Of a DNA stretch of 64,000 nt, positions 1 through 64,000 are shown one piece after another (the first letter of the stretch is position 1; every line of letters starts with the position of its first letter). The notes beneath the pieces were generated by a model, which made no database searches, had not been told where the DNA came from, and saw nothing but the letters and a program-made list of their open reading frames with translations. The stretch comes from Staphylococcus debuckii (GTDB lineage: Bacteria; Bacillota; Bacilli; Staphylococcales; Staphylococcaceae), in NCBI RefSeq assembly GCF_003718735.1, contig NZ_CP033460.1:2627851-2691850 (forward strand), given 5' to 3'. The translations under genes were made by a program, and so were the position numbers.

Positions 1-396
1 AGTGTCGCCAGTTGAATGTGCTGCACCACTTACAAGTCCGTCCGCTTTGCCTGTATACACAAGCATTGTTCCGAAGTAATTTACATTATTCAACATATCT
101 TCTGCTTGTTCTTTTGTTGCTTTGCCTTTACGACGTTCAACAAAAGCTTCCACAAGTTCTGCTTTCAAATCACTTGTTTCAGGTGTCATAATTTCAATTC
201 CAGAAATATCTAAACCTTTTTCTTCAGCAAGCGCTTGAACTTTGTCAGCATTACCTAAAACAATAGGTTCTACATAATCAGTTGAATGTAATTTTACTGC
301 TGCTGTCAATACACGTTCATCTTCACCTTCCGGCAATACGATTTTTACGTTTTTCCCTGAAAGTTTGTCTTGTAATACATTTAATAAACTAGGCAT
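1..396 (-). CDS. pta: Phosphate acetyltransferase, N-terminal part
   Basis: Converts acetyl-CoA and phosphate to acetyl phosphate, the first step of acetate overflow in the cytoplasm. Only the first 132 codons lie in the window; the gene runs off the left edge. The protein begins MPSLLNVLQDKL and has the typical VLPEGEDERVL segment near residue 20 and the GKADGLVSGAAHST segment at the cut end, both characteristic of the PTA/PTB family. The ATG follows a strong AGGAGG SD. It is transcribed divergently from hemQ, the usual staphylococcal arrangement. Confidence 0.96.
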   Translation of the reverse strand, partial: MPSLLNVLQDKLSGKNVKIVLPEGEDERVLTAAVKLHSTDYVEPIVLGNADKVQALAEEKGLDISGIEIMTPETSDLKAELVEAFVERRKGKATKEQAEDMLNNVNYFGTMLVYTGKADGLVSGAAHSTGDT

Positions 397-559
397 AATG
401 TCCTCCTCAAATTTACGAGTTTTATTTTTTACCATCCTTAATTATACGCCATTTGCAGCAACATTTCACGCAGTAAAACATAATCAATTTCTATGATTTC
501 AATCACGCTTTATGATAGAATTTTTAGTGAAATAACAGATAGTAAAAGGAGCGATTTAA

Positions 560-1309
560 ATGAGTCAAGCAGCAGAAACTTTAGATGGATGGTACAGTCT
601 CCATCTATTCTATGCAGTAGATTGGCCTACATTGCGTCTTGTACCTGATGAAGACCGTATTCAAATCGTTCAAGAATTCCATGATTTCTTGGACAAATTA
701 GCATCAGTACGTGATGACCATAATGGTGACCACGCACTTTATAATATTACAGGTCAAAAAGCAGACATTTTTTTATGGGTGCTACGCCCTGAAATGCAAG
801 AATTGAACTCAATCGAGCTCGCACTTAATAAATTACGTATTGCGGATTATTTAGTTCCTACTTATTCATATGTTTCTATCATCGAACTCAGCAACTACTT
901 AGCTGGTAAATCAGATGAAGACCCATATGAAAATCCGCATGTAAAAGCCCGTTTATATCCTGAATTACCACATTCAGACTACATTTGTTTCTATCCTATG
1001 AATAAACGTCGTAATGAAACTTACAACTGGTATATGTTATCAATGGAAGAACGTAAGAAATTGATGTATGACCACGGTATGATTGGTCGTAAATATGCTG
1101 GTAAAATCAAACAATTTATCACCGGATCAGTCGGCTTTGACGATTATGAATGGGGCGTGACATTATTCGCGAAAGACCCGTTACAATTCAAAAAAATCGT
1201 GTATGAAATGCGCTTTGATGAAACAACAGCGCGTTATGGCGATTTCGGCAGTTTCTTCGTAGGACACATCTTACCTGAAGAAACATTAGAAACATTCTTT
1301 AGATTATAA
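560..1309 (+). CDS. hemQ: Coproheme decarboxylase HemQ (chlorite dismutase-like)
   Basis: Last enzyme of the coproporphyrin-dependent haem pathway of Gram-positive bacteria; it oxidatively decarboxylates coproheme III to haem b. The 249-residue length is normal. Tyr145 (in [12 protein letters not shown]) and His172 (in [12 protein letters not shown]) match the catalytic tyrosine and the proximal iron ligand of the S. aureus enzyme. Chlorite dismutase activity is not expected from HemQ members. The ATG has an AAAGGAG SD. The gene is divergent from pta and is followed by two terminator-like hairpins. Confidence 0.97.
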
Positions 1310-1320
1310 TTTCTATGTCT

Positions 1321-1347
1321 GGACATCTCGAGCAGAGATGTCCTTTT
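1321..1347 (+). terminator. Terminator of hemQ
   Basis: Nine-base-pair stem GGACATCTC/GAGATGTCC with a five-base loop, followed by TTTT, just after the hemQ stop codon. Confidence 0.85.
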
Positions 1348-1378
1348 AATATGCGAATTTACTATGTATAAACACGAA

Positions 1379-1417
1379 AGGAACTTGCCTACTCACTAGA
1401 AGCAAGTTCCTCTTTTT
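1379..1417 (+). terminator. Second terminator hairpin downstream of hemQ
   Basis: Ten-base-pair stem AGGAACTTGC/GCAAGTTCCT followed by CTTTTT. It would back up the first terminator 35 bases upstream. Confidence 0.75.
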
Positions 1418-2163
1418 ATTATCTATTTAAATATATTGTTTCTATGAAAAAATAGAGACAGATGACTGCACAACATTAAGAAGTGAGCGACACCTATGTA
1501 CCACATGTACGCTGCCTGTCTAGCACAGTTCGAACAATAGTGGCACTGACCAAAGGCATCTCTCACTCTCAATGCCGGCAGTATCTGCCTATAAAGCGCA
1601 CACATGTATGGCTTGTAAATACAGTGTCGCTCATCCCTTGTGTAGTGTCCTTGGAGAACTTTGCCACTACTTGTTAGCTGGTTAACTGTGAAACGATGTC
1701 AACCGTCGCTACCCAGTTAACAAGCTTCAACAGCCAACCACTTTAACTTTAACCGTTTTGAAATATTTGAAACATAACATAATGGTTAAAACATTATTTC
1801 TCAATACATTTAATTCTAATAAATTTTCTATTTTCTAAAATTATAAATATACGCAACCTACTTATAAAGACAATTAAACAAATAGCTTTATAAAGGCTTC
1901 ACACAACTACTACTCTATTATTTTTAATTTATATTCTTAATTTACTAAGTTATTATAACAGACTTTTTCTTTTGAATTATTATTTTTAAGATAAGAAAAA
2001 TCTTTTCATTTTTGCCCCTCTCTAAAGTTTTCTTTTCAAAAGTTTTACAGGAATATTACAAAATAATACCTTGAGTATCTGTGGTTTTTAAGACATAATC
2101 GTAATAACTCCTATAATTTTCACAAAAGTCGGAAATTATATATTTATAAATAATAGTTATTAA
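1418..2163. other. Long non-coding region with nested inverted repeats
   Basis: No convincing gene; the two short overlapping open frames here have no SD. What is visible: a 10-base perfect inverted repeat TGAGCGACAC (1484-1493) / GTGTCGCTCA (1624-1633), then GTAGTG (1642-1647) / CACTAC (1665-1670), then GTTAACTG (1681-1688) / CAGTTAAC (1714-1721). This part (1480-1725) is less AT-rich than the following 1740-2160, which is very AT-rich and probably holds the promoter of the next operon. A structured RNA is possible but not proven. Confidence 0.5.
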
Positions 2164-2958
2164 ATGAGTGATGAGATGATTAAGGATAATAGAAATAGTT
2201 ATATTGAAGATACGCCAGAGGAAAAGTTGGCTAAGGATGCGATTATGTTAGCGGGCCGTATTTTGCTGGAATCGGGGGCTGAGGGTACGCGGGTGGAAGG
2301 TACGATGACCCGGATGGCTGAAACGTTGGGGTATCGTGAAAGTAATAGTTTTGTGACGAATACGGTGATCAACTTTCTGCTTGATAATCACACTACGCCG
2401 CGAATGTATCGGATCGAGTCGCGAGATACAAATTTGATTAAGATTTCTCAAACGAACTCTGTGTCGCGAAAGTTAAGTGCTGGGCAGATGACGCTTGAAG
2501 AAGCTTATGAGAGGTTGAAGCGGATTTATAAAGCGCAACAAACGCATGATTTAATTTATAAAGGGATTGCAGCGGCTATTATTTCTGTTAGTTTCTTGTA
2601 TTTGCAGACGGGTAATTTTGTGGATATTTTGGCGACTATATTTGCGGGTAGTTTTGGTTATTTGGTGGTTGAATCGTTGTATCGTGCTAATTTGAAGACG
2701 TTATTTATTCCCGAATTTCTAGGTTCGGCGGTTATTGGAGCGATTGCTATTTTCGGGCATACGATGATTCCTGATGGTTCTTTATCAGCCATTATTATTG
2801 CTGCAGTCATGCCGATTGTACCAGGAGTGTTGATTACTAATGCGATTCAAGATCTGTTCGGCGGTCATATGATGATGTTTACGACGAAATCTTTAGAAGC
2901 GCTCGTGACTTCGTTCGGTATCGGAGCAGGCGTCGGCACGATGTTGTTAATTTTTTAG
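2164..2958 (+). CDS. ThrE-type amino acid exporter, large subunit (DUF1212)
   Basis: Membrane protein resembling the N-terminal domain of the threonine/serine exporter ThrE. The first ~115 residues are soluble (AGRILLESGAEGTRVEGTM, typical of the family). After that come about five hydrophobic segments, from about residue 118 to the end. In Corynebacterium ThrE both halves are fused; here, as usual in Firmicutes, the partner is the next gene, 13 bases downstream. The start is uncertain: neither the ATG at 2164 nor that at 2176 has a good SD. The first 600 bases are unusually rich in G at third codon positions compared with the partner gene. Substrate is inferred from family only. Confidence 0.85.
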   Translation: MSDEMIKDNRNSYIEDTPEEKLAKDAIMLAGRILLESGAEGTRVEGTMTRMAETLGYRESNSFVTNTVINFLLDNHTTPRMYRIESRDTNLIKISQTNSVSRKLSAGQMTLEEAYERLKRIYKAQQTHDLIYKGIAAAIISVSFLYLQTGNFVDILATIFAGSFGYLVVESLYRANLKTLFIPEFLGSAVIGAIAIFGHTMIPDGSLSAIIIAAVMPIVPGVLITNAIQDLFGGHMMMFTTKSLEALVTSFGIGAGVGTMLLIF

Positions 2959-2971
2959 GAGGGATATACTC

Positions 2972-3433
2972 ATGTTTTGGTTATTAAACTTTATTTTCAG
3001 TTGTATCGCTTCTCTCTTCTTCTGTGTTATTTTCGATGCGCCTAAGCGGATGTATATTTGGGCTGGCCTGGTAGGTGCTTGTGGCTGGATGGTTTATATT
3101 GTCTTATTCCGCGGCCTAGAATTACATACTATCTATGCTTCCTTCTTCGGCAGTTTAGCCTTAGGTCTCTTAAGTCATATTATGGCCCGTATTAAAAAGG
3201 AACCTGTGATCATCTTTATGGTACCTGGTATTATACCGCTTGTTCCTGGAGGACTTGCATTTGATACTACAAAGAGCCTGGTTATTCTGCAATTCGGTAA
3301 TGCAGTAAAGACAATGTTAGAAGTCACTTTGATTGCCGGTGCAATTGCGGCCGGTTTATTATTCGCAGATCAAATTGCCCGCTTAGTGGTTAGTGGAAAA
3401 AGTACTTTGCTGAAAAAGCAGTCTCTCAAATAA
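2972..3433 (+). CDS. ThrE-type amino acid exporter, small subunit (DUF3815/YjjB)
   Basis: A 153-residue, almost wholly hydrophobic protein with about four to five membrane segments, matching the C-terminal (YjjB-like) half of ThrE. It includes the family-typical MVPGIIPLVPGGLAF segment near residue 92. It is translated from an ATG with a GGAGGG SD and is clearly coupled with the upstream large subunit, so both should form one exporter of threonine/serine-like substrates. No clear terminator follows before the next gene. Confidence 0.88.
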   Translation: MFWLLNFIFSCIASLFFCVIFDAPKRMYIWAGLVGACGWMVYIVLFRGLELHTIYASFFGSLALGLLSHIMARIKKEPVIIFMVPGIIPLVPGGLAFDTTKSLVILQFGNAVKTMLEVTLIAGAIAAGLLFADQIARLVVSGKSTLLKKQSLK

Positions 3434-3607
3434 AAGAATCAATAAATTTTTAATGAACAGTGAAGAAACGTGAACATTTTGAGTTTCTTTACTGTTATTT
3501 TTATAAAATTTCGCTAAAAAGGATTGCAGTTAGTATTCAGAATATTTAAAATATAATTAAGAGGTAATATTATTGACCACGAAAAAATGAAAGAAGGCAC
3601 TTACATC

Positions 3608-4396
3608 ATGCAAAAACTCAAATTTCATTTTAAAGGCAGTCCTTCGGAAATTAGTTACTTAGAAGCACAGCAAAAAGAAGGTTATATGCTGACAAATATT
3701 AAAAACGGCATTTATACTTTCGAGAAAAATCCAGCCGTTAAAGATACTCAACTGCAAGTGACCTTTGCTAAGACGGAGGATTTGAAGAAAGCGAACTCCC
3801 ACCAAGAAAACAGTCCATTCCTTTCCGTTTATGCGAAACAACTGAATTACTCTAAATATACTGTTCTTTACAGCTACTTAGAAGAAAAAGATAATCCACT
3901 TTATAACTTGACAGATACTAAAGCTGCAGAACACGAATATCTCAGTTTTTTCAAACGCATTATTTTTAGTTTAGCAGTTCTCACTATGTTTATTTGTGTA
4001 GCATTGTGGGCTTACTTTACTGCACTTGGCAAACCATCATCTACACTTGTGATACCCATAGAAATCATGATAGGCGTCTTTGTAGTATTATTGATTATCA
4101 ACATTTTAATCAATCGTCGTATCAGAAAGCATTGCCCTAAGCCGGAAGATGAACTCTATCTCAGCTATTCTGTTTCTGTCAAAGGTACAGGTCAAAAACC
4201 TGACGTCAGTCATTTGAGATATCTTGGCGCTTGGCGTTATCAAACAGAAAAAGACGATAAGTATTATTATAATTTGTTTAGCAAAGAACCTAAGGAAGTT
4301 ATTTTAGAAGATATAAGCAAAAAATTAAATATTCCTGAAAAAGATATTTATATCTATTCTCAATTTGATTTGTTTCCTGTTTATATGCATTTCTAA
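3608..4396 (+). CDS. DUF2812 membrane protein
   Basis: About 262 residues starting MQKLKFHFKGSPSEISYL. The N-terminal half, with the pattern LEAQQKEGYML...YTFEK, resembles DUF2812 proteins. Two membrane segments follow (about residues 120-140 and 150-170), then a second soluble domain. The ATG at 3608 has an AAGAAGG SD ten bases upstream; an upstream in-frame ATG at 3587 lacks one. DUF2812 genes often sit beside PadR regulators, but none is seen here. No function is known to me. Confidence 0.75.
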   Translation: MQKLKFHFKGSPSEISYLEAQQKEGYMLTNIKNGIYTFEKNPAVKDTQLQVTFAKTEDLKKANSHQENSPFLSVYAKQLNYSKYTVLYSYLEEKDNPLYNLTDTKAAEHEYLSFFKRIIFSLAVLTMFICVALWAYFTALGKPSSTLVIPIEIMIGVFVVLLIINILINRRIRKHCPKPEDELYLSYSVSVKGTGQKPDVSHLRYLGAWRYQTEKDDKYYYNLFSKEPKEVILEDISKKLNIPEKDIYIYSQFDLFPVYMHF

Positions 4397-4423
4397 GGAT
4401 GTTGAGAAAAAAATAATAAAGAG

Positions 4424-4461
4424 CAAGGACCAGGACAAATTAACATCCTGGTCCTTGTTAT
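4424..4461. terminator. Bidirectional terminator between DUF2812 gene and dedA
   Basis: Perfect 12-base stem CAAGGACCAGGA/TCCTGGTCCTTG with a 10-base loop and T-rich flanks on both strands, placed between two convergent genes. Confidence 0.88.
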
Positions 4462-4465
4462 TTGT

Positions 4466-5092
4466 TTACTCGTCTGATTTAGATTTGCCAAATCGTTGCT
4501 TCACAAAGTATATAATACCGATAATAAGTAAAATAATTAAGACAATAAGTACAATACTTGAGAATGAATCGAATGCGGCAGAAATCTTCGGCCATGCTTC
4601 ACCAGCTTGTTGACCAAGTAGGACGAGTACTGTATTCCAAATTAGTGTTCCGAGTGTAGTTAAGATTAAAAACGATGCGAGCGGCATATTGGTTGTACCT
4701 GCCGGAATTGAAATCAGACTTCTGATAACTGGAATAAAGCGCGCAAAGAAGACAATTTTCTTACCGTGATGATCAAACCAGTGGTCTGCTTTTTCTAAAT
4801 CTTCCGCTTTAAAACGCAGTATCTTGCCTGTTTTACCATTTGCCAATTTCTGCAAACGTTCTATAGATAAGAAGCGTCCAATAAAGTACAGCACGATGGC
4901 ACCAAATACAGAACCAAGGGTTGCAGCAATAATTACACCAATAACATGCATCTTAGAATGCAAGGTTAAAAAGCCGCTGAAAGTTAAAATCAACTCTGAT
5001 GGTATGGGTGGAAAAATGTTTTCTAAAGCAATTAATAAGAAAACACCGAGGTAACCAAATTGATCGATAAATTGCTCGACCATTTTTTCCAT
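4466..5092 (-). CDS. DedA family membrane protein
   Basis: A 208-residue integral membrane protein of the DedA/SNARE-associated family. The early segment FLLIALENIFPPIPSELIL carries the conserved E-x-x-x-P-P-x-P-x-E pattern. The segment FFARFIPVIRSLISIPAGTT carries the family F-x-R-x-x-P-x-x-R motif, and membrane segments end in a basic tail. Members transport or flip lipids such as undecaprenyl phosphate or phosphatidylethanolamine; which applies here cannot be told. The ATG has a perfect AGGAGG SD. Confidence 0.92.
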   Translation of the reverse strand: MEKMVEQFIDQFGYLGVFLLIALENIFPPIPSELILTFSGFLTLHSKMHVIGVIIAATLGSVFGAIVLYFIGRFLSIERLQKLANGKTGKILRFKAEDLEKADHWFDHHGKKIVFFARFIPVIRSLISIPAGTTNMPLASFLILTTLGTLIWNTVLVLLGQQAGEAWPKISAAFDSFSSIVLIVLIILLIIGIIYFVKQRFGKSKSDE

Positions 5093-5212
5093 ATTGTTCC
5101 TCCTAATACATTTTTAAACAAACAAATTCAAAGTGTGATTTTGTTTGCTTTTAATAACTTATATAATTTCATAACCCATTGCAAGTAATATCCTTGTAGG
5201 TAGCTTATCAGT

Positions 5213-5255
5213 AAAAAAAGAAGCGATGAAAACGCGTCTTGGTTTTCATCGCTTC
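5213..5255 (-). terminator. Terminator of the APC permease gene
   Basis: Perfect 14-base stem GAAGCGATGAAAAC/GTTTTCATCGCTTC, with a run of seven T on the minus strand, seven bases beyond the permease stop codon. Confidence 0.92.
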
Positions 5256-5262
5256 TGTATTT

Positions 5263-6801
5263 TTATGAATTAGTTTTTCTCTTTTGTGGGTCCCTGCTCT
5301 CCAGGGCTTTTTTTTCCGAATCGGGTTCGTCTATCATGGATTCAACTTTAGCTTGGCTCGTATCCAGAATTAAGCGACTGAGTTCGTCTTTGTTGATGTT
5401 CTTCAGTTTAGGATAACGGACGACAAAGAAGATGAGTCCGAGTATCAACCAACCGGCCAAGGCGATATAGGATGGCACGGATAGTGCAGCGGGTGATCCT
5501 GGAATAAGTAGTAGTCCTAGGAAGATGGCTGCAAAGATTGAACCGATAATGGCAAAGGTCTTGTAGATGGGTGCGTAGGTGTTGCTTGCCTTGTTGTAGC
5601 TGAATAGTTTCGCTGCTGATAAGCATGTGATGAGATAGGCTACGGATACGCCTGTTGACGACATATCGACAATCCATGTCAGCGCGGTACGTCCTAGCCA
5701 TGGTGCGATTAAGGTTAGAGCGACTAGGAAGATAATCGCGACGTATGGTGTTTTATAAACGGGATGCAGTTTGCTGAAGACTTTCGGCATAATGCCTGAA
5801 CGTCCCATTGAGAAGAGGAGTCTGCTGGCACTCATTAGGAAGCCGTTGAGTCCTGTAAAGATTCCCATGATAATTGCAATCGCAAGTACTGCAAGTCCGA
5901 CATAACCGAATGCTGATTTTGTAACTGCTCCTGTCACCCAAAGATTCCCGTTTAAGCTTAAACCGCTTTTGCCTAACCATGCAGTGTATAAGATCATCAG
6001 AATGTATGTACCTGCTGCGGCCAGTAAGCTATAAACGATCAGTTTAAATGTTTTGTTTGGTGAAAAGCTGAATTCTTCTGCTGTTTGCGGAATGTTGTCG
6101 AATCCGACGTATGCCCATGGTGCGACAGCGACAATCATGATAATAGATGTAAACCATCCTTCATGTGCGGCTGTTAAAGGCTGCAAGTTGCTGAACGCAA
6201 AGTCCTTTCCGAAAAATGAACCGAAGAACATGAGTAATACGACAATGACCATCGCAACGCAGAAATAATACTGCAAGCTGCCTGATACATGGGCTCCGCG
6301 AATGGTAATCAACATAAATACGAGTAATAAAACAGTAGCAATGATGATTTCAGTTAAATAAACATCCCATCCTGCAATAGTATATAGCTTGCCGTGTTCT
6401 AGCACGCCTGGCAACATAAATTTCAACAGTAAACTAAAGGCGGTGGCGTTCAAGGCCACTACGCAAATGTAACCGAATGTCAGGAACCATGATGAGAAGA
6501 AACTGACATAACGTCCGAAACTTAAGTAACTGAATGCAAATGCACCGCCGGAAACTGGAAAGTGTTCGACGAGTGCGCCATAACTGACGGCGATAACAAT
6601 CATCAGTAATGCCCCGATGGTAATTCCGATGGCTGCGGAAATGGAACCGGATTGTTTAATCCAGTCACCCGGCAGGATAAAGGAACCCCAACCGATACAT
6701 GAGCCGTAAGCAATGGCCCAAACGAATTTCTCTGATAGGTTTTGCTGTAAATCTCCGCGATCTACTTTTTTATGGATATTTTCTTTATTTGTCTGTCCCA
6801 T
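5263..6801 (-). CDS. APC superfamily amino acid permease
   Basis: A 512-residue transporter with about 12 membrane segments and a hydrophilic, charged C-terminal tail. The first membrane segment has the SCIGWGSFILPGDWI signature, equivalent to the G-x-G-x-G substrate-binding loop of APC permeases. The segment WAYVGFDNIPQTAEEF is the conserved TM6 region. Substrate is probably an amino acid or amine, with no safe specificity. Its SD (GAGGTGAG) lies in the distal arm of a hairpin that also contains a sigmaB-type promoter (see that entry), so stress-dependent expression is likely. Confidence 0.9.
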   Translation of the reverse strand: MGQTNKENIHKKVDRGDLQQNLSEKFVWAIAYGSCIGWGSFILPGDWIKQSGSISAAIGITIGALLMIVIAVSYGALVEHFPVSGGAFAFSYLSFGRYVSFFSSWFLTFGYICVVALNATAFSLLLKFMLPGVLEHGKLYTIAGWDVYLTEIIIATVLLLVFMLITIRGAHVSGSLQYYFCVAMVIVVLLMFFGSFFGKDFAFSNLQPLTAAHEGWFTSIIMIVAVAPWAYVGFDNIPQTAEEFSFSPNKTFKLIVYSLLAAAGTYILMILYTAWLGKSGLSLNGNLWVTGAVTKSAFGYVGLAVLAIAIIMGIFTGLNGFLMSASRLLFSMGRSGIMPKVFSKLHPVYKTPYVAIIFLVALTLIAPWLGRTALTWIVDMSSTGVSVAYLITCLSAAKLFSYNKASNTYAPIYKTFAIIGSIFAAIFLGLLLIPGSPAALSVPSYIALAGWLILGLIFFVVRYPKLKNINKDELSRLILDTSQAKVESMIDEPDSEKKALESRDPQKRKTNS

Positions 6802-6807
6802 AATAAA

Positions 6808-6848
6808 AACTCACCTCATTCGATACATTATACCCTGTGAGGCGAGTT
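6808..6848 (-). terminator. Hairpin ending the DUF423 transcript and covering the permease SD
   Basis: Stem of AACTCGCCTCA/TGAGGTGAGTT (minus-strand reading; one G-T pair) followed by TTTTT. It lies between the DUF423 stop and the permease ATG, and the permease SD is in its 3' arm. It can act as a terminator for read-through from upstream. Confidence 0.7.
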
Positions 6849-6855
6849 TTTGAAC
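6830..6855 (-). promoter_or_regulatory. SigmaB-type promoter of the APC permease gene
   Basis: On the minus strand GTTCAA (6850-6855), 14 bases, GGGTAT (6830-6835), close to the staphylococcal sigmaB consensus GTTTAA-N12-15-GGGTAT. The -10 element lies in the loop of the hairpin at 6808-6848, so transcripts from here would start with only the 3' arm and keep the SD free. Confidence 0.65.
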
Positions 6856-6867
6856 GTATTTTGCGGT

Positions 6868-7251
6868 TTATTTTTTAATTTTTAAAGCTTGTGCCAATAA
6901 AGTCACCCATGACGCAATAAAGAGAACACCGCCGATTGGAGTGATTGCGCCTAATGGTTTGATTTGTGTTAATGATAATACGTAAAGTGAGCCGCTGAAG
7001 ATGACAATTCCGCCGAACATCATCCATCCTGCTGCTTTCAAATTCATTTTTGTTGTACCACTTAAGATACCGATGCCGATTAAGCCTAAGCTGTGATACA
7101 TTTCGTATTGTGTGGCTTTTTGCCAAACATCTATATAGTGTTCTGATAATTTGCCTTCTAAAGCGTGGGCACCGAATGCGCCTGTTGCAACTGAAAGTGC
7201 TGCAGCTCCTGCACCTAATGCTAGAAATGTTTTCATTGATTTAAGATTCAT
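6868..7251 (-). CDS. DUF423 membrane protein (YgdD family)
   Basis: A 127-residue protein with four hydrophobic segments. It has the family hallmarks [23 protein letters not shown] near the N terminus and [17 protein letters not shown] in the middle. Function is unknown. The ATG has an AAAGGAG SD. It is between ywdI and the permease gene on the same strand. Confidence 0.9.
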
Positions 7252-7334
7252 TCTGAAATTCTCCTTTATAAAAATAATAAAATATGTGAGTGCGTTTGTT
7301 TGCTGACTGCAACTTTGTTCTCTTCTTCGATTAC

Positions 7335-7691
7335 CTAAAAATCAAAGATGGAATCTCCATTGCCAAGTTCATCATCAGTTACCATTTTATTGGAATTGCC
7401 AGGTGGTGTCGATGTATTTGATGTGTTTACTTTGCCGCCCATTGCTTCGATTTCTGCAACTGACACCTTATTGTGTGTAGTACTGTTTGTGCTCGGCATA
7501 GAGGCGCCGGACGTCTGGTTAGATGTAGATTGCTGTACTTGTCTGTGTTGGGATGCTGGCGCACTGTCTGTATACAGCGCTGTCAGTGTGTGAATGGCAT
7601 ACATGTGTTTTTGAAAATCCGCTTCACTCCCTGCCTCATCTGCCTGTACGAGTTCTTGCTCAATCAACGCGATAATTTTATCTTTATCCAC
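7335..7691 (-). CDS. YwdI family protein (DUF5327)
   Basis: A 118-residue, low-complexity cytoplasmic protein. The N-terminal ~40 residues form a helical domain ([20 protein letters not shown]...AIHTLTALY). A Ser/Thr/Asn-rich middle is followed by a short conserved tail ending GNGDSIFDF. It starts with GTG behind an AGGAGG SD and overlaps the end of ung by eight bases, as in Bacillus ung-ywdI. Function is unknown. Confidence 0.85.
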
Positions 7692-8349
7692 GCTGCGCCT
7701 CCTCTCCGCACCAATCGATGGGTGTTTCGCCGAATTTTTCTAAATATGCATTCGCTTTAGAATAAGGCTTAGAGCCGAAGAAGCCGCGATAAGCTGATAA
7801 TGGGCTCGGATGTACAGATTTAATCACTGCATGTTTTGATGTATCAATCAGTCTTTCCTTTTGTTGTGCGGGTTTGCCCCATAGAATGAAAACAACATGG
7901 TCGCGATACTCAGAAACCGCTTTAATAATCTCGTCTGTAAAAACTTCCCAGCCGATATTACGGTGTGAGGCCGCTTCGCCTTTACGTACAGTTAAAACAG
8001 TGTTTAAGAGCAGGACGCCTTCTCTGGCCCAGTCTTGCAAATGCGATACCGTACGTCTGCATCCGATATCGTCTTCCAATTCCTTATACATATTGCGTAA
8101 AGATGGCGGAAATTTTCCTTCTGGCTGCACTGAAAAAGCTAAACCGTGGGCTTGTTTCGGGCCATGATAAGGATCTTGACCGATAATAACGACTTTCACT
8201 TTGTCGAAGGGGGTTAAATCGAAGGCTTGATATATATTTTCTTTATCTGGATAAACCGTTTTAGTTGAATATTCTTTGTCTAAAAAATCATGCATTGCTT
8301 TAAAATCGTGTCGACTTGTAATGTCATGAAATACTTCTGACCAGTTCAT
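7684..8349 (-). CDS. ung: Uracil-DNA glycosylase, family 1
   Basis: Removes uracil from DNA to start base-excision repair. The 221 residues contain the water-activating motif [18 protein letters not shown] (Asp at about residue 63) and the minor-groove loop [10 protein letters not shown] (catalytic His near residue 181), both intact. An AGGTG SD precedes the ATG. It overlaps ywdI by eight bases at its 3' end. Confidence 0.97.
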
Positions 8350-8523
8350 GGAATCACCTCATCGTTATCATAACATAGGACATAAAGATTTGAGCACTCT
8401 TAGGGGTGCCCCGCTTTCTGAAGCTTTCTTTCCTGTAAGGAGGGTTAGGGTGCAAGAAGATGTTTCTTGTGATTTAAACGTGATAAAATAGTAATAAAGA
8501 GTTCGTGAAGGAGTGTATGGTTT

Positions 8524-9354
8524 ATGGCTTTGAAAAAGGTTTTAACGATTGCCGGCTCTGATACAAGTGCAGGGGCTGGTATGCAAGCAGATTTGAAAAC
8601 GTTCCAAGAGTTGGATACGTACGGCATGGTCGCTTTGGCGGCGGTGGTAACGATGGATCCGAAAACTTGGTCGCATGATGTGACTCCGCTTCCGTTTGAG
8701 TTGTTCAACAAGCAATTGGAAACGGCGATTTCTATCGGTCCTGATGCTGTCAAAACGGGTATGTTAGGTTCTGAGGAAATTATTCAACGTGCAGGTGAAG
8801 CGTTTACTGAATCTGGCGCGAAATATTTTGTGGTGGACCCGGTAATGGTCTGCAAAGGTGAAGATGAAGTATTGAATCCTGGCAATACAGATGCAATGAT
8901 TAAATATTTATTGCCGAAAGCAACTGTTACAACACCAAACTTGTTTGAAGCGGGTCAATTGTCTGGTTTAGGTACTTTGAAATCGATTGATGACATGAAA
9001 AAAGCAGCGAAAATCATTTATGATCAAGGTGCTGAGAATGTAATCATTAAAGGTGGCAAAGCGTTAGATCAAGAGAAATCTTATGACTTGTATTACGATG
9101 GCGACAAATACTATCAATTAACTACTGATATGTTCCAACAAAGTTATAACCACGGTGCGGGTTGTACGTTCGCAGCTGCGACAACTGCTAACTTGGCAAA
9201 TGGCCAATCTCCTAAAGATGCAGTGGTTAATGCGAAAGCCTTTGTGGCTTCTGCGATTAAACATGGTTGGAAAATGAACGATTTCGTCGGTCCCGTTGTT
9301 CATGGTGCTTATAACCGTATCGAAAAAATCGACGTTGACGTTAAAGAAGTATAA
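8524..9354 (+). CDS. pdxK: Pyridoxine/pyridoxal kinase, ThiD-like
   Basis: A 276-residue ribokinase-fold kinase. It has the N-terminal TIAGSDTSAGAGMQADLKTF signature of the ThiD/PdxK family, and near residue 215 the NHGAGCTFAAA anion-hole motif. There the catalytic Cys replaces the usual Asp, as in the dual-Cys ThiD-like pyridoxal kinases of Firmicutes. It phosphorylates B6 vitamers, and some members also hydroxymethylpyrimidine. The position beside ung matches S. aureus. A GGAGTG SD precedes the ATG. Confidence 0.9.
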   Translation: MALKKVLTIAGSDTSAGAGMQADLKTFQELDTYGMVALAAVVTMDPKTWSHDVTPLPFELFNKQLETAISIGPDAVKTGMLGSEEIIQRAGEAFTESGAKYFVVDPVMVCKGEDEVLNPGNTDAMIKYLLPKATVTTPNLFEAGQLSGLGTLKSIDDMKKAAKIIYDQGAENVIIKGGKALDQEKSYDLYYDGDKYYQLTTDMFQQSYNHGAGCTFAAATTANLANGQSPKDAVVNAKAFVASAIKHGWKMNDFVGPVVHGAYNRIEKIDVDVKEV

Positions 9355-9375
9355 TTTTAAGTGAGTTGGATAGAG

Positions 9376-9407
9376 GCTGAGGCATTGTTGAATGTCTCAG
9401 CTTTTTT
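9376..9407 (+). terminator. Terminator of pdxK
   Basis: GCTGAGGCAT/ATGTCTCAGC stem (one G-T pair) followed by TTTTTT. Confidence 0.85.
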
Positions 9408-9904
9408 GTGTGGGGCGATTTATGGGGTGTCGGCCGTATGTTAGGGGTCAGTTCACTCGCCATCCTTGCCTAGACAGTTTTCCGAGCCACCCTACTCAAT
9501 AAAGGTTCGAACCTCTTTTACGCTCCCTCTTCATTGTTCTGCATTTCACAGCATTAACCACTTTCCAAGTTTTCAACCGAACAACTTTTTTCAGAAATTG
9601 CAACTTTCACCTTCTCGGTAATTAGTCGGAGTAAAAGTTGATACTCAGGACTCATGTTTTTGAAAAGGAAATTGAATACAATAATGAGTGTAGAGGGAGC
9701 GACTGTAATGTAAATCCGAGGCAATCCTAAATACAGATTTCTAATGGTAATCGTTACACCTTTCTGCCCACCCTAAATGTCAGAGCTCCCTCTCAATCCA
9801 TAATGCATCAAAATCGCGTATAACCTCCTAAATAGACGTAAATTTCATATCCTGAACGAAACATGAAATGCGATTGCATTAATAATCTAATCATTGAATT
9901 TAAT
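9408..9904. other. Non-coding region with scattered inverted repeats
   Basis: No credible gene. Visible elements: the 12-base palindrome AGGTTCGAACCT (9503-9514); GCTCCCTCT at 9522-9530 and again at 9785-9793, with its complement AGAGGGAGC at 9692-9700, giving a possible large stem-loop 9692-9793. It is followed directly by the probable small RNA at 9905-10047. Confidence 0.5.
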
Positions 9905-10047
9905 TTAGTCGTAAGTTGTATTTCCCCTGATATAACTTGCAGACTCACCCTAAAAATAGAGCACCCTGTCACTGGTGAGATTGTCCCTCTCACCCGTTGC
10001 CTGATTTGTCCCTTCAGGTTTGACAGCGGTGCTTTATTTATTTTTTT
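9905..10047 (+). ncRNA. Probable small regulatory RNA with three UCCC-loop hairpins
   Basis: Three hairpins in a row each expose UCCC in the loop. Hairpin A is AAGTTGTAT/ATATAACTT (9913-9921/9930-9938), loop TTCCCCTG. Hairpin B is GGTGAGA/TCTCACC (9974-9980/9988-9994), loop TTGTCCC. Hairpin C is CCTGA/TCAGG (10000-10004/10014-10018), loop TTTGTCCCT. B and C are enclosed by a stem AGCACCCTGTCA/TGACAGCGGTGCT (9960-9971/10021-10033) that ends in a T-rich tract. UCCC loops that pair with SD sequences are a known property of staphylococcal regulatory RNAs (RNAIII, RsaA, RsaE type). I do not recognise this as a named family; the 5' end is a guess. Confidence 0.55.
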
Positions 10048-10058
10048 GATAAAAGAAA

Positions 10059-10094
10059 ACACGGAGAGTCCATGTCATTGAAAACTCCCCGTGT
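10059..10094 (-). terminator. Terminator of the proP remnant
   Basis: On the minus strand ACACGG...CCGTGT with additional pairing inside, followed by TTTTCTTTTAT, just after the proP-like reading frame. Confidence 0.65.
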
Positions 10095-10108
10095 CTCTAT
10101 CTTTCTAT

Positions 10109-11477
10109 TTAATTAATGCCTTCCATATCAATACCTGTATCTTTTTCACGTTTTTTCTTTTCTTGCACCCACCATAATGATTCTTTAGGATTGTTGGCTG
10201 CTTTTTCAAAGTCTTCCTCAGTATCAACATTTGGATATGATCCTTTTAAAGACCTGCTGGCAGTATTAGTATGCAAAAAGAAGATAACCAAGAAACCAAT
10301 GATACTAATGGCTGTCAGATAAAACGCCGGCATTAAAGGTAATTGCTAATGTACGATAGCGTATATGTGTAAAGAAAATTGTCGGCAGTGTGCCTGGCAT
10401 CGTTCCTTCGTATGTCGCTAAGAAAATTCCTAAGATTAAAATTCCGATTGCGACCGGCAAAATGGCTTTGAAGTTAATCAACCAGAATGCCAAAATACTG
10501 AAGAGAATCACACCGCTTAAACCAAATAACATTACTTTCTTATCACCAATCTTATCTGCTGTTTTACCATAGAATAATGCTAGCGGAATCATGATCGCCA
10601 TGATACAAGTTATCAAGACGGTTACCATACCATTTTTGACGCCAATCACTTCTTCTAAATAAGACGGCAAATATGAGGTTACCATATAGTTCGTTACATT
10701 AAAGAATACGACCATTACGAAACAAACAATAATGTCTTTGTAATAGAAGCGGACACTTGTCCAAAAGCTGATTTTATCACGTTCGCTTCCACTAGATAAT
10801 TCATTTTCATATATTGGTGTTTCTTGTAAATGTGTTCTTAAGTATAGTCCGACAAAACCTAAAATCAGACCGAAGAAGAAGGGAATTCTCCAACCCCATG
10901 CGGCCATTTGCGCATCTGATAATGAGAAGAATAAAACACCGCATAGTACGGAAGCAGCAATATATCCTGATAAAGTACCGATTTCTAATCCGCTTCCCAA
11001 TGAATTACGTCGGTTATCAGGTGCTGTTTCAGCTACATACACCATAGCTCCTGCATATTCTCCTCCAGTTGAAAATCCTTGGACAACCCTTCCGACTAAT
11101 AATAGAATCGGTGCCCATACTCCTATTTGTCCATACGTCGGCAGACAACCGATCAGTACTGTAGAAATAGCCATCATTACAATTGTGATGGTCAATACAA
11201 TTTTCCGTCCGAATTTATCCCCAATAATACCGAAGACAATACCTCCGACAGGGCGTAATAAAAATGCAATTGCAAACGTTGCAAAAGTAAATACTAATTT
11301 TAATTGATCATTTTGAACATCTGAAAAGAAGTTCTTACTGATGATAACAGCTAAATAAGAATAGAGACCGAAGTCAAACCATTCCATAGCGTTACCAATC
11401 CCAGTTGCGACCACACTCCTCTTAGCCACACTGGCATCCACGCGATTAATTTTGTTTTTAAACGCATGTACTTTCAT
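10109..11477 (-). pseudogene. proP: Broken ProP-type MFS transporter (internal deletion with frameshift)
   Basis: An intact N-terminal part (codons 1 to about 378) has the MFS start [19 protein letters not shown] and the [18 protein letters not shown] loop motif of the proline/betaine/shikimate MHS family. It stops in frame soon after YRTLAITFN. The expected C terminus continues in another frame from about 10330, as [20 protein letters not shown] to the end. Compared with staphylococcal ProP, about 26 residues (one membrane segment) are missing at the join near 10305-10335, and the frame is lost. The start ATG is crowded by its SD. The product, if made, would lack the last membrane segments. 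Confidence 0.85.
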
Positions 11478-11815
11478 CTCCTCTACGTTTAGTGATAAAA
11501 CATATGTAATTATATACCACTATTCAAAAGTATCAAACAACAACTTTTCAAAAATACAATAATTAACATTTTTAACGATTTTGTAGTTTTCGTGGCTAAA
11601 TTTACAAATAAGTTGTGGTTATAAAAATTTGCGTAAGAGGAGATTGTGTACAATTTTTGAAGATAATAATAATTTTTTATAGCAAATCGATCGATAAAAG
11701 CTATGACATATTCTGTCGTCCTCTTTGAGAAAAAGTTAAAAAAAGAGCGTAAAGTTCATCATTTTTATAAAATTTATAATAATTAAAAATAATATACTTG
11801 CACTATGGATAGTAG
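11478..11815. other. AT-rich intergenic region
   Basis: Between the proP start and the toxin promoter. It is very AT-rich and shows no open frame with an SD. It must hold the proP promoter (minus strand), which I cannot place with confidence. Confidence 0.4.
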
Positions 11816-11821
11816 TATAAT
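11816..11821 (+). promoter_or_regulatory. -10 element of the type I toxin gene
   Basis: TATAAT, placing the transcript start near 11828, at the foot of the 5' hairpin. The -35 is poor (TATACT at 17-base spacing; a TTGCAC lies too close). Confidence 0.5.
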
Positions 11822-11829
11822 AATAAGGT

Positions 11830-11876
11830 CGCTATCATATATAGCGCAATCCTCCGCAAAGGAGGTGATGCGCTAT
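11830..11876 (+). promoter_or_regulatory. SD-masking 5' leader switch of the toxin mRNA
   Basis: ATAGCGCA (11841-11848) pairs with TGCGCTAT (11869-11876) and CCTCC with GGAGG (11851-11855/11861-11865), hiding the SD and the first bases of the start codon. The same ATAGCG can instead pair with CGCTAT at 11830-11835, which would free the SD. A 5' stem-loop hiding the SD is the hallmark of Fst-type toxin mRNAs. Confidence 0.75.
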
Positions 11877-11985
11877 GGCTGATATTTTCATCAGTGCTTT
11901 AATTACGACGCTATTTTCCACAATTAGCGGTTGTGTTATCGCATTGTTCACGCATTGGTTAAGCGAAAAACATAAAAATAAATAA
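11875..11985 (+). CDS. Small membrane toxin of the Fst/PepA1 type I family
   Basis: A 36-codon gene giving a peptide that begins MADIFISALITTLFSTISG. It has a single membrane segment (about residues 4-27), then HWLSEKHKNK. The SGCxxAxF...WLS pattern followed by a polar, basic tail is that of the Fst/PepA1 (SprA1) toxins, which insert into the membrane. The SD is a full AGGAGGTG, seven bases from the ATG, and is sequestered (see the leader entry). A convergent antisense promoter and a shared terminator lie downstream. It has the complete layout of a chromosomal type I toxin-antitoxin locus; toxicity itself is inferred. Confidence 0.88.
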   Translation: MADIFISALITTLFSTISGCVIALFTHWLSEKHKNK

Positions 11986-12015
11986 TTAACCAACACCTGT
12001 AGATACATAGAAATA

Positions 12016-12050
12016 ACCCCATTCATTATGGCCTTAATGAGTGGGGTTTG
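12016..12050. terminator. Bidirectional terminator of the toxin/antitoxin pair
   Basis: ACCCCATTCATTA/TAATGAGTGGGGT stem (one G-T pair) with a short loop, between the converging toxin and antisense transcripts. In Fst systems this shared hairpin is where the two RNAs first pair. Confidence 0.82.
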
Positions 12051-12080
12051 GTGTGTCATTTTTTACGACTGATATTTTAT
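12016..12080 (-). ncRNA. Antisense (antitoxin) RNA of the type I locus
   Basis: Predicted transcript from the promoter at 12087-12115 to the shared terminator, about 65 bases, close to the size of RNA II of pAD1 (66 nt). Its 5' end would carry the complement of CTGATATTTT (12069-12078). That sequence is repeated exactly at the start of the toxin coding region (11879-11888), so the RNA could pair with the toxin mRNA at the translation start as well as at the terminator. Confidence 0.75.
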
Positions 12081-12086
12081 AATTTT

Positions 12087-12115
12087 ATTATACAGAAGAC
12101 TCCTTTATTATGCAA
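12087..12115 (-). promoter_or_regulatory. Antisense RNA promoter
   Basis: On the minus strand TTGCAT (12110-12115), 17 bases, TATAAT (12087-12092). The consensus -10 and ideal spacing make it much stronger than the toxin promoter, as expected when the antitoxin RNA must be in excess. Confidence 0.8.
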
Positions 12116-12190
12116 CCAATAATCACAGATACTCGGCTATAACTTGAAAAATAATTTCAGCTTAGTCAACCATGATTTAATAAATGAAAA

Positions 12191-12252
12191 AACACTCTTG
12201 AGACAGAGAGACATAAAATAACTCTTACTTCCGTCTTCTCTCCCAAGAGTGT
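12191..12252 (-). terminator. Terminator of the folE2 operon
   Basis: ACACTCTTG...CAAGAGTGT outer stem with further pairing of AGAGAG/CTTCTC types inside, ending in a T run on the minus strand. Confidence 0.75.
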
Positions 12253-12264
12253 GATATTTTAGCT

Positions 12265-13143
12265 TTATTTTCTATATTTTAATTTTGCGAATGCATCATG
12301 TTGATGAATAGACTCTTCATTGCGGCATTCTATATCAAAGCCTTCTGTCCAATCTAATTCAACTAAATCAGCTGCAATCAAACGAATTAAATCTTCGACA
12401 AAGCGCGGATTTTCGTAAGCGCGTTCTGTTACTCTTTTTTCATCTGGACGTTTTAAAATCGGATATAAAATAGAGCTGGCATTCGCTTCCATAGCATCTA
12501 AAATAATTTCTTTATAATCTGTCGGTAAAGTTGCTGAAGGATCGATGTACATCTTCACAGTAATGACACCGCGTTGGTTATGTGCGGAATATTCGCTGAT
12601 TTCTTTCGAACATGGGCACAATGTAGTAACTGTGGCTTGAATTGTCAATTCTTTACGTGTCACTTGATTGCCTGCTACAGCTAAGCCATATGTTACGTCC
12701 GCGTTGCCTACCGCTTTCATATTAGTAACTGGACTATAACGATTGAAGAACCATTTGCCAGATACATCTACGCCTGCTGAACTTTGCTTCATGTGTTTTT
12801 CTAAAGTATGCAAAACAGCTTCTAAATTATTAAATGTCAGTTCTAATCCATTGTCATAATGTTTCTCAACACTTTCTAAGATACGGCTCATGTTGATACC
12901 TTTTTCTTCACGAGTCAGACTTGTGGAGAAAGCGAAAGTACCTGCTGTTTGATAATCATCTATCACTACTGGATAAACTAAATTTTTAATTCCTACTTCT
13001 TCAATTTCGAATAAAAAATCTTTATGTGTACTTTGTAAATCGGTCATTTCTTCTTTTATAGTAGGCTTTGTACCTTCGATTGGATCAACAGAACCGAAGT
13101 GTCTCCAACGACCTTCACGTGTTGTTAAATCAAATTCACTCAT
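12265..13143 (-). CDS. folE2: GTP cyclohydrolase FolE2 (type IB)
   Basis: Converts GTP to 7,8-dihydroneopterin triphosphate, the first step towards folate, and is the metal-flexible alternative to FolE. The 292 residues include the family motif [17 protein letters not shown] near residue 145-160 (catalytic Cys and His) and end with [16 protein letters not shown]. The ATG at 13143 has a GGAGG SD; the longer frame upstream has none. It follows bshB2 by 16 bases, so the two are cotranscribed. Confidence 0.95.
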
Positions 13144-13159
13144 CTGTGTGCGCCTCCAC

Positions 13160-13825
13160 TTATGATTCAAATTTATATGTCCAATAGGCTTCTTGTTCTA
13201 AAAAACCTTTGGCTTCGTCTGGCACTTGCGGTTCTGCTAATTGTTGCAAGAACGGACCAGACTGTGATGCATGTGCTTTAAATGCGTTTAATTTCATTTC
13301 TTTGTACTCGCTGATGTCATTGACTACGTCAGGTTCCCCTAATTCTTCAATAGCATCATTGCTGAATGCGACCAGTTGCAAACGTGGTCTTTCATCTTCT
13401 GGCATACGGCCGACTGTGCGGATTACCGCATCTGCAGTTGCTTCATGATCAGGATGTACCGCATACCCTGGATAAAATGAAATAATTAATGAAGGATGAA
13501 GCTCTTCAATTAAAGACTGCACCATCCCATCAATTTTTTCATAAGGTTCGAATTCTACTGTTTTATCGCGATACCCCATCTTGCGTAAATCTTTGATACC
13601 GATTGCTTTCGCAGCTTCTTCCAATTCACGTTCACGAATTTCCGGAAGTGATTCTCGTGTCGCAAACGGTGGATTCCCCAAATTACGGCCCATCTGACCG
13701 AGTGTCAAACAAGCATATGTTACAGGCACGCCATTATCGATATAGCGCGCTAATGTTCCTGCTGATGAGAACGTCTCATCGTCAGGATGCGGAAAAATAA
13801 CGAGTACTTGGCTTTCCTCTGACAT
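13160..13825 (-). CDS. bshB2: Bacillithiol biosynthesis deacetylase BshB2
   Basis: A 221-residue LmbE/PIG-L-fold zinc deacetylase. Metal-binding motifs are PHPDDE (residues 12-17) and HPDHE (near residue 123). BshB-type enzymes deacetylate GlcNAc-malate in bacillithiol synthesis; the B2 form (YojG) is also tied to bacillithiol-conjugate hydrolysis. The pair with the yojF homologue directly upstream is the standard yojF-yojG arrangement. AAGGAGG SD. Confidence 0.92.
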
Positions 13826-13837
13826 GTTACGTCCTCC

Positions 13838-14197
13838 TTATATTTGGAAAGGAACAGTGCTGATTTCTAATGTTGCAGCTAACTGTCCTTCATAATTAAA
13901 ACCTGCTAATAAAAATTCATTATTCTCATTGACTTCATAATGCGTCAAACCTTGCACATAAACCCAGCCATTATCTTGCAGTTTCAAGCCTACTCTGAAC
14001 GGATCTTTGCCCCCGCCTTTCAGTTTGGCATGTTCAAAAACTACCTTTATATTTCTTAAAAAAGTCCCTGCATTAAAGACGCGTTGATCGAAATGATTCG
14101 CATATGCCCCGTTCGTCGTCTCGACATGCAGATAAACCGGCTGGTCTACATACGATTCAAGCAATGCTTGAACTTTCTCGTATTCAATCGGTTCCAA
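13838..14197 (-). CDS. YojF family protein (DUF1806)
   Basis: A 119-residue protein with the family's VYLHVETTNGAY and GWVYVQGLTHYEV segments. It is always next to bshB2 in staphylococci and bacilli and probably works with it, but no activity is known. I place the start at a TTG (14197), eight bases after GGGAG. An in-frame GTG at 14206 abuts the SD and is less likely. Confidence 0.85.
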   Translation of the reverse strand: MEPIEYEKVQALLESYVDQPVYLHVETTNGAYANHFDQRVFNAGTFLRNIKVVFEHAKLKGGGKDPFRVGLKLQDNGWVYVQGLTHYEVNENNEFLLAGFNYEGQLAATLEISTVPFQI

Positions 14198-14527
14198 TTC
14201 CTTCACTCCCTTGCGTAAAACGCAACAAATAGAATTAGTTTAGTAATTCATTTATATATTTTACTTCATTATATTCAGTATTTATTAACAGTAACTGTTG
14301 CGTTACCGTGACTTGTATCACTTTATTGTACTAAATCTGCGGATATAAATATATCGTCTTGCTCAATTTATTCCGACAATTTAAATAAGATTTTTCTCTT
14401 GCCCATGCCGTTCATAATTTAGAAACAATATTTTAATTATATAACTGTTCGGCGAGTTTCTAAAGAGGTTAAAGTGATATTTCTGGAATTTTAAAGTGCT
14501 TTACTATCTGTTTATGTTTGCCGTCGT

Positions 14528-14533
14528 TATAAT
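14528..14533 (+). promoter_or_regulatory. Probable -10 element of nagB
   Basis: TATAAT about 110 bases before the nagB start codon; -35 region weak. It implies a leader of roughly 105 bases. Confidence 0.45.
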
Positions 14534-14557
14534 AGGTGTGTATTCAGAGTTGGAATG

Positions 14558-14638
14558 GACTGAAAGAGACCTGGTGTCGTGTTAGGGGCACTCTTATTCA
14601 GTCTGCTCCTCTCCCATTACTTTTTTCCCGAAGGAGGA
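14558..14638 (+). promoter_or_regulatory. Structured leader of nagB
   Basis: Outer stem GACTGAA (14558-14564)/TTCAGTC (14597-14603) encloses GGTGTC (14573-14578)/GGCACT (14587-14592). Downstream TCCTC (14607-14611) can pair with the SD GAGGA (14634-14638). This could control nagB translation. No known riboswitch or glmS-type ribozyme was recognised. Confidence 0.4.
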
Positions 14639-14643
14639 TATCA

Positions 14644-15387
14644 GTGAAGATTATTAATTTAGGTAATCGCCATGATGCGTCGTTTTATACAGCGTGTGAG
14701 TTGTTCAACCAGATTGAGCGTAATCCTGAGAGTAAGTTAGGGTTAGCGACTGGCGGCACTATGGTGGATGTATATGGGCATTTCGTCAATTTGTTGAAGA
14801 TGAATGATGTGGATGTTTCTAAGGTCGAGACGTTCAACTTGGATGAGTATGTGGGTTTAGCGCAAACGCATCCTGAAAGTTATCATCAATATATGCAGAA
14901 TGTCTTGTTCGATCAGTATCCTTTTTTCACGGCGAGCCGTGTGCATGTGCCTGTGGGTGATGCTGAGGATTTAGATGCGGAAGCTGAGCGTTATGAACAA
15001 TTGGTTCGAGAACGTGGGCCTGCGGATATTCAGATTCTAGGCATTGGCGAGAATGGTCATATCGGGTTTAATGAGCCTGGGACTTCTAAGGAGAGTAAGA
15101 CGCGTGTTGTAGATTTAACTGAAAGTACGATTCGTGCGAATAGTCGTTATTTTGACAATGAGGATGAGGTGCCGAAACAGGCGATTTCTATGGGGCTTTC
15201 TACTATTATGTCTGCGAAACGGATTATCTTGCTGGCTTTTGGTGAGAAAAAGAAAGCGGCTATTACCAAATTGGCAAGCGGGGTTGAAGATGCTGATGTG
15301 CCTGCGACTATTTTATATGAGCATCCGAATGTGGAAATTTATGTAGATGATGCAGCAGCTCCAGATGATATGGGACGAGATGTTTAG
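14644..15387 (+). CDS. nagB: Glucosamine-6-phosphate deaminase
   Basis: Converts glucosamine 6-phosphate to fructose 6-phosphate and ammonia in amino sugar breakdown. About 247 residues with LGLATGGTMVDVY (phosphate loop), TFNLDEYVGL (catalytic Asp) and LGIGENGHIGFNEPG (catalytic His/Glu), all intact. The start is a GTG behind AAGGAGG. A longer open frame upstream (from 14536) is in the leader and not part of the protein. Confidence 0.96.
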   Translation: MKIINLGNRHDASFYTACELFNQIERNPESKLGLATGGTMVDVYGHFVNLLKMNDVDVSKVETFNLDEYVGLAQTHPESYHQYMQNVLFDQYPFFTASRVHVPVGDAEDLDAEAERYEQLVRERGPADIQILGIGENGHIGFNEPGTSKESKTRVVDLTESTIRANSRYFDNEDEVPKQAISMGLSTIMSAKRIILLAFGEKKKAAITKLASGVEDADVPATILYEHPNVEIYVDDAAAPDDMGRDV

Positions 15388-15409
15388 GTAATACAGAAAT
15401 ATGTGCCGT

Positions 15410-15434
15410 GTTTGATTTCGCTACTGCGGGGTAT
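15410..15434 (+). promoter_or_regulatory. SigmaB-type promoter of hxlA-hxlB
   Basis: GTTTGA (15410-15415), 13 bases, GGGTAT (15429-15434), one base off the sigmaB consensus. It sits between nagB and hxlA with a leader of about 50 bases. Confidence 0.65.
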
Positions 15435-15490
15435 ATTATTTATCGTGAACTCGTATTAAAAAATATTAAAATATGAAGGGATGAATCATT

Positions 15491-16123
15491 TTGGAACTAC
15501 AATTAGCAATTGATTTATTAAATAAAGAAGAAGCGGCAGAATTAGCTAATAAAGTAAAAGATTATGTTGATATCGTAGAAATCGGTACTCCTATCATATA
15601 TAACGAAGGCTTGCCATCAGTACAATACATGGACGAGCATATTGACGGTGTTAAAGTGCTTGCAGATATGAAAATTATGGACGCTGCAGATTACGAAGTC
15701 AGCCAAGCAGTTAAATTCGGCGCTGACGTAGTAACTATCTTAGGTGTGGCTGAAGACGCATCAATCAAAGCTGCCATCGAAGAAGCACACAAAAACGACA
15801 AACAATTATTAGTCGATATGATTGCAGTGCAAGATATCGAAAAACGTGCGAAAGAATTGGATGAAATGGGTGCTGACTATATCGCAGTACACATTGGTTA
15901 TGACTTGCAAGCAGAAGGCAAATCTCCATTAGAAGACTTGCACAAAGTTAAATCTGTTATCAAAAATTCTAAAGTTGCGGTTGCCGGCGGAATCAAACCG
16001 GATACTATCAAAGATATCGTAGCTGAAGGTCCGGATTTAGTTATCGTTGGTGGCGGTATTGCAAACGCTGACGATCCTGTAGAAGCTGCGAAAGCTTGCC
16101 GCGACGCAGTTAAGGGTGAATAA
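15491..16123 (+). CDS. hxlA: 3-Hexulose-6-phosphate synthase
   Basis: First enzyme of the ribulose monophosphate route: it condenses formaldehyde with ribulose 5-phosphate, or runs backwards to make ribulose 5-phosphate from hexulose phosphate. The 210-residue OMP-decarboxylase-fold protein has QLAIDLL at the N terminus, VLADMKIMDAADYE (catalytic Asp-x-Lys-x-x-Asp) near residue 60, and VAGGIKPDT/VIVGGGI phosphate-binding loops. The start codon is TTG with a GAAGGG SD. It is coupled to hxlB three bases downstream. Roles are formaldehyde removal or pentose supply. Confidence 0.95.
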   Translation: MELQLAIDLLNKEEAAELANKVKDYVDIVEIGTPIIYNEGLPSVQYMDEHIDGVKVLADMKIMDAADYEVSQAVKFGADVVTILGVAEDASIKAAIEEAHKNDKQLLVDMIAVQDIEKRAKELDEMGADYIAVHIGYDLQAEGKSPLEDLHKVKSVIKNSKVAVAGGIKPDTIKDIVAEGPDLVIVGGGIANADDPVEAAKACRDAVKGE

Positions 16124-16126
16124 TCT

Positions 16127-16672
16127 ATGGCCAAACTACAATATCCATTGATTTTGGACGAGTTGAAAACGACTTTATCCAATGTCAAAGATGAAGATGT
16201 TGAAAACTTTGAACAGGCTGTGAAAGATGCCAAGCATGTTTTCGTAGCCGGCAAAGGCCGCTCAGGCTTTGTCGCAAACGGCTTTACGATGCGTTTGAAT
16301 CAGCTTGAACAACCTGCTTTCATTATCGGAGGCATTACAACGCCTTCGATTCATGAAGGCGACTTGTTCATCGTGATTTCAGGTTCGGGCAGTACAGAAC
16401 ATTTACGTCTGCTTGCTGAAAAAGCCAAAGGTGAAGGCGCTAAAGTAGCCTTGATTACCACTCAACCCGATTCTAAAATCGGTGAACTTGCCGATACGGT
16501 TATCGAATTACCGGCCGGTACGAAATATGATGCAGAAGGTTCGGAACAGCCGCTCGGCAGTTTGTTTGAACAATCTGCACAACTTTTCTTGGATGCCGTT
16601 GTGTTGGATTTCATGCAGGATTTCAATATTGATGAAACGGCAATGCAGGAAAATCATGCGAATTTAGAGTAA
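16127..16672 (+). CDS. hxlB: 6-Phospho-3-hexuloisomerase
   Basis: Isomerises hexulose 6-phosphate to fructose 6-phosphate, the partner reaction of HxlA. The 181 residues form a SIS domain with FVAGKGRSGFVANGFTMRL (sugar-phosphate loop), VISGSGSTEHL, and the family-typical end SLFEQSAQLFLDAVVLD...NHANLE. It shares the transcript of hxlA. Confidence 0.95.
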   Translation: MAKLQYPLILDELKTTLSNVKDEDVENFEQAVKDAKHVFVAGKGRSGFVANGFTMRLNQLEQPAFIIGGITTPSIHEGDLFIVISGSGSTEHLRLLAEKAKGEGAKVALITTQPDSKIGELADTVIELPAGTKYDAEGSEQPLGSLFEQSAQLFLDAVVLDFMQDFNIDETAMQENHANLE

Positions 16673-16690
16673 AATATTTTGATAAGTTGA

Positions 16691-16724
16691 AGGCTGGGAC
16701 ATGAAAAATGTTCTAGCCTTTTTT
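16691..16724 (+). terminator. Terminator of hxlAB
   Basis: AGGCTGGGACAT/ATGTTCTAGCCT stem followed by TTTTTTC. It belongs to the GGGACA-type terminator repeats common between staphylococcal genes. Confidence 0.88.
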
Positions 16725-16838
16725 CTATGGATAGCCTGAAACTCCGCCACATACTCCCTCGCCTCTCCCCTCAAGAACTACTCTTCTCATCACACCTTCT
16801 CTCTAAAGCTTTCTTTTCCCAAAAAATCTCAAGAAAAA

Positions 16839-16871
16839 AAGGACTGGAACATCTAAATAGTTCCAATCCTT
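16839..16871 (-). terminator. Terminator of the FMN reductase gene
   Basis: AAGGACTGGAAC/GTTCCAATCCTT stem (one G-T pair) with a T run on the minus strand (16834-16838 region). Confidence 0.82.
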
Positions 16872-16927
16872 GCTTTCTAAGTTGGCAACAGACAATGCAA
16901 CAGCATCATTTCTGCACCGCTTCACTA

Positions 16928-17494
16928 TTATTTTAAATGTTCGTATGGACGGCTTTCTGCGAAGGACACGATTTGCTCTACGAATAAACGTGAACGTAAT
17001 TGGAATTCTTCGTCTTGTAAATAGAAAGAGCCGTCGTCGAGTTTACCGAAGTCTGAATCATGCGTAGCGATTTGTGTCGGCACCGCAATACCAAGTAAAG
17101 TACGCACGATTAAGCGCAAGTGTGATAATGGTTCTGCACTGACAATACCGCCGCTATTACCCATTAAACCAACAGGCTTCATTTTGAAATCGTCCATTGT
17201 TAAATGATCGAGTGCATTTTTCAAGATACCAGAGTAAGAACCATGATAGTTCGGCGTACCTAAAATAATAAAGTCCGCTTCACGTGCCTTCTTCTGCAAC
17301 GCTTCGACATTGCGCTTATATGCATCAGGCGGGTTGCTCGCTCCTGACACATCTAATGTATGAATCGGCTGATCTGCCAAATCAAAGATTTCTGTTTCAA
17401 CATCTTTCTCTTCTAGTTGTCCTTTTAAGTATTGCGCAAGCGCGTTCGTATGTGAATTCACACGTGCACTTCCTACAATAATTAAGCCTTTCAT
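16928..17494 (-). CDS. NADPH-dependent FMN reductase family protein
   Basis: A 188-residue flavodoxin-like protein. The N terminus [19 protein letters not shown] is the FMN phosphate loop, and [21 protein letters not shown] near residue 78 is the flavin-ring contact of the SsuE/AzoR-type family. Likely a quinone, azo or FMN reductase; substrate unknown. AGGTG SD. Confidence 0.9.
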
Positions 17495-17578
17495 AATATT
17501 TCACCTCATAATATATTTTCAAATTGACTCTCTTCAAGTGGGCGCCTTTACCCCACTGTATGCTCGCACTTTAGCGAC

Positions 17579-18457
17579 TTATCCTTCATGCTTCTGATTT
17601 TCTACCAGCATTTTATTGATTGCTTTGCCGACACCACTATGTTCGTTAGTATCCGTAATATCTTTCGCATATTCCTTCACTTCAGGAATCGCATTTTCCA
17701 TCGCAACCGGATAACCGACACGTTCTAACATCGACACATCATTCATATTGTCGCCGATCGCCATCACATCTTTCATCTCGATGCCCAGCTGTCTCGCAAT
17801 CTCTTCAAGCGCAATCCCTTTTTGCGCATAAGCATTGGTAATTTCAATATTACCGCGAGCTGACGATGAAATTGCCAAATTAGAATGTTGCGCTAACTGC
17901 TTGCTGACACGTTCAATTTTCTCAACATCCGCATCATAAGCAAGAATCTTCATTACAATTTCGCCGCGTCGACCAGTGATTTGATCATAATTATCTACCA
18001 CTTTCAACGTTCCTTGATCGATACGATGCTGGATATGATTGCGAATCTTTTCCACATCCGCTTTCTGACCCGCATGCTCCGCGATATCAATATAAATATC
18101 CAAGTCTTTCTGAGGATCCTCCGTATAAATACCGAAATTCGTATACACTTGATAATACACATCGTCTTGATTCAATACATCCGTGATTTGTTCAATCATC
18201 TCTCTATTCAAACTAGAAGTATGCATAATATCAAATGATTCATCACGCACTTCCGCACCATTCAAGCAGATATAAGGCACCTTCAAGCCTGTAGGTTCAA
18301 TCGGAGAACTCGCTTCATAGAACGCACGTCCAGTCGCGATAACCACAGTAATCCCTTGATCCTGCGCTGCTTTAATCGCTTGGATATTTTCCTCAGAGAC
18401 CTCATGTCCCGCATTTAATAAAGTACCATCCATATCAGTTGCAATCAATTTAATCAT
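17579..18457 (-). CDS. HAD superfamily phosphatase, Cof type
   Basis: A 292-residue cytoplasmic phosphatase of HAD subfamily IIB. Motif I is DMDGTLL (residues 8-14), motif II is ATGR, and motif IV is GDNMNDVSML near residue 237, with a C2 cap in between. Members dephosphorylate sugar phosphates or flavin and pyridoxal phosphates; the exact substrate is not predictable. GAGG SD. Confidence 0.9.
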   Translation of the reverse strand: MIKLIATDMDGTLLNAGHEVSEENIQAIKAAQDQGITVVIATGRAFYEASSPIEPTGLKVPYICLNGAEVRDESFDIMHTSSLNREMIEQITDVLNQDDVYYQVYTNFGIYTEDPQKDLDIYIDIAEHAGQKADVEKIRNHIQHRIDQGTLKVVDNYDQITGRRGEIVMKILAYDADVEKIERVSKQLAQHSNLAISSSARGNIEITNAYAQKGIALEEIARQLGIEMKDVMAIGDNMNDVSMLERVGYPVAMENAIPEVKEYAKDITDTNEHSGVGKAINKMLVENQKHEG

Positions 18458-18672
18458 GACTTTACCTCATTTCTATTGTCTTTAACTTGCAGAAATTTAA
18501 TTTTTTGAAAAAGAAAACTTTGGAGAGCTGAAAAGCAGTCAAAAGTGCCTTTGCAGTTTGGTTGGCCAAATACGCGCGCCAGCCTATAGTTCACTTGCTA
18601 TTCTACCAAATTATCGGCCTATATTTCTATCGTCTGCTTGACTGATTTATTAAGTTATGTCGTCATTTCGCT

Positions 18673-18972
18673 TTATTTAGCAAATAATAATACGATTAAA
18701 ACAAGGTACACAATCGCCATAAATACAAACCGCCAAACTGTAGGTTGCGGTGTTAATAATTTGCGGTCTGACCAAGTTGCCCAAAAGTATGAAATCAAAC
18801 CGATGGCTACCAATATTTTCAAAACAACATTGGGTACAAAAACATTGATGCACGACACAATTACGAGTACCCCGCAAATCACCGTGGTACGTTTAGAAAT
18901 AGTTTTAAAGCCTTGATCCAAAAGTGTACATATAAACGCGATAAATACAATGCTGAAAATTGTCGAATTCAT
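18673..18972 (-). CDS. Small membrane protein of unknown function
   Basis: A 99-residue protein, MNSTIFSIVFIAFICTLLDQ..., with four hydrophobic segments and a short basic/polar loop (WATWSDRKLLTP). The ATG at 18972 has a GAGAGGG SD nine bases away; a frame extension beginning with TTG upstream is not used. I do not recognise a family. It lies alone between a HAD gene and tadA on the same strand. Confidence 0.75.
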   Translation of the reverse strand: MNSTIFSIVFIAFICTLLDQGFKTISKRTTVICGVLVIVSCINVFVPNVVLKILVAIGLISYFWATWSDRKLLTPQPTVWRFVFMAIVYLVLIVLLFAK

Positions 18973-19045
18973 GATGCATAACCCTCTCAAGATGTGATTT
19001 TTATAAGCTATAACGTTATTTTTATTGTAATTATACCACGCAAAT

Positions 19046-20208
<1,163 letters not shown>

Positions 20209-20216
<8 letters not shown>

Positions 20217-20871
20217 TTACGGTATCCCTCAAGATGCAGTGATTACAATTGCAGGTACCGTAGGCGTCGGCAAGTCTAGTCTGACACGCGCCCTTGCAAA
20301 AAAATTAAATTTCCGCACTTCTTTTGAAAATGTGGACCATAACCCTTATTTAGATAAATTCTATGATGACTTCGAACGTTGGAGTTTTCATCTGCAAATT
20401 TATTTCTTAGCTGAACGTTTTAAAGAACAAAAGCGTATGTTTGAATACGGCGGCGGTTTCATCCAAGACCGTTCCATTTATGAAGACGTTGATATCTTCG
20501 CAAAAATGCATGAAGAACAAGGTACGATGTCTCAAGAAGACTTCAAAACCTACTCTCAACTCTTTGATGCGATGGTTATGACACCTTATTTCCCTAAACC
20601 AGACGTTTTAGTATATCTAGAGTGTGATTATGATGAAGTGATTGATCGTATCCATCAACGTGGCCGTCAAATGGAAATTGATACAGATCCTGAGTATTGG
20701 AAGAAATTATTCCGCCGTTACGATGAGTGGATTTATAACTTCAATGCTTGTCCTGTCGTGCGCGTTAACATTAATGAATATGATTTGCACGAAAGTTTAG
20801 ATACACTTGATCCTGTATTAGATAAAATCGCTAATATTATTAAAATACATCGTGAAGTCGATCCGAGATAA
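20209..20871 (+). CDS. Deoxynucleoside kinase (deoxyguanosine type)
   Basis: A 220-residue paralogue of the upstream kinase. It has P-loop AGTVGVGKSS, ENVDHNPYLDKFYDD, FSFHLQIYFL-like helix and the DRSIYEDVDIFAK motif (Asp-Arg-Ser) of the dNK family. AGGAGG SD inside the end of the upstream gene indicates translational coupling. Purine deoxynucleoside salvage is the likely role. Confidence 0.9.
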
Positions 20872-20875
20872 ATAT

Positions 20876-20908
20876 AAAGCAATGAGAAAAGACATTCTCA
20901 TTGCTTTT
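20876..20908. terminator. Bidirectional terminator after the kinase pair
   Basis: AAAGCAATGAGAA/TTCTCATTGCTTT perfect 13-base stem between convergent genes, with TTTTTA on the plus strand. Confidence 0.9.
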
Positions 20909-20917
20909 TAATTTAGT

Positions 20918-21730
20918 CTATTTTATTTCTTTTAAATATTTCTTTACTTCATCATTCAAACCGTGGTAATATTCATATTTAGTATTTGGAAACTGTGCTT
21001 TCATTTCATCATCTGTACTGTTAGACATGACGAATGGATGTCCGATATAGCTTAAATAAGTTTCATCATTACCGCTATCTCCAAATCCTAAGACTTCAGA
21101 TGCTGGAATATCAAATAAATCCAGCAAATATTTCACTGCGAATAACTTGCCGGCATTCTTAGGCGTGAAGTTCACATCATAAGCATCTTCAGGGTCTCCG
21201 GCTAACGGATTCGTCTTATTGAAATGAACTGCATAATCATAAGAGGCCGCTTCTTTCTGCAAATTCTCTAACATTTTTATATCTTCATCTTGGTCACCTT
21301 GTGAATCAAAATAATATTCGTACAAAGTTTCTTTATCTCTATATTCTCGTTGCGGTTGAAGTTTCACATCATACTTTTGTTCAAAGTTATCAATAATTTC
21401 ATCGACTTTTTCTTTAGTGAAAGGTGCTTCAGAAACCGCTTCTTCATATTCTTTATATTCTTGATACTCACCTTGATCATCTAATTGATACATCTGAGAA
21501 CATAAATCTGAAAAGATATATTGCGGTTTGAATTCCATCTCAGCTTTTTCCATTTTCTTCAAGATATTCGGAAAAATACTGCCAGATAAGAATGCTGTAA
21601 TGACGCCATCTTCTTTCACCGCTTGTGTAAGCGTCTCTTCTAAATCACGTAAATCGGGAATATCTTCTTTTGTCGTCGCATGTTTATAATAAGTTTCGTC
21701 AAAGTCAAATAGAATTAAGTGATGTTTCAT
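20918..21730 (-). CDS. HAD superfamily hydrolase, Cof-like
   Basis: A 270-residue acidic protein. Motif I is FDFDETYY (Asp-x-Asp), the substrate-cap region is rich in Glu/Asp, and motif IV is GFGDSGNDETYLSYIG near residue 222. The motif-I ending in DETYY instead of DGTL is typical of a small staphylococcal subgroup. Phosphatase is likely; substrate unknown. AAGGAGG SD. Probably cotranscribed with the next two minus-strand genes. Confidence 0.85.
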   Translation of the reverse strand: MKHHLILFDFDETYYKHATTKEDIPDLRDLEETLTQAVKEDGVITAFLSGSIFPNILKKMEKAEMEFKPQYIFSDLCSQMYQLDDQGEYQEYKEYEEAVSEAPFTKEKVDEIIDNFEQKYDVKLQPQREYRDKETLYEYYFDSQGDQDEDIKMLENLQKEAASYDYAVHFNKTNPLAGDPEDAYDVNFTPKNAGKLFAVKYLLDLFDIPASEVLGFGDSGNDETYLSYIGHPFVMSNSTDDEMKAQFPNTKYEYYHGLNDEVKKYLKEIK

Positions 21731-21754
21731 CGTCGTATCCTCCTTTAAAGTGAA

Positions 21755-22162
21755 CTACTCTAAATCATTACGATAAATCACTGGTTCATAGTCATCTTCT
21801 TCCACAGGTTTGCTGTAATAATCTTCATCTGTTTCTTTCAAACCGTACGCTTCCGCTTTATCCGCTTCGCTAGTTCCAATATAACTTTGTCCTTGTGCAT
21901 CATAATACAAATCAAACAACGTGCCGCCATAACGGGCTTCATGTTTAATCTCATACAGCGCCTCGACCTCTGTGCGTTTGACCTCTTTATAATAAAGCGT
22001 ATGCGTCGTATGTTTGGTGGTTTGCACGTCGAATCCTAACGCGGCTGCTTTCGGATTTTCTGTCACTAATTTTAATTTAGAACCGAAATCATTCAGTACC
22101 CGAAAGACTTCTCCTTGATATTCTGCGTAACGTCCATCTACTATGGTGCGTTGGTCTGCCAT
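21755..22162 (-). CDS. Conserved staphylococcal protein of unknown function
   Basis: A 135-residue acidic soluble protein, MADQRTIVDGRYAEYQGEVF..., predicted as mixed beta structure with a tail rich in Asp, Glu and Tyr (DEDYYSKPVEEDDYEP). The ATG at 22162 has a GAGGTG SD; the upstream TTG extension does not. I recognise no domain. It sits between two HAD genes in one probable transcript. Confidence 0.75.
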   Translation of the reverse strand: MADQRTIVDGRYAEYQGEVFRVLNDFGSKLKLVTENPKAAALGFDVQTTKHTTHTLYYKEVKRTEVEALYEIKHEARYGGTLFDLYYDAQGQSYIGTSEADKAEAYGLKETDEDYYSKPVEEDDYEPVIYRNDLE

Positions 22163-22202
22163 TTCATTCACCTCTGTTTTCAAAAAGAACTGCTGTTAAC
22201 AG

Positions 22203-22925
22203 TTATGCTTCTCTCCCGTTTTTCTTTTCCAAAATTTCTACAGCTTCGGGAGCTGACTGCACGACGTAATCTGCGTGCTGCAATTCGTGCTCTTGGCCTA
22301 CTCCGGTCAATACGCCAATTGAAAGGCCTAATTCTGCGTTAATTGCAGTTTGAATATCGTTTGGCGAATCGCCGACGATTGCAATTTCGTCTGCCTTCAA
22401 GTCAGGTGCATGGTCAAAGAGCGGTCGCAGTACTTCTGGATTAGGTTTCTCTGCAGCGTTGGCTTCGGTTGATATAATGAAGTCAAAGAAGGCCTCTGTG
22501 TTTGTGGCTTCAATGAATTGTTCTGTCCCTTTTTTCGTATCACTGGTAAGAATGCCGATTTGAAAACCAGCATCTTTAAGTGTATCGAGTGCATCTGTCA
22601 TGCCTTCAATCCATTTAATTTCCGGAACGCGGTGGTCTATCAAGTATTGGCTGGTTTGCCGTGTCCACTCGGATACATCTTCTCCGGCTAAAGCATTGAA
22701 GTTCTGAATAATCTCATCTAAAGAACCGCATGCCATTGGAGTACCTGGCAATACTTGATCTTGTTCTTTATCTACCCCTAAAGTTTTATAAGCATGCTCT
22801 GCATTTTCAGGAGAAATATAGCGTTCTACAAATTCATCGACCATTTGAATGCCGACTTTCATCCAACTCATATCAAAGTCAATCAACGTACCATCTTTAT
22901 CAAATAATATCCATTTCAAAGCCAT
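22203..22925 (-). CDS. HAD hydrolase, phosphoglycolate phosphatase-like
   Basis: A 240-residue HAD subfamily IA protein. Motif I is FDKDGTLIDFD (residues 8-18), motif II is ILTSDTKKG, motif III Lys is in EKPNPEVL, and motif IV is VGDSPNDIQTA. Function is general small phosphate-ester hydrolysis, close to Gph-type enzymes. The SD is weak. Confidence 0.88.
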   Translation of the reverse strand: MALKWILFDKDGTLIDFDMSWMKVGIQMVDEFVERYISPENAEHAYKTLGVDKEQDQVLPGTPMACGSLDEIIQNFNALAGEDVSEWTRQTSQYLIDHRVPEIKWIEGMTDALDTLKDAGFQIGILTSDTKKGTEQFIEATNTEAFFDFIISTEANAAEKPNPEVLRPLFDHAPDLKADEIAIVGDSPNDIQTAINAELGLSIGVLTGVGQEHELQHADYVVQSAPEAVEILEKKNGREA

Positions 22926-22966
22926 CTGTTAACACACTTCTTTCTGTTTACTTTCGTTTTTTGTAT

Positions 22967-22998
22967 GAGCACATCTGAACCCTAATGTTCGGATGCTC
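22967..22998 (-). terminator. Terminator-like hairpin before the HAD operon
   Basis: GAGCATCCGAAC/GTTCAGATGTGCTC on the minus strand, downstream of the DUF454 gene; T-rich tail is weak. Confidence 0.55.
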
Positions 22999-23019
22999 TC
23001 TTTGATATAACACTTATAT

Positions 23020-23406
23020 TTATTCTTTTCCCTTTTCTGAGGGATTATTCGGCAAGGTTCTTACAAAGGTAAATAGGACGACCGTTTGAATGATGACCAT
23101 AACCAGCAAAGTGATTCGAATATAAAAGTTATTGATAATCAAAATGGAAAATCCCATAAGAATATATAAGCTTATTAGGATTTTAAACTTTTTCTTTAAA
23201 GTAAATCCTCTGTCTCTTTTGAAGCTTTCCACATATTCATCGTAAATCTTCGTGTTGACCAACCAATGGTTGAATTTTTCCGAACTTCTGGAAAAGCACA
23301 ACGCAGCTAGTAATAAAAATGGCGTGGTCGGCAATAAAGGGACGACAATGCCTATAAATCCTACGACAGCGAAGATAAGGCCGAGTGTAATGAGCAAATA
23401 TTTCAT
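23020..23406 (-). CDS. DUF454 (YbaN family) membrane protein
   Basis: A 128-residue inner-membrane protein with the family motif GIVVPLLPTTPFLLLAALCFSRSSEKFNHWL in its first 50 residues. Two further membrane segments and a charged tail follow. Function unknown. GAGGTG SD. Confidence 0.9.
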   Translation of the reverse strand: MKYLLITLGLIFAVVGFIGIVVPLLPTTPFLLLAALCFSRSSEKFNHWLVNTKIYDEYVESFKRDRGFTLKKKFKILISLYILMGFSILIINNFYIRITLLVMVIIQTVVLFTFVRTLPNNPSEKGKE

Positions 23407-23466
23407 TCAAGCACCTCTAATTGATAATTGATTTCAATTATAGCAAAAAACTGCTGCGAAAGAAAA

Positions 23467-23507
23467 AAACAGGCCATCTGCTGTCACGAGCAGCTTCTGA
23501 CCTGTTT
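23467..23507 (-). terminator. Terminator of ilvE
   Basis: AAACAGGTCAGAAGCTGCT / AGCAGATGGCCTGTTT-type stem (minus strand) followed by a run of T. Confidence 0.85.
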
Positions 23508-23559
23508 CAACTTCAAAAGATGTTCCATCCTCTATTTATAAAGTATTTAAAACTTGTGC

Positions 23560-24639
23560 TTAATATTCTGGAACTACGACTCTCCAACCTTGTGGGTCGT
23601 CTAATTTACCGCTTTGAATACCAGTGTATTCATCGTATAGACGTTGAGTAATTGGACCCGTTTCATTATTATTGATTGTGATTTCACGGTCTTCGTATTT
23701 TAAAGTACCCACTGGTGAAATAACTGCAGCTGTACCTGTTCCGAAGACTTCTTCTAATTCACCTTTATCATAAGACTCTAATAATTCATCAATAGAGATA
23801 TGACGTTCTTCTACTTCGTAACCTAATTCTTTAGCTAAGGCGATAACTGTTTTACGTGTAATACCTGGTAAGATACTACCGTTTAACTGAGGTGTTACTA
23901 ATTTACCGTTTTCTACGAAGAAGATATTCATACTGCCGACTTCTTCAATATATTTACGTTCTACACCATCTAACCACAATACTTGGTCATAGCCTTGTTC
24001 GTTGGCATTAGATTGTGATAGTAAGCTAGCTGCATAGTTACCTGCAACTTTAGCGAAACCTACGCCACCGCGTACGGCACGTACATATTCATCTTCGACA
24101 TAGATACGTGTCGGTTTCAATGAATCTCCGCCGTAATAAGAACCAGATGGTGATAAGATAATTAATAATTTGTAGTTATTTGCAGGGTGAACACCTAATC
24201 CTGCTTCAGTCGCGAAGACAAATGGACGGATATATAAAGATTGTCCTTCTCCTTCTGGTACCCAATCGCGTTCAACGTCTACTAATTGTTTCAAGCCTTC
24301 TAATAACTCTTCTTCATCAATTTGAGGCATTTCTAAACGATCGAGTGATTGATTGATACGCGCGAAGTTTTGATCAGGTCTGAATAACACAACTTCCCCA
24401 TTGTGTTTATAAGCTTTCAAACCTTCGAATACAAGTTGACCATAATGAAGCCCTTGTGCAGCCGGATCTAATTCAATCGGTGCATAAGGTGTAATCTTCA
24501 AATCATGCCAACCGCCTTTTTCGCTATCGTAGTCATAACTTAACATGTAATCTGTGAAGTGTTGACCAAACCCTAAATTTTTCGGATCTGGTTTTTGTTT
24601 TAATTCTTCACGTTTTTCGAATTTTACTTTTTCTGACAT
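23560..24639 (-). CDS. ilvE: Branched-chain amino acid aminotransferase
   Basis: PLP enzyme that interconverts leucine, isoleucine and valine with their 2-oxo acids, for synthesis, breakdown and branched-chain fatty acid supply. The 359 residues include [19 protein letters not shown], the PLP lysine region [14 protein letters not shown] (Lys near residue 197), [11 protein letters not shown] and [12 protein letters not shown], all typical of class IV long-form BCAT. AGGAGG SD. A good promoter and a CodY-like box lie upstream. Confidence 0.96.
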
Positions 24640-24671
24640 GATTGTGCCTCCTATAATAAATACTTAATAAA

Positions 24672-24731
24672 GTGTTAACACTCAAATTATAGCAATCTCG
24701 CTCGCGGTATTCAATGAGTTTTTAGAAAATT
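24672..24731 (-). promoter_or_regulatory. ilvE promoter with CodY-like box
   Basis: Minus-strand TTGAAT (24709-24714), 17 bases, TATAAT (24686-24691). AATTTTCTAAAAACT (24717-24731) just upstream differs by two bases from the CodY motif AATTTTCWGAAAATT. A 10-base palindrome GTGTTAACAC (24672-24681) lies in the leader and may bind another regulator. Confidence 0.6.
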
Positions 24732-24832
24732 TAAAAAACACTACTATAATTTGAACCCTTTAAAGCCCTATCATTATTCTATATGCACTGCGGGAATGCA
24801 AACGGAAGCGGTTCTCTTTAAGACTTTAACAA

Positions 24833-24890
24833 AAAGACAGGCACATAATATTTCTAAGCCCTCACAAGAAATACTACATTGCCTGTCTTT
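24833..24890 (-). terminator. Terminator of the tdh-like gene
   Basis: AAAGACAGGCA/TGCCTGTCTTT outer stem with AGTATTTCTTG/AGAAATATT pairing inside, T run on the minus strand. Confidence 0.82.
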
Positions 24891-24976
24891 AATTTATATT
24901 TTGTTATATCCAACTCGTCTATTTTAGAAACTTGTACCCTCTTTTCACAAGTTACTGTGTAATGACTCAATAAGCC

Positions 24977-25939
24977 TTAATGTTGTGTGGCAGCGTCTTT
25001 CTCTTGAATACCTTCTAACATCGCTACTGTCATTGCGTCTAAGTCATATTGAGGTTTGAATCCCCATTCGTCTGCAGAACAGCTGACATCGATACGGTCT
25101 GGCCAGCTATCAGCAATACCTTGACGCACTGGATCGACATCGTAATTCATTTCGAAATCAGGAATATGTTTACGGATGGATTCCGCAATTTCTTCTGGTT
25201 CAAAGCTCATACCGCTTAAATTATAAGCACAGCGATGTTTAATCTTGTCTCCATCCGCTTCCATCAACTTGATAATAGCATCAATGGCATCGTCCATAAA
25301 CATCATATCCATATATGTGCCTTTATCGATAAAGCTTGTATATTTGCCATTACGCAAAGCTTCGAAATAAATTTCTACTGCATAATCTGTTGTGCCGCCG
25401 CCTGGTTCTTTAACGTAAGAAATCAAGCCAGGGAAACGTACGCTGCGTGTGTCGACGCCAAATTTACTATTATAATATTCACATAACAATTCACCCGAAA
25501 CTTTATTGACCCCATACATTGAAGTTGGACGTTGAATCGTTAATGCTGGCGTTTTATCTTTAGGAGTTGTAGGTCCAAATGCGCCAATTGAACTTGGTGT
25601 AAAGAATTGCAAGTTATACTCACGTGCAACCTCTAAAGCATTGACCAATCCACCCATGTTAATATTCCAAGCTAATAACGGATTCTTTTCTGCTGTAGCA
25701 GATAAAAGTGCCGCCATATGCATCATCGCATCAGGTTTGAATTCTGCTGCAACTTCTTCCATACGATTGATATCTGTAACATCTAAAAGCGCAAACGGTC
25801 CATCCTTAATTGGAGAATCCGCTTCCGGCTCTCTGATATCCGTAGCCAAAACATTCTCTTCTCCATAAATCTCACGACATTTCAATACAAGTTCCGTACC
25901 GATTTGGCCAAGTGCGCCAGTAATCATAATTCTTTCCAT
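24977..25939 (-). CDS. Short-chain L-threonine dehydrogenase-like epimerase family protein
   Basis: A 320-residue extended short-chain dehydrogenase. NAD loop is [11 protein letters not shown], the next is [10 protein letters not shown], and [15 protein letters not shown] follows. The catalytic SxxGA..., then Tyr-x-x-x-Lys in [14 protein letters not shown], then [13 protein letters not shown]. This pattern, including the LSATAEKNP and [11 protein letters not shown] segments, is that of UDP-galactose-4-epimerase-like threonine dehydrogenases, which make 2-amino-3-oxobutyrate. The next enzyme, kbl, is 2.4 kb away on the same strand. Start chosen at 25939 (GAGGGG SD, nine bases). Confidence 0.85.
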
Positions 25940-26069
25940 GCCATTCATCCCCTCAAAAAAGTTCGTAGTAAATAAACATGGTGTATTTCTGAGATGTACA
26001 TTCTGTCATTATTTGTATATATTCTACTATAATTCCTTACTATTGTATATACCATACGTACAAAAATAA

Positions 26070-26083
26070 GTAAAGCGCTTACA
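26070..26083 (-). promoter_or_regulatory. Possible CcpA cre site upstream of the tdh-like gene
   Basis: TGTAAGCGCTTTAC (minus strand), a near-palindrome with the CcpA cre core, differing at the last two bases from TGWNANCGNTNWCA. Catabolite control of threonine breakdown would fit. Confidence 0.35.
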
Positions 26084-26148
26084 TTTAAAATTGCAATTTT
26101 TCATCTAGAAATTAATTTTACTTTCGTTTTCATCCTTTTTTTGAAGCA

Positions 26149-26610
26149 TTATAATATTTTGCGACTATACTGACGTAAATTTTCATAACCTTCTTTTTCA
26201 TAAAAGAAAGCTGCAGAAAGATTCTTATCCCAATAATCTAACTCTACCGTTTGGCATCCCTGCTGCTGAGCAAAAGTTTCCGCAAAGGTCATCAAAGCGT
26301 GACCATGTCCTTGTTGACGATATTCTGCTTCAATACTTAATTGGTGAATATACAACGACTTCATTCCGTAACGAAAAGGAGTTTCCATTAATGAGATAAT
26401 TTGAAACCAAATATAACCGATAGCTTCTGTACCTTGATATACTGCGTAGAAATACTGATCTTCTCTTTCTAATAACTTTTGAAAGAAATCTAAGCTGTCT
26501 AAATAATTAAAAGGCTTAAAAATATCCGGATAAGCCTTGGCATGCAAGCTATGGACCGCTTCATTCAATCTTGCTAAAACGGCAGCATCTCTACATACTT
26601 TTATTTCCAT
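26149..26610 (-). CDS. GNAT family acetyltransferase
   Basis: A 153-residue acyltransferase. The acetyl-CoA loop is YRQQGHGHALM (Q/R-x-x-G-x-G/A), preceded by LYIHQLSIEAEY and followed by ELDYWDKNLSAAFFYEKEGYE. Substrate unknown. ATG at 26610 has an AAGGTG SD. It starts 15 bases after a second GNAT gene, so they share a transcript. Confidence 0.88.
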   Translation of the reverse strand: MEIKVCRDAAVLARLNEAVHSLHAKAYPDIFKPFNYLDSLDFFQKLLEREDQYFYAVYQGTEAIGYIWFQIISLMETPFRYGMKSLYIHQLSIEAEYRQQGHGHALMTFAETFAQQQGCQTVELDYWDKNLSAAFFYEKEGYENLRQYSRKIL

Positions 26611-26625
26611 TACTTTCACCTTCTT

Positions 26626-27129
26626 TTATTGATCCGTTGAGACTAGAAACCTTCTTACTGTTTCTCCATCTATAACTACACTTTCTAATTCTTGCGTATG
26701 AAAAGCTAATATCGTTTTAGCAGAAGCAATATTACTTTTATCGCATGTCACAAGTGCATTAGGGACACCATGTTGATTTAAAAATTCAAGTCCTGCTTTC
26801 AACAAACTCTTCGCATAGCCTTGTCTTCGATAGTCAGGACGAACGCCATAACCGATATGACCTCCGATACGTTTTAAATGCTCATTGAGATGATGTCTTA
26901 TGTTGACTGAACCAATAATTTTATCTTTAACCAAAAGAAAAAGTGTCGTATTTGGAACCCATTCTTTATTTAAAGTACGCTGTTTCAATTCAGAAACCAG
27001 CTCTCTGTACGAAGCATAACGCTTAGGATCTATGGCAGTCGGTACGATTGGTTCTTTTTCCCATGATTTGATATAAGCATCAAAAGCAGCCTCATCTGTT
27101 ATTTCTAACTCACGTATTTCCACTATCAT
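26626..27129 (-). CDS. GNAT family acetyltransferase
   Basis: A 167-residue acyltransferase. HIGYGVRPDYRRQGYAKSLLKAGLEF contains the acetyl-CoA loop RRQGYA, and ALVTCDKSNIASAKTILAF is the typical beta5-alpha4 region. Substrate unknown. GGGGG SD. Divergent from the Ntn hydrolase gene. Confidence 0.88.
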   Translation of the reverse strand: MIVEIRELEITDEAAFDAYIKSWEKEPIVPTAIDPKRYASYRELVSELKQRTLNKEWVPNTTLFLLVKDKIIGSVNIRHHLNEHLKRIGGHIGYGVRPDYRRQGYAKSLLKAGLEFLNQHGVPNALVTCDKSNIASAKTILAFHTQELESVVIDGETVRRFLVSTDQ

Positions 27130-27223
27130 ACGCCCCCTTATTTAGTCGCTTATTGATTTGTCTCTATGTTATCATGATTTTAACAATTTCTTTTATTGAA
27201 TACATATTCAGGGGGACGCTATC

Positions 27224-28222
27224 ATGTGTACAAGTTTTACTTTTACTTCAGATTATGATGCAGATTATCTTGCACGTACCATGGATTTTGCTTTTCAATT
27301 AAATTCTTTTCCTAAGGTTATGCCACGCGGTTATGAATGGGAAACTGCGAATGGCCGTACATTCAACTTCGATTATGGATTTGTGGGCACGGCGATGACG
27401 GTAAATGGTGTCGTATTTGCGGATGGCATTAATGAACAAGGCTTGTCCATTGCCGTTTTATATTATTCAGGAGAAGCTTCTTATGCGACTTCGACATCTT
27501 CTAATAATATTAATTTAGAACCAGAAGAATTTATTGTGTGGTTCTTAGGCATGAATGCATCCATTCACGATATGAAGGAAAATATCGATACAGTCCGCTT
27601 GCTCAAGCAAGTGAACCCAACTTTAGATAAAGTACCGCCATTACATTTCATCGTTACAGATCAAACTGGTCAAAGTGTCGTTATCACACCAGTGGATGGC
27701 CAACTCGTCGTCCAAGATAATCCGGTTCAAGTCTTAACTAATAATCCTAGCTTAGAGTGGCATTATCAGAACTTACGCCAACATACCACATTTAATGTAG
27801 AAGCCCCGGCGCCTCAATTATTAGGTATGAAACATATCGAGCCTATCGGAGTAGAAGCAGGCACTGAACATCTGCCTGGCGGTTACACTTCTCCCGCACG
27901 CTTTGTACGGGCTGCTTATTTCCGTCAATTTATTGAAGATACTGAAGATGACAATAAACGATTGAATAATATGTTTAAATTGTTAGATACCGTGAGCGTG
28001 CCACGCGGGATTATTTTAGATGAAGGCAAACCGCATTACACTCAATATCAGTGTGTAATGAATTGCAGCAAATTGAAGTACTACTATCGTGATTATTACG
28101 GTTCTGATGTTTATACGATTGAATTAACTGAGGAGTTGTTAACAGCAGAAGAACCGAAGTCTTATACTGTGAAACCTAAATTGAGATTTTCAAATCTAAA
28201 TGAAGAAGAGGCAGACGCTTAA
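27224..28222 (+). CDS. Choloylglycine hydrolase / penicillin V acylase family protein
   Basis: A 332-residue Ntn hydrolase. The N-terminal Met would be removed to expose nucleophile Cys2; Arg18 and Asp21 (in YLARTMDF) match the conserved active-site residues, as do the NN of LTNNPSLEWH and the Arg in SPARFVRAAYF. Members hydrolyse bile-salt amides, penicillin V or acyl-homoserine lactones; in staphylococci the true substrate is open. No signal peptide, so it acts in the cytoplasm. AGGGGG SD. Confidence 0.92.
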   Translation: MCTSFTFTSDYDADYLARTMDFAFQLNSFPKVMPRGYEWETANGRTFNFDYGFVGTAMTVNGVVFADGINEQGLSIAVLYYSGEASYATSTSSNNINLEPEEFIVWFLGMNASIHDMKENIDTVRLLKQVNPTLDKVPPLHFIVTDQTGQSVVITPVDGQLVVQDNPVQVLTNNPSLEWHYQNLRQHTTFNVEAPAPQLLGMKHIEPIGVEAGTEHLPGGYTSPARFVRAAYFRQFIEDTEDDNKRLNNMFKLLDTVSVPRGIILDEGKPHYTQYQCVMNCSKLKYYYRDYYGSDVYTIELTEELLTAEEPKSYTVKPKLRFSNLNEEEADA

Positions 28223-28250
28223 AAATTAATAAGTATAGAGCGCAGAAAAA

Positions 28251-28288
28251 GAGGGAACTGAGACAAATTAATGTCGCAGCTCCCTCTT
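28251..28288. terminator. Bidirectional terminator between the Ntn hydrolase gene and kbl
   Basis: GAGGGAACTGAGACA...TGTCGCAGCTCCCTC stem between convergent genes; of the same GGGACA/TGTCCC repeat type as others in this window. Confidence 0.85.
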
Positions 28289-28299
28289 CTCATGTTTTA

Positions 28300-29487
28300 T
28301 TAAATAACGCCTAACTCTTTTCCTACTTTTTCGTACGCATTTAATGCTTCATCTAGCATCTCTTTAGTATGCGCTGCTGTAGGCATATTACGTACTCGTC
28401 CAGTTCCGCGAGGTACTGTTGGGAATGCGATAGATTTCACATAAACGCCTTCATCTTTTAAACGTTTGCTGAATTCTTGTGTTTTCTTTTCATCTCCAAT
28501 AATTACTGGAGTGATTGGTGTTTCAGAGGCACCAATATCGTAGCCTAACTTTTTCAAGCCTTCTTTTAAATAATTGGCATTATCCCATAATTTATCATGT
28601 AATTCAGTAGAGTTCATTAACTTTCTTACGGCTGCAATAATCGCTGCTGAAGATTCTGGTGTTAATGAAGTTGAGAATAGGAATGGACGTGATTGCACTT
28701 TCAACCAGTCGATTAATTCTTGAGTACCTGCGACATAACCGCCTACTACCCCTATAGCTTTAGATAATGTACCGATTTGGAAGTCGATTTTATCTTGTAA
28801 GCCGAAATGTTTTACGGTACCTGCGCCTTTACCCATCACTCCTGATCCATGTGCGTCATCAACATAAGTAATCAAGCCGTATTCTTCTGCGATTTCAACG
28901 ATTTCAGGTAATTTTGCAACATCGCCATCCATACTGAAGACACCGTCTGTGATATACATTACTTTATTATATTGACCTGATTCTACTGCTTCTTTTGCTT
29001 TTTTTCGTAAGTCATCCATATCAGAGTGATTAACACGAATAATTTTAGCTTTAGACAAACGGCAACCATCAATAATTGAAGCGTGATTCAATTCATCTGA
29101 TAAAATCGCATCATTTTTATTCATTACCGCTGAAATAGCTGCCATGTTACAGTTAAAGCCTGATTGGTATGCAATGGCAGCTTCTGTGCCTTTGAATTCT
29201 GCTAAGGTTTGTTCTAATTCATCATGGATGTCTAACGTACCATTGATCGAACGCACAGCCCCTGCGCCGACACCATATTTGTCTACTGCGTCTTTCGCAA
29301 CTTGTTTCAAGTCCTCATTCGTTGCCAATCCTAAGTAGTTATTAGAAGATAAGTTGATATAACGTTTACCATCAATTGTAATTTCCGGCCCATTCGCCCC
29401 TTCAACTGTATCGATTTCATTATAAAGACCATTATCTTTTAAGTATTGAATGTTTTCATCAAGAAAACTGTGTAATGATTGCACCAT
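28300..29487 (-). CDS. kbl: Glycine C-acetyltransferase (2-amino-3-oxobutyrate CoA ligase)
   Basis: PLP enzyme splitting 2-amino-3-oxobutyrate with CoA into glycine and acetyl-CoA. The 395 residues include [38 protein letters not shown], and the PLP lysine in [16 protein letters not shown]. It belongs to the alpha-oxoamine synthase family. With the short-chain threonine dehydrogenase upstream on the same strand it completes threonine-to-glycine breakdown. The long alternative reading as another oxoamine synthase is less likely because BioF and HemA relatives differ around [11 protein letters not shown]. Confidence 0.92.
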
Positions 29488-29681
29488 TTAAGTGAATCCC
29501 CCTTGTTTAAATAAATTCACATCTATCATAACCTATTTTTTTAGAATATAAAAGCTGCGAATCATTAACCTGCTATAAATTGTAATTCTTTAAATTATTC
29601 ACCTTTTAATGGATAAGGTTTATTGCCTTGGCTACGTGCTATAATATGTATATCTATACTTTAATGAAGGGGTTGAAACCA

Positions 29682-30863
29682 ATGATTAACTGGTATCAGC
29701 TTGCACATGATAAAGAAAAAACAATGATTCAAATTAGACGACACCTGCACCAGTACCCCGAGCTTTCTTTTGAAGAAAGTCATACACATGATTATATTGT
29801 GAATCAGTTAGAACAGCTTTCATGCGAGATTCGTCGTCCTGTCGGTAAAAATGGCATTGTCGCGACCTTCAAGGGACAAGGAGATGGACCTACAGTTGCA
29901 TTGCGTGCTGATTTCGATGCATTACCAATTACAGAACTGAATGACAAACCTTATCGTTCTAAAAATGAAGGATGTATGCACGCATGTGGTCACGATGGAC
30001 ATACTGCTATTTTATTAGGTGTAGCGGAAGTGATTAATGAACATCTCGCGTATTTAAATGGCAACGTTGTTTTGATTTTCCAATATGGCGAAGAGATTGT
30101 GCCTGGAGGAGCGCAACAAATGATTGATGACGGCTGTTTAGAAGGTGTCGACCGTGTTTACGGCAATCATTTATGGAGTGGCTACCCAACAGGAATAATC
30201 TATTCTCGTCCTGGTGCTATGATGGCTTCTCCTGACGAGTTTACGATTAAGATTACTGGAAAAGGAGGGCATGGAGCCAAACCGCATGAAACGATTGACC
30301 CTATTGTCATCTTGGCTGAATTTATTTTAAGTGCTCAAAAAATCGTCTCGCGTACGGTGGATCCTGTTAAACAGGCTGTTGTGACATTCGGCATGATTCA
30401 AGCAGGGTCATCAGATAGTGTTATTCCTGACTCAGCAGTTTGTAAAGGCACAGTACGGACATTTGATGCAGAAATTCAAAATCATATTATGACGAAGTTG
30501 GATAAGTTGCTGCAAGGCTTAGCAGTCGCTAATGATATCGAATATAAATTAGATTACGAACGTGGATATGTACCTGTGCACAATAATCCGCAAGCTTATG
30601 AAATTGTAAAAGAAGCGGCAGATGATTTAAATTTACGCTTTACTAAAGCAGATATGATGATGGTCGGAGAAGACTTTTCAGCCTATCAACGCGTGCGTCC
30701 GGGCGCTTTCTTTTTAACAGGTTGCGGTAACCATAAGAAAGGTACTGACCACCCTCATCATAGTCCCTATTTTGATATTGATGAAGCGGCGATGAAATAT
30801 GCGGCAAGTGAGTTTTTAAAGATATTAGAATTGGAAGAAGTTTTAAAGCCTGAAAGATTATAA
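29682..30863 (+). CDS. M20 family amidohydrolase (N-acyl amino acid hydrolase type)
   Basis: A 393-residue cytoplasmic metallopeptidase. It has RRHLHQYPELSFEE, ALRADFDALPI, the metal motif HACGHDGHTAILLG near residue 100, and ADMMMVGEDFSAYQ late. This is the hippurate hydrolase/N-acetyl-aminoacylase branch. Start at 29682 with AAGGGG SD; the longer upstream frame is leader sequence. Substrate unknown. Confidence 0.92.
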   Translation: MINWYQLAHDKEKTMIQIRRHLHQYPELSFEESHTHDYIVNQLEQLSCEIRRPVGKNGIVATFKGQGDGPTVALRADFDALPITELNDKPYRSKNEGCMHACGHDGHTAILLGVAEVINEHLAYLNGNVVLIFQYGEEIVPGGAQQMIDDGCLEGVDRVYGNHLWSGYPTGIIYSRPGAMMASPDEFTIKITGKGGHGAKPHETIDPIVILAEFILSAQKIVSRTVDPVKQAVVTFGMIQAGSSDSVIPDSAVCKGTVRTFDAEIQNHIMTKLDKLLQGLAVANDIEYKLDYERGYVPVHNNPQAYEIVKEAADDLNLRFTKADMMMVGEDFSAYQRVRPGAFFLTGCGNHKKGTDHPHHSPYFDIDEAAMKYAASEFLKILELEEVLKPERL

Positions 30864-30872
30864 AAATGATAT

Positions 30873-31034
30873 AGGGAGCGGGACAGAAATATTTTTTGGT
30901 TGAAATTATTTCGTCGTTCTGCCCCGGCAAGGCTAACTAGAATAGAAAAAAGCTTGGAACAAGCGTACTTTCTATTCAGATAGCTACCGCTAATTCAAAG
31001 AGAGGAGCTGAGACATTATTATGTCCCGCTCCCT
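30873..31034. repeat. Staphylococcal intergenic repeat element
   Basis: Bounded by a perfect 13-base inverted repeat AGGGAGCGGGACA (30873-30885)/TGTCCCGCTCCCT (31022-31034). Inside, GACAGAAAT.../ATTTCGTCGTTCTGCC and GAATAGAAA (30940-30948)/TTTCTATTC (30969-30977) with GCTTG/CAAGC at its tip. It resembles the repeated GGGACGACGAAAT...CTAGAATTGAAAAAGCTTG...AAGCG sequence I know from between many S. aureus genes. It probably ends the M20 transcript. Confidence 0.65.
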
Positions 31035-31050
31035 TAATTTTTTCCATAAA

Positions 31051-31078
31051 AAAAGAGCCCCTCAATGAGGAGCTCTCT
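31051..31078 (-). terminator. Terminator of tuf
   Basis: AGAGCTCCTC/GAGGGGCTCT stem followed by TTTTTTT on the minus strand. Confidence 0.9.
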
Positions 31079-31110
31079 AATATTAAGCATCAACTATTGT
31101 TGAGCTGAAA

Positions 31111-32298
31111 TTATTGTTGGATTTCAGTAACAACGCCTGATCCTACAGTACGTCCACCTTCACGGATAGAGAAACGAGTACCGTCTTCGATTGCGATTGG
31201 AGCAATCAATTCAACAGTCATTTCTACGTTATCGCCAGGCATAACCATTTCAGTACCTTCTGGTAAGTTAACAACGCCTGTTACGTCAGTAGTACGGAAG
31301 TAGAATTGTGGGCGGTAGTTAGAGAAGAATGGAGTATGACGTCCACCTTCGTCTTTAGATAAAACATAAACATCAGCTTTAAATTTAGTGTGTGGAGTAA
31401 TAGAGCCAGGAGCTGCTAATACTTGTCCACGTTGTACGTCTTCACGTGCAACACCACGTAATAAAGCACCAATGTTGTCACCAGCTTCAGCGTAGTCTAA
31501 TAATTTACGGAACATTTCTACACCTGTAACTGTAGTTTTCATGCTTTCTTCAGTGATACCGATGATTTCAACTTCTTCACCGACTTTGATTTGACCACGT
31601 TCAACACGGCCTGTAGCAACAGTACCACGACCAGTGATTGAGAATACGTCCTCAACTGGCATCATGAATGGTTTATCAGAGTCACGTTCTGGAGTTGGAA
31701 TGTAGTCATCAACTGCTTGCATTAAGTCTAAGATTCTTTGTTCGTATTCAGCATCGCCTTCTAAAGCTTTCAATGCAGAACCAACGATAACTGGTACATC
31801 GTCACCAGGGAAGTCATATTCAGATAATAAGTCACGAACTTCCATTTCAACTAATTCTAATAATTCTTCGTCGTCAACCATGTCAGCTTTGTTTAAGAAT
31901 ACAACTAAAGCTGGTACACCAACGTTACGTGATAACAAGATGTGTTCACGAGTTTGTGGCATTGGACCATCTGCAGCAGATACTACTAAGATACCGCCGT
32001 CCATTTGAGCAGCACCAGTGATCATGTTTTTAACATAGTCAGCGTGTCCTGGGCAGTCAACGTGAGCATAGTGACGTTTGTCAGTTTGATACTCGATGTG
32101 TGAAGTATTGATTGTAATACCACGTTCTTTTTCTTCTGGAGCGTTGTCAATCATGTCATATGATTGTGCTACAGTGTCACCATTTTTTGCTAATACAGTT
32201 GCAATTGCAGCTGTTAAAGTTGTTTTACCATGGTCAACGTGACCGATAGTACCAATATTGGCATGTTCTTTTGAGCGATCGAATTTTTCTTTAGCCAT
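31111..32298 (-). CDS. tuf: Elongation factor Tu
   Basis: Delivers aminoacyl-tRNA to the ribosome with GTP. The 395 residues include [14 protein letters not shown] (G1), DCPGHADYV (G3), NKADM (G4) and [10 protein letters not shown] (G5), with the [11 protein letters not shown] effector region. Last gene of the str operon after fusA; a hairpin and about 190 bases separate the two, which may carry an extra promoter. Confidence 0.98.
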
Positions 32299-32345
32299 TA
32301 TGAAATCTCTCCTCTTCTTAATAAAAAGTTATTTTAATTTTTATC

Positions 32346-32374
32346 TCTCATGATAGTTTCTCACCATCATGAGA
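32346..32374 (-). other. Intercistronic hairpin between fusA and tuf
   Basis: Perfect 9-base stem TCTCATGAT/ATCATGAGA with an 11-base loop but no T run, so probably a processing or stability element and not a terminator. Confidence 0.5.
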
Positions 32375-32489
32375 GCACTATTGTTGTGTTGTGTAAAGGA
32401 CTAATTCCTTTATAAAGCATTTGCATGAAAAAATCAATTCAGGAACCCTGCCAAAGAATTCTTGGCTGTGAACCTAAAGATAAATACGA

Positions 32490-34571
32490 TTATTCACCTT
32501 TATTTTTCTTGATGATATCTTCTGCAATTGATTTTGGTACCTCTTCATAATGATCGAAGTACATAGTGTAAGTTCCGCGACCTTGAGTGTTAGAACGTAA
32601 TGAAGTTGCGTAACCGAACATTTCTGAAAGTGGAACGAATGCACGAACCATTTGAGCGTTACCGCGAGCTTCCATACCATCTACGCGTCCACGACGAGAT
32701 GTTACGTCACCCATGATGTCACCCATGTATTCTTCAGGCATTAAGATTTCTACTTTCATCATTGGTTCTAAGATTACTGGATCTGCAACTTTAGCAGCTT
32801 CTTTAAGCGCTAATGAAGCAGCGATTTTGAAGGCCATTTCAGATGAATCGACATCATGGTAAGAACCATCGTAAAGCTTAGCTTTAACGTCGATTAATGG
32901 ATAACCAGCTACTACACCGTTTTCCATAGCATCTTTAAGACCAGCTTCAACTGATGGGATATATTCACGAGGAACTACACCACCGACGATAGCGTTTTCG
33001 AATTCGAAACCAGCGCCGACTTCGTTAGGTGTGAATTCAATATGAACATCACCATATTGACCACGACCACCAGATTGACGAGAGAATTTACCTTGAACTT
33101 TAGCTGGTGTTTTGAATGTTTCACGGTATGAAACCATTGGCGCACCAACGTTAGCTTCAACGTTAAATTCTTTTTTCATACGGTCTACAAGGATATCTAA
33201 GTGAAGTTCACCCATACCGCCGATGATAACTTGTCCAGTTTCTTCATCAGTGTGAGCATGGAATGTTGGGTCTTCTTCTTGTAGTTTAACTAAAGCTTGA
33301 GTCATTTTATCTTGGTCAGCTTTAGATTTTGGTTCTACTGACAAGTGAATAACAGGTTCTGGGAATTCCATTGATTCCAAGATAATGTCATTTTTCTCAC
33401 CGCATAAAGTATCACCAGTACCAGTTTCTTTAAGACCTACCGCAGCAGCGATATCTCCTGAATAAACTGTGCTGATTTCTTTACGAGTGTTAGCGTGCAT
33501 TTGTAATAAACGACCTACACGTTCACGTTTGTCTTTAGTAGAGTTTTTAACGTATGAACCTGAGTTTAAAGTACCAGAGTACACACGGAAGAATGTTAAT
33601 TTACCAACATATGGGTCAGTCATAACTTTAAATGCTAATGCAGCGAAATCTGCATCATCATCAGGTGGTGCGACAACTTCTTCATCAGGGTTGTCAGCAT
33701 GATGACCAACGATAGCTTTAACATCTAATGGTGAAGGTAAGTAGTCAATTACTGCGTCTAACATTAATTGAACACCTTTGTTTTTGAATGCAGTACCGCA
33801 AAGTACAGGATAGAATTCAATATCCAAAGTAGCTTGACGGATTGCTGCTTTCAATTCATCAATAGTGATTTCTTCACCTTCAAGGTATTTTTCCATTAAT
33901 TCTTCATTAGCTTCAGCAACAGATTCGATCAATGATTCACGAGCTTCTGCAGCTTTGTCTTTATAGTCATCTGGAATTTCAATTTCAACAACTTCTTCAC
34001 CGAAGTCGCCGTTATATTGGTAGCATTTCATTGTTACTAAATCAATGATTGCTTCAAATTCGTCTTCTGCACCGATTGGTAATTGAATCGGTTGTGCATT
34101 CGCTTGTAAACGGTCATGCAAAGTGCTTACTGAATATTCGAAGTTTGCACCTAATTTGTCCATTTTGTTAACGAATACGATACGTGGAACACCATAAGTT
34201 GTTGCTTGGCGCCAAACTGTTTCAGTTTGTGGTTCAACACCTGATTGTGCATCAAGTACTGTTACAGCACCATCAAGTACACGTAAAGAACGTTCAACTT
34301 CAACTGTGAAGTCTACGTGTCCTGGTGTGTCGATGATGTTTACACGATAATCATGCCATTGAGCAGTTGTTGCTGCTGATGTGATAGTGATACCACGGTC
34401 TTGTTCTTGTTCCATCCAGTCCATTTGTGAAGCCCCTTCGTGAGTTTCACCAATTTTATGGATACGACCAGTATAGTACAAGATACGTTCAGTAGTTGTA
34501 GTTTTACCAGCGTCAATGTGAGCCATGATACCAATGTTACGAGTTTTTTCCAAAGAAAAGTCTCTAGCCAT
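32490..34571 (-). CDS. fusA: Elongation factor G
   Basis: Ribosomal translocase. The 693 residues include [23 protein letters not shown] and [10 protein letters not shown], then the EF-G domains II-V ending with [25 protein letters not shown]. Start at 34571 is [14 protein letters not shown] with an AAGGAG SD; the longer upstream frame is not used. It follows rpsG in the str operon. Confidence 0.98.
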
Positions 34572-34682
34572 TGTATTGTTTCTCCTTCCAGTAATTACTG
34601 AGTAAATACTTTGATATGGCGATGCCCTAAGCATGCCTTTGGATGTACCAAGTTGAACACGCTCAGGGTTAAACCGTTAATC

Positions 34683-35153
34683 TTACCAGCGATAATGTGC
34701 GAATGCTTTGTTAGCTTCAGCCATTTTATGAGTATCTTCACGTTTCTTAACTGCGCCACCTGTATTGTTAGCTGCATCTAAGATTTCGTTAGCTAAACGT
34801 TCTTCCATAGTTTTTTCACCACGAAGACGTGAATAGTTAACTAACCAACGTAAACCTAAAGTAGTACGACGTTCTGGACGAACTTCTACTGGTACTTGGT
34901 AGTTAGAGCCACCTACACGGCGAGCTTTAACTTCTAATACTGGCATAATGTTGTTGATAGCTTCTTCGAATACTTCAATTGCATCACGACCACTACGTTC
35001 TTGAACGATGTCGAATGCTGAATAAAGAATTCTTTGAGCTGTTCCGCGTTTACCGTCTAACATGATTTTGTTAATCAATTTAGTCACTAACTTAGAGTTG
35101 TGAATTGGATCTGGTAAAACGTCTCTTTTTGGTACTGATCCTTTACGAGGCAT
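34683..35153 (-). CDS. rpsG: 30S ribosomal protein S7
   Basis: 156 residues, [31 protein letters not shown]..., with the family [14 protein letters not shown] and [10 protein letters not shown] segments. Binds the 3' domain of 16S rRNA and organises the small-subunit head. Part of rpsL-rpsG-fusA-tuf. Confidence 0.98.
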
Positions 35154-35223
35154 AATCAGAGTCCTCCCTTCATATTATAGTATAATCTCACAATTTATCT
35201 CGAAAATTTACGCAATCTTAAAC

Positions 35224-35637
35224 TTATTTTTTAGGACGTTTTGTACCGTATAATGAACGGCTTTGCATACGACCTTCAACACCTGAAGTATCAAGTGCAC
35301 CACGAACGATATGGTAACGCACACCAGGTAAGTCTTTTACACGACCTCCACGTACAAGTACAACACTGTGTTCTTGCAAGTTATGGCCGATACCAGGGAT
35401 ATATGCGTTGATTTCGATGTTGTTTGACAAACGAACACGAGCATATTTACGTAATGCTGAGTTAGGTTTTTTAGGTGTCATTGTACCAACACGAGTACAT
35501 ACGCCACGTTTTTGTGGTGAGTTCAAGTCAGTAAATTGTTTTTTCATACTATTGAAACCTTTGTTCAAAGCAGGTGAATCTGATTTCTTCGCTTTGCTTT
35601 TTCTAGGTTTGCGCACTAATTGGTTAATAGTTGGCAT
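35224..35637 (-). CDS. rpsL: 30S ribosomal protein S12
   Basis: 137 residues. It has [18 protein letters not shown] and [32 protein letters not shown]. The lysines commonly mutated in streptomycin resistance (in TPKKPNS and GRVKDLPG) are wild type. GAGGAGG SD. Confidence 0.98.
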
Positions 35638-35732
35638 TTAAGATGTCCTCCTCTCCTGTTTTATAATCCCACACATCCAGGTGGTTCATTTTTAAAGTAA
35701 ATAAAATTTAGTAAGCATACACTTACTATTTC

Positions 35733-35987
35733 TCATTTCAATAGAGCAACAACAGCTGCATCTACGTTGATACCTGCATATTTTCCTAAAGCTTTCTTAC
35801 TTTCGAAAAAAGAAACAGGCATTTCGCTATGATTGATCTTACTTAATACGTCTGAAAGCAAATAGACTTCAACGTCTTGAGCAATAATCAATGATGTAAC
35901 TTGGTTTTTATCGAGCGCTTTGAGCGTCTCTCTTAAACCAACAACACTATGGTGTTTGTTAAAGCGTGCAACTTTTTCATTAGACAT
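35733..35987 (-). CDS. L7Ae-family ribosomal protein (YbxF-like)
   Basis: 84 residues, [41 protein letters not shown]..., a kink-turn RNA-binding L7Ae/L30e fold. It sits between rpoC and rpsL, as ybxF/rplGB does in Bacillus. TTGGAGG SD. Confidence 0.92.
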
Positions 35988-36140
35988 TGACTATCCTCCA
36001 AAGTTCTGCTTGCATCAACCTTAACTATAATAACACTTATCATAGGGTTCGTCAACACTATTGTTATCATATTGCTCACTTTTCTTATCTTAACAAATTT
36101 GCACTGTAAGTCAAACGATTTTAGCGATAATTTATCAGAA

Positions 36141-36184
36141 AAGCCGATACAACTTTTCTGATGAGAGAAAAGCAGCATCGGCTT
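36141..36184 (-). terminator. Terminator of rpoC
   Basis: AAGCCGAT...ATCGGCTT with inner CTTTTC/GAAAAG pairing, followed by TTTTC on the minus strand. Confidence 0.82.
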
Positions 36185-36204
36185 AATTTAAGATATTCAT
36201 TATA

Positions 36205-39200
36205 TTATTGTTGTGGTGTGTTAGATTCAGCAAGTTCTTCGATTGCTTCTTCTACCATTGGATCGACATGTTTGTCGTATTTAGCTTCGCTATAACGTCT
36301 CATGCCTGTACCAGCTGGAATTAATTTACCGATAATAACGTTTTCTTTAAGGCCGAGCAAGTCGTCACGTTTACCTTTGATTGCAGCATCTGTAAGAACA
36401 CGAGTTGTTTCTTGGAATGATGCAGCAGATAAGAAGCTTTCTGTTTCAAGAGACGCTTTAGTAATACCAAGCAATACTGGTTTAGCAGTTGCTGGACGTT
36501 TGCGTTCTTTGAATGCTTCGCGGTTCGCATCAGTAAAGTTGTGGATGTCCACAAGTGAACCTGGTAATAATTTAGTATCGCCAGCTTCGATAATACGAAC
36601 TTTACGTAACATTTGACGTACCATTACTTCAACGTGTTTATCGTCGATTTCAACACCTTGCATACGGTAAACTTTTTGAACTTCTTTAAGCAAGTAGCTT
36701 TCTGTAGCATTTAAACCAGCTACTGCTAAATAGTTCTTAGGCTCGATTGAACCTTCTGTCAAGACTTCACCACGTTCAACGTGTTGTCCTTTTTCAACTT
36801 TCAAGCGTGATGTACCTGAAGCAAGATAAGATCTTGTTTCGTTAGCACCTTTAATCACGATTTCTTGTTGACGGTCTTTCGCAAGTTTAATATCTTCTAC
36901 TGTACCTTCAATGTCAGTAATAACTGCTTGACCTTTAGGGTTACGTGCTTCGAAGATCTCTTGAATACGTGGAAGACCTTGTGTGATATCGCTTCCGGCT
37001 ACCCCACCTGTATGGAAGGTACGCATTGTAAGTTGTGTACCTGGTTCACCGATAGATTGTGCAGCGATTGTACCGACTGCTTCACCAACTTCAACTTTTT
37101 CACCAGTTGCAAGGTTTTTACCATAACATTTTTCACAAACACCATGACGTGTGTTACATGTAAATGCTGAACGGATATACATTTGCTCAATACCTGCATC
37201 TGTAATACGTTTTGCAATTTCTGGTGTAATCAATTGATCAGGTTCTACTAATACTTCATCTGTTTCAGGGTGACGAACTGTCTCTTTAGAATAACGTCCT
37301 TCAATACGTTCGATGAATGGTTCAATCATTTCTGTGCCTTCTTTGATATCAGAAACAAGTAAGCCGCGGTCAGTTCCGCAATCTTCTTCACGAACAATAA
37401 CGTCTTGAGCAACGTCAACCAAACGACGTGTAAGGTAACCTGAATCGGCAGTTTTAAGTGCTGTATCGGCAAGACCTTTACGCGCACCGTGAGTAGAGAT
37501 AAAGTACTCTAATACTGTTAAACCTTCACGGAATGAAGATGTGATAGGCATTTCGATAATTTTACCTGATGGTGCAGCCATTAAACCACGCATACCGGCT
37601 AACTGAGTAAAGTTAGATGCGTTACCACGGGCACCAGAGTCACTCATCATGAAGATTGGGTTAGTTTTCTCTAAGGATTTCATCAATCGACTTTGAATTT
37701 CATCCTTAGCATCTGTCCAAATTTCAATGACAGCATTGTAACGTTCATCTTCAGTGATTAAACCACGATTATATTGTTTTTGAACACGTTCAACTAATTT
37801 TTCATGCTCGTCTAAAATTTCTTGTTTATCTGGTAATACGATGATGTCAGATACACCAACAGTAATACCGGCTTTAGAAGAATATTTGAAACCTAAGTCT
37901 TTCATACGGTCAAGCATCATAGAAGTATCAGTAATGCTGAAACGATTGAAGACTTCGGCGATAATATTTCCTAAGAATTTTTTATTAAATGGTTCTACTA
38001 ATTCTTGTTCAGCAAAGTACTCTTTCAAGCCGCCTTCACCAAGTTCAGTAGCACTTACGAAATATTTATCGGGAGTTTTATCTTCTAAGTTTGATTGTGT
38101 TGGTTCGTTAATATATGCAAATGAATCTGGAATGATTTCATTGAAAATAACTTTACCAACTGAAGTTGTAAGAATTTTATTGTTTTGTTCTGCAGTAAAT
38201 GTTGGGTTGTTTAATGAACCTGCATGAAGTCCGATACGTGTGTGTAAGTGCACATAACCGTTTTGGTAGGCTTTTAAGACTTCATTTGTGTTATTAAAGA
38301 TAGCTCCAGTATTCACTGCATCTTTACGTTCTAAAGTAAGGTAATAGTTACCTAATACCATATCTTGTGATGGTGTAACTACTGGTTTACCGTCTTTAGG
38401 GTTCAAGATGTTTTGAGCTGCAAGCATCAACATACGTGCTTCTGCTTGTGCTTCTTTAGATAAAGGTACGTGTACCGCCATTTGGTCACCATCGAAGTCA
38501 GCGTTATATGCTGTTGTTACCAATGGATGCAAACGAATGGCACGGCCTTCAACCAATGTAGGTTCGAAAGCTTGGATACCTAATCTGTGTAAAGTAGGCG
38601 CACGGTTTAATAGAACTGGGTGTTCTTTGATAACATCTTCTAAAACATCCCACACTTCATCTTCCATGCGTTCAATTTTACTTTTAGCATTTTTGATATT
38701 TGTCGCAATTTCGCGTTGAACTAATTCTTTCATAACGAAAGGTTTGAATAATTCTAACGCCATTTCTTTAGGCAGACCACATTGATACATTTTCAAGCTT
38801 GGTCCTACTGCGATAACTGAACGGCCTGAATAGTCAACACGTTTACCTAATAAGTTTTGACGGAAACGTCCTTGTTTACCTTTCAACATATGTGAAAGTG
38901 ATTTTAATGGACGGTTACCTGGGCCTGTAACTGGACGACCGCGACGACCGTTATCGATTAAAGCATCAACTGCTTCTTGCAACATACGTTTTTCGTTTTG
39001 AACAATGATGCCAGGAGCACCTAAGTCTAATAAACGTTTCAAACGGTTGTTACGGTTGATAACACGACGATATAAGTCGTTCAAGTCACTTGTTGCAAAA
39101 CGTCCGCCGTCTAATTGTACCATTGGACGAATTTCTGGAGGAATAATTGGAAGTACATCCAAAATCATCCATGAAGGATCGTTACCTGAGTTTCTGAATG

Positions 39201-39843
39201 ATTCAACTACTTCTAAACGTTTGATTGCACGTGTCAATCTTTGGCCAGTAGCTGATTCTAATTCAGTACGCAATTCTTTCAATTCTTCATCTAAATCGAT
39301 TTCTGCTAGTAAGTCTTTAATACCTTCAGCGCCCATTTTAGCAACGAATTGACCAGGATATTTATCATAGTATTCTCTGTATTCTGCTTCAGAAAGCAAT
39401 GATTTTTTCTCTAAACCAGTTGGACCTGGGTCTACAACCACGTAAGAAGCAAAATAGATAACTTCTTCTAATGATCTAGGAGACATATCTAATAATAGTC
39501 CCATACGACTTGGAATACCTTTAAAGTACCAAATATGTGATACAGGAGCCGCTAGCTCAATATGGCCCATTCTTTCACGACGTACTTTAGATTTAGTTAC
39601 TTCTACACCACAACGGTCACAAACCATGCCTTTATAACGCACGCGTTTATACTTACCGCAACTACATTCCCAATCTTTTGTAGGTCCGAAAATTCTTTCA
39701 CAGAACAAACCATCTTTTTCAGGTTTTAAAGTACGATAGTTGATAGTTTCAGGTTTCTTAACCTCACCATACGACCAAGAACGAATCTTTTCAGGTGAAG
39801 CAAGGCCGATTTTCATATAATGGAAATTATTTACATCAATCAA
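36205..39843 (-). CDS. rpoC: RNA polymerase beta' subunit
   Basis: 1,212 residues. The zinc ribbon is [20 protein letters not shown] (about residues 60-80), the catalytic [12 protein letters not shown] carries the three Mg-binding Asp, a second zinc site is CGTDRG...[13 protein letters not shown], and the trigger-loop region is [20 protein letters not shown]. The start is a TTG at 39843 ([13 protein letters not shown]), eight bases after AAGGAGG. An upstream TTG overlaps the SD. Cotranscribed with rpoB 180 bases upstream. Confidence 0.98.
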
Positions 39844-40023
39844 GGAGCCTACCTCCTTCAATTTAGATTAGCTGTGCTATTTGATTGATAAATGATCAAT
39901 AAAATGAAAAATATTCAAGGTGCATATAGACAATGTATGGATTTTCCAGTGACATTGCCTAATGCAGACCTTTAATATTTACATTATTTCAGTACGCTAT
40001 TTGCTTATTGAACATTGCAAGAA

Positions 40024-43000
40024 TTAGTCAGTAGTTTCCTTTTGTGATTCAGGAATTGAAGATTGTTGGATATTGACTTTATGTTCATTTACATCATCGT
40101 CGTCAACATCTGCCATTTCAATTTCTTTATCATCTTCATCCATGACTTTAACATCTAGACCTAAACTTTGTAATTCTTTCATCAATACACGGAATGATTC
40201 AGGAACACTTGGTTTAGAGATGTTTTCACCTTTAACGATCGCTTCGTAAGTTTTTACACGACCTACAGTATCATCAGATTTATAAGTTAGGATTTCTTGT
40301 AATGTGTATGCAGCACCATAAGCTTCAAGTGCCCATACCTCCATCTCACCGAAACGTTGTCCACCGAATTGAGCTTTACCACCCAATGGTTGTTGTGTAA
40401 CAAGTGAGTAAGGACCAGTTGAACGTGCATGTAGTTTATCGTCAACCATATGTGCAAGTTTCAACATGTACATTACACCGACAGAGATACGGTTATCGAA
40501 TGGTTCACCTGTACGTCCATCATATAATACAGTTTTACCATCTCTAGCCATACCAGCTTCTTCGATAGTAGACCATACATCATCATCGTTCGCACCATCA
40601 AATACTGGTGATGCAACATGGATACCTAAGTTTTTAGCAGCCATACCTAAGTGTAATTCAAGCACTTGTCCGATGTTCATACGTGATGGTACACCAAGTG
40701 GGTTTAACATGATATCAATTGGTGTTCCGTCTGGTAAATAAGGCATATCTTCTTCAGGAACGATTTTAGAGATAACCCCTTTGTTACCATGACGACCACA
40801 CATTTTATCCCCTACGTGAATTTTACGTTTTTGAACGATATATACACGTACTAATTGGTTAACGCCTGGAGATAATGAATCATCGCCGTCTTCACGGTTG
40901 AACACTTTAACATCTAGAACGATACCGCCTGCACCATGAGGTACACGTAATGAAGTATCGCGGACTTCACGTGCTTTTTCACCAAAGATTGCGTGTAATA
41001 AACGTTCTTCGGCAGTTAATTCTGTTACACCTTTAGGCGTTACTTTACCTACTAAGATGTCACCGTCTTTAACTTCTGCACCTACGTAAACAATTCCGCG
41101 TTCGTCTAAGTTTTTAAGTGCACTTTCTGCAACGTTAGGAATGTCACGTGTGATTTCTTCAGGTCCTAGTTTAGTATCACGTGCTTCTGATTCGTATTCT
41201 TCAATATGAATTGAAGTATAGACATCGTCTTTTACAAGGCGTTCGCTCATGATAACCGCATCTTCATAGTTATAACCGTCCCAAGTCATAAATCCTACAA
41301 CTACGTTACGGCCTAACGCCATTTCACCAAGTTCCATAGAAGGACCATCCGCTAAGATTTCGCCTTGGCTTACAATGTCGCCATCTTTAACGATAGGACG
41401 TTGGTTATAACAAGTACCTGAGTTAGAACGTTTAAATTTAGCTAATCTGTACGTATCTACTTCACCATCAAATTGTTGGCCGTCTTCTTCAATAATACGA
41501 CGCACTTTAATTTGATTTGATTCAACATGTTCTACACGGCCAAAGTGTTTGTTGATAACAGCAGCACCTGAATCTCGTGCAGTAGCATGTTCCATACCTG
41601 TACCTACAAATGGAGATTCCGGATTCATCAATGGTACTGCTTGACGTTGCATGTTCGCACCCATTAATGCACGGTTAGAGTCATCGTTTTCTAAGAATGG
41701 GATACATGCTGTCGCAGCTGATACTACTTGTTTAGGAGAAACGTCCATGTAGTCCATTTTTTCTCGATCCATGATTGTGTTGTTACCACGGAAACGACAA
41801 ACTACTTCTTCGCTAAGGAAGTGGCCTTCATCATCTAAACGAGAGTTTGCTTGAGCTACTACATAACTGTCTTCTTCGTCAGCAGTCAGATAGTCAATTT
41901 GATCAGTTACAGTATTAGTATCAAGGTCAACTTTACGATATGGTGTTTCGATGAAACCAAATTCGTTCACACGAGCATAACTAGATAATGAGTTGATCAA
42001 ACCGATGTTCGGACCCTCTGGCGTTTCAATCGGACACATACGGCCATAGTGAGAATAGTGAACGTCACGTACTTCCATTTGAGCACGTTCACGAGTTAAA
42101 CCACCAGGTCCTAATGCTGATAAACGACGTTTGTGTGTCAATTCAGCTAACGGGTTTGCTTGGTCCATGAATTGAGACAATTGAGAGCTTCCGAAGAACT
42201 CTTTAATTGAAGCAATTACTGGACGGATATTAATAAGTTGTTGCGGTGTAATAGAATCAGTGTCTTGAATAGACATTCTTTCACGTACCACACGTTCCAT
42301 TCTTGATAAACCGATTCTGAATTGGTTTTGAAGCAATTCGCCTACTGAACGTAAACGACGGTTACCTAAATGGTCGATATCATCAGTTTGTCCGATACCA
42401 TGCAATAAGTTGAAGAAGTATGACATAGAAGCAACAATATCTGCAGGTGTAATGCATTTAACCTCTGAATCAGGGAATGCGTTACCGATTACAGTTGTTG
42501 TACGTCCTTCTTCATCATTTGGTACGTAAACTTTGATTGATTGAATTTCTACTGGTTCATTAACAATACTGTCATCTAACTCATCTACTTCGATGTTAGC
42601 ATTTGATTCTAGAACATCCATGATTTCGTCTAATTTACGACGATCTAGTACAGTACCTTCTTCAGCAACAATTTCACCAGTATCACTGTTCACAATCGGT
42701 TCAGCCAATTTTTGGTTGAACAAACGATGTTTTAAATGAAGTTTCTTGTTCATTTTGTAGCGGCCTACGCTCGCTAAATCATAACGTTTTGGATCGAAGA
42801 AACGAGAGTAGAGCAAGCTTTTTGCATTTTCTACTGTAGGTGGTTCGCCAGGGCGTAAACGTTCATAAATTTCTAATAATGCTTGTTCAGTATTTTCAGT
42901 ACTATCTTTTTCAAGAGTATTACGTAAGTACTCGTTATCACCTAACAAATCAATGATTGATTGGTCAGTTGAATAACCAAGTGCACGAAGTAATACAGTC

Positions 43001-43575
43001 AACGGCAATTTTCTAGTTCTATCAATACGCACATAAACGATGTCTTTTGCATCTGTTTCGAATTCCAACCAAGCACCACGGTTAGGAATTACAGTCGCAT
43101 CATAGTTTTCACGGCCGTTTTTATCTATTTTTTCATTGAAATATACGGATGGAGAACGAACTAATTGTGAAACGATAACACGTTCAGCACCATTAATTAC
43201 GAAAGTACCAGTATCAGTCATTAATGGGAAGTCACCCATGAATACTTCTTGGTCTTTCACTTCTCCTGTTTCTTTGTTAATGAGACGCACTTTGACACGA
43301 AGAGGTGCAGCATAAGTTGCGTCACGGTTCTTAGATTCCTCTAAATCATATTTCGGTTCACCTAATCTGTAATCCACAAATTCTAAAGAAAGGTTGCCTG
43401 TGAAATCTTCAATCGGAGAAATATCTCTGAACATTTCAAGTAATCCTTCTTTTAAGAACCAATCATACGATTTCGTTTGAATTTCGATAAGGTTCGGTAA
43501 TTCTAAAACCTCGGAAATTCTCGCGTAATTTCTACGTTTACGATGTCTTCCATATTGGACAAATTTACCTGCCAA
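40024..43575 (-). CDS. rpoB: RNA polymerase beta subunit
   Basis: 1,183 residues. The rifampicin region reads [20 protein letters not shown] followed by [12 protein letters not shown], which is the wild-type, sensitive sequence of staphylococci. [15 protein letters not shown] and the C-terminal [24 protein letters not shown] are intact. The C-terminal tail is acidic ([14 protein letters not shown]). Upstream is the rsmC-like gene, on the same strand. Confidence 0.98.
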
Positions 43576-43796
43576 ACAGATTCACCCCTCAAAAATTGTT
43601 CGAATGCCTTTTACTATAAAAAATAATTTGAAATGCAACAAGACAAAAAGAAAACGGCAGCACACCTGATGACACCATTTTCTATTCTGCGTTATTAATG
43701 ATTTACTTTGTTATTTTATACGTAAAAGTACACACTTCTTGAACATAAATTTTTACATTCTATAACTATATCAGAAATAAAAATAAATGTCAATGG

Positions 43797-44402
43797 TTAA
43801 CGCTTGCTTTTTAAAATATAATACCCTTTATCTTTAGTTAGGGTTGTGACATTGCCAAAAACAGCTTCCATTTTCTTTTTGGCTGATGGCATGCCTTGTT
43901 TCTTTTGAATTACGACATAAAGTTCGCCATCTTTTTTTAATTTTGAATATGCATCTTCTAATATTCCATGTACAACTGATTTACCCGCTCTGATAGGAGG
44001 GTTTGTTACAATCATGTCTGCACTGTCATCTGAAATTTCAGCTAATCCATCACTTTCTTGTATCACCACATTATCAATATGGTTCTTTTCGCTATTTTCT
44101 TTAGCCAATTCCAAAGCACGATGATTAACATCCAAAAGTATTACTTTATGATGCGGAGATACTTTTGCAATCATCAATCCAATCGGCCCATAACCGCACC
44201 CTACATCTATAATTGTTTTACTTGGACCGGGAGGATGTTCTTTTAGAAATGTTCTTAATAATAAGTCGGATCCATAATCGATCTTCCCTTTGGAAAATAC
44301 GCCTGAGTCAGTCATAAGGTTTAATTCATCCTGCTGATAACGATACTTAAAATTTTCTTTATGACTTGCTACTTCTGGATCTCTATCATAATAATGACTC
44401 AT
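43797..44402 (-). CDS. Class I SAM-dependent methyltransferase, RsmC-like (YbxB)
   Basis: 201 residues. The SAM loop is DVGCGYGPIGLMIA near residue 65, and the catalytic NPPIRAG (Asn-Pro-Pro-hydrophobic) is near residue 134, as in rRNA guanine N2-methyltransferases RsmC. It lies between rplL and rpoB as ybxB does in Bacillus. Likely modifies rRNA, but the exact base is unknown. Confidence 0.9.
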   Translation of the reverse strand: MSHYYDRDPEVASHKENFKYRYQQDELNLMTDSGVFSKGKIDYGSDLLLRTFLKEHPPGPSKTIIDVGCGYGPIGLMIAKVSPHHKVILLDVNHRALELAKENSEKNHIDNVVIQESDGLAEISDDSADMIVTNPPIRAGKSVVHGILEDAYSKLKKDGELYVVIQKKQGMPSAKKKMEAVFGNVTTLTKDKGYYILKSKR

Positions 44403-44530
44403 ACTTACACCTCATTTATTTAACACTCTGCAGATGCATTTCTATCCACCTTTAGAATACACATTTATAGTCTATAAAGCTATGAAAAGGCAATAAGGTG
44501 AAGGGATAATTCTAACGTGCTTACATTAGA

Positions 44531-44560
44531 AAAACCCCGTTAACTCAATAACGGGGTTTT
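44531..44560. terminator. Terminator after rplL
   Basis: AAAACCCCGTTA/TAACGGGGTTTT stem with T-rich ends on both strands, between rplL and the rsmC-like gene. It may only partly stop transcription into rpoB. Confidence 0.88.
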
Positions 44561-44662
44561 CATTTCTCAAAGAATTCAGGCTGTGAAAACCTTAATTTTC
44601 ACGATATTAACAATGGTTATTAGCCTCGTTCTCTTTTCATTCAATTCAATTAGCGATTAGAA

Positions 44663-45028
44663 TTATTTCAATTCTACTGAAGCGCCAACTTCTTCTAATT
44701 GTTCTTTAAGTTTTTCAGCTTCTTCTTTAGGTAAAGCTTCTTTGATTACTTTAGGAGCGTTGTCTACTAATTCTTTAGCATCTTTCAATCCTAAACCAGT
44801 TGCGTCTTTAACAGCTTTAACAACTTTGATTTTAGATGATCCAGCTGAAGTTAACTCAACGTCAAATTCAGTTTTTTCAGCAGCTTCGCCGCCGCCTGCT
44901 GCACCTGCTGCTGCTACTGGAGCTGCTGCAGTTACACCAAATTCTTCTTCAATTGCTTTTACTAAGTCATTTAATTCTAATACTGACATTTCTTTAATTG
45001 CTTCAATGATTTGTTCTTGATTAGCCAT
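44663..45028 (-). CDS. rplL: 50S ribosomal protein L7/L12
   Basis: 121 residues, [23 protein letters not shown]..., with an Ala/Gly-rich hinge (residues 36-50) and the C-terminal GTPase-factor-binding domain [25 protein letters not shown]. The ORF continues upstream, but the real ATG at 45028 has a GGAGGA SD. Stalk protein that recruits EF-Tu and EF-G; expressed with rplJ. Confidence 0.98.
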
Positions 45029-45068
45029 TATTATATTCCTCCGTTTTATAAAATATTTACGTTGCTGA

Positions 45069-45572
45069 TTATTCAGCACTTTCTTCTTCTTTAGATTCTC
45101 CAACTGCTTTAACTGCATAAGCGAAATTGCGAACAGGAGCTTGTAATACAGAAAGTAACATAGATACAAGACCGTCGTGTGATGGTAAAGAACCAACAGT
45201 TTCAACTTCTTCAGCTGAAATAATGCTTCCGTCCATTACGCCTGTTTTAATTTCTAAAGCTTCGTGTTCTTTTGCAAATCCAGCGATAACTTTTGCAGGA
45301 GCAACTACGTCATCAGTAGTTGTTGCAATAGCTGTCGGACCTGTTAAGAATTCGTCAAGACCTTCAAGGCCAGCTTGTTCTGCAGCACGACGTAACATAG
45401 TGTTTTTGTATACTTTGTACTCAACACCAGCTTCACGTAATTGTTTACGTAATTCTGTTACTTCAGCTACTGTTAAACCACGGTAATTCACGATTACTGT
45501 TGAAACAGAATTTTTAAGTTGATCTGCAATTTGTTCAACTAATTGTTTTTTTGCTTCAATAATTCCAGACAT
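45069..45572 (-). CDS. rplJ: 50S ribosomal protein L10
   Basis: 167 residues: [22 protein letters not shown]..., the [32 protein letters not shown] rRNA-binding region, and C-terminal L12-binding helix. Base of the ribosomal stalk. GGAGGTG SD; its leader carries an attenuator-type hairpin. Confidence 0.97.
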
Positions 45573-45909
45573 TCAGACACCTCCATATTAATTTAGTTCG
45601 GTGCTTTTCATTTGGTTTACCCCAATAAAAAAAGCACTTTCACCCTACGGCAAAAAGTGCTTGAAAGTTTATCATAGATCACGTTCAAGTCAATTTTAGC
45701 CTCGGTAGGATATAGATTTTAAGTTATTTATTAACTCCTACTGTCTTAGGTAAAATAATCACATTAACCAATATAACGGTTTAGATGTGATATGTCAATA
45801 TGTTTTAAAAAACTAGAGAAAATAATTTCAAGTAAGTGCAGATTCAAATCAATTCGTTCGGCACGTCACATCTTGTTATTTTCTCTAGTTCATTCATTTC
45901 AGTTATATA
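45573..45909 (-). promoter_or_regulatory. rplJ-rplL leader (L10-type) with attenuator
   Basis: About 335 bases between rplA and rplJ. It holds an intrinsic terminator AAGCACTTT (45632-45640)/AAAGTGCTT (45654-45662) followed by T on the minus strand, before rplJ. An upstream segment CTTTCAAGCAC can compete for the hairpin. Autoregulation by L10(L12)4 binding this leader is known for the family; the fold here is inferred. Confidence 0.7.
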
Positions 45910-46605
45910 TTATAGTTTGAAGTTAGAAGTATCTACTTTAACACCAGGACCCATTGTAGTTGTAACTGCAACAGATTTGAAGTAAGTACCTTTTGCAGAA
46001 GCTGGTTTAGCTTTAGCAATCACATCTTGAAGCGTATTGAAGTTTTCAATTAAGTCTTCAGTGCTGAATGATACTTTACCAATTGAAGCGTGGATGATAC
46101 CAGCTTTTTCAGCGCGGTATTCAACTTTACCAGCTTTGATTTCTTCAACTGCTTTTTTAACATCCATAGTTACTGTACCTGTTTTAGGGTTAGGCATTAA
46201 ACCTTTAGGTCCTAATACACGACCTAATTTACCAACTTCGCCCATCATATCTGGTGTAGCAACAACTACATCAAAGTCGAACCAGCCTTGTTGGATTTTA
46301 GTAGCGTATTCTGATTCACCTACGTAATCAGCGCCTGCAGCTTCTGCTTCAGAAGCTTTATCACCTTTTGCGAATACTAATACACGTTGAGTTTTACCAG
46401 TTCCGTGCGGTAATACTACTGCACCACGGATTTGCTGGTCGTTTTTACGAGTATCGATACCTAAACGGAATGCTACTTCAACAGTTGCATCAAAGTTAGC
46501 AACGCTTGTTTCTTTAGCTAAGCTGATTGCGTCTTCAACACTATAGTGTTCGTTGCGATCAACTTTGCTAGCAGCATCTAGATACTTTTTACCTTTTTTA
46601 GCCAT
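45910..46605 (-). CDS. rplA: 50S ribosomal protein L1
   Basis: 231 residues with [27 protein letters not shown], the [25 protein letters not shown] rRNA-binding signature, and [20 protein letters not shown]. Binds 23S rRNA at the E-site stalk and, in other bacteria, represses its own operon. AAAGGAGG SD. Follows rplK with a 205-base gap that contains the stem GCAGATGAC/GTCATCTGC (46674-46682/46724-46732). Confidence 0.98.
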
Positions 46606-46810
46606 TTATTATTTCCTCCTTTAGTGGTTTTAGCGGAATGTCCTCCCACATTACTTGCTACTGCAAGTTAAGAGCAGATGACGCTGTCAGCTGTTCGCAA
46701 TATAAATATTGGATTCACTTTGAGTCATCTGCCGGTTTGTTTCAAGTTTCAAATTGTTATGTTTGTTCGTTTAAGAGATGCATTATAGAATAGCTCTCTT
46801 TGCTACGTTA

Positions 46811-47233
46811 TTATTCTACAGTGATACCCATACTACGAGCAGTACCTTCGATAATACGCATAGCCGCTTCTTCATCAGCCGCATTTAAGTCAGGCATTTT
46901 TGTTTGAGCGATTTCACGTACTTGATCTTTAGTTACTGAAGCAACTTTGTTTTTGTTAGGTTCACCAGAACCTTTTTCAACGCCAGCTGCTTTTTTAAGT
47001 AGTACTGGAGCCGGTGGAGTTTTAGTAATGAATGTAAATGAACGGTCTTCATATACACTGATTTCTACCGGAATAATTAAACCTGCTTGTTCTTGTGTTC
47101 TTGCATTGAACTCTTTACAGAATCCCATGATGTTCACACCTGCTTGACCTAATGCTGGACCAACTGGTGGTGCTGGGTTCGCTTTACCTGCAGGAATTTG
47201 TAATTTAACTACTTTTTCTACTTTTTTAGCCAC
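46811..47233 (-). CDS. rplK: 50S ribosomal protein L11
   Basis: 140 residues: [37 protein letters not shown]..., the N-terminal thiostrepton-site domain with conserved prolines, and the RNA-binding C-terminal domain ending [11 protein letters not shown]. The start is GTG at 47233, eight bases after AGGAGG. Confidence 0.97.
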
Positions 47234-47345
47234 GATGTGCACCTCCTTGATATCGTGATGTGGTCACAGGGCTCAATTTTGCCCTCCCACTCTTAAAACA
47301 TTTCGTGACGAAATGGCCTGCCCTTCGCGAGCACGACCACAGTAT
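47234..47345 (-). promoter_or_regulatory. Structured leader of rplK-rplA
   Basis: Closing stem GTGGTC (47335-47340 on the minus strand)/GACCAC (47260-47265) around a perfect hairpin CATTTCG/CGAAATG (47299-47315) and a GGGC/GCCC hairpin. A multi-branched leader of this kind is expected for L1 autoregulation of the rplK-rplA operon. Confidence 0.5.
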
Positions 47346-47415
47346 TATATCATTTAAAAAATGTAAAATCAACACTATTTTCATTTTTAGTGTTTTATGC
47401 TGTTCAATTTAAATC

Positions 47416-47964
47416 TTAAAGTTTCTCGATTTGATCAAATTCTACTTCAACTGGAGTTTCTCTACCGAACATATCTACTAATACAGTCAATTTGAATTTA
47501 TCTGCTTCGATTTCTTGCACTTCACCGACTTGGTTAGCAAATGGGCCTGATTTGATACGTACTTGTTCACCGACTTCAACTTCTACATCGATTGTTTTCT
47601 CTTTCATTCCCATTTGTTTCAAGATAAAGCGGACTTCATCCGGAAGCAGCGGATTAGGTTTAGAACCAGCACCAGCCGATCCAACAAATCCAGTTACACC
47701 TGGTGTATTTCGAACGACATACCATGATTCATCTGTCATTACTAATTCCACTAAAACGTAACCTGGAAATGTTTTTTTCGTCAATTTCTTCGCTTTACCG
47801 TCTTTGACTTGTGTTTCTTCTTCTTCTGGTATGACAACTCTAAAAATTTGTTCTGTCATATTCATCGATTCCACACGTTTTTCTAAATTCTTTTTAACTT
47901 TATTTTCGTAGCCAGAGTAAGTATGCACGGCATACCAACGCTTTGCTCCAACTTCCTCAGACAT
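47416..47964 (-). CDS. nusG: Transcription elongation/termination factor NusG
   Basis: 182 residues: WYAVHTYSGYENKVKKNLE NGN domain, TFPGYVLVELVM, RNTPGVTGFVG, and the C-terminal KOW domain GEQVRIKSGPFANQVGEVQEI. Binds RNA polymerase and modulates pausing and coupling. ATG at 47964 has a GAGGAG SD; an upstream GTG overlaps that SD. Confidence 0.98.
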   Translation of the reverse strand: MSEEVGAKRWYAVHTYSGYENKVKKNLEKRVESMNMTEQIFRVVIPEEEETQVKDGKAKKLTKKTFPGYVLVELVMTDESWYVVRNTPGVTGFVGSAGAGSKPNPLLPDEVRFILKQMGMKEKTIDVEVEVGEQVRIKSGPFANQVGEVQEIEADKFKLTVLVDMFGRETPVEVEFDQIEKL

Positions 47965-47984
47965 GTATGTTGTCACTCCTCATA

Positions 47985-48182
47985 TTAACTAATTAATTTT
48001 ATCAATTCACCGATTCCCAAATCTAAGGCATAGAAGAAGAGTAAGAAGAATACTACTGTTACGATAACAATAGTTGTATATTTCAACAATTCTTCTTTAG
48101 TCGGCCAACTTGTCTTCTCCATTTCAGAAATAACGCCTTTAAAGAAACTATCTTTAGGTGCTTTTTTCTTATCTTCAGCCAT
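47985..48182 (-). CDS. secE: Protein translocase subunit SecE
   Basis: 65 residues: a short amphipathic stretch [25 protein letters not shown] (the conserved SecE motif), followed by one membrane segment. Clamps SecY in the Sec channel. GGAGGT SD, between rpmG and nusG. Confidence 0.96.
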
Positions 48183-48228
48183 TGTCGTACCTCCAATTAG
48201 TCATTAAATTCATCGTGGCGCAAGGCAA

Positions 48229-48372
48229 CTACTTCGATTCCTTGTGTATCGTATGTGCATTACAAGTTTTGCAATACTTCTTCAATACTAATCTCTCTGC
48301 AAGGTCGCTGTTCTTTGGAACGGTATAATTTCTATTTCCGCATACTTCACAATTGAGCGGGACTTTCTTCAT
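48229..48372 (-). CDS. rpmG: 50S ribosomal protein L33
   Basis: A 47-residue gene, [20 protein letters not shown]... ending [14 protein letters not shown]. Two CxxC pairs (CEVC, CKTC) make it a zinc-binding L33 type. AAGGTGAAGGT SD. The secE-rpmG neighbourhood is the standard one in Firmicutes; staphylococci have further L33 genes elsewhere. Confidence 0.93.
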
Positions 48373-48487
48373 AATACCTTCACCTTACCTATATTAAATA
48401 CTCACTTACTATACATAAGAAACCCTTACAATGTCAAACGACTAATCAATTGTAAGTTGTGCCTATATGTAAAATAAGTATGGTATT

Positions 48488-49072
48488 TCATTCATATTGT
48501 TTGTATTCTTTGCGCAATTTTGTTTTACAGCGATAAAGAGCATTATATACTGCTTTTTCCGTAATCCCTATCGCATATGCTGTTTTTTGCGGAGAATAGT
48601 CATCCAATATATATTGTACTACTTCTTGTTCTAGTTTACTTAATTTCTTGCAATAAGAATCCAACTTTTCCCTTGCTTCTTCTATAATTAATCTTTCCTC
48701 AATGCTTTGTTCTGAAACAGCGGTCTCATATCGACTTCGCGCTTCTTCTATCAAACATTGGTGCTGTTTATTCAATCTGGTTTGTTTTCGGTAGTAATCA
48801 AACTTTGAAGTTTTAATTAAACGATTTAGAAAATGGTCAAAGGGTGTACTGGTTGATAGTTGATATTTATCTATATTTCTGCAAATTCTAAGAGAGATAT
48901 CTTGGAGTAAGTCATCACAATCTGAAAATGCGATACTTTTATTTTGAATACGTTGACGGATCAAGGGCTGTAATAGGATAAGCAACTGGTTAACCGCTTC
49001 TTTGTCTTCTGCTTGAGCGCGTAAAATTAACGAGGTGATTTTCGTGGTGATTTCACTGGGATGCTGAGGCAT
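48488..49072 (-). CDS. sigH: RNA polymerase sigma factor SigH-like
   Basis: 194 residues. Region 2 is around DCDDLLQDISLRICRNIDKYQ...FDHFLNRLIKTSKFDYYRKQTR; region 4 (helix-turn-helix) is near KLEQEVVQYILDDYSPQKTAYAIGITEKAVYNALYRCKTKL. The position between yacP and rpmG is that of sigH, which in S. aureus turns on competence genes. ATG at 49072 has an AAAGGA SD; the longer frame starts at a TTG without one. Confidence 0.88.
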   Translation of the reverse strand: MPQHPSEITTKITSLILRAQAEDKEAVNQLLILLQPLIRQRIQNKSIAFSDCDDLLQDISLRICRNIDKYQLSTSTPFDHFLNRLIKTSKFDYYRKQTRLNKQHQCLIEEARSRYETAVSEQSIEERLIIEEAREKLDSYCKKLSKLEQEVVQYILDDYSPQKTAYAIGITEKAVYNALYRCKTKLRKEYKQYE

Positions 49073-49143
49073 GGCATTGTTCCTTTCACAGAAAGTGAAA
49101 TTAGCATACCTGAATTCATCTTCGTTAATCAACTTGCAAAATT

Positions 49144-49668
49144 TTATTTTTCTTGGTTGCCGCGCCGTATTTTTTCAAATTCTGTGAGCACCTCATCTGA
49201 CAGAGGAATGCGAGTTCTCGGCTTGTTATTGTCAAAGGATTTCATTGATGTATTAACGCTCGCTTCGTTCAACTTGATATTTTGCCACATTTCCCGCGAA
49301 GGGATACGATAAGCACCTGTTCCAAAAATAGCATGCTGTTCACTCAAATCACTCGTTACTACAGCGATATGTGTCGTATGCTTATCGTACAAATCATACA
49401 CAAGTCGTTCTATATAGCTATCTGCTGTTTCATTTTCTTTTGTAAAAATAGTTTTAATCCCATGATAGTAACTCACGCTTTCATTGCCCTCTTGTTCGTA
49501 GGCATCAAACACACAAATAATTTCACCTGCTACTGCAGCATTATAATTACCTATCGATAACAACAACTTTTCTCTAGCTTCTTCTAAACTATCTTTAGCT
49601 AAATTTGTCAGATAGCTGCTTTGACCTATCATGTTATAACCATCAATAATTAAATAACGATCCTTCAT
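49144..49668 (-). CDS. NYN-domain ribonuclease-like protein (YacP)
   Basis: 174 residues. N-terminal YLIIDGYNMIGQSSYL carries the first catalytic Asp of the PIN/NYN fold, with CVFDAYEQEGNE, ADSYIERLVYDL and VVTSDLSEQHAIFG bearing the other acidic residues. The YacP (Rae1) family cuts mRNA within ribosomes in Bacillus. Cotranscribed with rlmB four bases upstream. Confidence 0.9.
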   Translation of the reverse strand: MKDRYLIIDGYNMIGQSSYLTNLAKDSLEEAREKLLLSIGNYNAAVAGEIICVFDAYEQEGNESVSYYHGIKTIFTKENETADSYIERLVYDLYDKHTTHIAVVTSDLSEQHAIFGTGAYRIPSREMWQNIKLNEASVNTSMKSFDNNKPRTRIPLSDEVLTEFEKIRRGNQEK

Positions 49669-49671
49669 GAT

Positions 49672-50415
49672 TTATTCACCTGCCGGATGGCGTTTGCGAT
49701 AAATCTCATATATCATCAAGCTCGCAGCTACAGAAGCGTTTAAGCTGTTGATATGGCCCGCCATAGGAATTTTAATATAAAAATCACATTTTTCTTTCAC
49801 CAATCTGCTCATACCGTGACCTTCATTACCGATAACAATAGCAAGCGGCATGTCGACTGCCATTTGTCGATAGTCTGTTGCATTATCAGCAGCTGTACCT
49901 GCTATCCAGTAACCTTTATCTTTCAATTGATCCATGGTTTGAGATAAGTTTGTCACGCGTACTACAGGTACATGTTGAATGGCGCCTGCAGAAGCTTTGG
50001 CAACAGTTTGGGTCAAGGCTACAGAACGTCTTTTCGGAATAATGACTCCGTCCACATCTGCAGCATCTGCGGTACGTAGAATAGACCCTAGATTATGAGG
50101 ATCTTCTAATCCGTCTAGTATTACCAAAGTCGGCAATCCTTCTTTGTCTTGCAATTGAGCGAGCAAGTCGTCTAACTCAGCATATTCATACGGTGCCACT
50201 AATGCAGCGACCCCTTGATGCGGCGCTTCAGCTAAATGATCTAATTTTGATTTTGGGACAGTTTGGACCACTATTTTTTGATTTTTTGCATGTTTTAATA
50301 TTTCTTCAAGTTGTTGTTTTTTTACGCCATCTTGAATTAAGATTTTGTTGATTGAATGTCCTGATGTAATGGCTTCTTTAACGGCATGTCGTCCGACAAT
50401 CACTGAATCTTCCAC
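49672..50415 (-). CDS. rlmB: 23S rRNA 2'-O-methyltransferase RlmB (TrmH family)
   Basis: 247-residue SPOUT methyltransferase. An N-terminal substrate domain ([21 protein letters not shown]) is followed by [33 protein letters not shown] and the knot motif [22 protein letters not shown]. Methylates Gm2251-equivalent of 23S rRNA. GTG start at 50415 with AAAGGGA SD nine bases away; the GTG at 50424 abuts that SD. Confidence 0.92.
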
Positions 50416-50420
50416 GTCCG

Positions 50421-50822
50421 TCACTCCCTTTCTTCTACTGCAGTTACAATACTTTCTAATAATGCTTGCAGTCTTTCTTCTTTATTTTCTAAATATAAAT
50501 AGCCTATTACCGCTTCTAACCCCGAACTCTTACGATAAGTCTGTACGTCAGTGTTTTTAGCTTTAGTATGACTTTTAGCATTACGGCCTCGTCGTATGAT
50601 TTCTTGTTCTTCTTCTGTAAACCAGTCTTCTTGCATCAGAAAATCCAGCGTAGCAGCTTGGCTTTTAGCAGTTACATATTGTTTAGCTTGCTGATGCAAA
50701 CGATTCGGCTTTGCACGTAATTTCAAAATGATATGTTTGCGGACAAATTGGTCTAAAACTGCATCCCCCATATATGCTAAAGATAATGGGTTCAGCAGTT
50801 TTATATTATTTATATTATCCAC
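50421..50822 (-). CDS. mrnC: Mini-ribonuclease III
   Basis: 133 residues: [22 protein letters not shown] is the RNase III catalytic helix (Asp, Glu/Asp), and [34 protein letters not shown] the second motif. It has no dsRNA-binding domain. Trims 23S rRNA precursor ends. GTG start; overlaps cysS by eight bases. Confidence 0.93.
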
Positions 50823-52215
50823 GTTTGAATCTCACGCCTTGTGCAGTATCTTCAAGGATAATATTTTGTTCTTTTAATTGATCACGAATTTCATCAGCGC
50901 GTGCAAAGTCTTTATTTTTTCGTGCTTCATTACGTTCTTCAATTAAGGCTTCAATATCTTCATCCAACAATTCATCTTGTTGTTTACCTTTTAATGGAAC
51001 ACCTAAGACATCACTGAAGATTTGGAAGACTTCTTTAAAGCGAGCGATTACTTTTTTAGAAGTGGTATTTTCCAATACATATTTATTCGCTAATTTCGCT
51101 AAATCATACCAAGTAGTAATCGCATTTGCTGTATTGAAATCGTCATCCATTACTTTCTCAAATTGTGCCAACAATTGATCAACTTGTTCGATATATTCAG
51201 ATTGTTCTTCAATATCTGTTGCAATGGCTTCACGTTCTTCGATGGCTTGATAACTGTTGCGGATACGTTCCAAACCGCTTTTAGCTGACTCAACTAGTTC
51301 CATATTGTAATTGATTGGACTGCGGTAATGCACACTGATCATAAAGAAACGTAATACATCTGGGTCCACTTCTTTAATAATGTCATGCACTAACACAAAG
51401 TTGCCTAATGACTTACTCATTTTCTCATTATCAATATTAATAAATCCATTATGCATCCAGTAGTTTGCAAATGGTGCATGGTTATGTGCCTCTGATTGTG
51501 CAATTTCATTTTCGTGGTGAGGGAATTGCAAATCACTGCCACCTGCGTGAATATCAATCGTTTCACCCAGTTCATTATATGCCATTACTGAGCATTCAAT
51601 ATGCCAACCTGGACGCCCTTTACCAAATGGACTATCCCAGCTGATTTCGCCTGGTTTGGCTTTTTTCCATAGTGTAAAGTCCAACGCATCTTCTTTTTGT
51701 TCACCTGATTCAATACGTGCGCCGACCTTCAAATCATCAATAGATTGATGGCTTAATTTACCATAGTCTTCGAATTTACGTGTGCGGAAATAAACATCTC
51801 CGCCACTTTCGTAAGCATAGCCTTTATCTACTAAATCTTTAATGAATGCGATAATATCATCCATATGATTCATAACGCGCGGATTAGAAGTCGCTTTTTT
51901 AACATTTAAAGCACCTGTATCTTCGTAAAAAGCTTGGATGTAACGGTCCGCAATTTCAGGGACACTTTCATTCAACTCTTTAGAGCGTTTGATCAATTTG
52001 TCATCCACATCTGTAAAGTTAGAGACGTAATTGACATCATAACCTTTATATTCGAAGTAACGGCGCACCACATCATAATTGATAGCAGGACGTGCGTTTC
52101 CGATATGAATATAGTTATAAACCGTTGGCCCGCAGACGTACATTTTAACTTTACCCGGTTCTAGCGGTTCAAAGGGTTCTTTTTGTCTTGTTAAAGTATT
52201 ATATAATGTAATCAT
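50815..52215 (-). CDS. cysS: Cysteinyl-tRNA synthetase
   Basis: 466-residue class I synthetase. [16 protein letters not shown] is the HIGH region, with Cys of CGP and [22 protein letters not shown] as zinc and substrate ligands; [12 protein letters not shown] is the KMSKS loop. ATG at 52215 (MITLYNTLT) has a GGAGAG SD and overlaps cysE by 17 bases. Regulated with cysE by the T-box upstream. Confidence 0.97.
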
Positions 52216-52840
52216 CTTGAATCTCTCCATTCTTAACTTGCTCTAGTTGCTTTTCTAATTGTTTCATTTGTTCGTAAATTGGATCTGGCAGATTGAGATG
52301 GTCAAAGTTTTTACCGATACGTTTACCATGTTGTTTCACAATATGTCCTGGAATACCTACTACTGTTGTATAGCTTGGTACATTTTGCAGTACAACCGAA
52401 TTCGCTCCGATATTAACATTAGAATCTACTTTGATATTGCCTAGAATTTTTGAACCTGCAGCAATTAAAACGTTGTCCCCGATGTCAGGGTGACGTTTCC
52501 CTTTCTCTTTACCAGTACCGCCAAGCGTCACACCTTGATAAATTGTAACGTTATCACCGATAGTACATGTCTCCCCGATAACTACACCCATGCCATGGTC
52601 AATGAATAAACGTTTACCTATTTTAGCTCCCGGATGAATTTCAATACCTGTAAAAAACCGTGAAACTTGCGAAATAATACGCGCAGCCACATAATGCTGC
52701 TTATTATATAATTTATGAGCCACTAAGTGACTCCAAACTGCATGTAGTCCTGCATAAGTTGTTGCAACTTCGAATGCTGTTCTGGCAGCAGGGTCTTGTT
52801 CAAACACCATTTTTATATCGTCTCTCATTCTTCTAAACAC
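52199..52840 (-). CDS. cysE: Serine O-acetyltransferase
   Basis: 213 residues. An N-terminal helical domain is followed by left-handed beta-helix hexapeptide repeats: [44 protein letters not shown] (catalytic His/Asp) and GIPGHIV at the end. Makes O-acetylserine for cysteine. GTG start with AGGAGGGG SD. Under a cysteine-specific T-box. Confidence 0.95.
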
Positions 52841-52860
52841 GTAATCCCCTCCTAATTATA

Positions 52861-53095
52861 AAAAAAGCACCTCTAACAACTTAATGTCAGAGGTGCAATC
52901 GCACGGTTCCACTCTTCTTCAGCATGTTGAAATACCGCTCAAGCGATTTCTTACATACTCTCAAATAACCCGTATTCATTATTTCATACGCCAAGGTGCA
53001 TTCAATAATAGTTATGATGTGCTCTCAGCTTCCGCACACTCTCTGAACATAAACTACTATCTACTAATCCTCAGTAATCACCTTTAATAATAGGT
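52861..53095 (-). promoter_or_regulatory. T-box riboswitch, cysteine-specific
   Basis: Leader of cysE-cysS on the minus strand. The conserved T-box AGAGTGGAACCGTGCG is at 52900-52915. The terminator is AGAGGTGC/GCACCTCT (52867-52896) with a T run. Stem I contains the AGAGAG/GAAGCTGAGAGC motif. The specifier loop GAATGCACC gives TGC (complement of 52998-53000), a cysteine codon. Uncharged tRNA-Cys should therefore allow read-through into cysE and cysS. Confidence 0.92.
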
Positions 53096-53131
53096 GGTTT
53101 ATTTCAAAAATTCAAGCAACTTCAATATATT

Positions 53132-54586
53132 TTACAGATATTTTTTCAAGCGTGTAAGTACTTTTTCTTTACCTAATACTTCCATCGTATTTGGTAATTC
53201 TGGTCCGTGCATTTCACCAGTTACAGCTACACGAATCGGCATGAATAATTGTTTGCCTTTAATACCAGTTTCTTTTTGAACTGCTTTGATTGTTTTTTTG
53301 ATTTCAGCCGCTTCAAACGGTTCTAAAGCTTCCAATTTGCCATACAAGTGATTCATTAATTCTGGCACTTGTTCACCGCTGATAACTTCTTTTTCTTCGT
53401 CATTCAATTCAATTTCATCACGGAAGAACATTTCAGATAACGGTACAATTTCACCCGCATAACTCATTTCTTTTTGATATAAGCCAATCAATTTGCGGCC
53501 CCAGTCTAAATCTGCTTCAGAAGGAGATTCAGGAATTAAACCAGCATTGATTAAGTGAGGTAAAGCCAATTCAAAGACTTTTTCAGAGTCTTTTTGTTTC
53601 ATATATTGGTTGTTCACCCAAGCTAATTTTTTCTTATCAAAGAAAGCAGGTGATTTTTGCAAGCGGTTTTCATCGAAGATTTTAATGAATTCTTCTTTAG
53701 AGAAGATTTCTTCTTCACCTTCAGGAGACCAGCCAAGCAATGTAATAAAGTTGAACAATGCTTCAGGCAAGTAACCTAAGTCACGATATTGTTCGATAAA
53801 TTGCAAGATTTGACCGTCACGTTTACTTAATTTTTTGCGTTGTTCATTCACGATAAGTGAAATGTGACCGAAACGTGGTGGTTCCCAACCGAACGCTTCA
53901 TAAATCATTAATTGTTTAGGTGTGTTTGAAACGTGATCATCGCCACGGATAACATCAGAAATTTCCATATAATGATCATCTGCTGCTACAGCGAAGTTAT
54001 AAGTCGGAACACCGTCTTTTTTCACAATAACCCAGTCGCCGATATTATCAGATTCAAACGATACTTCACCCTTAACCATATCATCGAATTTATAGACTTT
54101 ACCTTTAGGCACACGGAAACGAATTGAAGGTTGACGGCCTTCTGCTTCGAATGCCGCTTCTTCTTCAGGTGTTAAATGAGCATGTTTACCTGCGTAACGC
54201 GGTGTTGCGCCACGTGCAATCTGTTCTTCACGTTCTTGTTCTAATTCTTCTTCAGTCATATAACATTTATAAGCTTTATCTTCTGCTAATAATTGTTCCA
54301 CTAAAGGATCATAGAATTTCGCACGTTCTGATTGGCGGTACGGACCGTAACCTTTATCTTTGTCCACTGATTCATCCCACTCAAGACCTAACCATTCCAA
54401 ATTGCTGAATTGAGAAGATTCACCATCATCTAAGTTACGTTTTTTATCTGTATCTTCAATACGTACAATAAAATCTCCATCATAATGTTTAGCAAATAAG
54501 TAGTTGAATAGTGCTGTTCTAGCGTTTCCGATATGCAAATAACCTGTTGGACTCGGTGCATATCTTACTCTTACGCGTTCACTCAT
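53132..54586 (-). CDS. gltX: Glutamyl-tRNA synthetase
   Basis: 484-residue class I synthetase. [18 protein letters not shown] is the HIGH region, [10 protein letters not shown] the glutamate site, and KKLSKRDG the KMSKS loop. Staphylococci use it with the GatCAB amidotransferase for Gln-tRNA. ATG at 54586 has AGGAGTG; an upstream GTG overlaps this SD. About 100 bases separate it from the T-box. Confidence 0.97.
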
Positions 54587-54874
54587 TATATCGTTCACTC
54601 CTGTTTTTATTGTTTTTCGGAAAAGAAAACCTCAAAAAGCAAGTTGCTCTTTGTTGTCTTAGCTTTCTCCTTATTCATATAGAATGCCAGTGTATTCAGT
54701 GTTGCAGTCTTACACCATTGTCTGGAATCAACAGTTCATTTCGTGACACAAAAATCATCAAACATTCTGTATCCATTCTTATTTATTGTAGCATTACGAG
54801 CGCTATTTGGTAAGCCCAATGCTTGCAAAAATCTAACAGAGCGCTCTGAAGTTTTCTTTTTAAAAAGGTTGGAT

Positions 54875-55933
54875 TTAAATTAATTTAGCAAATATAATAC
54901 GGCCCGACGAAGTTTGTAAAATACTTATGATTTCAATATCTACATATTCACCTACATATGTTTTCGCATCATCAATCACTACCATCGTACCATCTTCTAA
55001 ATAGCCGACACCTTGACCAGGCTCTTTCCCTATTTTTGTCAGCAAGAGATTCATCTGATCGCCTTGACGCACAGTCGGTTTCACCGCTTCCGATAAATCG
55101 TTGACGTTTAAGACTTTCACGCCTTGAACGTGGCAGATTTTATTTAAATTAAAATCAGTAGTAATCACATCTGCTTTATATTTATGTGCTAATTTAATTA
55201 ACAACGCATCAATATCATTATATGATTTTTGAGGATGTATAATCCGCGTAGGATACGTATTGTCGTGCAGACGATTCAAGATATCTAACCCACGTTGCCC
55301 TTTATCTCTCTTCACGCTATCTGTAGAATCTGCCACAATTTGAAGTTCATTGATCACACCTTGCGGAATTAATATCTCACCATCTAAGAATCCGCATTCT
55401 ATCACTTCTAAAATTCTGCCATCAATGACTGCGCTGGTATCAATAATTTTAGGCGCAGCACTGTAGGTGTTCAATTGTGCTGAACGTGCCATTTTTTCAG
55501 GCAGAAACATCAACATCTCGTCTCTTTTTTTCAAACCGAATTGGAACCCTAAGTAACTTAAGAAGACTGTAATGATAATAGGTAAAACATGAAGAAATAA
55601 TGAAGAACCAATTAAATTTAAGATGAAAGAAATCATTACAGAAATTAATAAGCCCATAATCAAACCAATGGCTGCAAATAAAATTTCGATTGCGCTATGA
55701 CGCATAATAAAGATTTCAAGCTTTCGCACATATTTCGTGATGCGCGGAATAAATATTCCAAAGATTAAAAAGAATATTAGTATACCAATTAAGCTGATAA
55801 TATATTTGTTGGCAAGCCAAGGATAAGTATGCAGTATTCCTGTATCACGTGCCACTGACGGGATTATAATAACACCGAGTGTGGCACCTAAGATAATATA
55901 GCTTGCTATCACAATCATTCTAATAATTTTCAC
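54875..55933 (-). CDS. PIN/TRAM domain membrane protein (YacL)
   Basis: 352 residues. Four membrane segments in the first ~130 residues are followed by a PIN nuclease domain (DTSAVIDGRILEVIE; later DIDALLIKLAHKYKADVITTDFNLNKICHVQGV) and a C-terminal TRAM domain (VGYLEDGTMVVIDDAKTYVGEYVDIEII). Nuclease acting at the membrane is inferred. Always next to radA in Firmicutes. Confidence 0.93.
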   Translation of the reverse strand: MKIIRMIVIASYIILGATLGVIIIPSVARDTGILHTYPWLANKYIISLIGILIFFLIFGIFIPRITKYVRKLEIFIMRHSAIEILFAAIGLIMGLLISVMISFILNLIGSSLFLHVLPIIITVFLSYLGFQFGLKKRDEMLMFLPEKMARSAQLNTYSAAPKIIDTSAVIDGRILEVIECGFLDGEILIPQGVINELQIVADSTDSVKRDKGQRGLDILNRLHDNTYPTRIIHPQKSYNDIDALLIKLAHKYKADVITTDFNLNKICHVQGVKVLNVNDLSEAVKPTVRQGDQMNLLLTKIGKEPGQGVGYLEDGTMVVIDDAKTYVGEYVDIEIISILQTSSGRIIFAKLI

Positions 55934-55960
55934 GCTGATGTCCCCCTCTCTTTATCTGTC

Positions 55961-57331
55961 TCAGCGTTTCATCAAGGCGAAATCAAGCGCTTCATGTACA
56001 CTTGTGACGCCGATAACTTGGATTCCATCAGGGAAATCCCAACCGCCAATATTTGTTTTAGGGATAATCACACGTTTAAATCCAAGTTTCGCTGCTTCTT
56101 GTACGCGTTGCTCAATGCGTGAAACGCGACGTACTTCACCAGTCAATCCTACTTCACCCACATAGCAATCCATTCCGTTGACTGGCTGATCTTTAAAACT
56201 AGAAGCAATCGAAGCAATAATTGCTAAATCGACAGCTGGTTCAGTTAATCTGACCCCGCCTGCTACTTTGATATAAGCATCTTGCTGTTGCAATAAATAG
56301 CTTTCCTTCTTCTCAAGTACAGCCATCAATAAATTCAAACGGTTATGGTCGATACCTGTAGCCATCCGTCTAGGATTATTGAAAGTTGTCGGTGTAACCA
56401 AGGCTTGTACTTCAATCAATAGCGGTCTGGTACCTTCCATGGTTGGCACGATAGTCGAACCTGCTACATTGGTAGAACGTTCTTCTAAGAACATTTCGGA
56501 AGGATTTTTCACGCCCTTTAATCCGCTATGTTTCATTTCAAAAATACCCATTTCGTTAGTTGAGCCGAAGCGGTTTTTAACTGCGCGCAAGATACGATAG
56601 GCATGGTGTTCATCACCTTCAAAATACAATACTGTATCCACCATGTGTTCTAGTAATCTCGGCCCTGCAATTTGGCCTTCTTTCGTTACATGTCCTACTA
56701 TAAAGGTCGCAATATTCATCTGCTTTGCAATGCCCATTAAAATTTGCGTACTTTCTCTTACTTGCGAGACCGAACCTGGCGCAGAATTGATATCCGGGTG
56801 GTAAATTGTTTGAATCGAATCTACCACTACTAAATCAGGTTGTGTCTGTTTGACCGCTTCTTTAATCACTTCTAAATCTGTTTCTGCAAATACGTTCAAA
56901 TTGCTAGAATCTTCGTCTAGACGATCTGCACGCAATTTTGTTTGGTTAAGTGATTCTTCACCTGTTATATATAATACTTTTTTCTTTTGTGATAAGGCTG
57001 AACAGATTTGCAGCAGCAACGTAGATTTACCAATCCCTGGATCTCCGCCGATTAAGACCAGCGACCCTTGTACAACACCGCCTCCTAAGACTCTGTCGAA
57101 TTCAGGAGAACTCGTTTGAATACGTGGAGTCGTCTCATTTTGTACTTGATTCAGCTTCGTTACTTTCGCTGTCTGCTCACGTGTACGCATGCCTCTGCCG
57201 CTTGGTGCTTCTTTCTTTTCAACGACTTCTTCCATTTGGTTCCAAGCTCCGCAATTCGGACATTTACCCATCCATTTCGGAGATTGGTACCCACATGCCA
57301 TACACTCAAAAATGACTTTTTTCTTTGCCAA
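55961..57331 (-). CDS. radA: DNA repair protein RadA
   Basis: 456 residues. N-terminal zinc finger [19 protein letters not shown], Walker [15 protein letters not shown], Walker [12 protein letters not shown], the [15 protein letters not shown] (KNRFG) motif, and a Lon-like C-terminal domain. Helps branch migration in recombination. TTG start (57331), seven bases after AGGAGG; the nearer GTG touches the SD. Confidence 0.95.
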
Positions 57332-57440
57332 TTTCACACCTCCTATTTTTTGTGAAAAGCATAATTATTTTACACCTTTACTATGCTAAATTCCATCATA
57401 TCAGATTTTGAATTTTTACAGGGTCTCAAATGCATAAAGA

Positions 57441-57482
57441 AAGAGCACACGCTGACATTACAATGCAACGCATGCTCTTACT
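57441..57482 (-). terminator. Terminator of the clpC operon
   Basis: AAGAGCATGCG...GTGTGCTCTT stem followed by TCTTTAT on the minus strand. Confidence 0.75.
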
Positions 57483-57507
57483 CTATCTATTTGATTTGTA
57501 TTTGATT

Positions 57508-59973
57508 TTACGCTTTTGTAGCTGTTTTAACCGTTTCATCTGTTTCACGATCATTGATGTTATATTCAAATTTTTCGCCGTTATGATCAACAACTACATC
57601 TTTGCCTTCTAATTGGTTGCCGTCTAAGATCAATTCACTCAAGTTGTCTTCAACTGTTTTTTGAATTGCTCTGATAAGCGGACGTGCACCATATTGAGGG
57701 TCGTAACCTTCTTCAGCAATTTTTTCTTTAGCTTTTTCAGTAACGCTGATATTAATATCTTGTTCAGATAAGCGTTCTGTAAGTTTATTAACCATTTTAG
57801 TTACGATTTCTTTTAATTCTTCTTTATTAAGTTTGTGGAAGACGATAATGTCATCTACACGGTTTAAGAATTCAGGGCGGAAGGCATTTTTCAATTCTTT
57901 CAACATTGTACTGCGAATTGTTTCATAGTCTTGGCCTTCTGATGAACCGCCGCCGAAGCCTGTAAAGCGTTGGTCTTGTAATTCTTGTGCACCAACGTTT
58001 GAAGTCATAACAATGACTGTGTTACGGAAATCGACTCTGCGTCCTTTAGTATCAGTTAAGAAACCATCATCTAAGACTTGAAGCAAGATATTGAATACAT
58101 CTGGATGTGCTTTTTCGATTTCATCAAACAAGATAACTGAATAAGGTTTACGTCTTACTTTTTCAGTTAATTGTCCGCCGTCATCATGACCTACATAGCC
58201 TGGAGGGGCACCAACTAAACGACTGACTGAGTGTTTTTCCATGAACTCACTCATGTCTACACGAATCATTGCATCTTCGTCCCCGAACATTGATTCAGCT
58301 AAGGCACGAGCCAATTCTGTTTTACCTACACCAGTTGGTCCTAAGAAGATAAAGCTTCCGATTGGACGTTTAGGGTCTTTCAATCCTGCACGAGCACGTC
58401 TTACGGCTTTACTGATTGAAGTGACAGCATCTTTTTGACCGATAACACGTTCATGCAATGTGTCTTCTAAGTTCAACAGACGTTCTGATTCTGTTTCGTT
58501 CAGACGAGTCAATGGAATACCAGTCCATCCTGCAATCACTTCAGCGATGTCATTTTCACTTAATGTGGTATTAGAACCGCCTTGTGCATTTTTCCATTCG
58601 TTTTTAGCGTCTTCATATTGTTTTTCTAATTTAGTTTGTTTATCACGAAGGTTAGCAGCATTTTCAAATTCTTGTGAATGTACAGCTGCATCTTTTTCGT
58701 TTTTCACTTTTTCAATTTCTTGTTCGATTTCTTTCAAGTTTGTTGGTGTGGTATGACTTTTAAGTCTTACTTTAGAACTTGCTTCATCGATTAAGTCGAT
58801 AGCTTTATCTGGTAAGAAGCGATCTGAAACGTAACGGTCACTTAAACGTGCTGCTGCTTCGATAGCTTCATCAGAGATATTAATACGGTGATGTGCTTCA
58901 TAACGATCACGTAGACCTTTCAAGATAGATACTGTGTCTTCAACAGTTGGTTCATCTACTTGTACAGGTTGGAAACGACGTTCTAACGCTGCGTCTTTTT
59001 CAATGTGTTTACGATATTCGTCTAATGTTGTGGCACCGATTGCTTGCAATTCACCACGTGCAAGTGCTGGTTTCAAGATGTTAGAGGCATCAATTGCGCC
59101 TTCAGCACCGCCTGCACCGATTAATGTGTGCAATTCATCGATGAATAAGATAACATCACCTGCTTGGCGAATTTCTTCCATTACTTTTTTAAGTCTTTCT
59201 TCGAATTCACCACGATATTTAGTACCAGCAACCACTGTGCCCATATCTAGAGACATCACACGTTTATTTTTCAATGTTTCAGGTACTTCATTATTCACAA
59301 TCGCTTGAGCTAAGCCTTCTGCAATTGCTGTTTTACCTACACCAGGTTCCCCGATTAATACTGGGTTGTTTTTAGTACGACGGCTCAATACTTCGATCAC
59401 ACGTGTGATTTCTGCGTCACGTCCGACAACAGGATCTAATGTGCCGTCTTTAGCAATCGCTGTTAAATCACGTGCTAAACCATCTAATGTCGGTGTGTTA
59501 TTAGATTTTGCGGCTTGCGCATTTTTGTTGCTCATTTCCGGACTGCCAAGTGCTTTAACAACTTGAGCACGTGCTTTTGTAATATTTAAGTCTAAGTTTG
59601 CAAACACACGTGCTGCTACGCCTTCATTTTCACGGATTAAACCAAGCAAGATATGCTCTGTTCCGACGAAATTATGGTGAAGTTTACGTGCTTCATCCAT
59701 TGAAAGTTCGATAACTTTCTTAGCTCTTGGCGTATAGTGCAATGTGCCGACTTGTTCTTGACCTTGTCCGATTAGTTTCTCTACTTCTGCTACTACAAGA
59801 TCTTCTGTAATACCGAAACTTTCTAATACTTTAGCTGCGATGCCTTCTGGTTCTTTCATTAAACCGAGAAGTAAGTGTTCAGTTCCGATATTTGAGTGAT
59901 TCAAACGAATCGCTTCTTCTTGTGCATGCGCTAATACACGCTGTGCACGTTCTGTAAGTCTGCCGAATAACAT
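57508..59973 (-). CDS. clpC: ATP-dependent Clp protease ATPase ClpC
   Basis: 821 residues. Two N-terminal Clp repeats ([30 protein letters not shown]), ATPase domain 1 with [15 protein letters not shown], a middle coiled-coil domain with a UVR motif (about residues 410-480), and ATPase domain 2 with [16 protein letters not shown]. Works with ClpP and the adaptor McsB/McsA in protein quality control. Last gene of the CtsR operon. Confidence 0.97.
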
Positions 59974-59984
59974 AGCATAACCTC

Positions 59985-60989
59985 CTATTTTATATGTTCT
60001 CTAATAATATTTGCTCTTTGTTCATTTATCGATACTTCATCTGTGTCATTTATTAAAAATGGTGTTTGTATAGCGACCATCATTTCATTAAAATTAAAGT
60101 CTGGTATTTCAATATACCCTAAATCTATACCTAGTTTCACTTCGCTGAGTCGCATTGCCGCTTCTTCAAGTGACATCAAGCGACTATATCGCAACAATCC
60201 GAAAGAACGATAGATGCGATTTTCCATTTCAACTGAACTATGTTGATCCAATTGTTTTCTGACATTCAATTCTTCTGTAATGATTTGTTGTACAATCTCT
60301 ATTAATGTTTCTATAATTTGTTCTTCTGTTCTTCCCAACGTCAATTGGTTTGAAACTTGGAAGACGTGGCCATACACTTGCGAGCCTTCACCATAAATGC
60401 CTCTGATGGTGAAGCCGAAGCGGTTAATCGTTTGCGCGATTCGATTCATACGTTTGGTAATCGAAAGGCCGGGCAAATGCAACATTACGCTGGCACGCAT
60501 TCCTGTACCAATATTCGTGGGACAGGTTGTAAGATAACCAAGTGTTTCGTCAAAGCTTATGCTGAGTTTGCGATCTAACTCATCGTCCACTTCTGAAGCC
60601 TTTTGAAATAAAGATTCAAGATTCATATCGGTACTCATTGTTTGAATCCGGATATGATCTTCTTCATTTACCATTATGCTTAATGATTCATCTTCATTCA
60701 ACAATACTGCTGAGGCAGGTTGTTTAATCAGCTCTGAACTAATTAAATGTTTGGCTACAAGTTTAAGTTTATCTCTTTGTTCCAGATTGCTCAGCTGCAA
60801 AGTTTGCATTTTCGGCAATGCATCTTGTACTTCATTAATTACCTTTTGACCTTCAATATCTGAAGTAAACATTAAGGGGTGCACATGATTATCCAAGTTT
60901 CTTGCGAGTCGAATGCGTGAAGACATTACCACAGGTGTTTCTTCACCATGTTCCATCCATTCACTCATATACATTGAATGTTCTTTCAT
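59985..60989 (-). CDS. mcsB: Protein arginine kinase McsB
   Basis: 334 residues of the phosphagen kinase fold: [13 protein letters not shown] (ATP phosphate contacts), [22 protein letters not shown] (conserved Cys loop), and [20 protein letters not shown]. It marks proteins with phosphoarginine for ClpCP and inactivates CtsR. Start at 60989, eight bases from GAGGG; a longer frame overlaps mcsA and is not used. Confidence 0.95.
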
Positions 60990-60993
60990 GCAG

Positions 60994-61521
60994 CTATCCC
61001 TCGCTTTCTGCTTGAAGTGCTTTAATTTCATCGCGTACTACAGCCGCTTCTTCAAACAATTGCTTATCTACTAATTGCTGTAAATATTTATTTTTAGATT
61101 CGATTAATTTCTTAAGTGCTATTTTATGCGTTGAGGAAACAGGTGTTTTACCGACATGTTCAAATTGTCCACCTTGCACACGTCTTACAATATCCACAAT
61201 ATCCTCTTTGAAAGTCGTGTAGCATTGCGCACATCCGAATTTCCCTTTATAGGCAATATCTTTAATTGTCATATGGCAGTTTGGGCAGCGCTTTTCTTCT
61301 TTAACATTGAATTCTTCTAAATGAATACCATGCTTTGTCGCTAAGTGCTGCAAGATTTGTTTGATTACAAATGAACCTTCCATATCTTCTTGATGATTCT
61401 CAAATGAAGGTTCTTCATCGTAATTTTCTGCTTTGATAGGTTCAACATGTTCAGGATATGCTTCTTTCAGCATTCCATCATGCTTTTCAGAATCTATTGC
61501 TTCTATTTTATCGTCAGACAT
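60994..61521 (-). CDS. mcsA: McsA, activator of McsB, lacking the N-terminal zinc finger
   Basis: 175 residues. The second zinc finger (CPNCHMTI...[10 protein letters not shown], about residues 80-102) and the C-terminal UVR motif ([21 protein letters not shown]) are intact. The first finger, which begins S. aureus and Bacillus McsA as CxxC...CxxC, is missing; instead residues 1-50 are an acidic Cys-free stretch ([15 protein letters not shown]...). No other frame encodes those cysteines. ATG at 61521 has a perfect AGGAGG SD, and only 18 bases separate it from ctsR, so the start is firm. Confidence 0.92.
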
Positions 61522-61539
61522 GTGCAACCTCCTTGTCTA

Positions 61540-62001
61540 TTAATAATAATTAATGACTGGCAAGAGCTGTTTCAATATATTTGCTCGTACAATATCTCTT
61601 GCCGCTACATCCATTCTTAGCGTGTCGCGATCGACCACTGCTAGAATCATTTTCGCTTCACGAATAGTAATATATTGATTTTCAAGCAAGCCTTCAATCA
61701 CATAGTGCGCTTGTTGCTGAGAAATAGAATCTCCGATAATTTGTAAGAGATGGTCAATATAACCTTTTGTATCTTTCGTTTCAACTTTGGTGATTCTTAT
61801 ATAACCGCCGCCGCCACGTTTACTTTCTATTTCATAACCGTGTTCATTGGTGAATCTTGTCTTAATCACATAATTAAGTTGAGAAGGTACACAGTCAAAG
61901 CGTTGCGCAATATTGGCTCTTTGAATCTCAACAACATCCTTATTTGATTCCTCAAATAAATGTTTAATGTATTGTTCTATGATGTCGGACATATTATGCA
62001 T
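61540..62001 (-). CDS. ctsR: Heat-shock repressor CtsR
   Basis: 153 residues: [22 protein letters not shown]... winged-helix domain with [21 protein letters not shown], then the [11 protein letters not shown] glycine loop that senses heat, and a C-terminal McsB-interaction helix. Represses its own operon, clpP and others. GGGGTG SD at 62001. First gene of ctsR-mcsA-mcsB-clpC. Confidence 0.97.
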
Positions 62002-62016
62002 GGATATCACCCCTTT

Positions 62017-62064
62017 TTTGACCTTCTTTGACTATATTATATGACCAACTTTGACCTTTTTCAA
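62017..62064 (-). promoter_or_regulatory. ctsR promoter with two CtsR operators
   Basis: Minus-strand TTGAAA (62059-62064), 17 bases, TATAAT (62036-62041). Two heptad pairs of the GGTCAAA type: 62017-62033 (AGTCAAA-N3-GGTCAAA) and 62040-62056 (GGTCAAA-N3-GGTCATA). One covers the spacer, the other the region just downstream of -10, so bound CtsR would block polymerase fully. Confidence 0.9.
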
Positions 62065-62174
62065 CCAATATGTTTCTAAAAAATTTGGTTTTCGTGAAAA
62101 ATTGGGATGTAACTTACTACCATTTTAATGTATGATATGGTATGAAAATAAAAAAATAAAGGATGAAGAAAAAC

Positions 62175-63384
62175 ATGCATATCATTATTGCTTTAATAGG
62201 GATTATTTTCTTTTTAGCACTTGCATTTGTTTTTAGCTCAGATAAGAAAAATGTCAAATGGAAATATGTCGGCATTCTGCTTGTTATCCAATTCGTCTTC
62301 GCCTTCCTACTATTAAAAACTAATATAGGAATCACGGTTATTGGCGGCATTGCAAACGGCTTCTCTTACCTGTTGGCTAAAGCAGCTGATGGAGTAAACT
62401 TCGTATTCGGAGGATTTAAATACGTGGATCCTAAAAATCCGCCATTCTTCTTCAGCGTATTATTACCGATTGTTTTTATCTCAGCTATTATCGGGATTTT
62501 ACAATATACTAAAATCTTGCCGTTGGTAATTAATGTCTTAGGATTTTTAATTTCCAAAATCAACGGTATGGGACGTTTAGAATCATATAACGCAGTTGCT
62601 GCGGCTATTTTAGGACAATCCGAAGTGTTTATCTCATTAAAAAAACAACTTCCTTACATACCTAAGCAACGTTTATACACACTCACAGCTTCAGCAATGT
62701 CCACAGTGTCCGCTTCAATTGTCGGCGCTTACTTTACATTGCTCGAACCTAAATATGTCGTAACAGCTATCGTATTAAACTTATTTGGCGGTTTATTATC
62801 GCTTCTATCATCAATCCTTATACAGTGGATGAAAAAGATGACAAGTTATTAGTAGAAGAAACTGAAAACAAACAATCCTTCTTTGAAATGTTGGGAGAAT
62901 ATATCTTAGATGGATTTAAAGTTGCGGTCATCGTAGGGGCGATGTTAATCGGTTATATCGCAATCATTGCATTGTTAAATGGTATCGTCAGCGGAATCTT
63001 CACGATGGTTTCAGGCGGACATATTAAATGGGATTTCCAAACATTAATTGGATTTGTCTTCGCACCATTTGCATTCTTAACAGGTGTACCTTGGCATGAA
63101 GCAGTAAAATCTGGTTCATTGATGGCAACTAAGTTACTTTCCAACGAATTCGTTGCTATGCAAGGTCTAGGAAAAATGCACGGCTTATCGGACCGCGCAA
63201 TCGGTATTACTTCCGTATTCTTAGTATCATTTGCGAACTTCAGTTCCATCGGTATTATCTCAGGTGCAATCAAATCATTAAATAATGAAAAGGTGACGTG
63301 GTTGCACGTTTCGGACTTAAATTATTATTCGGTGCAACATTAGTGTCATTCATTTCTGCAGCAATCGCAGGATTCTTCATGTAA
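62175..63384 (+). pseudogene. nupC: NupC-type nucleoside transporter with two frameshifts
   Basis: Concentrative nucleoside transporter family, three fragments: codons from 62175 to about 62790; a shifted frame through [19 protein letters not shown] to about 63290; and a third frame [22 protein letters not shown]...GFFM ending at 63384. Each shift is repaired by restoring one base: a T in GGTTTATT near 62790, and a G in AAAGGTGAC near 63293. All three fragments line up with a normal ~405-residue NupC with GQSEVF and VSFANFSS motifs. Either a recent inactivation or sequence errors at short homopolymers. Confidence 0.85.
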
Positions 63385-63400
63385 GATTAAGCAGCTCATA

Positions 63401-63436
63401 AGATGGCTTCCTAATTAAGGGAGTCATCTTTTTTAT
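63401..63436 (+). terminator. Terminator of nupC
   Basis: AGATGGCTTCC/GGGAGTCATCT stem (with G-T pairs) followed by TTTTTTATT. Confidence 0.8.
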
Positions 63437-63543
63437 TATTTGTTGCAAAAAAAGAGCTTGTATAACAACGGCACCTATATTAAATTGCTTTCCACCACTT
63501 TTAATGTAAAATCTCACTAACATAACAGAGAAAGGAACAACCA

Positions 63544-63985
63544 AATGACTATGAAGAATACTGGAAACATTTGTATCATGCCAACCTGAGTATCAAAATG
63601 TATCTTATACAGCATGGCAATTTGGAGTGGATCCAAGTAATCTGCAGATTTAGTTAAACGAGGTATTAAAACTGCTACAAACAAGTGGTTTAGCTTTTTA
63701 TTCAGCAGAACAAGAACCGTTGCCAAAAGTTGGCGATTTGAGCATGGTTCTAGATGCACAAGACAATCCTATCTGTATTATTAAAAACACCAAAGTATAT
63801 CAAGTTCCTTCTCTGAAGTATCAGAAATGCATGCCTACAAGGAAGGCGAAGGAGACCGCACATTAAGTTATTGGGGAACTGTTCATACGGACTTTTTCGA
63901 AAAAGAATTCAGCTCAATCAAACAGTCTTTTTCTGAAAAAGAAATAATGGTCTGTGAAGAATTTGAATGTATACATACGTTTTAA
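63544..63985 (+). pseudogene. Decayed ASCH-domain protein gene
   Basis: Pieces in different frames join into an ASCH-domain protein: DYEEYWKHLYHA, then PEYQNVSYTAWQFGVDPSNL, then ADLVKRGIKTAT, then SGLAFYSAEQEPLPKVGDLSMVL...NTKVYQVP, then SEVSEMHAYKEGEGDRTLSYWGTVH to a TAA at 63983-63985. At least four single-base shifts break it, so it is a pseudogene unless the sequence is poor here. ASCH proteins bind RNA; the WQFGVDP, KTATxS and EGEGDRTLSYW motifs are those of staphylococcal and lactobacillar members. Confidence 0.78.
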
Positions 63986-64000
63986 ATTAAAAATGAGGTG

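Follow-up and report, generated by a model that had tools for sequence, protein, structure and literature searches.

Type I toxin-antitoxin loci of the Fst family follow a layout that has already been described (Weaver 2020, PMC7472228). In the par locus of the Enterococcus faecalis plasmid pAD1, which encodes Fst, there are convergent promoters, a shared terminator and direct repeats, together with a 5' stem-loop (5'-SL) over the Shine-Dalgarno sequence (SD) and a 5' upstream helix (UH) (PMC7472228). SprA1/SprA1AS and SprA2/SprA2AS of Staphylococcus aureus, which encode PepA1 and PepA2, have a cis-encoded antisense RNA whose 5' domain pairs in trans at the ribosome binding site and start codon (PMC6393315). 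The family is recognised by a tryptophan between the transmembrane (TM) helix and the charged C-terminus and by a (P/D/S/T)xxxG(C) motif in the TM segment, the glycine of which is reported to be essential in Fst(pAD1) (PMC7472228). Expression of Fst(pAD1) and PepA1 (PMC7472228), and also of PepA2 (PMC6393315), is toxic, and the functions of the chromosomal members are still obscure (PMC7472228). Fst loci are widespread and built to a known plan, but few tests were found of how type I modules that are nearly identical avoid silencing one another, namely for SprA1/SprA2 and pAD1/EF0409 (PMC7472228, PMC6393315). The poorly conserved DRa and DRb presumably explain specificity (PMC7472228).

The DNA analysed is a stretch of 64,000 nucleotides of Staphylococcus debuckii (hereafter the window), in which an easily missed 36-codon membrane peptide gene of the Fst type had been proposed from the letters alone. 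The gene itself was confirmed: its product, MADIFISALITTLFSTISGCVIALFTHWLSEKHKNK, reaches 37.7 bits (cut-off 26) with the NCBIfam model NF033608 (type I toxin-antitoxin system Fst family toxin), and its best match among solved structures is PepA1 (4b19; E 0.0017). By inspection, the peptide carries the Fst motif residues S15-T-I-S-G19-C20 and W28, and, as judged from hydropathy averages, it has a single hydrophobic TM segment (19-residue mean of up to 2.07, at residues 4-22). The Pfam Fst model PF13955 leaves the toxin under its cut-off (12.8 versus 36), and a comparison of the locus with Rfam gave no match at or over a gathering score. The label "easily missed" does not hold, because an ORF that passes NF033608 is caught wherever that model serves annotation. 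Elsewhere in the window, the sole Rfam match over the gathering score is a ribosomal protein L10 leader (RF00557, 86.6 bits) at 45619-45768 on the minus strand.

We put the probability that positions 11793-12115 form a chromosomal Fst/PepA1-type (par/SprA1) type I toxin-antitoxin locus at about 90%. In the mechanism that we propose, a weak promoter would give a toxin mRNA whose leader folds with SD and AUG paired, and a convergent promoter would give a short antisense RNA, overlapping the mRNA in the terminator region and able to base-pair through its 5' end with the start codon and codons 2-5. Such pairing, together with pairing at the terminator, would then block ribosome loading, and loss of the unstable antisense RNA would allow the small membrane peptide to be made. 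The family membership of the ORF, the two repeat copies, the folding of the leader, the conservation and the joint repeat change in a sister species come from the sequence or from computation. By analogy with described members, we infer transcription, instability of the antisense RNA, the translation block and membrane toxicity. The features of the locus are collected in Table 1.

Table 1. Observed and predicted features of the locus, in window coordinates
Feature	Position	Strand	Basis or remark
Predicted toxin promoter: -10 TATAAT 11816-11821, weak -35 TATACT 11793-11798, spacer 17	11793-11821	+	score 9/12
Toxin mRNA leader, putative start near GUCGC	11828-11874	+	over 11823-11874, identical to the sister locus L034 at 50/52 positions
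Upstream helix (UH): CGCUAU 11830-11835 / AUAGCG 11841-11846	11830-11846	+	folding, pair counts; equilibrium probability ~1e-4
5' stem-loop: CCUCC 11851-11855 pairs SD GGAGG 11861-11865	11840-11877	+	lower stem 11840-11848/11869-11877 pairs whole AUG
Shine-Dalgarno AGGAGG	11860-11865	+	sequence
Fst-family toxin ORF, 36 aa	11875-11985	+	NF033608, PepA1 match
Direct repeat copy 1 (antisense target)	11879-11888	+	exact sequence; pairing with G-U extends over 11874-11888
Terminator-like stem, shared	12002-12057		core 12015-12048, loop 12029-12034; outer helix on sense strand
Predicted antisense RNA antitoxin, ~65-70 nt	12010-12080	-	placed from -10 position and terminator stem
Direct repeat copy 2, 5' end of antisense RNA	12069-12078	-	pairing block 12064-12078
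Predicted antisense promoter: -10 TATAAT 12092-12087, weak -35 TTGCAT 12115-12110, spacer 17	12087-12115	-	sequence, scoring

Compared with SprA1 and SprA2, the peptide shares the core ISGC...WLS in an alignment with PepA1, but its N-terminus is longer, its leader hairpin places CCUCC opposite the SD and holds the AUG in its lower stem, and its repeat lies mostly in codons 2-5. Unlike pAD1 par, the locus is chromosomal, has a cysteine after the motif glycine as in staphylococci, and shows, by eye, only one clear repeat pair and no clear U-turn in the terminator loop.

For family-wide comparisons, we used 133 loci (127 of the genus and 6 of the same order), drawn from part of the matches listed: 184 profile hits in 162 loci were reduced by 51, of which 35 were without an SD-supported start and 16 were near an end or duplicates. 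The Pfam model served only to fetch loci and was rejected as a census tool; with the limit set at E<=1, matches turned up in 7 of the 14 control genomes (0 over the cut-off) and in 38 of 60 relatives (7 over the cut-off).

The SD had been predicted to be hidden in a 5' stem-loop, and the computed folds agree: the fold energy of the 51-nt leader is -21.6 kcal/mol (z -4.07), which none of 200 shuffles attains, and the predicted paired probability is 1.00 for the SD and 0.97 for the AUG. Pairing of the SD at >=0.9 is found in 92/133 loci. A leader with the AUG also in the stem is not unique to the window: a paired probability of >=0.9 for the SD together with the AUG is seen in five of the 133 loci, the window and its sister locus L034 included. 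A three-way switch, CGCTAT (11830) / ATAGCG (11841) / CGCTAT (11871), had further been suggested to time toxin translation. Its elements are present, and in minimum free energy (MFE) folds of the growing chain, assuming a start at 11828, the upstream hairpin CGCUAU/AUAGCG is present up to nucleotide 11869 and is replaced by the long stem-loop from 11873-11877 on. At equilibrium, the mean pair probability of the upstream hairpin is ~1e-4, and forcing it costs 7.3 kcal/mol (-19.3 versus -26.6). The CCUCC/GGAGG helix is closed in both predicted states; thus, the switch could delay but not release translation, and the folding models make it plausible as a matter of folding order.

The leader covariance search proposed with the original prediction was weakly positive. 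In hand-picked columns, pair counts exceeded all of 500 shuffles that ignore relatedness, with 84.3% paired versus a shuffle maximum of 81.1% for the UH, 75.3 versus 72.3 for the inner SL and 80.9 versus 78.8 for the outer SL. An alignment of 118 distinct leaders shows a like competition, in which 5' CGCC pairs with GGCG versus GGCGUC with GACGC, and changed pairs occur as CACC/GGUG, CGUC/GACG and, in the window, CGCUA/UAGCG. Relative to the pair most common in the family (CGCCU/AGGCG), inspection and counts show two pairs of the window UH (CGCUA/UAGCG) altered on both sides. An RNAalifold consensus over the same 118 leaders was useless.

Two -10 TATAAT boxes are arranged convergently, but both -35 elements are poor, and the promoter scan lists neither promoter. 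The antisense promoter, described as nearly perfect, matches TTGACA at only three of six positions with its TTGCAT and reaches a best total of 9/12; at this score both promoters are near shuffle level. Across the 133 loci, the mean best score of the antisense promoter is 9.2 versus 8.3 in their shuffles, and scores >=10 occur in 25.6% of the loci versus 7.1% of the shuffles. Counted without a shuffle control, an exact antisense TATAAT lies 60-180 nt after the stop codon in 114/133 loci, and an extended toxin -10 (TGnTAwAmT) is found in 109/133, whereas the window is without the TGn extension. The weak promoters and the missing extension would fit a decaying, poorly functional Fst locus that inherited its layout and whose toxin is weak or unexpressed. 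We consider this unlikely, because the ORF, the SD and the leader are intact, and it is taken up again with the sister locus.

A shared terminator had also been proposed. The strong stem at 12015-12048 was found (z -4.98 for a 72-nt sense stretch and -3.78 for the antisense stretch), but the terminator scan lists it on neither strand; a U-run directly follows the stem on the sense strand only if the outer 7-bp helix (12002-12008/12051-12057) forms, and the U tract after it on the antisense strand is weak. If transcription starts ~7 nt after the -10 box, the antisense RNA would be ~65-70 nt long, close to the 65 bases anticipated. In addition, the UH arms form a terminator-like site when read on the minus strand (11846-11830); transcription arriving from the direction of folE2 could be stopped there.

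The exact 10-base repeat that was held to let the antisense 5' end pair with the toxin translation start is present: CTGATATTTT occurs at 11879-11888 and 12069-12078, these are its sole copies in the window, and none is found on the minus strand of the whole window. The match extends to 15 G-U-tolerant positions across the start codon, from the base before the AUG. Within the 133 loci, the repeat joins the start region to a segment downstream of the stop codon; the mean cognate score is 24.1 versus 12.4 for non-cognate combinations, and 117/133 loci reach or exceed the non-cognate 95th percentile (19). Judged by these sequence scores, the start-codon repeat is the rule of the family. At a peptide identity of 0.7-0.8, non-cognate combinations average 13.8 versus 22.2 for cognate ones, and 5% of foreign segments are as good. 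Cognate pairing is not unique, as the own antisense is the best or tied-best in only 56/133 loci and near-identical loci share addresses; by duplex energy, an average of 3.3% of foreign segments match the cognate level.

The repeat score of the window tops all 132 foreign segments (best foreign 14.5). Its cognate duplex energy, -22.1, is the third weakest of the 133 and is equalled by 16 of the 132 foreign antisense segments, a weakness that would again fit decay. Paired with the two further Fst loci in the same genome, the window gives scores of 11.5 and 10.0 versus a cognate 22.0, and duplex energies of -19.4 and -20.0 versus -22.1. Contiguous pairing therefore separates the loci of this genome clearly, whereas duplex energy does not. 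These two loci (G000:C1:2504760-2504843 and 644836-644910; L280 and L281, also L002 and L003) have different start-codon repeats.

It could be argued that a chance ORF and a chance repeat in AT-rich intergenic DNA account for the locus, since the promoter hexamers are near shuffle level and the score of the repeat block alone is equalled by 2 of 3000 dinucleotide shuffles. The family HMM match over its cut-off, the leader z-score and the syntenic ortholog with co-changed repeats described below contradict this explanation and render it extremely improbable.

The locus is flanked by an MFS transporter gene (10305-11477) and folE2 (12265-13170), both on the minus strand, with bshB2 beyond folE2. 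By eye, an inverted repeat ACACTCTTG...CAAGAGTGT at ~12186-12255, beyond the folE2 stop codon, is perhaps the folE2 terminator. In the host genome (2.69 Mb, one contig), this locus is one of three Fst matches over the NCBIfam cut-off; the same search gave a match over the cut-off in 1 of the 14 control genomes. Peptide matches at E<=0.01 were found in 82/84 genus genomes, the own genome included. Phage matches are few and weak (5 records); of the many plasmid relatives (472 records), none reaches 80% identity.

In a survey of all 84 genomes, with a shorter downstream stretch in G103 (410 bases) and G092 (contig end), seven have an Fst locus convergent with folE2 within ~0.7 kb: the host genome (G000), the genome of a sister species (G015) and the more distant G028, G083, G089, G098 and G099. 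The further folE2-adjacent loci L273, L274, L277, L278 and L279, like that of the window, are convergent with folE2, and their motifs start 235-661 nt from its stop codon. The start-codon repeat is visible in the L273, L274, L278 and L279 stretches, as in the window, but these loci differ in peptide N-termini and leaders, and L277 is without an SD leader. The folE2-adjacent loci may be one old locus or repeated insertions. L277 (G098) is an Fst-type core that looks disrupted at its 5' end.

In two close genomes, G013 and G068, folE2 is 97% identical to that of the window and the transporter gene and folE2 are neighbours as in the window, but there is no counterpart of ~11680-11990, which contains the toxin promoter, leader and ORF (L245 and L246; also L275 and L276). 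On our reading of the alignment, the terminator stem, repeat copy 2 and the antisense-promoter region are kept there in eroded form. The toxin half is thus absent in 2 of the 4 closest genomes examined. If the toxin does harm when its antitoxin is missing, the toxin half would be expected to go first; alternatively, the other lineage may have gained it. The absence of the toxin half would fit decay. It is tolerated in both relatives, which would also fit a membrane peptide with a regulatory rather than a toxic role, still under antisense RNA control, for which the obscurity of chromosomal functions (PMC7472228) leaves room. Given that the tested members Fst(pAD1), PepA1 (PMC7472228) and PepA2 (PMC6393315) are toxic on expression, we hold a regulatory role to be even somewhat less likely than decay.

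The syntenic counterpart in the sister species, L034 (G015), is intact and lies in a conserved neighbourhood. With gap columns left out of the aligned positions, the two DNAs are nearly identical on the transporter side (354/361) and beyond the antisense promoter (145/146; 22 gap columns), and also in the leader (50/52), the 3' UTR (28/29) and the antisense promoter region (12081-12118; 37/38, with 48 gap columns that represent an insertion in L034). The toxin promoter (29/33), the terminator stem (31/34), the spacer (14/17) and codons 8 to stop (77/90) are somewhat more changed. By comparison, the repeat copies are jointly identical at only 21/36 positions, and both are altered: the start codon with codons 2-7 at 11/21 and repeat copy 2 at 10/15. 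In post hoc Fisher tests, 21/36 differs from the flank (145/146) with p ~2e-11 and from the leader, codons 8+, 3' UTR, terminator and antisense promoter together (223/243) with p ~1e-6. The two copies in L034 are nevertheless still matched to each other (TGTGTTTGAAATGTT / TGTGTTTGAAATATT). Cross-pairing of window and L034 gives scores of 10.0 and 9.0 versus cognate values of 22.0 and 23.0, and duplex energies of -10.7 and -18.7 versus -22.1 and -23.2. The antisense -35 region CCTTTATTATGCAA is present in two copies in L034 (~1720-1800) and in one copy in the window.

Among the changed codons, 5 are non-synonymous and 1 is synonymous in codons 2-7, versus 5 and 8 in codons 8-36; the start codon is ATG in the window and GTG in L034. 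The L034 toxin has an aspartate at the motif glycine that is reported to be essential in Fst(pAD1) (PMC7472228), so a relaxed constraint on this toxin is possible. Both the aspartate and the GTG start would suit a decaying locus, but the near-identity of the leader and the joint change of both repeat copies are unlike plain decay. We retain the reading of an intact-looking, correctly recognised chromosomal Fst member, with putative expression, repression and toxicity. Of the evidence for a genuine and selected antisense pairing, the concerted change of both repeats is the strongest; it leads to the prediction that the antitoxins of the two species do not serve each other's toxins.

A general hypervariable address across the family was not borne out. 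The 131 loci usable for this test (133 less 2) gave 52 disjoint closest pairs, in which the conservation of codons 2-7 (mean 0.91) is not significantly below that of codons 8+ (mean 0.95; Wilcoxon p=0.07), and a strong hot spot is limited to the window/L034 pair and a few others. In the same 52 pairs, codons 2-7 and repeat copy 2 co-diverge (rho 0.51), and the divergence of codons 2-7 shows no significant correlation with that of the antisense upstream region (rho 0.19).

The plan of the family is already known, and the locus would be ordinary if the family assignment alone held. What appears to be new here is the concerted repeat change relative to L034; no report of such change within the first codons of a toxin was found in the literature searched, which mostly excludes subscription papers, and we do not claim that none exists. 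We tentatively suggest, with rather more doubt than confidence, that the antitoxin recognition sequence lies inside the first codons of the toxin and is selected to change, so that an RNA "address", not peptide function, would set the toxin N-terminus and prevent cross-silencing among co-resident Fst loci. The window and L034 offer a natural before/after comparison, with the greatest change at the matching repeats, and together with the two genomes without the toxin half they would make address evolution and the order of module loss directly testable.
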